Positions 1 through 45,855 of a DNA stretch of 45,855 nt are shown one piece after another. Numbering within the stretch: position 1 is the first letter of the stretch; the number at the start of each line of letters is the position of its first letter. A model generated the notes under the pieces. That model was not told where the DNA came from. It searched no databases and saw nothing but the letters and a program-made list of their open reading frames with translations. The position numbers and the translations under genes are program-made. The DNA comes from Planctomycetaceae bacterium (lineage in GTDB: Bacteria > Planctomycetota > Planctomycetia > Planctomycetales > Planctomycetaceae). The DNA lies in the NCBI GenBank assembly GCA_029243145.1, contig JAQWSQ010000168.1, positions 1 through 45,855 on the forward strand. Reading direction: 5' to 3'.

Positions 1-959
1 ATCATTTCTTTGATGTGATTTTGGTAGTCGGGCTCGTCGGCAAACAGATACGATTCATCACCAGTGACCTGGGTCAGAGCACCGAGGATGATGGTTTCGT
101 GCATCGCTTTGTCTTTGACATCGACAAAAGCGGCAGGTGTGGGTGTGTTACTGGAAAGCCAGTTGAAGGCATCTTCCATACGTCTCATCAACGGGCCACG
201 GTCGGCTTTGTCGGCAAATGCGAGATTTGGATCGGGGGTCTCTTCCAATGTGGGTTCAGAACCATTGAAGATTTGTAGCAGGTTTTCGAATTGAAGGGAT
301 GAGGCTTCCCAGCCTGCGCGTCCGGGGGCTTCGGCAGAACCTCCCAAGTTGTAGCTGATGTCCCGAAGAGCGGGGGCTTGGTCTTTCCAAAGGGCATCTC
401 CCGGATGGGAGAGAGCAATTTGTGCCAAAGCCGCAATCGTATTGCCGCTCATAGGGATTTTTTTGTATTCGCGATTGTAAGCACCGACTGATTGCAAGGT
501 CGGAGTGAGGAAGTTGCGAATCGATTTGATTTCGTTGTCGAGATACTCCATGGGAATGATTTGGTCCCATTTGATCGAGGCCACTTTGGGTTCGTCCTTC
601 GGCATTGGTTCTGGCTCGGGAGTTTCTGTCGGAGTGTCATTCGCAGCGACGGTGGGTGTTTCCATCGGTGTGGTCGGGGTGACGGTGCCTTGTTGTGCGA
701 CAATGGCCAATGGGTCATCAAAGAAGACATCGTAGGGAATTCCATCAATGGATTTCCGACCTTGCGAGTCGGTCGAAACCTGACTGGGTGTTCCACCCGC
801 TCCATTGTCGCCGGAGATCGTTGTCGTGTTGGAAGATGTGTCGCCTGACGATGGATCGGCTTCAGGATCGGCACCACCATTGCAGCCCGGCAATGCCAGT
901 AACACAGCGAATGAGAACACGGACAAGTAACGCAGTGTTTGAAGATGACGGCTGGGCAA
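1..959 (-). CDS. Lipoprotein of unknown function, C-terminus beyond window
   Basis: An open frame runs without a stop from about position 959 to the left edge, so the 3' end of the gene is missing. The best start is a TTG at 957-959, with AGGGAG about 8 bases upstream; no ATG or GTG lies suitably upstream. The predicted N-terminus has a basic head, a hydrophobic stretch and a lipobox (LPGC at about residues 23-26), so the product should be a lipid-anchored envelope protein. A low-complexity linker rich in Thr, Pro, Ser, Gly and Glu follows (about residues 27-120), then a more ordered part with aromatic and helical character. I recognise no domain in the visible 319 residues. An outer membrane or periplasmic role is inferred from the signal only. 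Confidence 0.75.
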   Translation of the reverse strand, partial: MPSRHLQTLRYLSVFSFAVLLALPGCNGGADPEADPSSGDTSSNTTTISGDNGAGGTPSQVSTDSQGRKSIDGIPYDVFFDDPLAIVAQQGTVTPTTPMETPTVAANDTPTETPEPEPMPKDEPKVASIKWDQIIPMEYLDNEIKSIRNFLTPTLQSVGAYNREYKKIPMSGNTIAALAQIALSHPGDALWKDQAPALRDISYNLGGSAEAPGRAGWEASSLQFENLLQIFNGSEPTLEETPDPNLAFADKADRGPLMRRMEDAFNWLSSNTPTPAAFVDVKDKAMHETIILGALTQVTGDESYLFADEPDYQNHIKEM

Positions 960-1064
960 AACTCTCTCCCTGAATTTCAGTTGGGAAGGGATGCTCTTTG
1001 ACTGGAGCGGTCTCTCTAAATTATGAAGTGGCGGGGGTTTAACTGCAACCTCGGTCTTCCACTC

Positions 1065-1445
1065 TTACAGATTCTTCCCGCATTGGTCACAATATTTGGC
1101 AGCTTCGTCGTTTAATGCGCGGCAACTCGGGCAGCGAATGTTGATCGGGCCGGCGAGTTCCGAATCGCTTCCCGGACTCCAATTGCCGTCGTTAAAATTA
1201 TCGCCTTTTGAGCGTTCTTGGGAAGACGCGACACCATGAACGGCTCCTCCCGCGATCATAAATATGAAGCCAAAGACGGCACGCAAAGCCATTGATCGGC
1301 CTCGCTCATCGAAATTATCAAAATTTCCAAAATTCAGAGCCGCAGAGATGAAAGTTGAAAGGAATAACAAGACGCCTAAAATGGCCAGTCCCGTGCCTAT
1401 ATGTTTCACGATCTGAGCTGGATGAGGCCCATTCGGGTTCGACAT
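1065..1445 (-). CDS. Small membrane protein with C-terminal zinc ribbon
   Basis: The 126-residue protein has two hydrophobic segments (about residues 15-37 and 54-72) and ends in a zinc-ribbon of the form CPSC-x11-CDQCG, close to the extreme C-terminus. AAGGA lies 6 bases before the ATG, which fixes the start well. Bacterial zinc-ribbon/membrane proteins of this type are common and mostly uncharacterised; the ribbon is probably cytoplasmic and may bind protein or nucleic acid, but this is inference. The gene is on the opposite strand to, and divergent from, the Nramp-like transporter gene to its right. Confidence 0.75.
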   Translation of the reverse strand: MSNPNGPHPAQIVKHIGTGLAILGVLLFLSTFISAALNFGNFDNFDERGRSMALRAVFGFIFMIAGGAVHGVASSQERSKGDNFNDGNWSPGSDSELAGPINIRCPSCRALNDEAAKYCDQCGKNL

Positions 1446-1699
1446 TCTCAGTCCTTTGGATGTTGGGGCACATGATAGATAGCAGGGAACACTCTCCCGG
1501 TGTGTAAACTGATACGCTAAAAACGACTGATTGGTTCATTTTAGGGAAAATTGATGACAATTTCCTGCATTTATGAGCTGTCATCTGATCCCTTGGCAGG
1601 AAGCTAATTGATTGCTTGCTTTGGGTTTCTGGCGGCGTTAGCCTGTTCATCACATCTGCGAATCTCTACACACACACATTTGACCCCGGTATTCTCACA

Positions 1700-3490
1700 A
1701 TGAGCGAAGATCAAGCAAAAATCGAACAACAGCGGCAAATGATCCTCGACGCCTCCAAAAAGGGAACCGGCCCCAAAATCTTGGCTTATACGCGGTTGTC
1801 TGGACCAGGTTGGTTGCAATCAGCGATCACTCTGGGTGGCGGTTCGCTTTCGGGAAGTTTGTATCTCGGGATTCTCGCCGGCTTTTCGCTTATGTGGCTA
1901 CAACCGCTGGCGATGGTGATGGGTGTGATCATGCTCAGTGCGATTGGATATGTCGCGCTATCGACCAAAGAACGTCCGTTTGTCGCGGTGAGAAGACACG
2001 TCAATCCGGCACTTGGCTGGGGTTGGGCGATTGCCACCATGATGGCGAATCTGGTCTGGTGTATGCCTCAATTTGCTTTAGGGTCGGCAGCTTTGCAGCA
2101 AAATCTGGCGGCTGACTATTTCGCAGGCGTCGAATCCATCGGCGGGCTCACCCTGGAAAATTCCCGAGACTTGATCACAGTGATCATGTTATTCGTGCCA
2201 GCAGTAACTGTTGTGTGGTTTTATAACTCGGGTGGTTGGGGGATCCGACTGTTTGAGATCATCCTGAAGGTCATGGTGGGCGTTGTGGTCCTCAGTTTCT
2301 TCGGTGTGGTCTTCAAAATGGCAACTAGCGGTGTGGGATTGGCATGGGGCGAAATCTTAGGAGGATTTATTCCCAACCCGAGCATCCTGTTTGAGCCATC
2401 AGCCGTCTTCTCAGATGCGTTATCTCGTGCAGGAGATGCCGATCACTGGCGCGCGATCATTATGAAAGACCAACGGGACGTCATGATTACTGCTGCTGCA
2501 ACCGCAGTCGGTATTAACATGACCTTCCTGCTTCCCTATTCGATGTTGCAAAGAGGTTGGGACAGAGATTTTCGCGGGTTGGCAATGTTCGATCTCGGAA
2601 CAGGATTGTTCATCCCCTTCATGATGGCAACAAGTTGCGTGGTGATTGCATCTGCAAGCCAGTTTCATGGGCAACCCGCTCCGGGATTGCTGTCCGATGT
2701 GGATGCGGATGGAAATGCCGTGACTGCTACAGCCGCCATGCAAGGGGGGTTCGATAAACTCCTCGTCGGGCGTGAGGAAGCCTCATCAGAGCCGATTACC
2801 GATGGTGATCGTGAATTAGCTGCCATGTTGGTGAAACGGGATGCATTTGATCTTTCCAAGTCATTAGAGCCTCTGTTTGAGGGAACTGCGGAGCAGCCTG
2901 AAGAGGAAGGCAAAGTTGATGCAGTCGCCGCCAAACCCAAATCCTTTGGACATTATCTGTTCGGGATTGGTGTCTTGGGGATGGCTGTTTCCACCATCAT
3001 CATTCTGATGTTGATTAACGGTTTCGTGGTTTGCGAAATGTTGAATCTTCCCTCAAGCGGTTTGCCTCACCGGTTGGGATGTTTGATGGCAGGCTGTACC
3101 GGGGCATTAGGCCCCTTTTTATGGCGGGGAGATGCGAAATTCTGGTTAGCCGTTCCCACGTCTGTCTTCGGTATGATTCTTCTTCCAATTGCCTATATCA
3201 CGTTCTTCTGCATGCTGAATTCAAAGAGCTTGTTGGGAGAGAATCGCCCCGAGGGTGGCCGACGAATCAAATGGAATTTGGCGATGGGTGTTGCCGTGGC
3301 GCTGGCGAGTTTCGGCAGCGGATGGAGTTTGTGGAGCAAGCTGAAGAGCGGCAGTTGGAGCCCCAGCACAAATAGCGGCTTGGAGAAATATATTCTCTTA
3401 GGCTTATTGGGAGTGTTTTTGGTGTCCATCGTCGTGACCCACTTCACGAAGAAGCCGGCAGAGCCGTTTGACAAGTCGACCACGAATTGA
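1700..3490 (+). CDS. Nramp-fold transporter with altered metal site
   Basis: This 596-residue polytopic protein aligns by eye with the Nramp (SLC11) family. The first membrane segment begins SGPGWLQSAITL, matching the GPGxLxSxAYL of canonical members. The next four residues, DPGN in metal-transporting Nramps, are GGGS here (about residues 46-49). The TM6 region reads AVGINMTFLLPYS, so the expected Met-Pro-His-Asn is also absent. A hydrophilic, acidic loop (about residues 345-425, including EQPEEEGK) sits before the last membrane helices, longer than usual. The ATG at 1700 is preferred to an upstream in-frame TTG at 1616 because the extra 28 residues look like non-coding translation; no strong ribosome site supports either. 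Transport of Mn/Fe is doubtful; another substrate or a regulatory role is possible. Confidence 0.85.
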   Translation: MSEDQAKIEQQRQMILDASKKGTGPKILAYTRLSGPGWLQSAITLGGGSLSGSLYLGILAGFSLMWLQPLAMVMGVIMLSAIGYVALSTKERPFVAVRRHVNPALGWGWAIATMMANLVWCMPQFALGSAALQQNLAADYFAGVESIGGLTLENSRDLITVIMLFVPAVTVVWFYNSGGWGIRLFEIILKVMVGVVVLSFFGVVFKMATSGVGLAWGEILGGFIPNPSILFEPSAVFSDALSRAGDADHWRAIIMKDQRDVMITAAATAVGINMTFLLPYSMLQRGWDRDFRGLAMFDLGTGLFIPFMMATSCVVIASASQFHGQPAPGLLSDVDADGNAVTATAAMQGGFDKLLVGREEASSEPITDGDRELAAMLVKRDAFDLSKSLEPLFEGTAEQPEEEGKVDAVAAKPKSFGHYLFGIGVLGMAVSTIIILMLINGFVVCEMLNLPSSGLPHRLGCLMAGCTGALGPFLWRGDAKFWLAVPTSVFGMILLPIAYITFFCMLNSKSLLGENRPEGGRRIKWNLAMGVAVALASFGSGWSLWSKLKSGSWSPSTNSGLEKYILLGLLGVFLVSIVVTHFTKKPAEPFDKSTTN

Positions 3491-3496
3491 TGTGAC

Positions 3497-4351
3497 TTAT
3501 TTACGCCAAATGCGGAATCGTTTGGTCCACGATTTGAACACCGTTTTCGCACACGCCCAGCGATCTGAGAAATTGATACTGGAAGCAGTGGAGATGTCGT
3601 CCTCGGAATGGGCGACTCGTAGCGGTAATTCTCCGATGCGAAAACCGGCTCCTAAAGTCTGGGCAATAAACTGTCAAGAGAAGATTCGCGAATTTTCGTT
3701 TTCGTGATACGGCAAGACCCAGAGCGGATGGACTCGACACGCCAAGAAATCGGTGTCCGGGTCAATCAGACGCTGCCCATAGAAGATATCGGCAATCAAC
3801 TGTTTGCCACGTCGTGGCCCGAGTTGGTTGGGAGTCAAATGTGATCGTTTCGACATCGGCATGAAGTCGTCAAATCGTGTTCCCAGAATAACGTCCCAAA
3901 TTTCTTGATCGATCAGTTTCACGATGGCCGACAATGCCGCCAGGTCACGAATGTGTTGAAGTTCAAACAGAACCAACATCTTGGCGGATTGTCTTTGTGC
4001 GATGTCGAAACAGAGTTTTCGAATCAATCCGGGATGATTTCCATGGGGAGCGGAAACAAGTTGCAGCCCCGCCAACATCCCCTGTTCGAGCACGCGTTCT
4101 GAACATCCCGCATCGATGAGTACGATTCCAGCGAAGAGGTTTTCAGGGAGATCATTCAGGACCTGATCGAGATTGCTGGTTCTTTGATTGGCAATCAAAA
4201 ACAGAAAGCGACCTTCCCGCTCGTCATCGTTCTGCGCGGAGACCGATCTCAGAAGTGCGTCCATTCCGTTGGGAGAAGACGCTACTTTTTCGATGTGATC
4301 CGGCAAGTCATGATCGTGACTTGTGTGTGGAAAGATGCGATTGACAGTCAC
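3497..4351 (-). pseudogene. Glycosyltransferase-2-like gene interrupted by in-frame TGA
   Basis: From a GTG start at 4349-4351 the frame runs 225 codons to a TGA at 3674-3676, then stays open in the same frame for 58 more codons to TAA at 3497-3499. The downstream part (QFIAQTLGAGFRIGELPLRV and onward) reads like the usual C-terminal end of GT2/dolichol-phosphate-mannose-synthase-like enzymes. The upstream part has the family's outline: VLIDAGCSE where VVDDGSxD is expected, and a VILGTRFDD near the GSRF motif. The metal-binding DxD (DADGQ) is replaced by LFELQHI. The protein therefore looks catalytically degenerate as well as truncated. Alternatives are a sequencing error at the TGA or a shortened but functional protein. 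It converges on the Nramp-like gene with only 6 bases between stop codons. Confidence 0.65.
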
Positions 4352-4603
4352 TTCGTTTTGTCTCGCTGGATAGGTTGTGTATGGGGAAATCCCCTCCCTC
4401 GATGATAACTATAGTCCATGAATATCAGTCGCGAAGAGATTTCCTGCGAAAAAAAAGAATGTTGTGGCTTTCGGGGAACAGATCCTATGAGAGGCTGTTT
4501 TTCCCGAGTCAGGACAACTCACAACCTTGGTAGGGTGATGCGAATTCTCCACGTTGTTGCAGACCCACAAATTGTTTGACAAATATTTCTAACACCAGAG
4601 AGT

Positions 4604-4888
4604 ATGAATCAAGGCTCGATGGAATTGATGAACCCGAAATTGCCTCCCGCTACGGCGATTGAAGCACAGTCTGCGAATGAGCTTGCTCCCCTTCAATCAC
4701 GTGCCGAACCTCGGCACAAATCGGCAGCACCGTTTCCGTCGGGACAGTTCTGGTCACATGGGGCGAAAACAGTCGAAACCTGGGAGCCCTCCAATGATAC
4801 CGAGTCAAATGTGCAGAAAGTCAAATACGACTATCAAGCACAGACGGAGACCTCTCGTACAAGTCGAGGCTGGGCGCAGCGACAATAA
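4604..4888 (+). CDS. Small hypothetical protein
   Basis: A 94-codon frame starts at ATG 4604 behind an AGAG that could serve as a weak ribosome site. The product is hydrophilic, rich in Gln, Ser, Ala and Pro, with no signal peptide, membrane segment or recognised motif, and is probably disordered. The best argument for a real gene is the strong Rho-independent terminator on the same strand 45 bases beyond the stop. A longer frame at 4659-5105 runs through that terminator and is less plausible. The transcript could instead be a small RNA. No function can be proposed. Confidence 0.4.
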   Translation: MNQGSMELMNPKLPPATAIEAQSANELAPLQSRAEPRHKSAAPFPSGQFWSHGAKTVETWEPSNDTESNVQKVKYDYQAQTETSRTSRGWAQRQ

Positions 4889-4932
4889 CGGGGAGCGACT
4901 GTCATCCACTCGTGATCGCATGAACTCAAATG

Positions 4933-4968
4933 AAGGGCCAGTCGAATGTTGCTGGTCCTTTATTTTTG
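4933..4968 (+). terminator. Rho-independent terminator
   Basis: A nine-base-pair stem (AAGGGCCAG with CTGGTCCTT, one G-U pair) closes a ten-base loop and is followed by TATTTTT. It ends the transcript of the small unknown gene at 4604-4888. Between here and the ATG at 5205 I see no further gene. Confidence 0.8.
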
Positions 4969-5204
4969 CGCAGTTGAGGTTTTGTCGCAGGCGAATATCT
5001 TCATTTTCTGTTCTTGATGTTAGACTTCGAGCGGAATTTCCCGATAATGTGAAGAGACGCACAGATTACGAATATCTGTGTTCGGTTCAGGCTCGTGGGA
5101 GTTAGGTTTCAATAGTGAAAATGTGTTGTCGCGGCCACGGAAAAGAGCAAGTTGCTCTAAATTCTTTTTTGTTGAGTGCCATGTAAATCCCCAAGGGTGT
5201 CGAA

Positions 5205-6416
5205 ATGGATGAAAATGTACTTCGTGTTGCCATCGTCGATCCTGATGATCTTTCACGCGCTTCCATGAAGAACATGCTCTTAGGAGTGGAGTCTTTGTGG
5301 TTGGAAGCTGATTGCTCGCGATACGAGTTTTTTATTGATGTACTCGATCAAGCGACACCCGATATCGCCATTGTCTCTCTCGACGCAGATCCGGTGAAAG
5401 GGTTGTCACTGATTCAGCAAGTCAGTCGTCAACTGCCCACATGTGCCGTGCTGGCGGTGAGTGGTTCTCAGGAAGGATCGCTCATTTTGCAGGCGATGCG
5501 AAATGGGGCTCGCGAGTTTTTGAATTATCCACTTCAATTGGAAGACATTCTGGCGGCCTTGGATCGTGTCCGCTCTGCTCCGTCGGGCTTGGCTTCAGGA
5601 TCGACAATGACGCGAATTCGTTCGAGTCGAGTGATTGCAGTCGCAGGTGTTGAGGGAGGAGTGGGTTGTACTTCGTTGGCTGTCAATTTGGCCTGTATGC
5701 TCGCCCGTCACGAATCGAACAGTGTCACGATTCTCGACCTCGACCTCTCGTTGGGAGATGCCGATGTCTGGCTCGACTTACTCCCCGATTATACGATTCA
5801 AGACCTTGCGGAGAACATTCAACGAATCGACTACTCGTTGCTAAAACGATCACTCACACGTCACGAGTGTGGCGCCTATCTGTTACCTCGACCGGTGCAA
5901 ATGAGTGATCGTAATTCAGTGAATGGCGAATCATTGAAACGTGTGATTTCACTTTTGAAATCGACGTTCTCTCACCTGATTCTCGACTTGAGTAAAAATT
6001 ATGGTGAGTTGGAAATGGCAGCATTGGAGTCTGCGGACACAATCTTGTTGCTGACACAACTCGATTTGCCCGGTCTTCGCAACGTCGTACGATTAAATCA
6101 GTTTTTCGATGAATACGAAGGCATCAATGATAAGGTCCGTGTCATTTTGAATCGTATGGGAATTGAAGAGACCCAGATCAGCATGAGCAAAGCCAAGGAA
6201 ACAATCGAGCGAGAGATCTTTTGTCAATTGCCCAACGACTATCAAGCGATGGTCGATAGTCGTAACAACGGTGTTCCTTTAATGCTGCAAGCTCCTAAAG
6301 CCCGCATCACCAAAGCGATTGAAGCCATTGCAGAAGTCTTCCACGAAGGGGAACCCGGTGAAGAAACGCCGAAGAAGCCCAAAAAGGGTCTCTTCAGTTT
6401 TCTGTCCAACGGCTGA
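5205..6416 (+). CDS. CpaE/TadZ-like protein: pseudo-receiver plus ParA-type ATPase
   Basis: The 403-residue protein has an N-terminal receiver-like domain (about residues 5-125) and a MinD/ParA-like domain (about 141-380), the architecture of CpaE/TadZ proteins that position Tad pilus machinery at the inner membrane. In the receiver, the phosphoacceptor Asp position appears to be Ser58 (PDIAIVSLD) and the conserved Lys before Pro109 is Tyr, so it is probably not phosphorylated. The deviant Walker A reads GVEGGVGCTS (148-157), with both signature lysines replaced by Glu and Cys. A Walker-B-like ILDLDLSLGDAD remains. The tail is basic and Pro/Lys-rich and ends in FSFLSNG. AAGGG stands 8 bases before the ATG. 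No tad/cpa genes lie within the window, so its partner is unknown. Confidence 0.85.
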   Translation: MDENVLRVAIVDPDDLSRASMKNMLLGVESLWLEADCSRYEFFIDVLDQATPDIAIVSLDADPVKGLSLIQQVSRQLPTCAVLAVSGSQEGSLILQAMRNGAREFLNYPLQLEDILAALDRVRSAPSGLASGSTMTRIRSSRVIAVAGVEGGVGCTSLAVNLACMLARHESNSVTILDLDLSLGDADVWLDLLPDYTIQDLAENIQRIDYSLLKRSLTRHECGAYLLPRPVQMSDRNSVNGESLKRVISLLKSTFSHLILDLSKNYGELEMAALESADTILLLTQLDLPGLRNVVRLNQFFDEYEGINDKVRVILNRMGIEETQISMSKAKETIEREIFCQLPNDYQAMVDSRNNGVPLMLQAPKARITKAIEAIAEVFHEGEPGEETPKKPKKGLFSFLSNG

Positions 6417-6423
6417 ACAGTCT

Positions 6424-7581
6424 TCAATCACCTTTGGGTGGACTGCCGGGATTGCGATACCAGACGACATTTTGACTCCCTCGTCCGGCGATCAAAAGAT
6501 CGATATCTCCATCACCGTCCATGTCGTCTGCTCGAATGTCGTAGGCCTCTTGGTCCTCAGCGACGATGTGTGTTTGGAAGTTTCCACGACCATCATTTTC
6601 AAACCACGCCACTTTTTTTGATCCGTAAGCGCATGTGGCAGCATCTAAATCACCATCGTGATCCAAATCCTCTACCAGCAGGCAATGTGGTTCCTTTAAG
6701 TCGGCAATAATCGTATGTTCTTTCCAACTCGGGTTTTCAAACCAAACGACGCCGAGTCCGTGTCCTCGTGAAGCCAACAGGTCGGTCTTTCCATCTCCGT
6801 TGATGTCACCCGGATGTATATTGGTGGCACCCGGTTGTTTTTTTGCAATGAGATGCTTCTTCCAGGTTTTGGTCGGGTCGGTAGGCGATTCCCACCATGC
6901 GAACCATTCTCCTGTCCCCGGATCGGCTTGTGGGCCTCCCTTTGCACCCGTCGCGGCATCGGCTCGGCCATCACCATTGATGTCTCCAAGTCCGAGATAA
7001 TGGGTGAGGCCGGGAGCATCTTGATCGGCGAAGACAAATCGCGGCCATCGCTCGGCCTGCTGGATATTTTTTGGGACGCGATACCAGACAAGTGAATTCG
7101 GGAAGGGAGGTTTTGGTTGCGCACTGGTGGCCAACAAATCATTCACCCCATCGCCATCAACATCTCCTGTCAGCAAACCATGAATTCCGTGAACCTGATC
7201 ATCGACAAGTTTCATGGGCCACGGTTCAGTGAGGGGTTGATCGGGGCGTAAGAGGCAAATGATGAGTCCGGGGTTGTAGCGGGCACCGACCCAATCCAGA
7301 TCACCATCGCCATCTGCATCAATCAGTTCGGAATGAATACAGCCGACCCCTTTGTGTAACGTGATTTGTTTCCAGTCGGGGGCGAGAAACAGATTCGTCT
7401 GATTATTACTGTTTGTGAAGACGTCCAGTAATCCGTCACCATTCACATCATCGGTGACAGCCGTGGTGCAATGTTCTCCTTCATGCACGATAACCTTTTC
7501 CCATTCGGCATGAACGCAGGGCGTGATCCAAAACAGAATCACGAGAAAGTTAGGTATTAAGAATGAAGGGAGCGGTTTCAT
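6424..7581 (-). CDS. Secreted FG-GAP/VCBS repeat protein (7 motifs)
   Basis: The 385-residue product starts with a signal peptide (MKPLPSFLIPNFLVILF, cleavage near VHA-EW). Seven calcium-binding-loop motifs of the D-x-[DN]-x-DG-x-x-D type follow at regular spacing (for example DVNGDGLLD, DADGDGDLD, DINGDGRAD, DMDGDGDID), as expected for a seven-bladed beta-propeller of the FG-GAP/VCBS family. Several blades carry a VWYR- or VWFEN-type strand. The ATG at 7579-7581 is chosen because it opens directly on the signal peptide; an in-frame extension to 7734 reads like non-coding sequence and would overlap the divergent sigma-factor gene. Such proteins are abundant in planctomycetes and are probably involved in adhesion or ligand binding outside the cell; no enzyme domain is visible. 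Confidence 0.85.
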   Translation of the reverse strand: MKPLPSFLIPNFLVILFWITPCVHAEWEKVIVHEGEHCTTAVTDDVNGDGLLDVFTNSNNQTNLFLAPDWKQITLHKGVGCIHSELIDADGDGDLDWVGARYNPGLIICLLRPDQPLTEPWPMKLVDDQVHGIHGLLTGDVDGDGVNDLLATSAQPKPPFPNSLVWYRVPKNIQQAERWPRFVFADQDAPGLTHYLGLGDINGDGRADAATGAKGGPQADPGTGEWFAWWESPTDPTKTWKKHLIAKKQPGATNIHPGDINGDGKTDLLASRGHGLGVVWFENPSWKEHTIIADLKEPHCLLVEDLDHDGDLDAATCAYGSKKVAWFENDGRGNFQTHIVAEDQEAYDIRADDMDGDGDIDLLIAGRGSQNVVWYRNPGSPPKGD

Positions 7582-7714
7582 GGATTTGATCACTTTCAGA
7601 TGAGAAGTCAGGCGGCAATCCATCTTAACGTAGTCACAATGGTCAATCGAGTTAATTCGCCATTGAGAATACGGTTCGTTAAAAAGACATCTATGATCAA
7701 ACCAAGGAATGGAC

Positions 7715-8338
7715 ATGATTTCAACGGCCCCCAAACCTAAGAAAATATCTCAGGGAACACGGAACCTGGAACTGCTGATCGCTTATCAGTCAGAGAATGA
7801 CCCGGCTGTAAAAAGAAAATTGAGAAATCGAGTCATCGAATTAAACTTGGGACTTGTTCGTCGCATGTCCATTAAGCTTTCCAATAACTGGCAAGACGAA
7901 ACAGAGTTGTATTCTGAAGGATGCTTGGCATTGATGGATGCTGTCGAAAAATTTGATCCTGAACGAGGTTTTCAGTTCAGCACTTATGCCACGACTTGTA
8001 TTCGTAACCGACTTTATCGATTGTTCAAAAATCGTAATCGTGGTCCTATCTTCTTGTCGATTGATGAAGAAGTTCAAGCAGTGTCGAATTCGTCCGAAGA
8101 AATCACTTTTCTGGATGATTCACGAAAGACGGTACAAACGATTCTGCGGGAACTCTCGGATCGAGAAAGAGAACTGATTGAGTTACGCTTTGGACTGGAT
8201 GACCAGCGTAAACCACGCAGTTATCGGCAAGTGGCCGAACAAGTCGGTTTGAGTAAAGAACGAGTGAGACAATTGGTTCAACAGGCGATTTTGACGATCC
8301 AGACGGAATTAGTGATGTCACCGGGTGGAACCATCTAG
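7715..8338 (+). CDS. Sigma-70 family factor with regions 2 and 4 only
   Basis: The 207-residue protein contains region 2 (about residues 38-108: LNLGLVRRMS, ELYSEGCLALMDAVEKFDPERGFQF, then STYATTCIRNRL) and region 4 (about 143-195: LSDRERELIELRFGL, RSYRQVAEQVGLSKERVRQL). Regions 1.1 and 3 are absent. Its length is that of an ECF factor, but the region 2.3 and 4.2 sequences resemble group 1-3 sigma factors. The second of two close in-frame ATGs is preferred since AAGGA lies 6 bases before it; the first (7709) is immediately next to the AAGGA. It diverges from the FG-GAP gene, and its stop is only 15 bases before the following fusion gene, suggesting cotranscription. No anti-sigma gene is adjacent. 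Confidence 0.88.
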   Translation: MISTAPKPKKISQGTRNLELLIAYQSENDPAVKRKLRNRVIELNLGLVRRMSIKLSNNWQDETELYSEGCLALMDAVEKFDPERGFQFSTYATTCIRNRLYRLFKNRNRGPIFLSIDEEVQAVSNSSEEITFLDDSRKTVQTILRELSDRERELIELRFGLDDQRKPRSYRQVAEQVGLSKERVRQLVQQAILTIQTELVMSPGGTI

Positions 8339-8353
8339 AAAGTGGAATATTCG

Positions 8354-9727
8354 ATGCCAGATACCATTTTTCAAAAGTCTTCCGAAATATCGGCTCCTGC
8401 CGATGTACTGTTCGATTGGCATGCTCGCCCCGGAGCCTTTGACCGTCTCACTCCCCCTTGGGAACCGGTTGAGTTGCTGTCTCATGAAGGGATTGAAAAT
8501 AGAGATCGTGCTGTGATCGGCATGAAGCTTGGCCCGATCCCTAAGAAATGGATTGCCGAACATCGTAATTACTCTGCTGGTTCGTCTTTTGAAGACGTGC
8601 AAGTGAGTGGACCGTTTGCCAAGTGGGAACACACGCATACAATGTCGGCTGTGAGTGATGAGAAGTCTCTGCTCACCGATTTGATCCATTATCGTCTTCC
8701 GGGTGGTCTTGTCGGAAAGCTCTTAGGAGGACGTTTTTCAGAACGCAAAATCAACCGGATGTTTCGGTGGCGTCATCGTAAAACGATTGATGATCTGGCC
8801 TGCCATCAGAGATATAGAAAGCAGCCTCGTATGAAAGTCGTCATTACTGGTGGTAGCGGATTGATTGGGCAAGAGTTGCAATCGCTGCTTTCCACGGGAG
8901 GTCACGAACCGATTGTCCTCACCCGAAAACCCGCCACACGGGATCATCATAGACAGTGGGATCCTAATGCTGCTGAATTTGATCCTGAATGGTTTGCGGG
9001 CGCCGATGCTGTGATTCATCTGGCCGGTGAAAACATCGCTGGACAACGATGGACCAGCACCTTCAAAGATCGACTTTGGAAGAGCCGCATTGATGTCACC
9101 GATAAATTAGTATCGGTTCTCGCATTGATGAATGCTCCTCCGAAAACTCTCATTTCGGCCTCTGCCATCGGATGGTATGGAGATCGCGGGGATGAGTTGG
9201 TGGGTGAAAACGCTCCTGCTGGCGCTGGATATCTGGCAGAACTCTGCAAAGCATGGGAAGACTCTTCGTATCCCGCTCGCGATGCCGGCATACGTGTTGT
9301 CAATCCACGCATCGGGATTGTCCTAAGCCCCAAGGGAGGAGCGTTGGCGAAAATGCTCTTACCTTTCAAAATGGGAGGAGGGGGAATTCTTGGCAATGGA
9401 AAACAATACATGAGTTGGATCGGCCTAGATGATGTCGCGGGAGCCATCTATCACTCTTTGATGACAGATTCGATCCAGGGGCCCGTGAACTGCGTGGCAC
9501 CCAATCCCGTGACCAATTACGAATTCACGAAAACTCTGGGTCGAGTTCTGAGCCGCCCTACGATCTTTCCTGTCCCTGGATTCATGGCAAAGTTGGCCTT
9601 TGGGGAAATGGCTGAGGCGTTGTTGCTTGCGAGCACAAAAGTCGATGATGCCGTTCTGAATTCTTCTGAGTACCAGTTTCGGACGCCCGATCTGGAAGAC
9701 TGCCTGCGACATGTCTTGGGACGCTAA
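8354..9727 (+). CDS. SRPBCC domain fused to TIGR01777-type NAD(P) epimerase
   Basis: The 457-residue protein joins an N-terminal SRPBCC/START-like ligand-binding domain (about residues 1-155; SSEISAPADVLFDWHARPGAFDRL) to an extended-SDR domain of the YfcH/TIGR01777 family. The latter shows GGSGLIGQEL (about 164-173) for nucleotide binding, AVIHLAGENIAG, SASAIGWYGDRG and the C-terminal DUF1731-like segment. The active-site Tyr of classical SDRs appears as the Tyr of IGWYG, as is usual in this family. The substrate is not known. ATG 8354 is chosen; an alternative GTG at 8342 begins 3 bases after the sigma-factor stop. Close spacing suggests translational coupling with the sigma gene. The two-domain architecture is known elsewhere in bacteria. 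Confidence 0.88.
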   Translation: MPDTIFQKSSEISAPADVLFDWHARPGAFDRLTPPWEPVELLSHEGIENRDRAVIGMKLGPIPKKWIAEHRNYSAGSSFEDVQVSGPFAKWEHTHTMSAVSDEKSLLTDLIHYRLPGGLVGKLLGGRFSERKINRMFRWRHRKTIDDLACHQRYRKQPRMKVVITGGSGLIGQELQSLLSTGGHEPIVLTRKPATRDHHRQWDPNAAEFDPEWFAGADAVIHLAGENIAGQRWTSTFKDRLWKSRIDVTDKLVSVLALMNAPPKTLISASAIGWYGDRGDELVGENAPAGAGYLAELCKAWEDSSYPARDAGIRVVNPRIGIVLSPKGGALAKMLLPFKMGGGGILGNGKQYMSWIGLDDVAGAIYHSLMTDSIQGPVNCVAPNPVTNYEFTKTLGRVLSRPTIFPVPGFMAKLAFGEMAEALLLASTKVDDAVLNSSEYQFRTPDLEDCLRHVLGR

Positions 9728-9952
9728 GTCGTTCTCAGAATGAGCCTTGCAGTCAATCCATAATCGCTTTGGGGAGCGGAGTTGGTCTTACCCATCTTCA
9801 CAGGCGAGTTTTTTCGTCATCATCTCCTCAGGAAAATCCGCATGCACCTCACAGAGTCAGTTCGTACAATGAAAGCTGCAAGGATGCCTGCGATTTGGTT
9901 TGGTGCGGTCACGTACGAATGCTTATTCGAGCAGTGATGACGAGGGACGAAA

Positions 9953-10237
9953 ATGCTTTTCGGTTTTCAAATGACAGATTTTCTGATGTTTGTCTGCATT
10001 GGTGTGCTGGCAGGCTGGATCGTGGGTGAACTAAGACAGGGAGAAGGATATGGACTCTTCGGAAATGCCATCATTGGAATCCTCGGTGCTCTGTTCGGAG
10101 GATTTCTGTTCGAGCATTATGAAGTTGTGAACCTTGTGAATATCGGGTTTCCCCCCGTAATGCAAACCGCGCTTTCGGCGGTGGTGGGTGCCGGCATCCT
10201 GCTATTTTGTCTTGACCGATTGGGAATGAAGACTTGA
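9953..10237 (+). CDS. GlsB/YeaQ/YmgE-family stress-response membrane protein
   Basis: The 94-residue protein has three hydrophobic helices (about residues 8-25, 37-53 and 68-86) and the glycine-rich pattern of the transglycosylase-associated family: GVLAGWIVGEL, then GLFGNAIIGILGALFGGFLF. Members are small integral inner-membrane proteins induced under stress; the molecular role is not established. The start is ATG 9953 behind GAGGGA. It is transcribed alone, with the cysteine desulfurase gene converging 12 bases after the stop. The 225 bases upstream of it hold no gene I can support. Confidence 0.85.
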   Translation: MLFGFQMTDFLMFVCIGVLAGWIVGELRQGEGYGLFGNAIIGILGALFGGFLFEHYEVVNLVNIGFPPVMQTALSAVVGAGILLFCLDRLGMKT

Positions 10238-10249
10238 AGAAACAGCAAC

Positions 10250-11419
10250 TCAGAATTGATGCAACGTTTTAAATGCATTCACTGTCAGCTCGATTTGCTC
10301 TAACGTAACAAACGGCCCGACGCTTAGTCGAACAGTTCCCCCCGTTGATTTCGTTCTCAGCCATTCATGGACGCCGGGGGCACAATGCAGCCCTGCTCGG
10401 GTTTCGACTCCAAACTCCTGTGAAAGAAGTGTGGCGAGCGTTTGCGGATCGTACAGATCACTGGTGACGCTCAGTACGCCCAGTTGAGGGACATCCGTAC
10501 TTTTGGCGTGGACGGTCACACCGGAGATGGAATCCAAACCTTCAAGCAATTGATGTTTGAGCGTTTGTTCGTGTAATTGAATCTGTTCGACACCCACTTC
10601 GAGTAGATAGCCGACACCAGCGTGGAGCCCCACGAGGCCGGGAACATTATGGTTTCCCGATTCAAACCGTGCAGGCAGATTCTCGGGCTGAGACGCGAGC
10701 TCACTTTGAGTTCCCGTCCCTCCTTGCCTTACTGGCTGTAAAGAGTTAGTGATTTCTGGGGAGAGACAGAGAATCCCTGTTCCCAATGGTCCCAAAAGTC
10801 CTTTGTGCCCTGCACAGGCCAGCATGTCGATGGGAAGAGACTCAAAGTTAATCGGGATAGCACCCGCAGTCTGTGCCGCATCGACAAGGACCGGAATCTT
10901 CAGGTCTTTGACGAGTTCCCCGATTTGTTGGATGGGTTGAATCGTCCCGGTGACATTGGAGGCATGGATGATCGAGATCAGTCGGGTGTTCTCTCGGCAG
11001 GCGGCTCTTACGGAGTCTGGAGTGATGAGCCCAGAGTCATCAGGTTCTATTCGAGTCACTTCAAGACCGTGATGATCCTCACGAAATGTGAGTGGGCGAC
11101 TTACGGAATTGTGTTCCAGAATTGTCGTCACCACATGGTCACCCGGCTTTATGAGTCCATGAATGGCCAGGTTGAGACTGTCGGTCGCATTTGAGGTAAA
11201 GATAACTCGTTGAGGATTGCCGACTCCCAGAAGTTTGGCGACTCTTTGTCGACAATTCGTCACCAATCGTTGCACCTCGGCACCTGAATCGTGATTTCCT
11301 CGACCGAAAGGAGAACCGTTCTCGCGTTGATAGCGATCGACGGCTTCATAGACGGCTTCAGGCTTGGGCCACGAAGTGGCTCCGTTGTCGAGATAGATGC
11401 GAGAAGGAGAGTCTGACAT
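10250..11419 (-). CDS. Cysteine desulfurase, class V aminotransferase fold (TIGR01977-like)
   Basis: The 389-residue PLP enzyme should release sulfur from cysteine as an enzyme persulfide. Visible features: the substrate/PLP region NGATSWPKPEAV, the histidine of SIIHASNVTGT, the PLP-ring Asp in LVDAAQTAGA, the Schiff-base lysine in AGHKGLLGPLGTG, and the catalytic cysteine in RAGLHCAPGVH (about residue 346). That last motif and the length fit the TIGR01977 subgroup of the SufS/CsdB class. It follows moaA by only 5 bases, and the moaA end sequence GGCGGGTAG may act as its ribosome site. Position at the end of a moaD-moaE-moaA run suggests it supplies sulfur for MoaD thiocarboxylate; this is inference, as no moeB is seen. 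Confidence 0.9.
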   Translation of the reverse strand: MSDSPSRIYLDNGATSWPKPEAVYEAVDRYQRENGSPFGRGNHDSGAEVQRLVTNCRQRVAKLLGVGNPQRVIFTSNATDSLNLAIHGLIKPGDHVVTTILEHNSVSRPLTFREDHHGLEVTRIEPDDSGLITPDSVRAACRENTRLISIIHASNVTGTIQPIQQIGELVKDLKIPVLVDAAQTAGAIPINFESLPIDMLACAGHKGLLGPLGTGILCLSPEITNSLQPVRQGGTGTQSELASQPENLPARFESGNHNVPGLVGLHAGVGYLLEVGVEQIQLHEQTLKHQLLEGLDSISGVTVHAKSTDVPQLGVLSVTSDLYDPQTLATLLSQEFGVETRAGLHCAPGVHEWLRTKSTGGTVRLSVGPFVTLEQIELTVNAFKTLHQF

Positions 11420-11424
11420 AGAAA

Positions 11425-12438
11425 CTACCCGCCGATGGAATACATGGGTCGGTCGGGTTGGATGAATCGCGCGGAGTTAATTTCATGTCCTTCTTTTTTT
11501 GCAGCGATGGAATGCTCAACGGCACTTAATATTTCCTGGTCGGTTGCCTCGCCGCGCAACAAATCTTTAATGTCTGTTTCTTCCAGAGAGAACAGGCAAT
11601 TTCGGATTTTCCCGTCGGCCGTCAAACGGAAACGATTACATTTCCCGCAAAATGGCTGACTCACAGACGCAATGACGCCTATGCGTCCCACGCCATCAGC
11701 GAATTCAAAGTCGGTTGCTGGAGCGGAAGGGTCGAGTTGTCCACGTGGTTTCAAAGTTCCAAATTCTGCTTCCAATGTGTCGATGATGTCTCGGGCAAAC
11801 AACACTTTATCGCGTTGCCACGCGGCATCGGCATCGAGGGGCATAAACTCGATGAAACGTATTTCAACGCCCGTTTCTCGCGCCAGGCGAGCGAATGGAA
11901 TAATCTGATCTTCAGTCAGCCCCTTGATCGAGACGGCGTTGATTTTGACCGGTTTGAAGCCCACTCGTTGAGCGGCTTCGATGCCTTCGATCACCTTTTC
12001 ATAACCCTCTCGACGGGTCACTTCCTTGAATTTAACAGGGTCGAGTGCATCCAGACTGATGTTGATGCGGCGGAGCCCTGCATGATAGAGATCTTCTGCT
12101 TGTTCGGCGAGCAGGATGCCGTTGGTGGTCAGTCCGATATCTTCGATCTCCGGGATGGCAGCAATCTGTTGAACTAACTTATGCAGATCACGTCGTACCA
12201 GTGGCTCACCACCAGTGAGCCGAATTTTTTTAACGCCGCGTTGCACGACAACGTTGATGAACCGTTCAATTTCTTCAAACGACAACAAATGTGATTTGGG
12301 CATGAACTCGACGTTCTCGGCAGGCATGCAATAGAAACAGCGAATGTTGCAGCGATCGGTCACACTGATACGCAGGTTATCGTGCGTACGTCCGAAGGTA
12401 TCGACTAAGGGCTGGCTCATGGTAATCGCTTTGCTCAA
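11425..12438 (-). CDS. moaA: GTP 3',8-cyclase MoaA
   Basis: The 337-residue radical SAM enzyme makes the first molybdenum-cofactor intermediate from GTP, together with MoaC. The N-terminal cluster motif is CNIRCFYC (Cys30, Cys34, Cys37), followed by the SAM-binding GGEPL. The second, substrate-binding cluster appears near the C-terminus as CGKCNRFRLTADGKIRNC. The protein ends in Gly-Gly, as functional MoaA does. A second in-frame ATG at residue 7 is an alternative start. It lies 12 bases after moaE and 5 before the cysteine desulfurase. moaC is not in this window and must be elsewhere. Confidence 0.97.
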   Translation of the reverse strand: MSKAITMSQPLVDTFGRTHDNLRISVTDRCNIRCFYCMPAENVEFMPKSHLLSFEEIERFINVVVQRGVKKIRLTGGEPLVRRDLHKLVQQIAAIPEIEDIGLTTNGILLAEQAEDLYHAGLRRINISLDALDPVKFKEVTRREGYEKVIEGIEAAQRVGFKPVKINAVSIKGLTEDQIIPFARLARETGVEIRFIEFMPLDADAAWQRDKVLFARDIIDTLEAEFGTLKPRGQLDPSAPATDFEFADGVGRIGVIASVSQPFCGKCNRFRLTADGKIRNCLFSLEETDIKDLLRGEATDQEILSAVEHSIAAKKEGHEINSARFIQPDRPMYSIGG

Positions 12439-12450
12439 TGATGTTGAGAC

Positions 12451-12894
12451 TTATGCTGGTGGAGGTAACGTGGACTTTTCGTTGTCTGGATGGACCCACT
12501 CGGTTTGGCCGTCGATCCAGTTTTCTTTCTTCCAAATGGGGACGCGAACTTTCAATTCATCAATCAAAAACTGGCCTGCATGAAACGCATCTTTGCGGTG
12601 GGGAGAACTGACGGCTACGGCGACACAAACTTCTCCCAACTCTAAATGACCAATCCGATGCTCGATCACCGCCTGAATGACGGGCCAGCGTTCTCGCGCT
12701 TCGTCAATTAGCTGCTGCATCTTGGCAATGGCCATCTCAGGATAAGCATCGTAATCGAGAGCCGTCGTTTGCTGGTCGTTCGTAAATTCGCGCACAGTGC
12801 CCAAAAACAGCACAACCGCACCGGCACGATGGTCGCGAACCGATTCGGTCACAGCATGATAATCGATAGGTGTGTCTAGCAATCTAACGGTCAT
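12451..12894 (-). CDS. moaE: Molybdopterin synthase catalytic subunit MoaE
   Basis: The 147-residue protein is the large subunit of molybdopterin synthase, which transfers sulfur from the MoaD thiocarboxylate to cyclic pyranopterin monophosphate. Family features seen: GAVVLFLGTVR near residues 25-35, LDYDAYPEMA, the IEHRIGHLELGE strand, VAVSSPHRKDAF with conserved His-Arg, and the catalytic-loop lysines in VPIWKKE. Length matches the family. It sits 30 bases after moaD and 12 before moaA, consistent with one transcript. Confidence 0.96.
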   Translation of the reverse strand: MTVRLLDTPIDYHAVTESVRDHRAGAVVLFLGTVREFTNDQQTTALDYDAYPEMAIAKMQQLIDEARERWPVIQAVIEHRIGHLELGEVCVAVAVSSPHRKDAFHAGQFLIDELKVRVPIWKKENWIDGQTEWVHPDNEKSTLPPPA

Positions 12895-12924
12895 GGAAGT
12901 TCGTTGGTTTGTGTTCGGAAATGT

Positions 12925-13170
12925 TCAACCACCACTGACGGGAGGGAAACAGGCGATTTCTGCGTTCGTGGGGATCAGAGAATTAGAAGAGACGTATTCA
13001 TTATTCACCGCAACTAAAAGGTTTCCTTGGATCTGGGAAAGTGCCGGATGTTCGTCAATGAGCGATGCCAGCATCTGCTTCACAGATTCCCCTTCATTCA
13101 ATGAAAGATTTGTTTGCGAAGTCCCCGCGAGATCGCGAGCCTGAGCAAACAATTTGATGGTCACGTTCAT
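12925..13170 (-). CDS. moaD: Molybdopterin synthase sulfur carrier MoaD
   Basis: This 81-residue ubiquitin-fold protein ends in PPVSGG; the terminal glycine is adenylated and thiocarboxylated to carry sulfur to molybdopterin. The N-terminal strand NVTIKLFAQARDLAG and the helix SVKQMLASLIDEHPAL fit MoaD/ThiS. It follows the large FAD/Fe-S oxidoreductase gene by 16 bases and precedes moaE by 30, so it probably belongs to the same minus-strand transcript. Confidence 0.95.
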   Translation of the reverse strand: MNVTIKLFAQARDLAGTSQTNLSLNEGESVKQMLASLIDEHPALSQIQGNLLVAVNNEYVSSNSLIPTNAEIACFPPVSGG

Positions 13171-13186
13171 AAGTTCTCGAAAGAAT

Positions 13187-16100
13187 TCAGGTGCTAATTA
13201 AGGGATTAGAAGACGGAGTAAATTTGGTTTTCAGTTCAGGCATCAAACCATAAGCCAATGCGAGGATTTTCAACGGATGAACGCCAGCCAGCGAGGAACC
13301 TTGTTCGATCTGAAGTCGGCAACTTGTACAATCAGTCACTCCTAATGAGTAGTCGCTTTTTTGCAAGTGGTCGAACAATGGCTGTCCGATTTGTAATGAG
13401 ATGTCATAGTTTTGTTTGGTCAGCCCGAAGGCACCTGCCATCCCCGAACATCCTTTTTCTATACTATGCACCTCGAAGCCGGGAATCAAAGCCAGTAATT
13501 CTCGCCAACGTCGTTCGGTCCCCAGAGCTTTGGTATGACAGGGTGTATGAAATCCTGCCGAATGTTCGACTCTCCGAAATTCGGTTTTCAACTGACCCTT
13601 CGCATGCAGGTTCCCGAGGAATTCACCAGCATCGATTGTGGCATTGGCCACAGCCGAGGTATCGGGATGATCGGTGAGATTGGGGTATTCCTGAGTTAAA
13701 CACAGTGTTGTCGCTGGTTCTGCGGCGATAATCGGAAATCCTTCGCGAGCAAATTCCCCCAAAACACGTAGGTTTTGATCGATCAAAGGTTCGACCGCAT
13801 CGAGATCGCCTGCGGAAATCATCGCCATGCCCGATGGTCGCTGATCGGGGGGGACATACACCTCATACCCATGATGCTGACAGATGGCGACGAGTGCTTC
13901 TCCGAGTTCCGGGTCGTGATAATCCACGTAGCTGTCGGTGAAGAAAATTACGATGTTGCGATCTCCCGCCTGTGGTCGGGGAGGATTCCGACGTGCATAT
14001 CTTTGGGAGAAGGTCTTTTTGGCAAATTTGGGGAGACGGCGATGTCGGGAAATCCCCAATGTCTTTTCGATCAGCCAGCGTGTCACGCGATTTGACAACA
14101 TCCAGTTACTCAGTGGGGGAATCATACACCCAATAGCACCAAAGGAATGGGCGCGTGAGAGAATCCAGTCGGCACGGCTGAGACCGTTCATTTGCACATA
14201 CGAAGCTCGCGTTTCGATCATCATTTTGGGGATATCGACTCGCGAAGGACACTCAATTTCACATTGTTTGCAATTGAAGCAGAGGTTGGCCACACGCAAC
14301 ATTTCGTCTGAAGTAAAATCTTGTGCGGCAAGTTCACCCGTCAGATATTCGCGAAGTAAATTGGCTTTTGATCGCGGACTCGCTTCTTCATCGGGTGTGA
14401 TTCGGAAGAAAGGACACATACGCGAATCCTCTTCCTGCGTGCGACATTGTCCACAGCCGTTACAACGCATGGTGGAATCTGAAGCCGTGTCCTCATTCCA
14501 GCGAAGTTGAAGTTCGTAAGTCGGTTGTTCGATTGTGGGGACGGGATCTGTGGGGATCTCGCGAAAATTCCGACGGGTAAGATGAGGGTCGTCACTCACA
14601 ATCTTCCCAGGATTCATGAGATTGTGAGGATCAAAGATATCCTTCACTTCTTGAAACAGCTTATACATCGGGCCGTATTGAGATCTCAGAAATGCGGTCC
14701 GCGATAATCCGTCACCATGTTCGCCGCTAATCGATCCCCGCATGTGAAATACGATTTGGTACAAATCGCGGGCCAATGACTCCATCCGCTCTCCATCCAT
14801 TTCGGAGGGAGCTGAAAGGAAAGGACGCATATGAACTTGTCCCGAGGCCGCGTGAGCATACACCGAAGTTGTGACTTCATATTTCTGTAACACTCTTTGC
14901 GCACGATGGAAAAACTCGGGGAGCATTTCCGGGGGGACAGCAATGTCTTCGACAAATGGAAGCGGGCGTTCTTTCCCTTGGAGTTGCGTCAATCGAGGAA
15001 CGACTCGTCCGGGGAGCGTCCACAGAAAGTCAATGTCTTCAGGTTCATACGCTTCTGCGGCCTTCAAGACTTTGATCGATTTGTCTTGAATCGCTGATAT
15101 GAGCTGAGCCATACGGTCATTGATTTCTTGTCGGGAATTCCCCGTATGTTCAATAATCAATGCGGCTTCGGCAGTCTCGGGAATGGTTTTCTCGAAAAAC
15201 GAGGCAGCTTCTCGACCGAGCCCCAAGAGACGACGATCCAGAAGATCACAGGCGCTCGGTTGCAGCTTGCAGGTGATGGAAACGGCTTCCAACGCCGAGT
15301 TCATATCTCCAAACAGAAGTAAAACGACTCCCCGGTGTTCGGGTAAAGGTGAGGTATGAAGAACCGCCGAAGTGAATAATCCTAAAGTGCCTTCGGAACC
15401 GACCAGCAGACGCGGTAAATGAAGGTGCTGATCTCGTAACACTCCTCGCAATTGATACCCGCTGCAATTGCGGATCATGGGAGGTTGATACCGTTCAATG
15501 AGATCGTGGTTCTGTTTCAGAACTTGTACTAAGCGGGAGAGCCGGTCACGAATCGAGGATCGGTTGTCGTCGAGTTTTTCAAAGGCCGATTCGAACCGTT
15601 GATCGAACGAAGTCTCTGGGGAAGTTTGTCGCAGCAAGGCTTCCAATGGAATTGTGCTGGCTTCGATCCGCTCTCCTCCCGCAAGTACGACATCCATCGA
15701 AAGGACATGATCTCGCGTCGAACCGACGCGCACGGCATGAGATCCCGCCGCATCGACTCCCAGCATTCCACCAATAGTGGTAATAGCCGCATTTGACGGG
15801 TCGGGAGCGAAGTATCGCCCCTGTTGTCGCAACACGTGATTGAGACGACTGCATACGACACCCGGCTGAACGCGGACTGTATCCTCACCAATTTGCTCGA
15901 TGGCCGTCATGTGTCGAGAAAAATCAATGATGATCCCCTGCCCCAGCGCACCGCCTGCGAGACCTGAGCCCGCGCCGCGGGCAATCAGTTCAATTTGTTC
16001 TTCTTCGGCATAAGCAGCGAGCACAGAAACATCTTCTGCCGTTTTCGGAAACGCAACGGCTTGCGGTGGAATTTCATACAGACTCGCATCCGTCGAATAC

Positions 16101-16195
16101 ATGGAAATCGTCAACGGGTCGACGCGTACCTCTCCCGAGAACTGCCCATGCAGATCTTCAGAGATGCGGCGTTGTTGTTCGTTGACAGCAGGCAA
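13187..16195 (-). CDS. FAD-linked oxidase with Fe-S and CCG domains (GlcD/D-2-hydroxyacid dehydrogenase-like)
   Basis: The 1002-residue protein joins three modules. An FAD-binding-4/GlcD-like oxidase occupies about residues 1-545 (ARGAGSGLAGGALGQG; TIGGMLGVDAAGSHAVRVGS; SGEHGDGLSRT). A ferredoxin-like segment (about 575-670) has CNGCGQC and LCFNCKQCEIECPS. A C-terminal heterodisulfide-reductase-type CCG region (about 710-985) includes TPCHTKALG, EKGCSGMAGAFG and DCTSCRLQ. This is the layout of YdiJ/D-2-hydroxyglutarate or D-lactate dehydrogenases that pass electrons to a membrane or soluble acceptor. The start is TTG 16193-16195, with AGGA about 10 bases upstream; no ATG or GTG is available before the in-frame stop. 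Location directly before moaD is unusual. The substrate cannot be assigned. Confidence 0.9.
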   Translation of the reverse strand: MPAVNEQQRRISEDLHGQFSGEVRVDPLTISMYSTDASLYEIPPQAVAFPKTAEDVSVLAAYAEEEQIELIARGAGSGLAGGALGQGIIIDFSRHMTAIEQIGEDTVRVQPGVVCSRLNHVLRQQGRYFAPDPSNAAITTIGGMLGVDAAGSHAVRVGSTRDHVLSMDVVLAGGERIEASTIPLEALLRQTSPETSFDQRFESAFEKLDDNRSSIRDRLSRLVQVLKQNHDLIERYQPPMIRNCSGYQLRGVLRDQHLHLPRLLVGSEGTLGLFTSAVLHTSPLPEHRGVVLLLFGDMNSALEAVSITCKLQPSACDLLDRRLLGLGREAASFFEKTIPETAEAALIIEHTGNSRQEINDRMAQLISAIQDKSIKVLKAAEAYEPEDIDFLWTLPGRVVPRLTQLQGKERPLPFVEDIAVPPEMLPEFFHRAQRVLQKYEVTTSVYAHAASGQVHMRPFLSAPSEMDGERMESLARDLYQIVFHMRGSISGEHGDGLSRTAFLRSQYGPMYKLFQEVKDIFDPHNLMNPGKIVSDDPHLTRRNFREIPTDPVPTIEQPTYELQLRWNEDTASDSTMRCNGCGQCRTQEEDSRMCPFFRITPDEEASPRSKANLLREYLTGELAAQDFTSDEMLRVANLCFNCKQCEIECPSRVDIPKMMIETRASYVQMNGLSRADWILSRAHSFGAIGCMIPPLSNWMLSNRVTRWLIEKTLGISRHRRLPKFAKKTFSQRYARRNPPRPQAGDRNIVIFFTDSYVDYHDPELGEALVAICQHHGYEVYVPPDQRPSGMAMISAGDLDAVEPLIDQNLRVLGEFAREGFPIIAAEPATTLCLTQEYPNLTDHPDTSAVANATIDAGEFLGNLHAKGQLKTEFRRVEHSAGFHTPCHTKALGTERRWRELLALIPGFEVHSIEKGCSGMAGAFGLTKQNYDISLQIGQPLFDHLQKSDYSLGVTDCTSCRLQIEQGSSLAGVHPLKILALAYGLMPELKTKFTPSSNPLIST

Positions 16196-16225
16196 TCGAG
16201 ATTCATCCTGTCGGAAGTGAGGAAA

Positions 16226-16705
16226 TTATTGTGAAGGAGGAGACTTGATTGAGTTCCCCAGACGAATTTCTTCTTGGTGATATCGTTCGGCAGTTTCGTG
16301 ATCGAATTTCGGGATGGCCTGTTCGTCCGTCGAATGACGATAACGGGCTCGACAGCGATAGCAGACGAGGACATCAGGCATGATGGCATAGAAGATATAA
16401 TCGAGCAGCCCAAAGGCCATCAAAATGCCGATGGCCCAAATGTTTTCATACATGGCCCACGCTATAGTGCTGAGGGTTGCCGCGATGGCAACGAAGGTGA
16501 TTCCCAACCATTGCGGAAAGTCGCGTTGTTTCCAGAGGTCTCCGCAGCCGCACGCGATGCAGGAATGAGTGGCGCCATTTTGGATAGCATCAGCGGAGAT
16601 TGCGCGCGACCAATCGCAGTGATCACACTCCAGAACTTCTGTTCCGTCATTGCATTCACTTTGTGTCTGTTTTTCACAAATCGGGCATAAAAATGCCATG
16701 TGCAT
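16226..16705 (-). CDS. Membrane protein with N-terminal zinc-ribbon pairs
   Basis: The 159-residue product begins with cysteine pairs typical of zinc ribbons (CPIC, CDHC, then CIACGCG), followed by two membrane segments (about residues 67-85 and 88-107) and another pair (CYRC) in the following soluble part. The ATG at 16705 has AAAGAGG 6 bases upstream; the longer frame to 16759 lacks such support. The soluble parts may recruit a metal or a protein partner; no function is recognisable. It lies 30 bases upstream of the FAD/Fe-S oxidoreductase on the same strand. Confidence 0.75.
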   Translation of the reverse strand: MHMAFLCPICEKQTQSECNDGTEVLECDHCDWSRAISADAIQNGATHSCIACGCGDLWKQRDFPQWLGITFVAIAATLSTIAWAMYENIWAIGILMAFGLLDYIFYAIMPDVLVCYRCRARYRHSTDEQAIPKFDHETAERYHQEEIRLGNSIKSPPSQ

Positions 16706-16766
16706 AGGAAGCCTCTTTATTATCGCTGTCGATGATCGTGCCAAATCTACTGGCAGCAACCATCTA

Positions 16767-17543
16767 TCATAGAGGGATCCCCAAGCTGCGGTACAGTAAC
16801 AGTGCCGAGAGTTCCCCCAGAAATGTAAGGATCACCCCGACAAACAGTACACCTGTCGCAGATTGTGTATTCCGGTATTCGAGGATTTTCCAAGTCATCA
16901 CAAAGACGGCCAGAGGCCCCAGAATGCCGGCAATCCAACGAAGGGCCAGCCAGACGGTTTCTGTACTCGAAGGCATTTCAGGTGCGAATACCAGCCAGGA
17001 AGTGGCCGATACAAGCAGGCGAATGCCTGCAGCGACTCCGAACCACAAGGTGAGCGTTGAAAGCGGTTTGATCGACATGGTCGTTGCTGTGAGGTACCAG
17101 TGGCCTAACAGCATCCCCGTCATGGCGGCTCCGAGAACGAGAGCCGTGGCGAATTCAGAGACGACAATCAGCCAGCCAGTGGAAGTCTTGAGAGATTCTT
17201 CCGAGGCAACCAGTGCAACCAGACAGAGCGACGAGATCAGAAAGATCAAATAAACGGTGATATCTCCCGACTTGCGTCGAGCCAGCATCCAGACGACTGA
17301 TCCAACGTAAGCAACGAACGCAGAAAGCCCACACACCACGCGCAATGCTGTCTCCGAAAGCAGTGGTTCTCCACTGGGGAGAGGCACCGAATCACGACCG
17401 ATTGTGAGTCCTGTCAGAACACTTAATCCCAAGACGACCATCATCTGGATACGAAAGAATCCACACGTCACTTCCTTGCGGGGCATCACGACCCACATGA
17501 AACTGATGCCGACAATCAATCGTAAAGTAAATTGAGCAATCAT
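16767..17543 (-). CDS. Polytopic membrane protein of unknown function
   Basis: About 258 residues with around eight hydrophobic helices and few charged loops. A GHWYL motif (about residue 146) followed by a polar TATTMSIKPL loop stands out as probably conserved, and the His could be functional, for example as a cofactor or ion ligand. I do not recognise the family. ATG 17543 follows a GGAG directly; a TTG five codons upstream is the alternative. It is spaced 59 bases after folE and 61 before the zinc-ribbon protein, on the same strand, so it is likely part of the same transcript. Confidence 0.75.
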   Translation of the reverse strand: MIAQFTLRLIVGISFMWVVMPRKEVTCGFFRIQMMVVLGLSVLTGLTIGRDSVPLPSGEPLLSETALRVVCGLSAFVAYVGSVVWMLARRKSGDITVYLIFLISSLCLVALVASEESLKTSTGWLIVVSEFATALVLGAAMTGMLLGHWYLTATTMSIKPLSTLTLWFGVAAGIRLLVSATSWLVFAPEMPSSTETVWLALRWIAGILGPLAVFVMTWKILEYRNTQSATGVLFVGVILTFLGELSALLLYRSLGIPL

Positions 17544-17602
17544 TCTCCGGTTCCGCAAATATCACGCTGAATCATGGAGAGAATGATACCACGTTTCAGC
17601 CC

Positions 17603-18238
17603 CTACGAGGAGGCTGGGCGGTTAATGAGAGACATCGCTTCTGCTCGTGAGGATTCGTTGGTTTTAAACAAACCACGAACGGCACTGGTAATCGTCGTGC
17701 TACCCGGTTTACGGACTCCTCGAATGGTCATACAAGTGTGTTCGGCGTCAATCACGACGATAACCCCTTTGGTATCGAGTTCCTGATGCACAAGATCGGC
17801 GATTTGGTGTGTCATTCTTTCTTGCACTTGCGGACGTTTCGAGACTTCTTCCACGACTCTAGCCAATTTGCTCAACCCGGTCACTTTTCCTTGGGGGAGA
17901 TACCCAATGTGGGCCACTCCCATGAACGGGAGCAGATGGTGTTCGCACATGCTGTTGAAAGAAATGTCACGAACGAGCACCAGTTCGTCATAAGATTCTT
18001 CAAACACTTTATGAAGATGATGTGTCGGATCGGTATGTAACCCCGAAAACAATTCGGCATACATGCGAGCAACCCGATCAGGGGTGTCGAGTAAACCGTC
18101 CCGTTCGGGATCTTCACCAATAGAGATCAGGATTTCACGAACCGCGCGAGCAATGCGGTCCAAGTCAATGTTGTGTTGAGCTTCCAAGGGAATCTCACTT
18201 TCTCTGAGTGATCTCTCACGAGTGGGTTCCGATACCAT
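17603..18238 (-). CDS. folE: GTP cyclohydrolase I FolE
   Basis: The 211-residue enzyme converts GTP to 7,8-dihydroneopterin triphosphate, entry to folate or other pterin pathways. Seen: [16 protein letters not shown], the zinc-site sequence [20 protein letters not shown], and a second zinc Cys in [15 protein letters not shown]. The [12 protein letters not shown] helix completes the fold. The N-terminal 25 residues are a less conserved extension. GGAGAAG stands about 10 bases before the ATG. It is the first gene of the long minus-strand run that later holds moaD, moaE and moaA, also GTP-derived pterin biosynthesis. Confidence 0.97.
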
Positions 18239-18377
18239 CGGTTTGATCTTCTCCCATTAGGGTGGTCGTCTGCAATATTATTTGATGAAGACCGGAACGA
18301 TGAACTGATCGGAGGATTCTAGGCCCCGACCCTGCAAGCGTCAACAAAGCGATGCTGAGGGAATGACGGTGTGCTCT

Positions 18378-19073
18378 TTAATTGAGGCTGAATTGTGGCG
18401 GAAAATTCTCGTTATCGGTCGATTGCTGGATGAGGTTGATTAGTCCCTGCTCCAGTAATTTACTTCGTTTCTCAATGTTGGTTTCTTCGAGCAGTGCTTG
18501 TTTCTGATCAATCTCTAACGGGCAAGCATAAGAAAGGATATCGCATAACGTGCCCAACTTCAGATTCGATTCCAGAATCTTAATCAAGCCTTTATGACCG
18601 GCTTCCGCACCGAGTTGGCTGCGACAGAGCTTCAGAAGCTGATCCGCCTGTTTGGTGGGATCAAATTTTTCGGTAAAGCGATGACGATCGCGATGCAGTT
18701 TGAGTTCTCCCACGCGATAAGGTTTGGAGGTCTCATGTTCTTCCAGAATTGTGGCGCGAACGACTCCTTCGAGAATGAGATAGTAACGGCCATCGGGCAA
18801 CTTTTGGTCGGCAGTCACTCGCCCCAAACAGACCGAATTGTAAACCGGAGCCTCTTTGGTGTGATAGAAATCCTGATAGTCACTTTTGAGTCGTGCCATG
18901 GCGATCAATCGGTCACTCGACAAAGCGTCGTCGATCATTGTGCGATACCGCGGTTCAAAGATATGCAAAGGGAGCAATGCGTGAGGAAACAGAACTACAT
19001 CAGGAAGGGGGAATATCGGAGTCCGTCCCGAGAAATCTTTGAGAGTACTGTTGAGATCGAAGATTTCAGTCAT
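18378..19073 (-). CDS. Stand-alone Lon N-terminal (LON substrate-binding) domain protein
   Basis: The 231-residue protein matches the Lon N-terminal domain without the ATPase or protease parts: PIFPLPDVVLFPHALLPLHI, then FEPRYRTMIDDAL, then CLGRVTADQKLPDGRYYLIL near the usual GTxAxI/GRxxILxG segment, and an all-helical C-terminal part. Such single-domain proteins are widespread in bacteria and may bind unfolded peptides or act as adaptors; the role is not settled. No clear ribosome site precedes the ATG. It is 57 bases after the DUF309 gene on the same strand. Confidence 0.88.
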   Translation of the reverse strand: MTEIFDLNSTLKDFSGRTPIFPLPDVVLFPHALLPLHIFEPRYRTMIDDALSSDRLIAMARLKSDYQDFYHTKEAPVYNSVCLGRVTADQKLPDGRYYLILEGVVRATILEEHETSKPYRVGELKLHRDRHRFTEKFDPTKQADQLLKLCRSQLGAEAGHKGLIKILESNLKLGTLCDILSYACPLEIDQKQALLEETNIEKRSKLLEQGLINLIQQSTDNENFPPQFSLN

Positions 19074-19130
19074 AAATTTGTTGATCTATCACTCGAATTC
19101 TGAACAAGTTGGTCAGCCAGTTTTGTGCTG

Positions 19131-19574
19131 TTATTGCTGTCCGAAATCGACTTCCATGCGGGGCACACGTTCATCCTGAATGACAACGTCTTTCGGATAC
19201 TCATTGCCAGCCTGTAACACTTCTTCAAAGCAATGTTTGAAATCTGATTTGAATTTCACTAAATCCAAACCCATGTGAGCCTCGCCGTAAGGATCCAGCT
19301 TTTCGAGCGAAGCGTGATACAACTTGCGAGCGCCACCAAGATTTTCATTGCCGAAGTGAAAGAGTGCGACTGATGCCTGAATGAGACCTTGCAGGAATTT
19401 TTTATCTTCGCCGAGCGTTTCGGCCCATAATTCCTCCAGAACGTCGTGACATTCGAAAAACTCCTCTTCGTTGAAGAGGCGGATACCTTCGATATATTTC
19501 TCCGGCCATTCGTCTGTCACGGAATAATCTCCCTCAATAAGTTGCGATGTTTCGCCAGATTTCCTCTGATACAT
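19131..19574 (-). CDS. DUF309 family protein
   Basis: The 147-residue helical protein carries the DUF309 signature: GIRLFNEEEFFECHDVLEEL followed by W and, further on, KFLQGLIQASVALFHFGN and GARKLY. The conserved Glu/His in EFFECHDVLEE suggests a buried polar or metal site, but the family's function is unknown. The ATG at 19574 lacks a good ribosome site; no better start is visible. It precedes the LON-domain gene in the same direction and diverges from nth. Confidence 0.85.
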   Translation of the reverse strand: MYQRKSGETSQLIEGDYSVTDEWPEKYIEGIRLFNEEEFFECHDVLEELWAETLGEDKKFLQGLIQASVALFHFGNENLGGARKLYHASLEKLDPYGEAHMGLDLVKFKSDFKHCFEEVLQAGNEYPKDVVIQDERVPRMEVDFGQQ

Positions 19575-19664
19575 CTTAGCAGTCTTGTCTCGTGTTGCCA
19601 GTCGAGCGTGAAACCGTCAGGATAAGAAACCATCTTATTCACTGGATGAGGAATTGTGAGCACA

Positions 19665-20360
19665 ATGGCAGCCAAAAAAACGAAACGTGAATCGGCAGAG
19701 GCGGCAGAGAGTCCCGAGTTTCAAAAACGGGTCAAAGCGATTCTTAGGGCCTTAAAAAAACGATACAAAAACGTGGAGTGCGCGCTGACTCACGATTCGC
19801 CATTTCAGCTCCTGACTGCGACAATTCTTTCTGCTCAGTGTACGGACGAGCGTGTGAACGCCACGACGCCGGCGTTGTTCAAGAAATATCCCTCACCTGA
19901 AAAACTGGCTGTGGCGAAAATATCGGAGGTCGAAAAAATTGTTCATCCGCTCGGTTTCTTTCGCTCTAAAGCCAAAAACATCACAGGCATGGCTCAGGCA
20001 ATCGTGGAGCATCACAAAGGTGAAATCCCGCAAACATTAGAGGAATTGGTAGCCTTGCCGGGGGTTGGACGTAAAACGGCGAATGTCGTACTGGGGACCG
20101 CGTTTGACATCCCTTCCGGCGTTGTGGTCGATACCCATGTCAAGCGAATCAGCAATTTGCTGGGGCTGACAACCAGCAAAAACCCCGAGATTATTGAACG
20201 TAATCTGTCCGAAATTCTACCGAAATCGGAATGGATCATGTATTCGCACCGTTTAATTCATCATGGTCGTCAGATTTGTATCGCTCGCCGTCCACAATGC
20301 CCCGATTGCCCGCTATTGAAGCATTGTCCCCGAGTGGGACTGCCTGCGTTGACGAAATAA
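19665..20360 (+). CDS. nth: Endonuclease III
   Basis: The product (231 residues) is a DNA glycosylase/AP lyase of base-excision repair acting on oxidised pyrimidines. Visible: [11 protein letters not shown], the helix-hairpin-helix [14 protein letters not shown] with the catalytic lysine, the catalytic Asp in [11 protein letters not shown], and a C-terminal [4Fe-4S] motif C-x6-C-x2-C-x5-C ([17 protein letters not shown]). An N-terminal basic and acidic tail of about 25 residues precedes the domain. ATG 19665 is preferred over GTG 19656, which is only 3 bases from GAGGA; the choice is not firm. Confidence 0.96.
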
Positions 20361-20471
20361 ACGGCAAGGGTCGCTAGAGTTTTCGCGGACTGCATGAATG
20401 ATTAGAATCATTTTTCCTCGATAGAAATTGTGATCACGATAGCTTGCCAAACAGACGGAAAGATTTGAGAT

Positions 20472-21563
20472 ATGGAAGCGGGAATTGTCGGACTGCCGAA
20501 TGTGGGAAAATCGACGCTGTTCAACGCGCTCACCTCGGCGGGCATTGCCAGCGAAAATTATCCATTCTGCACCATCGAACCGAATACAGGGATCGTTCAG
20601 GTTCCCGATCCTCGTCTGGAAACCATTCAATCTTACATCGCAACTCAGAAAGTCATCCCTGCGATCCTGAAGCTGGTCGATATCGCGGGAATCGTTCGGG
20701 GGGCTTCCAAAGGGGAAGGTTTGGGGAACAAGTTTCTCTCCCACATTCGCGAGGTCGATTCGATTGTGCATGTGGTTCGTTGTTTTGATGACCCGGACGT
20801 AACGCACGTCGATGGTAAAGTGGACCCGTTACGAGATATCGAAACCATCGAGATTGAGCTGATGCTCGCCGATATTCAGAGTATCGAAGCCTCACGCCAA
20901 AAGGCCGAAAAAAAGGCACGAGCCGGAGACAAGGAATCCAAACAGAGACTCGAACTTCTGGGTAAGTGCGAACAGCATCTGGAAACCGATAAACCGATTC
21001 GATCATTGGAAATCACAGATACCGAGTTGAAAAAACTTCTCAATAGTTTTCAATTCCTGACAGCCAAGCCTATCCTGTATGTCGCCAACGTAGAAGAAGA
21101 AGATCTCATCGGCGAGGGAGAATTGGTACAACGAGTTCGCCAGAAAGCGGAAGAAGAAAATAGCGAACTCGTCCCCGTTTGTGCTCGTCTAGAGGCGGAA
21201 CTGGCCGAATTAGATGACGAGGATCGATTGGAAATGTTGGAAAGTGTCGGCTTGGGCGAGCCTGCATTGAGCGTGTTAGCACGCGGCGTGTACAAAGTGT
21301 TGGGATTACACAGCTACTTTACAGCCGGCGAAAAAGAAGTGCGTGCCTGGACGATACCAATCGGGGCGACGGCTCCACAGGGAGCGGGGGTCATCCATAC
21401 GGACTTCGAGCGAGGATTCATCCGGGCTGAAGTCTATTCACTCGACGACCTGGAAGAGTTGCATTCCGAAAAGGCGATCCGAGAAGCCGGTCGATTACGA
21501 GTCGAAGGCAAAGAATACATCATGAGTGATGGCGATATCTGCCACTTTTTGTTCAATGTGTAG
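20472..21563 (+). CDS. ychF: YchF/OLA1 family ATPase
   Basis: The 363-residue translation-associated P-loop protein has G1 GLPNVGKST (7-15), a G3 region with [18 protein letters not shown], a coiled-coil insertion (about 130-175), NVEE in place of the G4 NKxD (the hallmark that shifts YchF toward ATP), and a C-terminal TGS domain with [15 protein letters not shown]. Length matches the family. It is known to interact with ribosomes and to respond to stress in other bacteria. It starts 111 bases downstream of nth and may share its transcript. Confidence 0.97.
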
Positions 21564-21588
21564 TCTTGCTGACCATCACCCCGCCTGA

Positions 21589-23238
21589 TCAACGATACTG
21601 AGTTTGATTGAAGGGCGAAGACTCAAACTCTTGCAATCCTTGCTGGTACTCGCGTAGAGCGTTTCGCGGTGGGTTCTGTGTGTTCATCGCCCCGGTGTTT
21701 TGAGAGGGGCTACCGTACGTCGGCATTGAGGTGCCTGTAGGCTGTTGGTACGGATCTGGTGATTGGCTATGAGGTGCTGTGTTTTGAGGAAACTGATCGT
21801 ATTGGGCGGGCGATTGTGGTTGGGAGGACGGTTGAGTCACCGGGACTGCGTAACGGTTCTGGGAGCCTGAGTTTTGAGATTGCATGCCAGTTTGCTGGAC
21901 GGGTGTTTGAGGCGAACGGTAGAAATTCGGAGTCGAGGCGGCCGAGGGGGGGGGGTGGTGAGCGTTATGTACGTTGGGTGTCCCATTCGGAGGATTGCCA
22001 AATTGTTCATAATAAGCCCGGCGTGCATCAGCGGTTTCAGCCGGAGCCTGCTCCCAGGAAACTGGGCGTGCTTGTTGCGCCCGATGATATTCCTCAGAGG
22101 AGGTGATCGGAAAGAGATTTCCAAAACCGGTGTTTAAAGCGGCACGTTCCAACAGGTAATCCTGTCGCCCTTGATCTGATTGCTGCGAGCGATTGGAATC
22201 ATATTGCGAGTAGTCATTGGGATTGGCTGGTTTCTCGACTCGTGTCGGCACCGGAGCGTGAGGAGAGTTTCTCAAGTCCTGCTGATGGTTTGATTCGTAG
22301 AATGACGATGGTTGGTTGGAGCGTGAATTCCCTGTTCCGAATTGATCCAACGATGAATTGAAATTGTTATTTCTTGTCGAATTGTGATTCGGGAAGTTGT
22401 ATTCTCCGGCCGTTGGTTGAATTCGTTGTGTGCCGGGATTCGTGTTATTATTGAGTGACACGATGCCACTCGGATTCCGATTCACAGAACGCTGGCTAGC
22501 GTGCGCCATGGCTTGTTGAATTTTTTGCTGGCTCTCACCCGGATTCAAACCTCCCTGTTGCAGTAACGCATAAGCTTCTTGAGTATTGCCTTGGGCCGCC
22601 AAGACGAGTCCGAGGTTTTTCATCGCCAAGTGATGGGACGGATCCATTTGCAAGACATAACTCAGATACGCTTGGCTTTCCTCATAGTTGTGTTGCAAGT
22701 AGTACGAATACCCCAAGTCGTTGAGCAGGTTCAGATTGTTCGAGTCGACTTTCAAAGCGGCAGTGTAATGTGACTCTGCCAGAGAATAATTTTCCTGCAT
22801 GTCGGCAATCATTGCCAGGCGATGGTGTGCGTGGACATTCGCCGGATCCATTCGCACGGCTTCGTCATAAAACGCAGCCGCTTTGGCGGGTAGTTTTTTG
22901 TCAAAAGCTTGATCCGCTTGCGACAGCAATTGGTCAATTTTTGAAAGCGGTTGTTTAAGATCTCGATCTGATTGCCCGAGTGAATCTGGTATAGGTCTCA
23001 CGCTGGCAACCGCCGGTGGCTCTGGTTGAGAGGCCGCTTCTTGCTGAGCAATCTCGAAAACATTCGGTTTTTGATCTTGCGCATTAATTTTCGATTTTGC
23101 GACAAGTCCGGTCGAGTTCTCGGGGATCGACCGCGCGAACGGATTTGTAAAAGGGTTGCGAAACCCACCCGTTCCGGATTGGCATCCTGACCCCAGAATG
23201 AATGTGAAAAGACAAATCGCTGTAGAGATTGTACGCAT
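21589..23238 (-). CDS. TPR-repeat lipoprotein with long Gln/Asn/Pro-rich tail
   Basis: The 549-residue product has a lipoprotein signal peptide (MRTISTAICLFTFILGSGC, lipobox GSGC) and about four tetratricopeptide repeats at about residues 115-245 (KAAAFYDEAVRMDPANVHAH; YSLAESHYTAALKVDSNNLN; YEESQAYLSYVLQMDPSHHL). From about residue 260 the sequence is low complexity, rich in Gln, Asn, Ser and Pro, and probably disordered. ATG 23238 is chosen because it opens on the signal; ATG 23250 is a four-residue-longer alternative. TPR lipoproteins often scaffold envelope complexes; partners are unknown. Confidence 0.85.
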   Translation of the reverse strand: MRTISTAICLFTFILGSGCQSGTGGFRNPFTNPFARSIPENSTGLVAKSKINAQDQKPNVFEIAQQEAASQPEPPAVASVRPIPDSLGQSDRDLKQPLSKIDQLLSQADQAFDKKLPAKAAAFYDEAVRMDPANVHAHHRLAMIADMQENYSLAESHYTAALKVDSNNLNLLNDLGYSYYLQHNYEESQAYLSYVLQMDPSHHLAMKNLGLVLAAQGNTQEAYALLQQGGLNPGESQQKIQQAMAHASQRSVNRNPSGIVSLNNNTNPGTQRIQPTAGEYNFPNHNSTRNNNFNSSLDQFGTGNSRSNQPSSFYESNHQQDLRNSPHAPVPTRVEKPANPNDYSQYDSNRSQQSDQGRQDYLLERAALNTGFGNLFPITSSEEYHRAQQARPVSWEQAPAETADARRAYYEQFGNPPNGTPNVHNAHHPPPSAASTPNFYRSPQTPVQQTGMQSQNSGSQNRYAVPVTQPSSQPQSPAQYDQFPQNTAPHSQSPDPYQQPTGTSMPTYGSPSQNTGAMNTQNPPRNALREYQQGLQEFESSPFNQTQYR

Positions 23239-23434
23239 GATGATCACCATCCATGGTGAGATGAGGAATTCGAAAGAAAGGGAGGTAGGAAACTCGGAAG
23301 GGAGCGAAACAGTAGAGAACTCAGAAGATCGTGTCGAGACCAAATTGGGGATCGAATTCTAGTTCCCTTGCCTGGCACTGCAATTTCGCGTCTTGCAGAC
23401 CCCCTAGTGCCCCTGAATTCACAGAATCGAGATG

Positions 23435-24607
23435 TCACGATTCTTTCGATGAGGATTCTGACGCGGAAGGACGTGCCAAGACGATCAATATTTGCAGAGC
23501 GAGGAAGACAAATAATGGAGTAAATGCCAAAACTCGCGCCCACTTCATCGCCTCGGGAGACAACATTTGTCCCAACATCAAAACGACGACCAACAAAAAC
23601 AATGTCAGCATCAGAACGCCACATCCCAGTGCTGCCATTTGGGTTTTGAACTGGGAGCGTTCGGATGTCATATCAAAATAGAGATCGACAGTTCGGCGTC
23701 GGCGAATCGATTGCTGCGTGGCTTCGACAAGTTCCATGGCATGCACAAACTCGGGCCAGTCCCCTTGCAAGCGGGGATCTTTGAAGCTGGCTTCAATGGT
23801 GTCGAGTTCTTCCAGAAATGCTTCTTCGATTTCTGCCTCATCAACATTTTCGCAAACCTCTCCCAGTTTCAGTTCGAATAATGTGTGATCGGCTCCTCCG
23901 ATCAATGTGATGTTCTGATCGTTTCCACGAAGAGTCAATTCCCACGATTCTTCTGCTGCTGGAACAATCGACCAGATTGCCTCTGGTAGATGTGAGGCTG
24001 ATAATGTGACGCTTTGCATCGCGACGGCAGAGTCGAGTTCACCACTGCGCAATGCCGTCACCTGACCGTACTTCCCGCAGAGTTGCCAGAATAAATCGAC
24101 ATCCCATAACAAGTGTTGATTGCACTCTGAAATTTTGATCCGAGGATTACCGCTCGGGTGTGGGTGTCGCCTCTGGATCGTAATTTCGACCGTCTCACCG
24201 ATCTTGCCTTCGTCCAAAATCTCGCGAAACCGATTCACGAGGGGATGCCGACGCAATGGGAATAAGGGGGACAGAGGAACTTGATTGTCATCACGAATTA
24301 GACTGAGTTCATACAGAAAGGCCGATCCTTGACCGGCTGCGGGCAGAATGATGAGTGGAATTTGTTGAGCGGCAAGTTGTTTGGCAGTTTGCAGATTCGC
24401 CTCGCGACTGCCACACAGAAGAATGGCATCGATTCCATTCACTTCGAGCAGTTGAGTGGGTTCGGCAAGGCGTTCGATTTGCTGGGGGAGTTCGCTGGCA
24501 ACATCGCTCAAACCGGCAGCCCAGAATATCTGGTGCCGTCGTCCGTTGGTTAAAACGGGTAACCACCTTTTGATCTGTTCGTGATCGCCGAGAAGTCCGA
24601 GTTTCAT
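23435..24607 (-). CDS. Gfo/Idh/MocA-like protein with C-terminal membrane anchor
   Basis: The 390-residue protein has a Rossmann-like N-terminal half (MKLGLLGDHEQIKRW; VNGIDAILLCG; AAQQIPLIIL), a mid region resembling Gfo/Idh/MocA oxidoreductases (GKIGETVEITIQRRHPHP; LWDVDLFWQLCG; WPEFVHAMELVEATQQSIRRRR, the usual end of this fold), and then two hydrophobic helices (about residues 328-350 and 358-380). The dinucleotide-binding GxGxxG is not intact (GLLGDHEQ) and the catalytic EKP is replaced by LPAAGQ. Enzyme activity is thus doubtful. It is separated from the TPR lipoprotein by about 195 bases on the same strand. Confidence 0.75.
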   Translation of the reverse strand: MKLGLLGDHEQIKRWLPVLTNGRRHQIFWAAGLSDVASELPQQIERLAEPTQLLEVNGIDAILLCGSREANLQTAKQLAAQQIPLIILPAAGQGSAFLYELSLIRDDNQVPLSPLFPLRRHPLVNRFREILDEGKIGETVEITIQRRHPHPSGNPRIKISECNQHLLWDVDLFWQLCGKYGQVTALRSGELDSAVAMQSVTLSASHLPEAIWSIVPAAEESWELTLRGNDQNITLIGGADHTLFELKLGEVCENVDEAEIEEAFLEELDTIEASFKDPRLQGDWPEFVHAMELVEATQQSIRRRRTVDLYFDMTSERSQFKTQMAALGCGVLMLTLFLLVVVLMLGQMLSPEAMKWARVLAFTPLFVFLALQILIVLARPSASESSSKES

Positions 24608-24739
24608 AGTCTGCCGAAGGAATAGGTTTCAGGGAAGAGAGAACACGATGAAGTTAACCGTCTCAACACACTATCTTACGAGTTAGAGGTTGGATCGACC
24701 ACGTCAGAGAACCGAGGAAAGTCACAAGATTCGTTGATT

Positions 24740-25810
24740 TCAGGTTGCGTCAGTCTGCAAATGAGCGGCGACAGACGAAGTGTTGATCTCTTGAACGACA
24801 CCTCTTTCCGTAATGATAGCCGTAATGAGTTCTGCCGGTGTCACATCAAATGCCGGGTTAAACACATCAACTCCATCGGGAACGGTTTGTTGTCCGAACC
24901 CATTGGCAATTTCGTCCCGATCGCGTTCCTCGATAGGAATCTCATCACCTGATGCGAGGGAGAGATCGAATGTGCTAGAGGGAGCAGCGACATAAAACGG
25001 AATGTTGTGAGCATTTGCCAATTGAGCGACTGAGTAAGTTCCGATTTTATTGGCCGCATCTCCGTTTCCTGCAATTCGGTCGGCTCCGGTGACAATGGCT
25101 TGGATTCTTCCCTGTTTCATAGCCCAGCCCGCAACTGAATCGCAAATCACGGTCACAGGAATGTGGCGTTGTTGGAGTTCCCAAGAGGTTAATCGGGCAC
25201 CCTGTAGTAAGGGACGAGTTTCGTCGGCATAGACATGCAGTTTTTTTCCCTGACGATGAGCGGCAAAGAAAACCGATAATGCAGTGCCGTCACCCGCAGT
25301 CGCCAGGCCGCCCGCATTGCAATGCGTCAACACACTACATTCGTCGGGGAGTAACTCGGCACCGTTTTGTCCGATGGCCAAACACATCTGCTGGTCTTCT
25401 CGATCAATTCTTTGTGCCTCTTCAAGAAGTTGTGGCAAAAGTTCCTGCGACGAAAGATTGGTAAGTTGGTTGGCAAACGCTTTCATGCGGTCGAGTGCCC
25501 AGAAGAGATTTACGGCTGTTGGCCGACTGGTGGCCAGATAGTCGGTTACTTCTGACAACATATGATTGAACTGAGGACGTGGTGCATCCACAGATGATTG
25601 TAAACCGACGATGACTCCGTAAGCAGCCGAAACTCCAATGGCGGGTGCTCCGCGCACACTGAGTCGCTTAATGGCGTCCCAGACGGCTTTGACATTCTGG
25701 CAGTCGAGAAAGACGACCTCTAAAGGGAGCACTGTTTGATCGATTAGGCGAAGATGGCCGGAAAAGCAATCGCCGATCCATTCCAGAGTCTTATGGGGTT
25801 GTTTGGTCAT
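24740..25810 (-). CDS. mtnA: S-methyl-5-thioribose-1-phosphate isomerase
   Basis: The 356-residue enzyme of the methionine salvage pathway isomerises MTR-1-P to methylthioribulose-1-P. Family features: SVRGAPAIGVSAAYG near the N-terminus, the catalytic cysteine in LTHCNAGGLATAG, and the catalytic aspartate in VTGADRIAGNGDAANKIGTY. The C-terminal FNPAFDVTPAELITAIITERG is the usual ending. ATG 25810 is used; a TTG eight codons upstream is possible. An eIF2B-like protein is excluded by the strong match to the MtnA motifs. No other methionine-salvage gene is adjacent. Confidence 0.96.
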   Translation of the reverse strand: MTKQPHKTLEWIGDCFSGHLRLIDQTVLPLEVVFLDCQNVKAVWDAIKRLSVRGAPAIGVSAAYGVIVGLQSSVDAPRPQFNHMLSEVTDYLATSRPTAVNLFWALDRMKAFANQLTNLSSQELLPQLLEEAQRIDREDQQMCLAIGQNGAELLPDECSVLTHCNAGGLATAGDGTALSVFFAAHRQGKKLHVYADETRPLLQGARLTSWELQQRHIPVTVICDSVAGWAMKQGRIQAIVTGADRIAGNGDAANKIGTYSVAQLANAHNIPFYVAAPSSTFDLSLASGDEIPIEERDRDEIANGFGQQTVPDGVDVFNPAFDVTPAELITAIITERGVVQEINTSSVAAHLQTDAT

Positions 25811-25875
25811 GATTGAAAAAAACTCACCGCGCAAGTTGAACTCACACGGTGAGATGAGGTTTCACAAAAGGATGG

Positions 25876-26292
25876 TCAAGGTGTGTACTCGGTGGGTGTC
25901 ATGTATTGTCGTTCGACTTTCATGACGAGTTTCCCATCAGCGGTCGATTCTTTGTAAGCCTTTTTCCACGCAGGGTCGGCACCGAAAGCTTTCCAGGATT
26001 CATTGGCGGCTTCGCGACTTTTGTGGGCGACCACATAAATCAGCGTGTCTTCTTTATCGACCGGAGTCCAATACATGATGTTTTTAATCCCATGCTTCTC
26101 GAAAATTGCCATCGTATGGTCTTTGAAGCGCGCATGAAGATTGGGAAGCTTACCCGGATGGCAAGTATAAGTTCGAAGTTCGTAAACCATGCCATCATCT
26201 TCGGCAGAAACACTTTGTGTTGTCGAACTGGTTAGCAAAACGCCGATTGCAAATGTGCAAAGCATTGCCCATGAACTCATTTTGTGAAGCAT
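25876..26292 (-). CDS. Exported NIPSNAP-family protein
   Basis: The 138-residue product has a signal peptide (about residues 1-31, ending SVSA) and a NIPSNAP ferredoxin-like domain: MVYELRTYTCHPGKLPNL, then HGIKNIMYWTPVDKEDTLIY and a final strand with KVERQYMTPTEYTP. The ATG at 26290-26292 has AGGAG 8 bases upstream. Exported NIPSNAP proteins are common in planctomycetes; the function is unknown, perhaps small-molecule binding as in dimeric alpha/beta barrel relatives. It lies 65 bases upstream of mtnA on the same strand. Confidence 0.88.
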   Translation of the reverse strand: MLHKMSSWAMLCTFAIGVLLTSSTTQSVSAEDDGMVYELRTYTCHPGKLPNLHARFKDHTMAIFEKHGIKNIMYWTPVDKEDTLIYVVAHKSREAANESWKAFGADPAWKKAYKESTADGKLVMKVERQYMTPTEYTP

Positions 26293-26441
26293 TTTCGATT
26301 CTCCTAGTAGACTGTGTGCAAAATCAAGACTCACATGGAACACATTCTCTGAACGGAATGCGATCCGTAGTTGTCTATATGATCGTCGAGCAAACGCTCG
26401 ACGAGTGCAAGTCTGCCTTGGAGAATGCGGGAGAGTTCTGC

Positions 26442-29400
26442 TTATTCTTCGGCCGTGTCGTCAGGCTTCGCCGTTTTATGCTTGTGATGAGGGATCAAGT
26501 GCCCCCGATAAGCACGCAGCGGTTTGACCAGATGCAGTTCGAGATACTCCTGGCGTTTCTGCCAATCTTCTGTTCCATAAGCGGTGACGGCAGCCAAAGA
26601 TTCCAATTCATTGAGTGCCTTTTCGGCCACTTGCAAACTTTCACGTACATCGATCAAACCTTCATCCACATTTCGCGGGGAGTATCCTTTTCTCAATTGC
26701 CAGCGATTCATAAGAAACTGGACGAGGCCGTGAAGTTGATCGAACCTTTGCTGTTCGTCGGGGATCAAACTTTTTTGTTCCAGGATCAGATCCAAGGCTC
26801 CGATGACATTGCGAACCGATTTGTCGCGGACATCGCCGAAATAAATTGTCTTCAGACGGTGATATAGTTCTTCTTGCGGTGCCAAACCCGGATTTCGGGC
26901 ATATAACTCCGCCGCTTCATGATGAAGAAAATAACTGATCAAAGGATCGTAAGGTTCCGAGAATTGGTTGAGTTCACCAATCAAGTCTGCCGAGCCGGGT
27001 TTTGTCTGATGAGCATCAGAAAGTGCTTCGAGATATTCAACACGACGCTGGTCGATGGGATGCATCTCCTGTCGCGGTTTTTCGCCTTTGACCTGTCGCA
27101 ATTCACTGCGAGGTTTCGTGCTGAGGAATTCTTTCAGCTTGGATCGATAAGCCCAAGGAAGATCGACAAGATCGGCCATGTGATTTTGTTGAGCCGACAC
27201 TTCTTCGATGCGACGTTTGACATTGGCCGTCTGTCCATCTTCTCCCGCCAGACTCATCAATCGTCCTCGGTATGGCGACAGTGCGTCCGACTTCTCATTC
27301 CATTTGTTGGCCCAGCGGAGTGAGTCTTGACTGTGTGTGAAGAGAAGATGAGGAGCGAGAGCCGATTGAGTTTTGCCCGCGACGGACGCTAGCAGGTCGG
27401 CTGTTTTGTCGGCGGTGACGGTGGGCAATTGAAGGACATGTCCCCAGTCCCACCCGAAACGTGCCAGGACTCGGCGTATTTGTGGTTTCTGAAGTCGGTC
27501 GGCAAGTTCGGTATTGTGTTGCAGTTTGTCGGTGGTTCCTGCGATAAACAAAGTTTCTCCCGGAAGCATTTCGACCGCGACCACTTGAGGAAACACAGTT
27601 GAAAGCGTTGAAAGAACATCGGACCACGCAGCCGGTCCATGATCGTAATGTTGGAAACGCTGACAGAAGAGACCATTGGGTGCCAAGCGAGCCGCCGCAG
27701 ATCGATAGAAATCAACGGTCATCTCGGTTGCCCCTTCGACTGTTGCCGAACGCATTGGGCTCGAAATGATCACATCGTACATTGTGCCTGTGGCTCGCAA
27801 TGCCAACTCAGGAGAGACTTGTTGCAAGGTGACACGAGAATCTGTGACAGGATTTAACCCGGCCCAAGGATTCTCCGTTTGTGATCCATAAGTGGCCTGA
27901 ACCAACGCGGGGTCGGCATCAAAACAATCGATGTGCTGGACAGGAAAGTCGAGTGTGCTGGAAACGGTCACGCCGCAGCCCCAACGACAGATGGCCACAT
28001 TCGAGACATCCCCATGAATGGCGGTTGGAAGGACCGTCATGAGAACATCTGTGGGAAATTGTGGCATGATCCGATAGTCGTGGCTCAGGTAACCTTGCGG
28101 CATCCCGTTACGTCGGATGAAAGTCTCGAGTCCTCGATAATTGAAGACGGTAAAAAGTTCTTGATCGGTTTGGATCGTGTGAGTCAAGCGTCCGTCGTCC
28201 AGAAATGGAAGGGTTTCCCAAGGCACTCCACGTCGATGCTGAATCCAGGCCGAAGAATGAAATAATATCTTCGCGGGAAGCGTGCCGGTTTGCGACGGCA
28301 GCAAAAATGAAGTAACTACAACGGCGGCAAGAGTTCCGCTGGTGAAGATCAATTTGAATCTGTTACCCGGTTGCGAATCAGAACGCCAGTGGACTCTCAA
28401 AATCAGTACAGAACTGACAGCAGCCAGAATTCCTGATGCAAGGATGAGGCGTGTGACAGGTATCCCGGTATGAAGTAGTAATCGAAATGTGATCCAGGCA
28501 AACGCAGTACACCACAAAACAGAAATGACAACGCTGGATCCCTTCGACGAGAGCTTTGAATGATATCTACGAAACCACATCCCGATGGCCAGACCGGCAA
28601 AGGAAGGGAACGCACCGAGAATTAAGAGACGCGCCGATTGTTGCAGGAATGTGTTCGACCAATTGGACGAAAGTTGCAGCAACCAACTTGTCATGGTTGA
28701 TTCTGAGAGAACAAGTGCTGTCGCCGAGAGACATGCCAGTAAGAGCCAAGTTGTTGGTGGATACCTGCGAAGCATTCCACCCACTCGCCGTGTTCCACTC
28801 AAGCGGAATGCCAGTAATGCAGAACCGATTAGAATCAGCGGCTGCCCGGTAAAGATTGTCGTATTCAACAACGCCCAAGGACGTGTGATTAAGGAGAGGC
28901 AGGCCCACAATCCAGCTATTAAAATGGGAGTGAGCCAAAACTGTAGTAAATCCGACCGTGAAAACTCAGAGCTCGAACTTGGGGAGAATGCATTGAAAGA
29001 GGCTCGGCTTGGAGATTGCAAACTCCACCCTGTGAGACTGAGTAGCAGAAGCGTGGTGCTCCACAACAGATGCTCGGTGGAAACATAGGGAAGCAGGGTT
29101 GAGATGGAAAAGACTGCACCGGCAAACAGAATCCACAGTGAACGGGCTGCTTGTGTTGTCGATTGTTGAAAGATCGCATAGGCCAACAACGCACTGGGGA
29201 TTCCAATTAATCCTATTGCTGCTGGTAGGAGACCGAGCACTTGCAGTGTGATCGATTCCAATTGGATGGTCGTGAACCAATGGGGACCTAGACTCCCCAG
29301 ATTCACCAGTAATGGCAAGAGTCCCAGCCACGATGTCATCGCGAGCCAGCACGCCCATAGAGGTGCTTTCGGGAGTTTCTGAGATTGTAACGCCCAAAAT

Positions 29401-29594
29401 GCGAGGGAAACACCTACCGAGAATGCGATCACGGAAGCGAGAGCAACCGAGAGTCCCAACCCGTAAAGTGCGATCCAACTATTGGCCGCTAGAGTGAGTC
29501 CGGTGCCTGCGCACAGGCAACAGAATGAATGAGGAGTGAGCTCGCGGCTCCATCGGCGCGCAGGGCGTCGAAGAAATTCCATTGATTGAGACAT
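26442..29594 (-). CDS. Membrane protein with spermidine-synthase-like domain
   Basis: The 1050-residue protein has about 12 hydrophobic helices in the first 460 residues, then a SAM-methyltransferase/spermidine-synthase-like domain (about 530-710: VAICRWGCGVTVSS, HIDCFDADPALV, MYDVIISSPMRS, DFYRSAAARLAPNGLFCQR), and about 300 residues of mostly helical sequence at the C-terminus. This resembles the broad group of membrane-fused spermidine-synthase homologues in planctomycetes. The glycine-rich loop is altered (RWGCG where GGGDG is usual) and the catalytic acidic motif of aminopropyltransferases is SSP here. A polyamine-synthesis role is unlikely; the true reaction is unknown. It starts 155 bases from the divergent M28 peptidase gene. 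Confidence 0.75.
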   Translation of the reverse strand: MSQSMEFLRRPARRWSRELTPHSFCCLCAGTGLTLAANSWIALYGLGLSVALASVIAFSVGVSLAFWALQSQKLPKAPLWACWLAMTSWLGLLPLLVNLGSLGPHWFTTIQLESITLQVLGLLPAAIGLIGIPSALLAYAIFQQSTTQAARSLWILFAGAVFSISTLLPYVSTEHLLWSTTLLLLSLTGWSLQSPSRASFNAFSPSSSSEFSRSDLLQFWLTPILIAGLWACLSLITRPWALLNTTIFTGQPLILIGSALLAFRLSGTRRVGGMLRRYPPTTWLLLACLSATALVLSESTMTSWLLQLSSNWSNTFLQQSARLLILGAFPSFAGLAIGMWFRRYHSKLSSKGSSVVISVLWCTAFAWITFRLLLHTGIPVTRLILASGILAAVSSVLILRVHWRSDSQPGNRFKLIFTSGTLAAVVVTSFLLPSQTGTLPAKILFHSSAWIQHRRGVPWETLPFLDDGRLTHTIQTDQELFTVFNYRGLETFIRRNGMPQGYLSHDYRIMPQFPTDVLMTVLPTAIHGDVSNVAICRWGCGVTVSSTLDFPVQHIDCFDADPALVQATYGSQTENPWAGLNPVTDSRVTLQQVSPELALRATGTMYDVIISSPMRSATVEGATEMTVDFYRSAAARLAPNGLFCQRFQHYDHGPAAWSDVLSTLSTVFPQVVAVEMLPGETLFIAGTTDKLQHNTELADRLQKPQIRRVLARFGWDWGHVLQLPTVTADKTADLLASVAGKTQSALAPHLLFTHSQDSLRWANKWNEKSDALSPYRGRLMSLAGEDGQTANVKRRIEEVSAQQNHMADLVDLPWAYRSKLKEFLSTKPRSELRQVKGEKPRQEMHPIDQRRVEYLEALSDAHQTKPGSADLIGELNQFSEPYDPLISYFLHHEAAELYARNPGLAPQEELYHRLKTIYFGDVRDKSVRNVIGALDLILEQKSLIPDEQQRFDQLHGLVQFLMNRWQLRKGYSPRNVDEGLIDVRESLQVAEKALNELESLAAVTAYGTEDWQKRQEYLELHLVKPLRAYRGHLIPHHKHKTAKPDDTAEE

Positions 29595-29749
29595 GGCGTC
29601 CCTGCCAATCGGTTCTGGGTCAATTTCCTATCAGGCGAGAAATTTTGCGGGCTCTCACCTGATCCTGCGCAAGTTGTATCGTATTATGGAAAAATGGGAC
29701 AACCCCAGTCTTTATCACGATTAGCGGCGTTAAAAGTGAGGATACTTAG

Positions 29750-31351
29750 ATGAATCGGTTCCAATCATGTCGGTGTTCAGTAGCTCTCTTACTGGCACTT
29801 GGGTCATTGCTCGCCTCGAAAACGCTCTCTTCAGCCACAGAGCGCGAAGCCAGCTCCAACTTGGAGTCTGTCATAAACTCCATACAGATCAAGGATTTAA
29901 AGAAATCGGTCGCATTTCTGGCGAGTGATGCTCTCGAAGGCCGAGAGGCGGGTTCAGAAGGTTCTCGTGCGGCGGCAGTCTATCTGATTGAGCTGATGGA
30001 GAAGTTCGGTTTGGAGCCTGCCGGTGATGACGAGACCTACCAGCAGAGTTTCGGGAAGAACTATCATAATTTGTTGGGACTCCTTCCGGGAAGTGATCCT
30101 AAATTGGCAGACGAAATCATTGTGATCGGGGCGCACTACGACCATGTCGGCTATGGATACTCGGGAAACTCTCGCGGAACAGTAGGACAGATTCATAATG
30201 GGGCCGATGACAACGGCAGCGGAGTCGCAGCAATTCTTGAGTATATCGAAGCCGTTTCCCTCTCAAAAACGGCACCTCGAAGGTCGATCTTATTTGCCTT
30301 CTGGGATGCCGAAGAATTGGGCCTTCTTGGTTCCAAACATTGGACAGCCAATCCGACGATCAATCTGAATCGCATCAAATATTACATCAATCTCGATATG
30401 ATCGGACGTCTTACCGATAACGAAATTGAAGTGTACGGGAGCCGAACCGCAGACGGTTTGCGTCGGCTGTATTCGTCCACCAATGAAGACAGCATTCGCG
30501 CGAAGTTCAATTGGTATTTACGACCTGATAGCGATCACTACTCGTTCTTGAAAAAGAACATTCCGTTTTTGATGCCGTTCACGAAAAAGCATGTGGATTA
30601 CCATCGTGCTTCCGATGATTTTGACAAAGTCAACTTCGAGGGACATGCGAAGATCGCGCGCCACTGGTTTCGGATTTTATGGCAATTGGCCAATACCGAC
30701 GACTTGCCCGGGTTTCGTCAAAAGAGTTTGGGTGAACATGAAGGAATCAGGCGTAACGTTGAGTCGGCGCCGTCTCTCCCGGTATCGCGTCTGGGGATAT
30801 CCTGGAACACCGAACAAAGTGAACAAGCGGGCGAGTTGATTATACGAAATTTGGTATCGACCTCTCCTGCCTGGGCTGCAGGATTACGTCCGGGTGACAG
30901 AATACTTGGATTGAATGGTCGCCCTTTCAAGAATTCGGCGGAGTTTGTCCGGGATGTCTATGCGTCAGAATCGAATTCCGAGATTACGATTCGGCGGGCT
31001 CAATCAGAAGAGAGTGAAAAAATTTCGATTCAGTTAAAAGGTCAACCTGTCTTATTGGGACTCGCATTTCGAGCAGACGATGCGGAAACGCATTCGCTGA
31101 TTGTTTCCCATGTGGTCTCTGATTCTCCGGCTGCCAATGCAGGCTTACAACGCAATGATCGGATTATTCTGGTGTCTGGAAAACCCGTATATTCCACTCA
31201 ACGATCTGCCGATGACTTGCTCGGTGCGCAGAAGCCAATAAAGATTGAATTTTCGCGTGAGGGAGTTGTTTCGAAAACAAAATTGCAACCGCTGAAGAAA
31301 ATTTCAAAACCGGCGCCGAATGCCGAACAAGAGACTCCCACAAACGAATAA
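29750..31351 (+). CDS. Secreted M28 zinc aminopeptidase with two PDZ domains
   Basis: The 533-residue protein has a signal peptide (about residues 1-30), an M28 peptidase domain with the zinc ligands and catalytic residues in place (IGAHYDHVG; NGADDNGSG; WDAEELGLLGS; INLDMIGR; VDYHRASDDFDK), and two C-terminal PDZ domains (about 350-430, with PAWAAGLRPGDRILGLNG; and 440-515, with PAANAGLQRNDRIILVSG). A Lys/Pro-rich tail follows. It should act in the periplasm or outside the cell on peptides, the PDZ domains binding C-terminal tails or substrates. GTGAGGA lies upstream of ATG 29750. The stop abuts the convergent maf stop with no gap. Confidence 0.93.
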   Translation: MNRFQSCRCSVALLLALGSLLASKTLSSATEREASSNLESVINSIQIKDLKKSVAFLASDALEGREAGSEGSRAAAVYLIELMEKFGLEPAGDDETYQQSFGKNYHNLLGLLPGSDPKLADEIIVIGAHYDHVGYGYSGNSRGTVGQIHNGADDNGSGVAAILEYIEAVSLSKTAPRRSILFAFWDAEELGLLGSKHWTANPTINLNRIKYYINLDMIGRLTDNEIEVYGSRTADGLRRLYSSTNEDSIRAKFNWYLRPDSDHYSFLKKNIPFLMPFTKKHVDYHRASDDFDKVNFEGHAKIARHWFRILWQLANTDDLPGFRQKSLGEHEGIRRNVESAPSLPVSRLGISWNTEQSEQAGELIIRNLVSTSPAWAAGLRPGDRILGLNGRPFKNSAEFVRDVYASESNSEITIRRAQSEESEKISIQLKGQPVLLGLAFRADDAETHSLIVSHVVSDSPAANAGLQRNDRIILVSGKPVYSTQRSADDLLGAQKPIKIEFSREGVVSKTKLQPLKKISKPAPNAEQETPTNE

Positions 31352-31942
31352 TCAATTTGATTGATTCTGGGGGAACTTCAAACCGAACTCTCGCAAAGTT
31401 TTTGCAACGAGAAGAAGAGGCAAGCCTTCAATGGCTGTGGTGTCGGTGCTGCGAACATCTTCAAACAAACTCACACCGTGAGCTTCAAATTGGTAGCCTC
31501 CTGCACAATCGAAGGGCTTATCGAGATCGACATAGGCTTCAATTTCGGCAGAGGTTAATGGCCTCATGCGAAGAAATGTTCGATCGAGCAGTAAACGCTC
31601 TGTCTTTTGGTGAATCAGGCAAACCGCTGTCAGAAGTTGATGTGATTGACCAGAAAGCGTGGTGAGTTGCGAGATGTTCTTTTCTCGACTTTCCGGTTTG
31701 TCGAGAATCTCGCCATCGATGACTACGAGTTGGTCGGCACCAATCACAATCGCATCGGGATAGCCCGCTGCGACGACTTGTGCTTTGGCTTGCGCCAGGG
31801 AAACCGCAAGTTGTTGAGGTTCAGAAATCGATTGCTTCAACTCCGATTCATCAACTTCCGAGGCAATGACCTGAAAGGGGAGTCCTAATCTTTTCAGAAG
31901 AGTTTTTCGGTAAGGCGAACTGCTGGCAAGAATCAGATTCAT
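31352..31942 (-). CDS. maf: Maf/YceF-type nucleotide pyrophosphatase
   Basis: The 196-residue protein shows the Maf motifs ASSSPYRKTLLKRLGL at the N-terminus, SEVDESELKQ, VIGADQLVV with the catalytic Asp, and FDCAGGYQFEAHG followed by IEGLPLLLVAKTLREFG. The CAGGYQFE and GLPL segments resemble E. coli YceF, an m7GTP-type pyrophosphatase, more than the dTTP/UTP type, so removal of modified nucleotides is likely. ATG 31942 opens directly on the conserved strand; a 9-codon longer form is possible. Its TGA is immediately next to the M28 gene's TAA. Confidence 0.92.
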   Translation of the reverse strand: MNLILASSSPYRKTLLKRLGLPFQVIASEVDESELKQSISEPQQLAVSLAQAKAQVVAAGYPDAIVIGADQLVVIDGEILDKPESREKNISQLTTLSGQSHQLLTAVCLIHQKTERLLLDRTFLRMRPLTSAEIEAYVDLDKPFDCAGGYQFEAHGVSLFEDVRSTDTTAIEGLPLLLVAKTLREFGLKFPQNQSN

Positions 31943-32464
31943 CGAAGGTTCCACCGTTTTGGGACTCATTTGATTCTGTCACAGAGCCACGAATCTCGCT
32001 AGAGGCATTTGAAACTCTTCCAAGACAAGGGGTAACTGCGTGAAAGTTGAGAAACACGCTCGAGAGAGCCCGTTGACAATCGTTGGATGGCGAATGCGTA
32101 GATCTTCCCTAAAATGAAATATTGTGCTATTTGTATTCCCTTACCAAAACTACCGATATTAACATTTAATGCGCCTTTGACAAATTCGAGAGTTCCAGCG
32201 ATTGTTTGTTCACTCTGACTAATATTTGATTTCTCGGGAGGGATTGACCGATGAACAATTTGTGGCGGTGTGAGAGGAGAGATTCTGAGAATGAACACAT
32301 ATTTCAGGATCTCCAATTGACTCAATACGAATTTTTTGAAACAAACCTCATACGGTGATGACTCTCTACCCGAATATAGGTAGATCGACCTCCAAACTCG
32401 ATATGACGCTCACTTGGCCTACATTGATCCTTCCTGATTCTACCTACCCAACGGAGTGGCGACG
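31943..32464 (+). other. Intergenic region without a supported gene
   Basis: About 520 bases between maf and the next gene. A 108-codon minus-strand frame (31999-32325) lacks a ribosome site, recognisable motifs or a terminator and is not called. No convincing hairpin or RNA gene is seen. The region presumably carries the divergent promoters. Confidence 0.5.
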
Positions 32465-33718
32465 GTGATTTCTATTCGTTCCGCATTCTTCCTGCTCATC
32501 AGCCTCTCTCTGGCCCTCAACTCACCAACCATATCGCGTGCGGAAGAGAGTAACTTGGACCCTCTTAATGGAGCCTCTGAGGCCAATGATTCGGACCAGA
32601 AGGATCAGGTCGAAGTTGATCCTCTTCGCGAAAAAGCGAAATTAGCCATCGAAATCTCGAAACGTCGATATCTCGACGGTAGCCTGCACACTCCCTGGCA
32701 GATTCTACACGGAATGCTCGCCTTGCGAGGTGACTATCAAATCAAAATCGGAGGCGAGAAAACTTCAGCCCTCGAATGGATGCAAAAAGGGCAAACATAC
32801 GATCGGAAGCCTTGGGTGAAGAAGTCTGCTTATGGCGGCCACTTTCACACCTTTACTCAGCCTTACCACTTTGAAGGTCATCCCAATCAGTTTCTGGCAA
32901 TTCTGACGATGTCCAATCTTCCAGCCGATACGGAATTTATGGCATGGCAGAATCAAACGGCAGTACCGGTCACGATTCAGCAGATGGTCGAGCATGCCAA
33001 GATGGTCGTGTGCGACCACGAAGAACAAACTTGGACATTATGGGCCTTGAGTAAATATCTTCCGTCTGATGCCGAGTGGATCAACAAAGATGGAGAAAGT
33101 TGGGGCATCGAACGGCTTGTTCTCAAGCAGTCGCGAGCAAACTTGAACAAGGCGGCTTGCGGTGGAACACACGGCTTGTTTGCTCTCTCACATGCACGCA
33201 AAAATCATTTGGCCGTTGAAGGAAACGAACTATCGGGAGTTTGGATTGTGGCCGACCAGACCATCAAAAAACACATCAACATTGCTCGTGCATTACAGTA
33301 TTCGGATGGTGCGTTTTCCTGCGGATACTTTGCTTATCAGGATTACAAGAAGAACTTTGCCGAACGACTTTCTCCCACAGGCCATACACTCGAATTTCTG
33401 ATGATGGCCGTCGATGATGAAGAGCTCTCGAAAGACTGGGTCCGAAAGGGTGTCGAACATGTTGCCAACGATTTGATCGAGAACGAAAGAATCCCCATCG
33501 ATTGCGGTCCTCTTTATCACGCTCTCAGCGGGTTAGTAATTTTTATGGAACGCACAGAACCAAAACCGGTCATTGTGGAAGAACAAATCGCCGAGTTGTT
33601 ACCACTTGTTGCACCCAAACCGGAAATCAAAACCGCGTTTTCACCATTGGTTGCACCGAAACCAGATGTTGTTCTTCGACAGGCTTCTCTTCCAGGTACT
33701 GGAATTGCAGCCGAGTAA
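32465..33718 (+). CDS. Exported conserved protein of unknown function
   Basis: The 417-residue product has a signal peptide (about residues 1-26, ending SRAEE). The body is mainly helical with several conspicuous His/Cys/Trp-rich segments (YGGHFHTFTQPYHFEGHPNQ; AACGGTHGLFALSHARKNH; LQYSDGAFSCGYFAYQDY) spaced in a way that recalls alpha/alpha-toroid proteins such as terpene cyclases, though no catalytic DxDD motif is present. The C-terminus holds a short repeat, two copies of PLVAPKP. GTG 32465 is preferred because GGAG is 8 bases upstream; GTG 32456 is the alternative. I recall similar proteins only in planctomycetes, but cannot verify this. Confidence 0.8.
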   Translation: MISIRSAFFLLISLSLALNSPTISRAEESNLDPLNGASEANDSDQKDQVEVDPLREKAKLAIEISKRRYLDGSLHTPWQILHGMLALRGDYQIKIGGEKTSALEWMQKGQTYDRKPWVKKSAYGGHFHTFTQPYHFEGHPNQFLAILTMSNLPADTEFMAWQNQTAVPVTIQQMVEHAKMVVCDHEEQTWTLWALSKYLPSDAEWINKDGESWGIERLVLKQSRANLNKAACGGTHGLFALSHARKNHLAVEGNELSGVWIVADQTIKKHINIARALQYSDGAFSCGYFAYQDYKKNFAERLSPTGHTLEFLMMAVDDEELSKDWVRKGVEHVANDLIENERIPIDCGPLYHALSGLVIFMERTEPKPVIVEEQIAELLPLVAPKPEIKTAFSPLVAPKPDVVLRQASLPGTGIAAE

Positions 33719-33746
33719 CGAAGCCGAGCCGACCGAACTACACCCG

Positions 33747-33783
33747 AAATCCTCATTGTCCGTTACGGCCGACGAGGATTTTT
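33747..33783 (+). terminator. Probable Rho-independent terminator
   Basis: An inverted repeat (AAATCCTC with GAGGATTT, plus an inner GTC/GAC) is followed by more T residues and lies 29 bases after the preceding stop. It overlaps the last codons of the convergent FG-GAP gene, so it may serve the plus strand mainly. Confidence 0.6.
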
Positions 33784-35694
33784 CGCATGGTATAGGTAAC
33801 CGTCTTCAGCACCAATCAGTAAATCAGGGACTCCATCAGAGTTCCAATCGACGACGGCGGGGCTGCTGGTGTGTCCTGCCAAGGGGCGATCATAGAGCTG
33901 CCCTTCATTCTTGAATTTCCAGCCGTTGTCGGATTCGCCAATGTTTCTATACCAATCCGCGTTCTTACTGTTGAGGAGGAGATCCATTCGTCCGTCCCCA
34001 TCCCAATCGGCGACTTCAATCTTTCGGCGTCCACTGCCTCCGGCTCGTTTGAGATTCAATTGAAGAGGCTTTCCGTTTTCATCGAGAATCAGTCGCTGAC
34101 CCGGTAAAAGAGTCAGCCCAAGATCGGACTTTTTGCGTCGGAATACCGCTGGGTATCCTTCATGATCAAGAACAAGCAAGTCGTTCAATCCATCCTGGTT
34201 CCAGTCCACAATCACGGGGGTTGTCCGCCATTGGGTCACAAGCTCTTTTCCAACAGGTTCCCACCACGTCCATTCTGGTTTAGGAGTATTTCCCGGCCAT
34301 TCGACTTGGATCGATTTGACGGTAGCAAGTTTTGGGGCAGATTGAGGCCCGATATTTTCGAGCCACTGGATGCGTCCCCAGATCGAATTTAAAACAATAT
34401 CCGGTAATCCATCGTGGTTCCAATCCCCGACCGAGAGAGTGGTGTAACCCCATTTTTCTTCGCACGGTCCCTGAATCGAACCGTTCGGCCCGGCTTCAAT
34501 CCGAAAAATCTCATTTCCCGCTTCCAGCAGTTTGGGTGCGGCCCACTTCGGGCTGTCCCCTCCCCCAAGATTTTCGATGAAACTGATATAGCCAGCCGTG
34601 TTTCCGCAAAGAATGTCTTGGTCTCCATCATGGTCCCAGTCGTAGGCATACGGTGTTGCCAAGGCTCCGAACTTGATGTATTCCGCTTCCTGCTGGAAGT
34701 AACGAGGAGGGAGAAATTGTGGGATTTGATCTTGGAGCTTGCCGGTATTTTCGACCAGAGCGACTCGTCCATCTTCATCACCCACGATCAAATCGAGATC
34801 GTGATCTCCATCCCAGTCGATGGCCGTGGGAACAATCATCTGCAAATCCATCTCGATGGGCCGGCCATCATGAGTGATCGTTTTCCCAATTTGATACTTG
34901 GGCCGGGCTCGCGAACCGATGTTTTCAAAATAAGTGAATGTATCACGGAACTCACCACATAACAGATCGAGGTCTCCGTCTCCGTCCCAGTCGGCAAAGT
35001 TGGGAGAAGGCCAGCCGTAAACTTCGGGAGTCTTTCCATCGACGCCTTCAACTTCTGTCGGAGTCTCGAATTGCGGTTCGTCGTTGGTACCGATATTCAG
35101 GGCGACTCTCATGCGTCCTCGTAATGGTCCATTTGTCCAGACTCCTTCTGAGTTATAGGCGTCGTCCCATCCATATTCAGTCCAGTCTCCATAGCCGATA
35201 ATGACATCGAGCTTTCCGTCTCCGTTGTAATCAACACGGTGCCATTGTCGAGCACGTGTCTTCTTCCCTTTCAGGAAAGACGTGTCGACTTTCAAGGTCG
35301 TTGGATTGTCGTACTGAGACTTGAGGAAATCGCTGTATTCCTTGTTCTGCACCATCACCACGGGCTTGCCGTTCACGTACGAAACTCTCGTATTCTGAGA
35401 ACCGTGTCCGATAATGATCCCCGGCTTGAAAATGGGGAACTTCTCTTTCCCGTCAGAGGTGTTCTCAAAGAAATAGGTGCCATTGGAAGGTTTGTCGGGG
35501 CACACCACAATCAGGTCAAGATCTCCATCGGAATCATAATCCATCGGCATTGGCCAGGCCCATAAGCCGACACCCAGATCGACGACCAGTCCCGGATTGT
35601 TGTAGGGGACTCGCTGAAGCGGCGACTCTTGCGCGCTCCCTGTCAGCGTGGCAAAGCAAAGAACAATCAAACTCGAGTAAATCGAATAACGCAT
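33763..35694 (-). CDS. Secreted FG-GAP/VCBS repeat protein (9 motifs)
   Basis: The 643-residue protein has a signal peptide (MRYSIYSSLIVLCFATLTG, cleavage near SAQ) and nine D-x-[DN]-x-D-x-x-x-D calcium-loop motifs along its length, among them DYDSDGDLD, DYNGDGKLD, DWDGDGDLD, DWDGDHDLD, DWDHDGDQD, DWNHDGLPD and DWNSDGVPD. Most are followed by a FEN- or LEN-type strand, as in VCBS/FG-GAP propellers. The consensus differs from the seven-motif protein at 6424-7581 by nearly always having Trp after the first Asp, so the two are not recent duplicates. The expected location is extracellular or periplasmic. The following FAD-enzyme gene lies 43 bases upstream on the same strand. Confidence 0.87.
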   Translation of the reverse strand: MRYSIYSSLIVLCFATLTGSAQESPLQRVPYNNPGLVVDLGVGLWAWPMPMDYDSDGDLDLIVVCPDKPSNGTYFFENTSDGKEKFPIFKPGIIIGHGSQNTRVSYVNGKPVVMVQNKEYSDFLKSQYDNPTTLKVDTSFLKGKKTRARQWHRVDYNGDGKLDVIIGYGDWTEYGWDDAYNSEGVWTNGPLRGRMRVALNIGTNDEPQFETPTEVEGVDGKTPEVYGWPSPNFADWDGDGDLDLLCGEFRDTFTYFENIGSRARPKYQIGKTITHDGRPIEMDLQMIVPTAIDWDGDHDLDLIVGDEDGRVALVENTGKLQDQIPQFLPPRYFQQEAEYIKFGALATPYAYDWDHDGDQDILCGNTAGYISFIENLGGGDSPKWAAPKLLEAGNEIFRIEAGPNGSIQGPCEEKWGYTTLSVGDWNHDGLPDIVLNSIWGRIQWLENIGPQSAPKLATVKSIQVEWPGNTPKPEWTWWEPVGKELVTQWRTTPVIVDWNQDGLNDLLVLDHEGYPAVFRRKKSDLGLTLLPGQRLILDENGKPLQLNLKRAGGSGRRKIEVADWDGDGRMDLLLNSKNADWYRNIGESDNGWKFKNEGQLYDRPLAGHTSSPAVVDWNSDGVPDLLIGAEDGYLYHAKNPRRP

Positions 35695-35737
35695 GCTCGA
35701 AATCCTGTCTAAGTTCTTGTGGCTGTTGAGAACTCTG

Positions 35738-37165
35738 TTAGATCGTCGAGGAATCGGGTGTCAGATATTTATCGACATCATTCGAGACGATCACACCGTA
35801 GTTCACGGCTCCCAACCATCCCGACATGATAATCCCGACAGAGCCGGCATGATAGAGGCCACCGATCTGTTCCGGGAGATCTTTACTGACTTGCAAACCC
35901 TCGAATTTCGTGCCAAACGAAGCGCCATTCCAGTGGCGTGTGTAATGCTCGAAGGTTCGCGGCGTGGAAGCCTCGATATGATCGACCTTCTGGCGGATAT
36001 TAGGGACGTACTGTTCGAGGCAATCGAGAGTCCCTTCGCAAAGTTCTGTTTTGTCTTTCTGATACTGCTCTTCCGAGAGATCGGCCCAGTCGCTGTAGTT
36101 GGCGTTGGTGGAAGAAACGACGAGATAGCGGTTGAGTTCTGGGCGGGTGCGCGGGTAGTAGAATGAGAATGTTCGACTACTAATATTTTTGCTCAGCATC
36201 GCTTCAATATCAAAACCACTGTGCTCCGAATGGAAGAGAAGATCTCCGACATCGTCGAATTCTTCCCCTTCTTTGAGGGCGATGTAAACCTGGCAACTGC
36301 TGTTGTTGAGGCGAACTGCTTCGACAGCTTCCACATACTCTTTATCGAGATTTTCTTTGCCGACGAGTTTTAAGATGGTTTGTTTCAGGTTGGCATTCGA
36401 GACGATCGCGTTACAGCCAATTCGTCGACCGTTCACAACAACTCCCGTGACTTTTCGATTGTCATCGAGTTCGATGTTTTCGACGAGAGAGCGGATACGA
36501 ATATCCACACCATTTTTTTCCAGCTCTGCCTTCATCAGGTCCACAAGATGGTCTGTGCCACCTTCAAAGGTGAAGACTCCCTTGTGCATAAAGTTGGAGA
36601 ACACAATTCCATATGTTATGGCCGGATCTTCCAAAGTTGACCCGTTCGCGTAAGTGATCGGCTCCATCAGCAAGCGGACCACGTCATCGCGACCCGGAAA
36701 AAATTGCTCGAACAACTCACGGACAGTCATCGATTGATCGTCGTAGAAATTCATGCTGCGAGCCTTATCGAAGAAAGCTTGCACCGTTTCCACCGAGATT
36801 CCGAACTTTTCGATCAGAATGTTCGTGAAGTCGTTTCGATCAAAAGTTGTGCGTAGCGAGAACTGAGGGTTCTCGAAACGAATCCCCTTAAGTTGCACAA
36901 TTTTGTCGGCGATTTCCTGCGTCCAATATTTTCGACAACTTTTGATCATACCCATCGGGAACCCGTGCAACGAGATATCAAAAATATGACCGTTACGACG
37001 TTTGAACCAAGTCGCCATTCCTCCGAGTTGGTAATGATGCTCGAGAAGGAGTACCGAATGACCGGCGCGTGCTAAAACATTGGCGGAAGTGAGCCCGCCA
37101 AGCCCGCTACCGATGACAACAACATCGTAATGGTCTTGGCAGCCTTTGAGAAAATCCTTAGCCAT
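35738..37165 (-). CDS. CrtI/CrtISO-like FAD-dependent oxidoreductase
   Basis: The 475-residue enzyme has the N-terminal FAD-binding motif [20 protein letters not shown] (about residues 15-34), [13 protein letters not shown], and the C-terminal phytoene-desaturase-type ending [19 protein letters not shown] (about 440-458). It belongs to the phytoene desaturase / carotenoid isomerase / retinol saturase superfamily, which acts on hydrophobic polyenes or acyl chains. No carotenoid gene (crtB, hpnC-E) is nearby. It lies about 2 kb from the acyl-assembly cluster at 39-44 kb, on the opposite strand, so a role on that product is a possibility but unproven. ATG at 37163-37165. Confidence 0.85.
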
Positions 37166-37692
37166 AGTGAGTCTACGCTGTCTTCAAGGTTCTGGATAAA
37201 TGGGTGTCTGTCTCAATCCGTTCTTTGACAAACGAAGATCGGCTCAGTTTAGAAAGGCGAGACAAAAAGTCCAACCAACGATTTCAGGAAGTCGCTCAGG
37301 CCTGATAATATTGTTGGGTTTCAATTGGCTTGTCGCATGACTTGTCGGTATTCGCATGAGCATGTATGTTGAGCGTTGTACCAAAAACACTTCGATATGA
37401 TGCCGCAGGGTGGAAATTGTGAGCAGTTCAGATGAACGGGGGTTTTGGGAGGCGTGAGAAATATTACCGATTATATCAAATAGTCAAGATATGAAGATTC
37501 TGGTAATTGCAACAAATAGGTATAATTTTGAGTGCGGACGGTTGAAGCCTCAAACTTTTCCTAGTATCCCTAGAGAGAGAGTTTGACAAAACTCAGCGAA
37601 GAAAACAGTCTGGTATGAGAAGAATGGGAAGCCCTTCTTCAAATAACTGATAGTTTTGTGTATGAAGCCGATTTGGTCAGGTCGGCAAGTTG
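37166..37692 (+). other. A+T-rich intergenic region
   Basis: About 530 bases without a supported gene. It must contain the promoter of the minus-strand FAD enzyme at its left end and part of the promoter of the small Cys-rich gene at its right end. The minus-strand frame at 37550-38014 overlaps that Cys-rich gene and is treated as a shadow. Confidence 0.5.
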
Positions 37693-37733
37693 TATAATAC
37701 AAAAGTGAGGGATGCACCGCTGCCGGTATCCCT
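37693..37733 (+). promoter_or_regulatory. TATAAT box and 5'-UTR hairpin of the Cys-rich gene
   Basis: A perfect TATAAT lies at 37693-37698. Only a poor -35 match is present (TTGGTC at 37673, spacing 14). About 10 bases downstream, where the transcript would begin, is a two-part hairpin: AGGGAT (37708-37713) with ATCCCT (37728-37733), and inside it ACCG with CGGT around a CTGC loop. A 5'-terminal stem of this kind could protect or regulate the mRNA. Confidence 0.55.
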
Positions 37734-37769
37734 TCAGCAAATGTCGGTAGCATAGAAGGAGTTTTTCCA

Positions 37770-38174
37770 ATGAAGAGCTTATTGAGTTTGTTGATGGTGA
37801 CTGCCATCATGGTTTCAGTTGCCGATGCACAACCCCCCAAGCCTGTGGCTGAGGGAACTGTAGTTGGCCAAGCTGTGGAACTATTCAATTGTGTTAAAAT
37901 TGAAGATCCTGAGAATATCGCACCTTGTGCGGTGACCAAGATCATCATGGTTCCCGATCCTTGTGCCTGCCGCGATCGTTGCGGTTGCTGTGAACCAAAA
38001 TGTGTTGCCATCAAGATTTGTGTTCCACCACCAAATCCATGTGCCTGTGGATGTGAAACACAAGAAGTCGTGAAGTGCAGAGACGGTGGACGTAAGCAGA
38101 AATACGACTACGGTAAGTATTCTGTTGAAATCACTGTTAAAGACGGTTATGTCAAAGTCGATTACGACGACTGA
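37770..38174 (+). CDS. Small secreted cysteine-rich protein
   Basis: The 134-residue product has a clear signal peptide (MKSLLSLLMVTAIMVSVADA). The mature part holds 13 cysteines, many in CxC, CC and CxxC spacings (PDPCACRDRCGCCEPKC; PPNPCACGCE), with Pro-rich flanks, then a charged Tyr/Lys/Asp C-terminus (EITVKDGYVKVDYDD). AAGGAG stands about 9 bases before the ATG. The gene has its own candidate promoter and a strong terminator, so it is probably a well-expressed monocistron. It could bind metal or form disulfide-linked envelope material; I recognise no family. The odd number of cysteines leaves at least one for metal or intermolecular bonding. Confidence 0.88.
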   Translation: MKSLLSLLMVTAIMVSVADAQPPKPVAEGTVVGQAVELFNCVKIEDPENIAPCAVTKIIMVPDPCACRDRCGCCEPKCVAIKICVPPPNPCACGCETQEVVKCRDGGRKQKYDYGKYSVEITVKDGYVKVDYDD

Positions 38175-38197
38175 TTGATCGCTAAAAGCAGACGTTC

Positions 38198-38233
38198 AAG
38201 CCGGTGACGAGAGATCGTGACCGGCTTTTTCTT
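38198..38233 (+). terminator. Strong Rho-independent terminator
   Basis: AAGCCGGT pairs with ACCGGCTT, extended by an inner ACG/CGT, and is followed by TTTCTTT. It ends the Cys-rich gene's transcript 24 bases after the stop. The reverse strand also has T residues beyond the stem only weakly, so it serves mainly the plus strand. Confidence 0.88.
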
Positions 38234-38262
38234 TGCGATATTCAAAGAGTATTGTCGCTCAG

Positions 38263-38733
38263 TTAGGACTTCATGAATTCCATTACTTGGTAGCCACTCT
38301 GCGACATTCCCAAATTCTGATAGACGTTTTGGGCACTCAGGTTGTGGCCTTCGACATACAATCGAATTCCCACGACATCTTCTCGCGTCTTCGCTTCTTC
38401 AAAGACAGTCTGATAGAGAGATTTGAATACGCCACGATTTCGCTGTTCAGGATGCACATACACGCTTTGGATCCACCAGATTTCACCGTTTCTCCAATCA
38501 CTCCATTCGAGCGTAATGAGCAATTGGCCAATCACTGCCCCTTTCTCACGAGCGATCAGGTATCTGCCACGTGATCGGTTTTCAAACAGCCCGCGCACTC
38601 CGCGAAGGACGATCTCAGGGTTGAGCATCTTCCCTTCAGTTTCTTCGGCCAACTGACAGTTGTAGTGGGCGAGTGTCTCAGCATCCTCAAGTCGTGCTGG
38701 CTCAATGTCAAAACTTTCTGGAGACTCGTTCAT
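38263..38733 (-). CDS. GNAT-family N-acetyltransferase
   Basis: The 156-residue protein shows the GNAT fold: an N-terminal helix region (ARLEDAETLAHYNCQLAEET), the central strands GAVIGQLLITLEW and WWIQSVYVHPEQRNRGVFKSL with the acetyl-CoA loop Q/RxxRGxx, and VVGIRLYVEGHNLSAQNVYQNLGM at the C-terminus, including the usual Asn-x-x-A-x-x-x-Y. ATG 38733 is preferred over a GTG 27 codons upstream because the extension precedes the conserved domain and lacks support. The substrate is unknown. It converges with the Cys-rich gene. Confidence 0.9.
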   Translation of the reverse strand: MNESPESFDIEPARLEDAETLAHYNCQLAEETEGKMLNPEIVLRGVRGLFENRSRGRYLIAREKGAVIGQLLITLEWSDWRNGEIWWIQSVYVHPEQRNRGVFKSLYQTVFEEAKTREDVVGIRLYVEGHNLSAQNVYQNLGMSQSGYQVMEFMKS

Positions 38734-38875
38734 AGTCCGTGGGAACTCGTTTCTCTTTAAATGAACTTCAATTCGGATATCCTCTGGAACGCTAAAAACT
38801 GTAGCGTTTTGCACGATTATAGGAACTCATCATCTCTTAATGACAAGAAATCCTCATGAATTATCATGTAAACCC

Positions 38876-38904
38876 TTGCTGTCATGAGAGAAAGGGAATA
38901 TGAA
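38876..38904 (+). promoter_or_regulatory. Candidate promoter of the acyl-assembly cluster
   Basis: TTGCTG (38876-38881), a 17-base spacer and TATGAA (38899-38904) form a reasonable housekeeping-type promoter about 200 bases before the first cluster gene. The palindrome TCATGA lies in the spacer, and a CATGA-atta-TCATG inverted repeat lies just upstream (38855-38868); these could bind a regulator. The rest of the 370-base gap from 38734 holds nothing else I can support. Confidence 0.4.
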
Positions 38905-39103
38905 GAGACACAAAGTAATGCTGCGATCGATTTGTGATCCAGTGAGACGGTCTTCAGTTTCAATGGAACTCGTCGCGAAGCTTCCCAATGGAGTCGCGAC
39001 GTTGATCATCGCATGGCTTTAGGTTGTGTTGAGACAGTGGGAAAACTATACTCACCCTCTTTTCCGGGGTTCAGCTCGTTGATCGTTTGAAAGATTCACC
39101 ACG

Positions 39104-39598
39104 ATGCGTTTTTGTCTGATTGACCAAATCACCGCGATCGAAGCCGGAAACTCGATTTCGGCCATCAAGAATCTCTCACTGGCTGAAGAATATCTTCAGG
39201 ATCACTTTCCGGGCTTTCCGGTCATTCCGGGAGTGTTGATGCTGGAAGCCATGGTGCAAGCCAGTTCCTGGTTGATGCATGAATCCAACGAGTTTCAATA
39301 TAGTACGATTTTGTTGAAGCAGGCGAAGGCGATTAAATTTAATCATTTTCTACAACCAGGGAAAACTTTGGTTGTCGAATCGAAGATACATAAGTCTGAA
39401 GGTGAAGAAGTGACCTTCAAAGCGAGCGGCACGGTTGATGACATTTCGACGGTGAGTGCACGGTTAACTCTCAAAGGTTTGAATCTGGTTGACCGCGATC
39501 CCTCATTGGCCTCTGCAGACGAACGAAACATGACTCACAACAAACAATTGTTTCGTCAATTGTGGAGTCCGAAAATGTCGGAGTCCTTAGAAGCTTAA
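39104..39598 (+). CDS. FabZ-like 3-hydroxyacyl-ACP dehydratase (first of two)
   Basis: The 164-residue hot-dog-fold protein carries the FabZ active site: DHFPGFPVIPGVLMLEAMVQ, with His34 and Glu48 spaced 14 apart exactly as His54/Glu68 in E. coli FabZ. It should dehydrate 3-hydroxyacyl-ACP to the trans-2-enoyl form. The last 40 residues are a polar extension beyond ordinary FabZ. It is the first gene of the cluster, 72 bases before fabG, and no strong ribosome site precedes its ATG. It shares the opening pattern of the second dehydratase (RFCLIDQI versus RWFWIDRF), so the two are old paralogues. Confidence 0.9.
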   Translation: MRFCLIDQITAIEAGNSISAIKNLSLAEEYLQDHFPGFPVIPGVLMLEAMVQASSWLMHESNEFQYSTILLKQAKAIKFNHFLQPGKTLVVESKIHKSEGEEVTFKASGTVDDISTVSARLTLKGLNLVDRDPSLASADERNMTHNKQLFRQLWSPKMSESLEA

Positions 39599-39670
39599 AA
39601 ATCGCAGTATTTTACACGCGCAATAGTTCACACACGCAATATCTATTTGAACGAAATTGAGAGCACAGTA

Positions 39671-40420
39671 ATGAGACTCGAAGGTCAAGTCGCATTGGTT
39701 ACCGGCGGAAGTCGTGGCATCGGTAAGGGAATTGTCGAGGCATTCGTCAAAGAAGGTGCCAAGGTCGCGTTTGTCTACAATTCGTCGAAAGAGGCTGCCG
39801 ATGTGATCGTCAGCGAACTCTCCGCCAATGGCGAAGTCTTTGCGATTCAGGCAGATGTGAAGTCCAAAGAAGCGGCCCAAAAAGCCGTCGATGAAGTTCT
39901 CGAAAAATGGGAACGGATTGATATTCTCGTGAATAACGCGGGAATCATTCGCGATGGATTGCTGGCGACGATGGATGAGGACGATTGGTGTTCCGTCATC
40001 GATACGAATCTCAATTCCGTTTACAATTTCACACAAAGTGTAATGCGTCCGATGATGTCACAACGCAGCGGACGAATTATCAACATGTCCAGTGTTGCCT
40101 CCGAGATGGGGAACCAGGGACAAACCAACTATGCGGCCTCTAAAGGCGGCATCAATGGATTTACAAAATGCCTGGCTGCGGAAGTAGGCCGTCGAAATAT
40201 TACGGTCAACGCGATTGCACCTGGCTTTATTGAAACAGACATGACGGAAGCCGTTCGTAACGCGGCTGAAGGGGAAATCAAGAAAGCGATTGCACTTCGC
40301 CGGTTGGGGAAACCTGAAGACATCGCGAGTACGGCCGTCTTTTTGGCCAGCTCTGACGCAAGTTACATCACGGGACAAGTCATCGAAGTTGACGGGGGAC
40401 TGACCCTCGGCGGTATTTAA
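39671..40420 (+). CDS. fabG: 3-oxoacyl-ACP reductase FabG type SDR
   Basis: The 249-residue short-chain dehydrogenase has the NADPH motif TGGSRGIG (11-18), NNAG (88-91), catalytic Ser141, Tyr154 and Lys158 (NYAASKGG), and the family end ITGQVIEVDGGLTLGG. It reduces 3-oxoacyl-ACP. The Tyr-x3-Lys spacing and FabG-like IAPGFIETDMT support an acyl-chain role over other SDRs. ATG 39671 fits the family start; an upstream in-frame TTG at 39647 is less likely. It lies between the first dehydratase and the acyl carrier protein. Whether it is also the housekeeping FabG cannot be told from this window. Confidence 0.93.
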   Translation: MRLEGQVALVTGGSRGIGKGIVEAFVKEGAKVAFVYNSSKEAADVIVSELSANGEVFAIQADVKSKEAAQKAVDEVLEKWERIDILVNNAGIIRDGLLATMDEDDWCSVIDTNLNSVYNFTQSVMRPMMSQRSGRIINMSSVASEMGNQGQTNYAASKGGINGFTKCLAAEVGRRNITVNAIAPGFIETDMTEAVRNAAEGEIKKAIALRRLGKPEDIASTAVFLASSDASYITGQVIEVDGGLTLGGI

Positions 40421-40513
40421 TTCAAAACCTGTTCGGCGATTGTGGTAACTTGTATTTGCTGCAATCGGCAGGTGAGCGAAACACGTTTGGGAAACCTTCA
40501 GGAGATTTTGCAG

Positions 40514-40903
40514 ATGCCCACGCAAGACGAGATTTTTAAGGTTGTACAGGAAACACTCGAAGACGCTCTTGGTGTCGACGATGATGAAGTCACGATGGAC
40601 GCGACTCTTCAGGGAGACCTGGGAGCAGAGTCGATCGACTTTTTGGACATTCTTTTCCGTCTCGAAAAAGGCTTCGACATCAAGATTCCTCGTGGAGAAT
40701 TGTTTCCCGAGAATTTGGCGAGGGCTGATTCCTCGTTCGTACAAGATGGAAAAGTGACCGAGAGTGGAATCGCTCAGTTGCGAGAAAAAATGCCACACGC
40801 AGATGTCGACAAGTTGGCCGAAAATCCGGCTGTCGCAAACATCGCAGACCTGTTCACCGTGCGTATGATGGTGAATTTCCTCAATCACAAGCTGAACGGG
40901 TAA
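40514..40903 (+). CDS. Acyl carrier protein with internal insertion
   Basis: The 129-residue acidic protein is longer than the usual 75-85. The N-terminal part (about 1-63) is a good ACP: a first helix, then LGAESIDFLDILFRLEK with Ser40 as the phosphopantetheine site, then FDIKIPRGEL. Instead of the short link to the last helix, about 40 extra residues (about 65-112, including SSFVQDGKVTESGIAQLREK) precede FTVRMMVNFLNHKL, the final helix. The usual Asp before the serine is Glu. AGGAG lies 9 bases before the ATG. It should carry the growing chain made by the adjacent enzymes. Confidence 0.92.
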   Translation: MPTQDEIFKVVQETLEDALGVDDDEVTMDATLQGDLGAESIDFLDILFRLEKGFDIKIPRGELFPENLARADSSFVQDGKVTESGIAQLREKMPHADVDKLAENPAVANIADLFTVRMMVNFLNHKLNG

Positions 40904-40950
40904 GTCTCCCGATCAGTTTTTGTCGTCTCCATAAAGAGTGAGTTCTCCCG

Positions 40951-41439
40951 ATGCGCTGGTTCTGGATCGATCGATTCATCGAATTTGAAAGTGGTTCTTA
41001 CGCCAAGGCTGTCAAGAATGTCAGCCTTTCGGAAGAGCATATGCACGATCATTTTCCGGGCTTCTCAGTCATGCCCGGTTCGTTGATGATCGAGGGGCTG
41101 GCACAGACGGGGGGAATTCTTCTGGGAGAAAAGAATGACTTCAAATATGCTGTCATTCTCGCCAAAGTCCCAAAAGTGACATTTCATAGCTGGGCAACTC
41201 CCGGCGATTCTCTGGTCTACACCGCTCGCCTATTGGATGATCGGGACGAGGGAGGAACCGTCGAGTGTACGGCTCATGTTGGTGAGCGATTGGTGGCTGA
41301 GGCAGAAATTGTATTCGCCCACTTGGATCCTGCTGATCCCACTCTGGGAGCGATTGACCAGAAAAACTTCGTTTTCTCGATGAATTTGCTCGGGATTCTT
41401 GAAGTTGGGAAAGCAGGAGACGGAGCGGAAAAACTGTAA
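40951..41439 (+). CDS. FabZ-like hot-dog dehydratase (second of two)
   Basis: The 162-residue protein keeps the FabZ pair His34 and Glu48 in HDHFPGFSVMPGSLMIEGLAQ, again 14 apart. The Pro-Val-x-Pro-Gly-Val of the first paralogue is changed to Ser-Val-Met-Pro-Gly-Ser, and the following helix differs (TGGILLGEKNDFKYAVIL), so the acyl pocket probably differs. It may act on a different chain length, serve as isomerase (FabA-like), or form a heteromer with the first. It lies 47 bases after the ACP and 169 before the ketosynthase. Confidence 0.9.
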   Translation: MRWFWIDRFIEFESGSYAKAVKNVSLSEEHMHDHFPGFSVMPGSLMIEGLAQTGGILLGEKNDFKYAVILAKVPKVTFHSWATPGDSLVYTARLLDDRDEGGTVECTAHVGERLVAEAEIVFAHLDPADPTLGAIDQKNFVFSMNLLGILEVGKAGDGAEKL

Positions 41440-41608
41440 CAGCAGTCATTTTCGCACCGAATTGCTTTTTCTCGACAAATGAAACTCCCTGGAACCTGTT
41501 TTCATAGGGGGGGTGTTCAGCTATACTTGATCCCATCAGATTATAAGCTCCTGTTGAAAGAACGGTTGGGGAACTGTTCGACGACGGGATACATAAAGAA
41601 ACTGGGCA

Positions 41609-42886
41609 ATGAAACGTCGAGTGGTAGTGACCGGTATCGGCTGTGTAACACCGATTGGTAATGATGTCGAAACGATGTGGGCATCCATTTGCGCTGCTAA
41701 AAGCGGCGTGGGGCCAATCAGACATTTCGATGCCTCTAATTTTCCGACCAAATTCGCGGCTGAAGTTAAAGGTTATGACTTCAGCCATTACGTGGACGAC
41801 CCGGAGGCCTTTGAATTCGCGGGCCGTAATATTCGGTTCGCAATTGGAGCGGCTTCTCAGGCGGTGACCGATTCGGGCATCATGGGTTCCGTTGACCCCG
41901 CTCAGTTTGGTGTCTATCTCGGGGCAGGTGAAGGACAGCAGGACTTCCTGATGTTCATGAACATGATTGCCCAGGCTCAGCAGAATGGCGAAGTCGATCT
42001 TGCCAAGTTTACGAAGTACGGTTTGGAGAATTTGCATCCCCAAACTGAACTCGAGCAAGAACCGAATATGCCAGCCGGACATCTCGCTGGTTTGTTTAAC
42101 GCTCAAGGCCCAAACCTAAACTGCCTCACAGCATGTGCGGCATCGAGCCAAGCGATTGGAGAAGCGACCGAAATCATTCGTCGTGGCGATGCAGAAGTGA
42201 TGCTCTCTGGTGGTGCTCACACGATGATTCATCCGTTCGGCGTGACGGGCTTCAATCTCTTAACGGCGTTGTCTACCCGGAATGATTCCCCTGAGACGGC
42301 ATCTCGTCCGTTCGATAAAACTCGGGATGGGTTCGTTCTCGGAGAAGGTGCCGGAATGGTGATCCTCGAAGAGTACGAACGAGCCAAAAGAAGAGGCGCG
42401 AATATTTACGGTGAACTGGTTGGATTTGGTTCGACGGCTGACGCTTATCGAATCACCGATATCCATCCAGAAGGTCGTGGTGCGGTCGCCTGCATCGAAA
42501 TGGCCTTGAAAGACGCTGGTCTCAACACCGATCAGATCGATTACATCAATGCCCATGGAACGAGTACCTCGGTCAACGACCGGGTGGAAACCATGGCTGT
42601 TAAAAAATCTCTCGGAGCCGATGCCGCCAAGACACCGGTTTCGAGTATCAAGAGTATGATGGGACATCTGATTGCGGCTGCGGGAAGTGTCGAAGCGATC
42701 ATTTGCCTGTTGGCGATGCGAGACGGAGTTCTGCCACCGACCATCAACTACTCCACACCCGATCCCGATTGCGATCTGGATTACATCCCGAACGAAGCGC
42801 GTGATGCGAAAGTGCAAAGAGCTCTTTCCAACAGCTTTGGTTTCGGCGGTCAAAACATTACTTTGATTTTCAACGAATGTGCCTGA
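41609..42886 (+). CDS. fabF: FabF-type beta-ketoacyl-ACP synthase
   Basis: The 425-residue condensing enzyme has the Cys-His-His triad: Cys176 (LTACAASSQAIGEA), His316 (NAHGTST) and His353 (SMMGHLIAAAG). The spacings of 140 and 37 residues equal those of E. coli FabF (163/303/340). The N-terminal half carries an insertion of about 13 residues before the catalytic cysteine (around GQQDFLMFMNMIAQAQQNGE). It elongates an acyl-ACP with malonyl-ACP by decarboxylative Claisen condensation. Retention of the active-site Cys rules out a chain-length-factor role. No KS-beta partner, malonyltransferase or enoyl reductase is seen here, so malonyl-ACP must come from elsewhere and enoyl products might not be reduced. 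Confidence 0.95.
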   Translation: MKRRVVVTGIGCVTPIGNDVETMWASICAAKSGVGPIRHFDASNFPTKFAAEVKGYDFSHYVDDPEAFEFAGRNIRFAIGAASQAVTDSGIMGSVDPAQFGVYLGAGEGQQDFLMFMNMIAQAQQNGEVDLAKFTKYGLENLHPQTELEQEPNMPAGHLAGLFNAQGPNLNCLTACAASSQAIGEATEIIRRGDAEVMLSGGAHTMIHPFGVTGFNLLTALSTRNDSPETASRPFDKTRDGFVLGEGAGMVILEEYERAKRRGANIYGELVGFGSTADAYRITDIHPEGRGAVACIEMALKDAGLNTDQIDYINAHGTSTSVNDRVETMAVKKSLGADAAKTPVSSIKSMMGHLIAAAGSVEAIICLLAMRDGVLPPTINYSTPDPDCDLDYIPNEARDAKVQRALSNSFGFGGQNITLIFNECA

Positions 42887-42941
42887 GATAGTTTGGCGAA
42901 TTGTTAGCCGGATTGATTACTTCTTCTAATGGAATGTCACA

Positions 42942-43937
42942 ATGACGTGGCTGATCGCAGAAATCCTGATTTCTCTCATCGTTGTCGGCTATCTCGTTGC
43001 CGAAAGCAAGATCGTACGTCTGGGGATGTCGATTTTTGAAAGTTCTCCCATGTTTCTGCCTCAAGAGGCAAATCCCGACGAGGATGCCGAAATCGTCGAG
43101 ATCCTTACGGAGGATGGAGTTCGTCTTTCCGGGTGTCTCTATACTCGATCCGAATCCGAGAGTCGCGGAGTGATCATTTTTTGTCCAGAGTTTGGGGCAA
43201 ATAAGTGGAGTTGGAAAAATTACTGCTACGGATTGTGGGAATCCGGATTTGATATTTTGGCAATCGACTTTCGTAATCAAGGTCAAAGCGAACGAGTAGA
43301 CTCTTATCGTGAACTTCACTGGGCCACAGAATTCGAAGTGACCGACGCAAAAGCAGCGATTCGATATGTCAAATCTCATCCCGAACTGGCAGAACGCCCG
43401 ATTGGCATCATGGGTGTGAGTCGTGGTGGCGCGACGGCCTTGGCCGTGGGGGCCGATCATCCTGATGTGGAATTGGTCGTCACTGATTCCGCCTTTCCGA
43501 CCGAGCCGTTGATGATGTTCTTTGTCGATCGTTGGTTCAAAGTATATGCTCCTCAATGGATGTACAATCTCGTCCCTCGCTGGCATACCCATTTCAACCT
43601 CAAATTGGTGAAAAAATTCAGTCAATGGTCGCGGAACTGTGAATACGCGGAAATCATTCCTCGGTTCAAGCGAATGGCTGACCGCAAGAAAGTGTTGCTG
43701 ATTGCCGGGTCACGCGATTCGTTTGTCGATCTTAAGGTCTCTCAGCAACTCGAGCGTTCTTTAGGCGATAATTGTGAAGATTTGTGGATCGTTCAAGGAG
43801 CCAAGCACAATATGGGGAATGCCGTTGCGGGGGATGAATATCAAACTCGCATCGAGTCATTTTTTTCCGCAATGTCTCCTGTTCACGTACCGCCTGTTCG
43901 AGTACCTGATGAGGCCACTGCCTCATCGCCTCTTTAA
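42942..43937 (+). CDS. Membrane-anchored alpha/beta hydrolase
   Basis: The 331-residue protein has an N-terminal hydrophobic helix (about residues 3-20) that likely anchors it, then an alpha/beta-hydrolase domain: FCPEFGANKWSW near the oxyanion strand, GIMGVSRGGATAL with nucleophile Ser160, an acid in AGSRDSFVD and His in VQGAKHNMGN. It lies 55 bases after the ketosynthase on the same strand, so it is probably in the same operon and may release or transfer the acyl product as a thioesterase/acyltransferase; this is inference. The nearest named relatives are the BAAT/dienelactone-hydrolase-like hydrolases. Confidence 0.85.
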   Translation: MTWLIAEILISLIVVGYLVAESKIVRLGMSIFESSPMFLPQEANPDEDAEIVEILTEDGVRLSGCLYTRSESESRGVIIFCPEFGANKWSWKNYCYGLWESGFDILAIDFRNQGQSERVDSYRELHWATEFEVTDAKAAIRYVKSHPELAERPIGIMGVSRGGATALAVGADHPDVELVVTDSAFPTEPLMMFFVDRWFKVYAPQWMYNLVPRWHTHFNLKLVKKFSQWSRNCEYAEIIPRFKRMADRKKVLLIAGSRDSFVDLKVSQQLERSLGDNCEDLWIVQGAKHNMGNAVAGDEYQTRIESFFSAMSPVHVPPVRVPDEATASSPL

Positions 43938-43998
43938 GATGAATATTGATAATTACTCGATATGATTTTTGTCATCTGTCATTTATTCGAGTACCAGT

Positions 43999-44712
43999 AT
44001 GTCCTTTCTGATTACCAATGATGATGGAATCGAAGCACCCGGTCTCGCAGCTCTGCGCCAAGTGGCTGTGGATTTCGGTGAAGTGATTGTTGTCGCTCCC
44101 GATCGTCAGCATTCTGGTTGCGGCCATCGAATCAGTGAAGATGGCCCGATTTCCATCGACTCTCAAGAAAATTTGCGATATGCAATCGGAGGAACGCCCG
44201 CAGACTGTGCGAGAATTGGTCTGGCACATCTCGCACCGGAAACGGAATGGGTACTTTCTGGAATCAATGCAGGCGGTAATCTGGGCTGCGATGTTTTTAT
44301 GTCGGGGACTGTTGCCGCGATTCGTGAAGCTACATTGATGGGAAAACGTGGTATTGCATTTTCACAATATCGCAACGGCATGAACTCTCCCTTAGATTGG
44401 GACCGAGTTGCAATTTGGACGAAAGCAGTTCTCGAACGATTGTTGAGCGAGCATTTGCAGGCGGGTGAATTCTGGAACGTGAATTTTCCAGATACTGATT
44501 TGGGAGAAGGTCTCCCGGAGATCGTTTTTTGCCCGGTCGATGTCGAGCATTATCAATTTAAGTGTGAATTGCAGGAGGAGGGGTTGGTCTATCGCAGTGA
44601 TTACCAGCAACGACCTCGAACACCCGGACGGGATATTGATGTTTGCTTTGGGGGTAAAATCTCTATCTCAAAACTGACTGTCTGTAGCAATGCGCCGGGA
44701 ATGAACCAGTGA
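43999..44712 (+). CDS. surE: 5'-nucleotidase/exopolyphosphatase-like SurE
   Basis: The 237-residue protein begins SFLITNDDGIEAPGLAAL, with the metal-binding Asp pair of SurE, followed by VVAPDRQHSGCGHRI, GTPADCARIGL and GINAGGNLGCDVFMSGTVAA. It is an acid phosphatase acting on 5'/3'-nucleotides. ATG 43999 fits the family start; an in-frame start ten codons upstream is unlikely. The C-terminus is shorter than in many homologues and ends in CSNAPGMNQ. It follows the hydrolase by 61 bases and may be cotranscribed by chance. Confidence 0.95.
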   Translation: MSFLITNDDGIEAPGLAALRQVAVDFGEVIVVAPDRQHSGCGHRISEDGPISIDSQENLRYAIGGTPADCARIGLAHLAPETEWVLSGINAGGNLGCDVFMSGTVAAIREATLMGKRGIAFSQYRNGMNSPLDWDRVAIWTKAVLERLLSEHLQAGEFWNVNFPDTDLGEGLPEIVFCPVDVEHYQFKCELQEEGLVYRSDYQQRPRTPGRDIDVCFGGKISISKLTVCSNAPGMNQ

Positions 44713-44827
44713 TAATCATTCGATGTGAGACTGATTCCCGGATTCGTTACTGAAATTCTCATCATAATCGGTCACAATAATCGCTGTGGCATTTAAGAAT
44801 TCCGTTTCCTTCCGATTTTGATCTCTG

Positions 44828-45763
44828 ATGAATTCAAACTCTTTTTTAACTCGACGCGATTTCTGTAGCGCTCTCACTGGCTCCGCGTCTCTCTGTTTGT
44901 CATGGCCGGAACTTTTTGCCGAGTATTCACCGGAGTTTCAGTTCAAATACATTCTCGGGTCGTGCATGTATGGGTATGCGGACTTGAACGAGATTGTTCC
45001 TGAGGCCAGAAAAGTGGGGGCGACGGCGATTGATATTTGGCCGAAAGTCCACGGCAATCAACGTGAGCAATTGGATACGATGGGAGAAGACAAATTTGCG
45101 GAGCTATTAAAAAACCATAATGTCACGTTGGGCTGCATCACGCAGTACAAATTGGGGCCATTCGGTCTTCAGAACGAAATGAAACTGGCTCACCGACTGG
45201 GTTGTCAAACGATTGTTGCAGGCGGAAAAGGACCAGTGGGCCTCACAGGAAAAGAACTCAAATCGGCAGTCGGTAAATTTGTCGAACAGATGAAACCTCA
45301 TCTCGCAGTCGCCGAGGAAACCGGAGTCACAATTGCCATCGAAAATCATGGCAACAACCTGATCGATTCTCCCGACTCGTTGAAATGGCTGGCAGAACTT
45401 CGATCATCAAAGCACTTGGGGATTGCCTTTGCCCCCTATCATTTGCCTCAAGACGCTACACTGCTCAGTCAATTGATCCATGAATTAAGTGATTCGATTG
45501 AAATGTTCTATGCCTGGCAGCACGGCATGGGCTGCTCTCAAATACTTCCCAAAGAGCAGGAACTTTTACAGATGCCCGGTCGAGGAGAACTCGACTTCGC
45601 TCCATTGATCGCTGCATTGCGAGACATCAAATACACCGGTTGGACAGAAATATTCATGCATCCCGTTCCGCGAGGAATTCCAATTCTCGAAACGACTGCG
45701 GATGTCACTGCGGAAATCAATCGATCCCGAAACTATCTGGCTAACCGAACCACTCCACAGTAA
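44828..45763 (+). CDS. Tat-exported xylose-isomerase-like TIM-barrel protein
   Basis: The 311-residue protein starts with a twin-arginine signal (LTRRDFCSALTGSASLCL, about residues 7-24) and has the sugar-phosphate isomerase/epimerase (AP-endonuclease-2) barrel: DLNEIVPEARKVGATAIDIW, LGCITQYKLGPFG, GVTIAIENHGN (metal-site Glu-x-His), IAFAPYHLPQD and YTGWTEIFMH near the end. Such proteins are very numerous in planctomycetes and are thought to isomerise or epimerise sugars outside the cytoplasm; the substrate is unknown. ATG at 44828 is supported by the signal; no strong ribosome site is seen. Confidence 0.9.
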   Translation: MNSNSFLTRRDFCSALTGSASLCLSWPELFAEYSPEFQFKYILGSCMYGYADLNEIVPEARKVGATAIDIWPKVHGNQREQLDTMGEDKFAELLKNHNVTLGCITQYKLGPFGLQNEMKLAHRLGCQTIVAGGKGPVGLTGKELKSAVGKFVEQMKPHLAVAEETGVTIAIENHGNNLIDSPDSLKWLAELRSSKHLGIAFAPYHLPQDATLLSQLIHELSDSIEMFYAWQHGMGCSQILPKEQELLQMPGRGELDFAPLIAALRDIKYTGWTEIFMHPVPRGIPILETTADVTAEINRSRNYLANRTTPQ

Positions 45764-45787
45764 ATACTAGACACTCAGGAATGTATC

Positions 45788-45855
45788 ATGGAAAAAGTTC
45801 TTATTGTCATCGGTGATGCGACGGAAACGCTCGACACGATGTATCCGTACTATCG
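45788..45855 (+). CDS. DJ-1/PfpI family protein, N-terminal fragment
   Basis: ATG 45788, with AGGA 8 bases upstream, begins a frame open to the window edge: MEKVLIVIGDATETLDTMYPYY. The first strand and the TETLDTMYPYY pattern fit the DJ-1/PfpI family. Only 22 complete codons are visible, so function is not assignable. It begins 24 bases after the preceding stop and is likely cotranscribed. Confidence 0.75.
   Translation, partial: MEKVLIVIGDATETLDTMYPYY

What the first reader, a model, noticed from the sequence alone, without database searches (positions are those of the whole stretch)
38855..43937. Compact secondary acyl-assembly line: two FabZ-like dehydratases, FabG, long ACP, KS, anchored hydrolase
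Six co-directional genes encode all activities for chain extension, keto-reduction and dehydration, but no enoyl reductase. Repeated cycles would tend to leave double bonds, giving a polyene or unsaturated acyl chain, and the membrane-anchored hydrolase could release it. Aryl-polyene clusters and the anammox gene sets proposed for ladderanes (from memory) combine FabF/FabZ/FabG/ACP modules in similar ways. The product here is unknown, and this is my best candidate for an undescribed system in the window.
Basis: partly seen in the sequence, partly recalled or inferred. Interest (0 to 1): 0.72.

Follow-up and report, generated by a model that had tools for sequence, protein, structure and literature searches.

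The report
Planctomycete core second fatty-acyl assembly operon
A compact set of genes that builds fatty-acid-like chains on its own special carrier protein, apart from the ordinary fat-making genes, is kept by almost every relative of this bacterium that was checked, so it probably makes an unidentified but basic lipid rather than a rare pigment.

Summary
In detail: six co-directional genes (39104-43937, not from 38855) encode FabZ-like DH1, FabG, a long ACP, FabZ-like DH2, an intact FabF-like KS and an N-terminally hydrophobic hydrolase. It is not the only fab set: plsX-fabD-acpP-fabF, two other FabZ, two FabI-family and FabH-like genes lie elsewhere in the genome. But it is not a sporadic secondary cluster. 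The ACP, with a conserved internal insert, is in 146 of 148 genomes of the class and 88 of 392 of the phylum (110 bits or more). DH1-(FabG)-ACP-DH2 is kept in 101 of 105 loci. In 25 of those 101 a KS-like gene without the active-site Cys (22 with Asp/Glu) sits in the operon. The window operon lacks it, but the genome holds two such genes elsewhere, in the same clade. I read it as a core, dedicated KS plus KS° type II acyl system with the KS° encoded in trans. The product is unknown. "No enoyl reductase, so a polyene" is not supported: canonical FabI is present in trans, though no reductase gene tracks the operon. Aryl-polyene and ladderane membership tests fail. New variant of type II FAS/PKS.

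The parts
39104..39598 (+). DH1: FabZ-like hotdog dehydratase, His and Glu present, no FabZ N-terminus, C-terminal helix
   Evidence: PF07977 68.3 bits; below FabZ equivalog cut-offs (96.4 against 113; 89.1 against 155.15); AlphaFold2 pLDDT 88.0, pTM 0.84, best PDB fold Campylobacter FabZ 3d6x; His/Glu in 88 of 97 DH1 rows, His/Gln in 9
39647..40420 (+). FabG-type 3-ketoacyl-ACP reductase (KR)
   Evidence: TIGR01830 312.2 bits, over its cut-off of 297.75; sits between DH1 and ACP in 43 of 101 loci
40442..40903 (+). Dedicated acyl carrier protein with an internal insert of about 45 residues; the likely start is the ATG near 40514 (frame opens with a GTG at 40442)
   Evidence: PF00550 38.9 bits; alignment A1, carrier Ser in an invariant DLGAESIDFLDI-type stretch, GELFPE invariant; AlphaFold2 pLDDT 93.1, pTM 0.87; Foldseek best match 1x3o, an 80-residue ACP
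40951..41439 (+). DH2: second FabZ-like dehydratase, an old paralogue of DH1
   Evidence: PF07977 57.2 bits; DH2 rows are one side of a branch, SH-aLRT 99 (quick tree); His/Glu in 91 of 101 DH2 rows, 5 with a gap and 5 with another letter at the His column
41609..42886 (+). FabF-type ketosynthase with Cys-His-His intact
   Evidence: TIGR03150 505.4 bits, over its cut-off of 493.75; active-site columns C, H, K, H; set apart from the genome's own fabF in the trees
42942..43937 (+). Alpha/beta hydrolase with a hydrophobic N-terminus and GVSRGG nucleophile motif; possible thioesterase or release enzyme
   Evidence: PF12146, PF00561 and others; sequence read; a homologue near the operon in 34 of 101 loci

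Best explanation
A dedicated second type II acyl-building system that is a core trait of this class of Planctomycetota. Acyl chains ride on the insert-bearing ACP. The operon KS condenses them with malonyl-ACP, probably as a heterodimer with a KS-like partner lacking the Cys (KS°, chain-length-factor-like), which in this genome is encoded elsewhere (C194:32025-33317 and/or C111:5307-6614). FabG reduces, the paired FabZ-like DH1 and DH2 dehydrate, and the hydrolase may release or move the chain. Reduction, if any, is by FabI in trans. The product is most likely a long or unsaturated acyl chain for a basic envelope lipid, not a lineage-specific pigment. Shown: gene content, intact catalytic residues, wide conservation, conserved order, separate housekeeping genes, KS°/KS neighbours in relatives and KS° genes in trans here. 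Inferred: KS:KS° pairing, DH1:DH2 cooperation, product, release step.
For: Long ACP in 146 of 148 class genomes, 135 of 136 good ones. Order kept in 101 of 105 loci. KS° in the operon in 25 of 101 loci: 11 D, 11 E, 2 N, 1 S at the Cys column. In a careful tree the 25 operon KS° and the two dispersed KS° of this genome are one side of a branch (100/99), and the two lie with the 15 operon KS° of the class (100/97). In a quick, larger tree 80 of 82 KS° rows have D/E, 2 have S, none C (18 of its 120 rows are copies). The C194 KS° is kept at 436 bits or more in 38 of 41 family genomes. In 18 chosen genomes whose operon is only DH1-ACP-DH2, a KS matching the window KS at 428-534 bits lies elsewhere in 18 of 18, with a further KS-like gene beside it in 14 of 18; the one read has Glu at the Cys place. 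A separate housekeeping set exists.
Against: No product, transcript or protein-interaction data. The trees do not say which of the two dispersed KS° pairs with the operon KS: the C111 copy shares a contig with plsX-fabD-acpP-fabF, and in seven of eight loci picked for a KS beside KS° that KS was fabF-like, so KS° may have a general role such as priming. In the quick tree the family's KS° group among themselves rather than with operon KS° (SH-aLRT 89). In five loci the operon has two Cys-bearing KS. Of the SDRs scored, the operon FabG is the best in the genome, so part of the set may serve housekeeping FAS.
Confidence: 0.6

Rival explanations
1. Polyene maker: a highly reducing type II PKS-like line without enoyl reduction, giving conjugated polyenes, as in aryl-polyene or ishigamide-type systems.
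For: KR, two DHs and an own ACP; a KS with a Cys-less partner in relatives and in trans here; no enoyl-reductase gene was seen among the labelled genes of the 101 loci, though no reductase profile was run on them; a second FabI paralogue does not track the operon.
Against: Canonical FabI is available in trans, and housekeeping fabI, fabZ and fabG are also dispersed, so absence from the operon says little. The KS is FabF-like by score: FabF chains 387 bits, actinorhodin KS 305, 4ewg (an ApeR relative by PMC8358021) 226, 6kxd (ishigamide KS by recall) 215. No starter-unit, glycosyl or exporter gene among the ten proteins scored at 35738-44712. Near-universal, unlike a pigment.
Confidence: 0.3
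2. Anaerobic-type unsaturated fatty acid route: DH1 or DH2 acts as a FabN-like dehydratase/isomerase and the KS extends the cis-3-enoyl chain.
For: Two FabZ-like paralogues beside a FabF; some FabZ relatives isomerise (recalled).
Against: PF00487 desaturases in 59 of 59 class genomes, four matches in this one (one with an internal stop), so mono-unsaturated acids need no second route. The dedicated ACP and KS° are not explained.
Confidence: 0.15
3. Very-long-chain elongation like mycobacterial FAS-II (KasA/KasB, HadABC, MabA, AcpM) or rhizobial AcpXL clusters (both recalled), with FabI in trans; the chain goes to lipid A or another envelope lipid.
For: Same parts list: long ACP, KR, two FabZ-like DHs, KS plus a second KS-like protein; core conservation.
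Against: No acyltransferase or lipid-A gene is conserved beside the operon (no other gene cluster in more than 8 of the loci). The ACP extension is internal, not a tail.
Confidence: 0.3
4. A rearranged part of ordinary FASII, with the operon FabG as the cell's only FabG and KS as a plain second FabF.
For: KS and FabG pass FabF and FabG equivalog cut-offs; the next two FabG candidates scored do not.
Against: A separate plsX-fabD-acpP-fabF cluster, two other FabZ, FabI; FabG is in the operon in only 43 of 101 loci; the ACP fails all 13 listed NCBIfam ACP cut-offs.
Confidence: 0.15

Closest known systems
Aryl polyene (APE) type II PKS, ApeO-ApeC/ApeR (PMC8358021, passages seen)
   Same: KS with a non-condensing partner, KR, dehydratase pair, ACP; type II and iterative
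   Different: ApeC is about half-size, while KS° here are full length; APE has two ACPs and a second FabB-like KS; no aryl-starter genes seen here; near-universal in the class rather than patchy
Proposed ladderane FASII clusters of anammox bacteria (PMC2649909, parts 1-4 of 7 read)
   Same: Extra FabZ, FabG, ACP and FabF paralogues; FabF paralogues without the Cys; a CrtI-like gene nearby in this genus
   Different: No radical SAM or methyltransferase gene among the ten proteins scored around the operon; the CrtI-like gene is not conserved with it
Cys-less FabF paralogues of Rhodopirellula baltica (Asp163 and Glu163, Table 2 of PMC2649909)
   Same: The same replacement at the same residue, in the same phylum; very likely the KS° family described here
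   Different: That paper did not link them, in the parts read, to a DH1-ACP-DH2-KS operon
Housekeeping type II FAS (FabF, FabG, FabZ, AcpP)
   Same: Chemistry; KS and FabG score as equivalogs
   Different: Long ACP, paired divergent DHs, KS° partner; a separate housekeeping set exists
Mycobacterial FAS-II (KasA/B, HadABC, MabA, AcpM; recalled)
   Same: Parts list
   Different: Gene order, internal rather than C-terminal ACP extension, KS° lacks the Cys; not tested further

Membership tests
Aryl polyene cluster | KS with an adjacent, half-size CLF (ApeC) | tested here: not met
   No CLF gene in the window operon; KS° elsewhere in the genome are 431 and 442 aa; half-size ApeC from passages of PMC8358021
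Aryl polyene cluster | Two ACPs | tested here: not met
   One ACP in the operon; three PF00550 matches in the whole genome, the others at C111 and C156
Aryl polyene cluster | KR and a dehydratase pair | tested here: met
Aryl polyene cluster | Aryl-starter genes beside it | tested here: not met
   None among the ten proteins scored at 35738-44712; the rest of the genome was not searched for them
Ladderane cluster | Radical SAM and methyltransferase genes in the cluster | tested here: not met
   None among the ten proteins scored
Ladderane cluster | Phytoene-desaturase-like gene in the cluster | tested here: not met
   CrtI-like gene at 35738-37165 (-), but in 95 loci compared it is beside the operon only in the window and L077
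Type II PKS with KS-CLF pair | KS next to a KS homologue lacking the Cys | tested here: not met
   Not met in cis in the window; met in 25 of 101 related loci and in trans in this genome
Type II PKS with KS-CLF pair | KS and CLF form a heterodimer | not testable with these tools
   Single-chain folding only
Housekeeping FASII | Sole fab set of the genome | tested here: not met
Housekeeping FASII | FabZ and AcpP equivalog scores | tested here: not met
   FabZ models 96.4/89.1 and 98.7/95.2 bits against cut-offs 113/155.15; no ACP model reached its cut-off
Housekeeping FASII | FabF and FabG equivalog scores | tested here: met
   TIGR03150 505.4 of 493.75 and TIGR01830 312.2 of 297.75; FabG also fails NF004197 (307.9 of 332)
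Mycobacterial-type FAS-II | Makes very long chains with an own enoyl reductase | not tested
   Chain length cannot be read from sequence here; two FabI-family genes exist in trans

The most novel reading that the evidence does not exclude
The class has a previously undescribed, essential or near-essential second acyl-assembly system. It is built on a new ACP type with a folded insert that recruits a DH1:DH2 dehydratase and a KS:KS° condensing pair, and it makes a still unknown core lipid (polyunsaturated or very long) of the planctomycete envelope.
Probability: 0.3. Interest if true: 0.82.

Novelty: new variant of a known kind. Interest (0 to 1): 0.6.

Why it matters
Planctomycetes are known for unusual envelopes (recalled). 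A lipid-building system kept in 146 of 148 sampled genomes of the class, with its own carrier protein and no assigned product, would point to a missing core lipid and give a marker gene set to test. It would also join the Cys-less FabF paralogues noted in 2009 to a concrete operon, which bears on how anammox and other planctomycete lipids arose.

Tried and rejected
Rejected: (1) primary and only FAS, because of the separate housekeeping genes. (2) Patchy secondary cluster, because. (3) CrtI-like gene and surE as parts: only in the window and its closest relatives. (4) Unsaturated-acid route as the reason for the operon: weakened by desaturases in 59 of 59 genomes, not excluded. (5) A second FabI (C38) as dedicated enoyl reductase: at 300 bits or more in 26 of 59 genomes; by family f1 14 of 15, f2 9 of 9, f4 1 of 1, f3 1 of 2, f102 1 of 3, f5 0 of 14, f101 0 of 13, f103 0 of 1, f104 0 of 1, though each of these 59 has the long ACP. 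(6) I first took the second-best hits of the C194 KS° in families f5 and f101 for a second dispersed KS°; one search shows that those read (L233, L247, L248, L250, L251) carry Cys, so I dropped that claim. Likewise 26 loci with operon KS° became 25, because one (L035) is a KS fragment cut by the contig end.

Led nowhere: promoter and terminator scan, no more sites than in shuffles; PDB search of the desaturase beside KS° (no match); paper searches gave no description of this operon (90 returned only Rattray 2009; 49 one unrelated paper; 57, 72, 91 none).

Rows dropped before counts: 116 loci were labelled and 11 with an ACP score under 110 bits were left out of the 105. L031 and L068 appear to be the same contig, and L023 is a near-copy of the window, so 105 loci are not 105 independent genomes. 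Some loci end at contig edges. The tree left out L135 and the KS of L023-L037 that bear Cys.
Full report
What is there. The finding's six genes exist and are co-directional. They run from 39104 to 43937; 38855-39103 is the spacer after a divergent GNAT gene. DH1 and DH2 are FabZ-like hotdog proteins that fall below the FabZ equivalog cut-offs. They share the catalytic His and Glu, lack the FabZ N-terminus and carry C-terminal extensions. FabG and KS pass FabG and FabF equivalog cut-offs. The KS keeps Cys, both His and Lys. The ACP is about 128 residues. AlphaFold2 gives a confident four-helix ACP (pLDDT 93.1, pTM 0.87) with extra structure inserted before the last helix. Its best PDB fold match is an ordinary 80-residue ACP, and sequence searches find only the ACP core.

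Is it the only fab set? No. The genome (5.2 Mb, 232 contigs, 97.6% complete) has plsX, fabD, acpP and fabF together on C111 (plsX and fabD named from their translated starts), two other FabZ-family genes at C72 and C136, a canonical FabI at C216 (307 bits, below NCBIfam cut-offs; Tyr-x6-Lys read), a more divergent FabI-family protein at C38 and FabH-like proteins at C5 and C193. One caveat: of the operon FabG and two other SDRs scored with NCBIfam, only the operon FabG passes TIGR01830; most of the 25 SDR matches were not scored, so the operon FabG may also be the housekeeping one.

How widespread. With a profile of 15 ACPs (A1), 146 of 148 genomes of the class have the long ACP at E <= 1e-25, 135 of 136 among good assemblies, mostly one copy each. 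In the phylum draw 130 of 392 match at 1e-10; counting only matches of 110 bits or more gives 88 of 392, 40 of them in the class. I could not search outside the phylum with a profile. The one scan of the genome collection, with the plain sequence, gave 15 loci, 14 of them titled as planctomycetes and one only 'bacterium'.

Architecture. Of 116 loci labelled with profiles, 105 have an ACP over 110 bits; 101 of these have DH1-(FabG)-ACP-DH2 in that order. FabG is between DH1 and ACP in 43, a Cys-bearing KS follows in 63, a hydrolase homologue is near in 34, and 34 have nothing labelled after DH2. No other gene family recurs in more than 8 of the first 95 loci. In 25 of the 101 a KS-like gene lacking the Cys (11 Asp, 11 Glu, 2 Asn, 1 Ser) is in the operon, directly after DH2, usually followed by the KS. 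Five loci instead have two Cys-bearing KS. In 18 chosen genomes with a bare DH1-ACP-DH2 triad, a KS like the window's (428-534 bits) exists elsewhere in 18 of 18, with a third KS-like gene beside it in 14 of 18. The only one read has Glu at the Cys place (aligned by eye).

The missing partner. The window genome has two Cys-less KS genes, at C194:32025-33317 (Glu, His, Asn) and C111:5307-6614 (Glu, Asn, Asn). In a careful tree of 84 KS, 25 operon-borne KS° and these two form one side of a branch with support 100/99, and the two sit with the 15 operon KS° of the class at 100/97. The C194 gene is kept at 436 bits or more in 38 of 41 genomes of the family; the next tier starts at 388 bits. In 13 of 15 genomes with an operon KS° that gene is the best match of the C194 protein; in the other two (G395, G410) the best match lies elsewhere. 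Against a simple one-to-one story, the quick tree of 120 rows groups the family's two KS° with each other and with those of other families rather than with operon KS° (SH-aLRT 89). The C111-type KS° is also beside fabF in seven of eight loci that I picked for having a KS next to it. So KS° may serve both condensing enzymes, or have a priming or decarboxylating role. Rattray and co-workers already listed two Cys-less FabF paralogues (Asp163, Glu163) in Rhodopirellula baltica (PMC2649909, Table 2).

How it most likely works. Shown: parts, catalytic residues, conservation, separate housekeeping genes. Inferred: malonyl units are loaded on the long ACP (FabD in trans), KS with KS° condenses, FabG reduces, DH1/DH2 dehydrate, FabI in trans may or may not reduce, and the hydrolase may release. 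That no enoyl reductase lies in the operon is weak evidence for a polyene, because the genome's FabI, FabZ and the plsX-fabD-acpP-fabF genes are themselves scattered. No reductase tracks the operon: the C38-type FabI is in 26 of 59 class genomes, absent from all 27 sampled in families f5 and f101 that have the long ACP. Desaturases are in 59 of 59, so an anaerobic unsaturated-acid role is not needed. Near-universal, mostly single-copy presence argues for a basic lipid over a pigment. Confidence is about 0.85 that it is a dedicated second system, 0.55 that KS works with a KS°, and 0.3 for a polyene.

Comparison. Aryl-polyene clusters share KR, DH pair and a KS with a non-condensing partner, but have a half-size ApeC, two ACPs and a second KS (PMC8358021, passages); these were tested here and not met. 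Ladderane clusters add radical SAM and methyltransferase genes (PMC2649909 parts 1-4; PMC4790861 abstract and two sections); none is among the ten proteins scored around the operon. A 2023 catalogue of KS-CLF pairs includes some from planctomycetes (PMC10132072, passages), so such pairs in the phylum are not unknown. I found no description of this operon in ten paper searches, in a library that lacks most subscription journals.

Verdict. New variant of type II FAS/PKS; interest 0.6.

Noticed in passing
L018:7475-10465 (own genome C156): A second unusual set: a Cys-bearing KS, a short ACP match and a CrtI-like oxidoreductase in a row, away from the window.
   Followed up: partly
L289, L290, L291, L292 (genomes G121, G339, G381, G369): A Cys-less KS sits beside a PF00487 desaturase in these four loci, which I picked for that neighbourhood. 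It may hint at the lipid involved.
   Followed up: partly
L253, L255-L260 (family f1): A KS without Cys lies next to a fabF-like KS; in L253 this is the plsX-fabD-fabF cluster. It suggests that housekeeping FAS has a KS° partner too.
   Followed up: partly
L155 (own genome C38): A divergent second FabI-family protein with Tyr-x6-Lys, kept in 26 of 59 class genomes with a sharp family pattern.
   Followed up: partly
L135 (G354): A larger cluster with several KS (two without Cys), DHs, FabG and an ACP of 112 bits, resembling aryl-polyene or ladderane sets.
   Followed up: no
window 37770-38174: Small Cys-rich, apparently secreted protein without a Pfam or NCBIfam match, found beside the operon only in the window and close relatives.
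   Followed up: no
nine DH1 rows: The catalytic Glu of DH1 is Gln in 9 of 97 rows; which lineages these are was not worked out.
   Followed up: no
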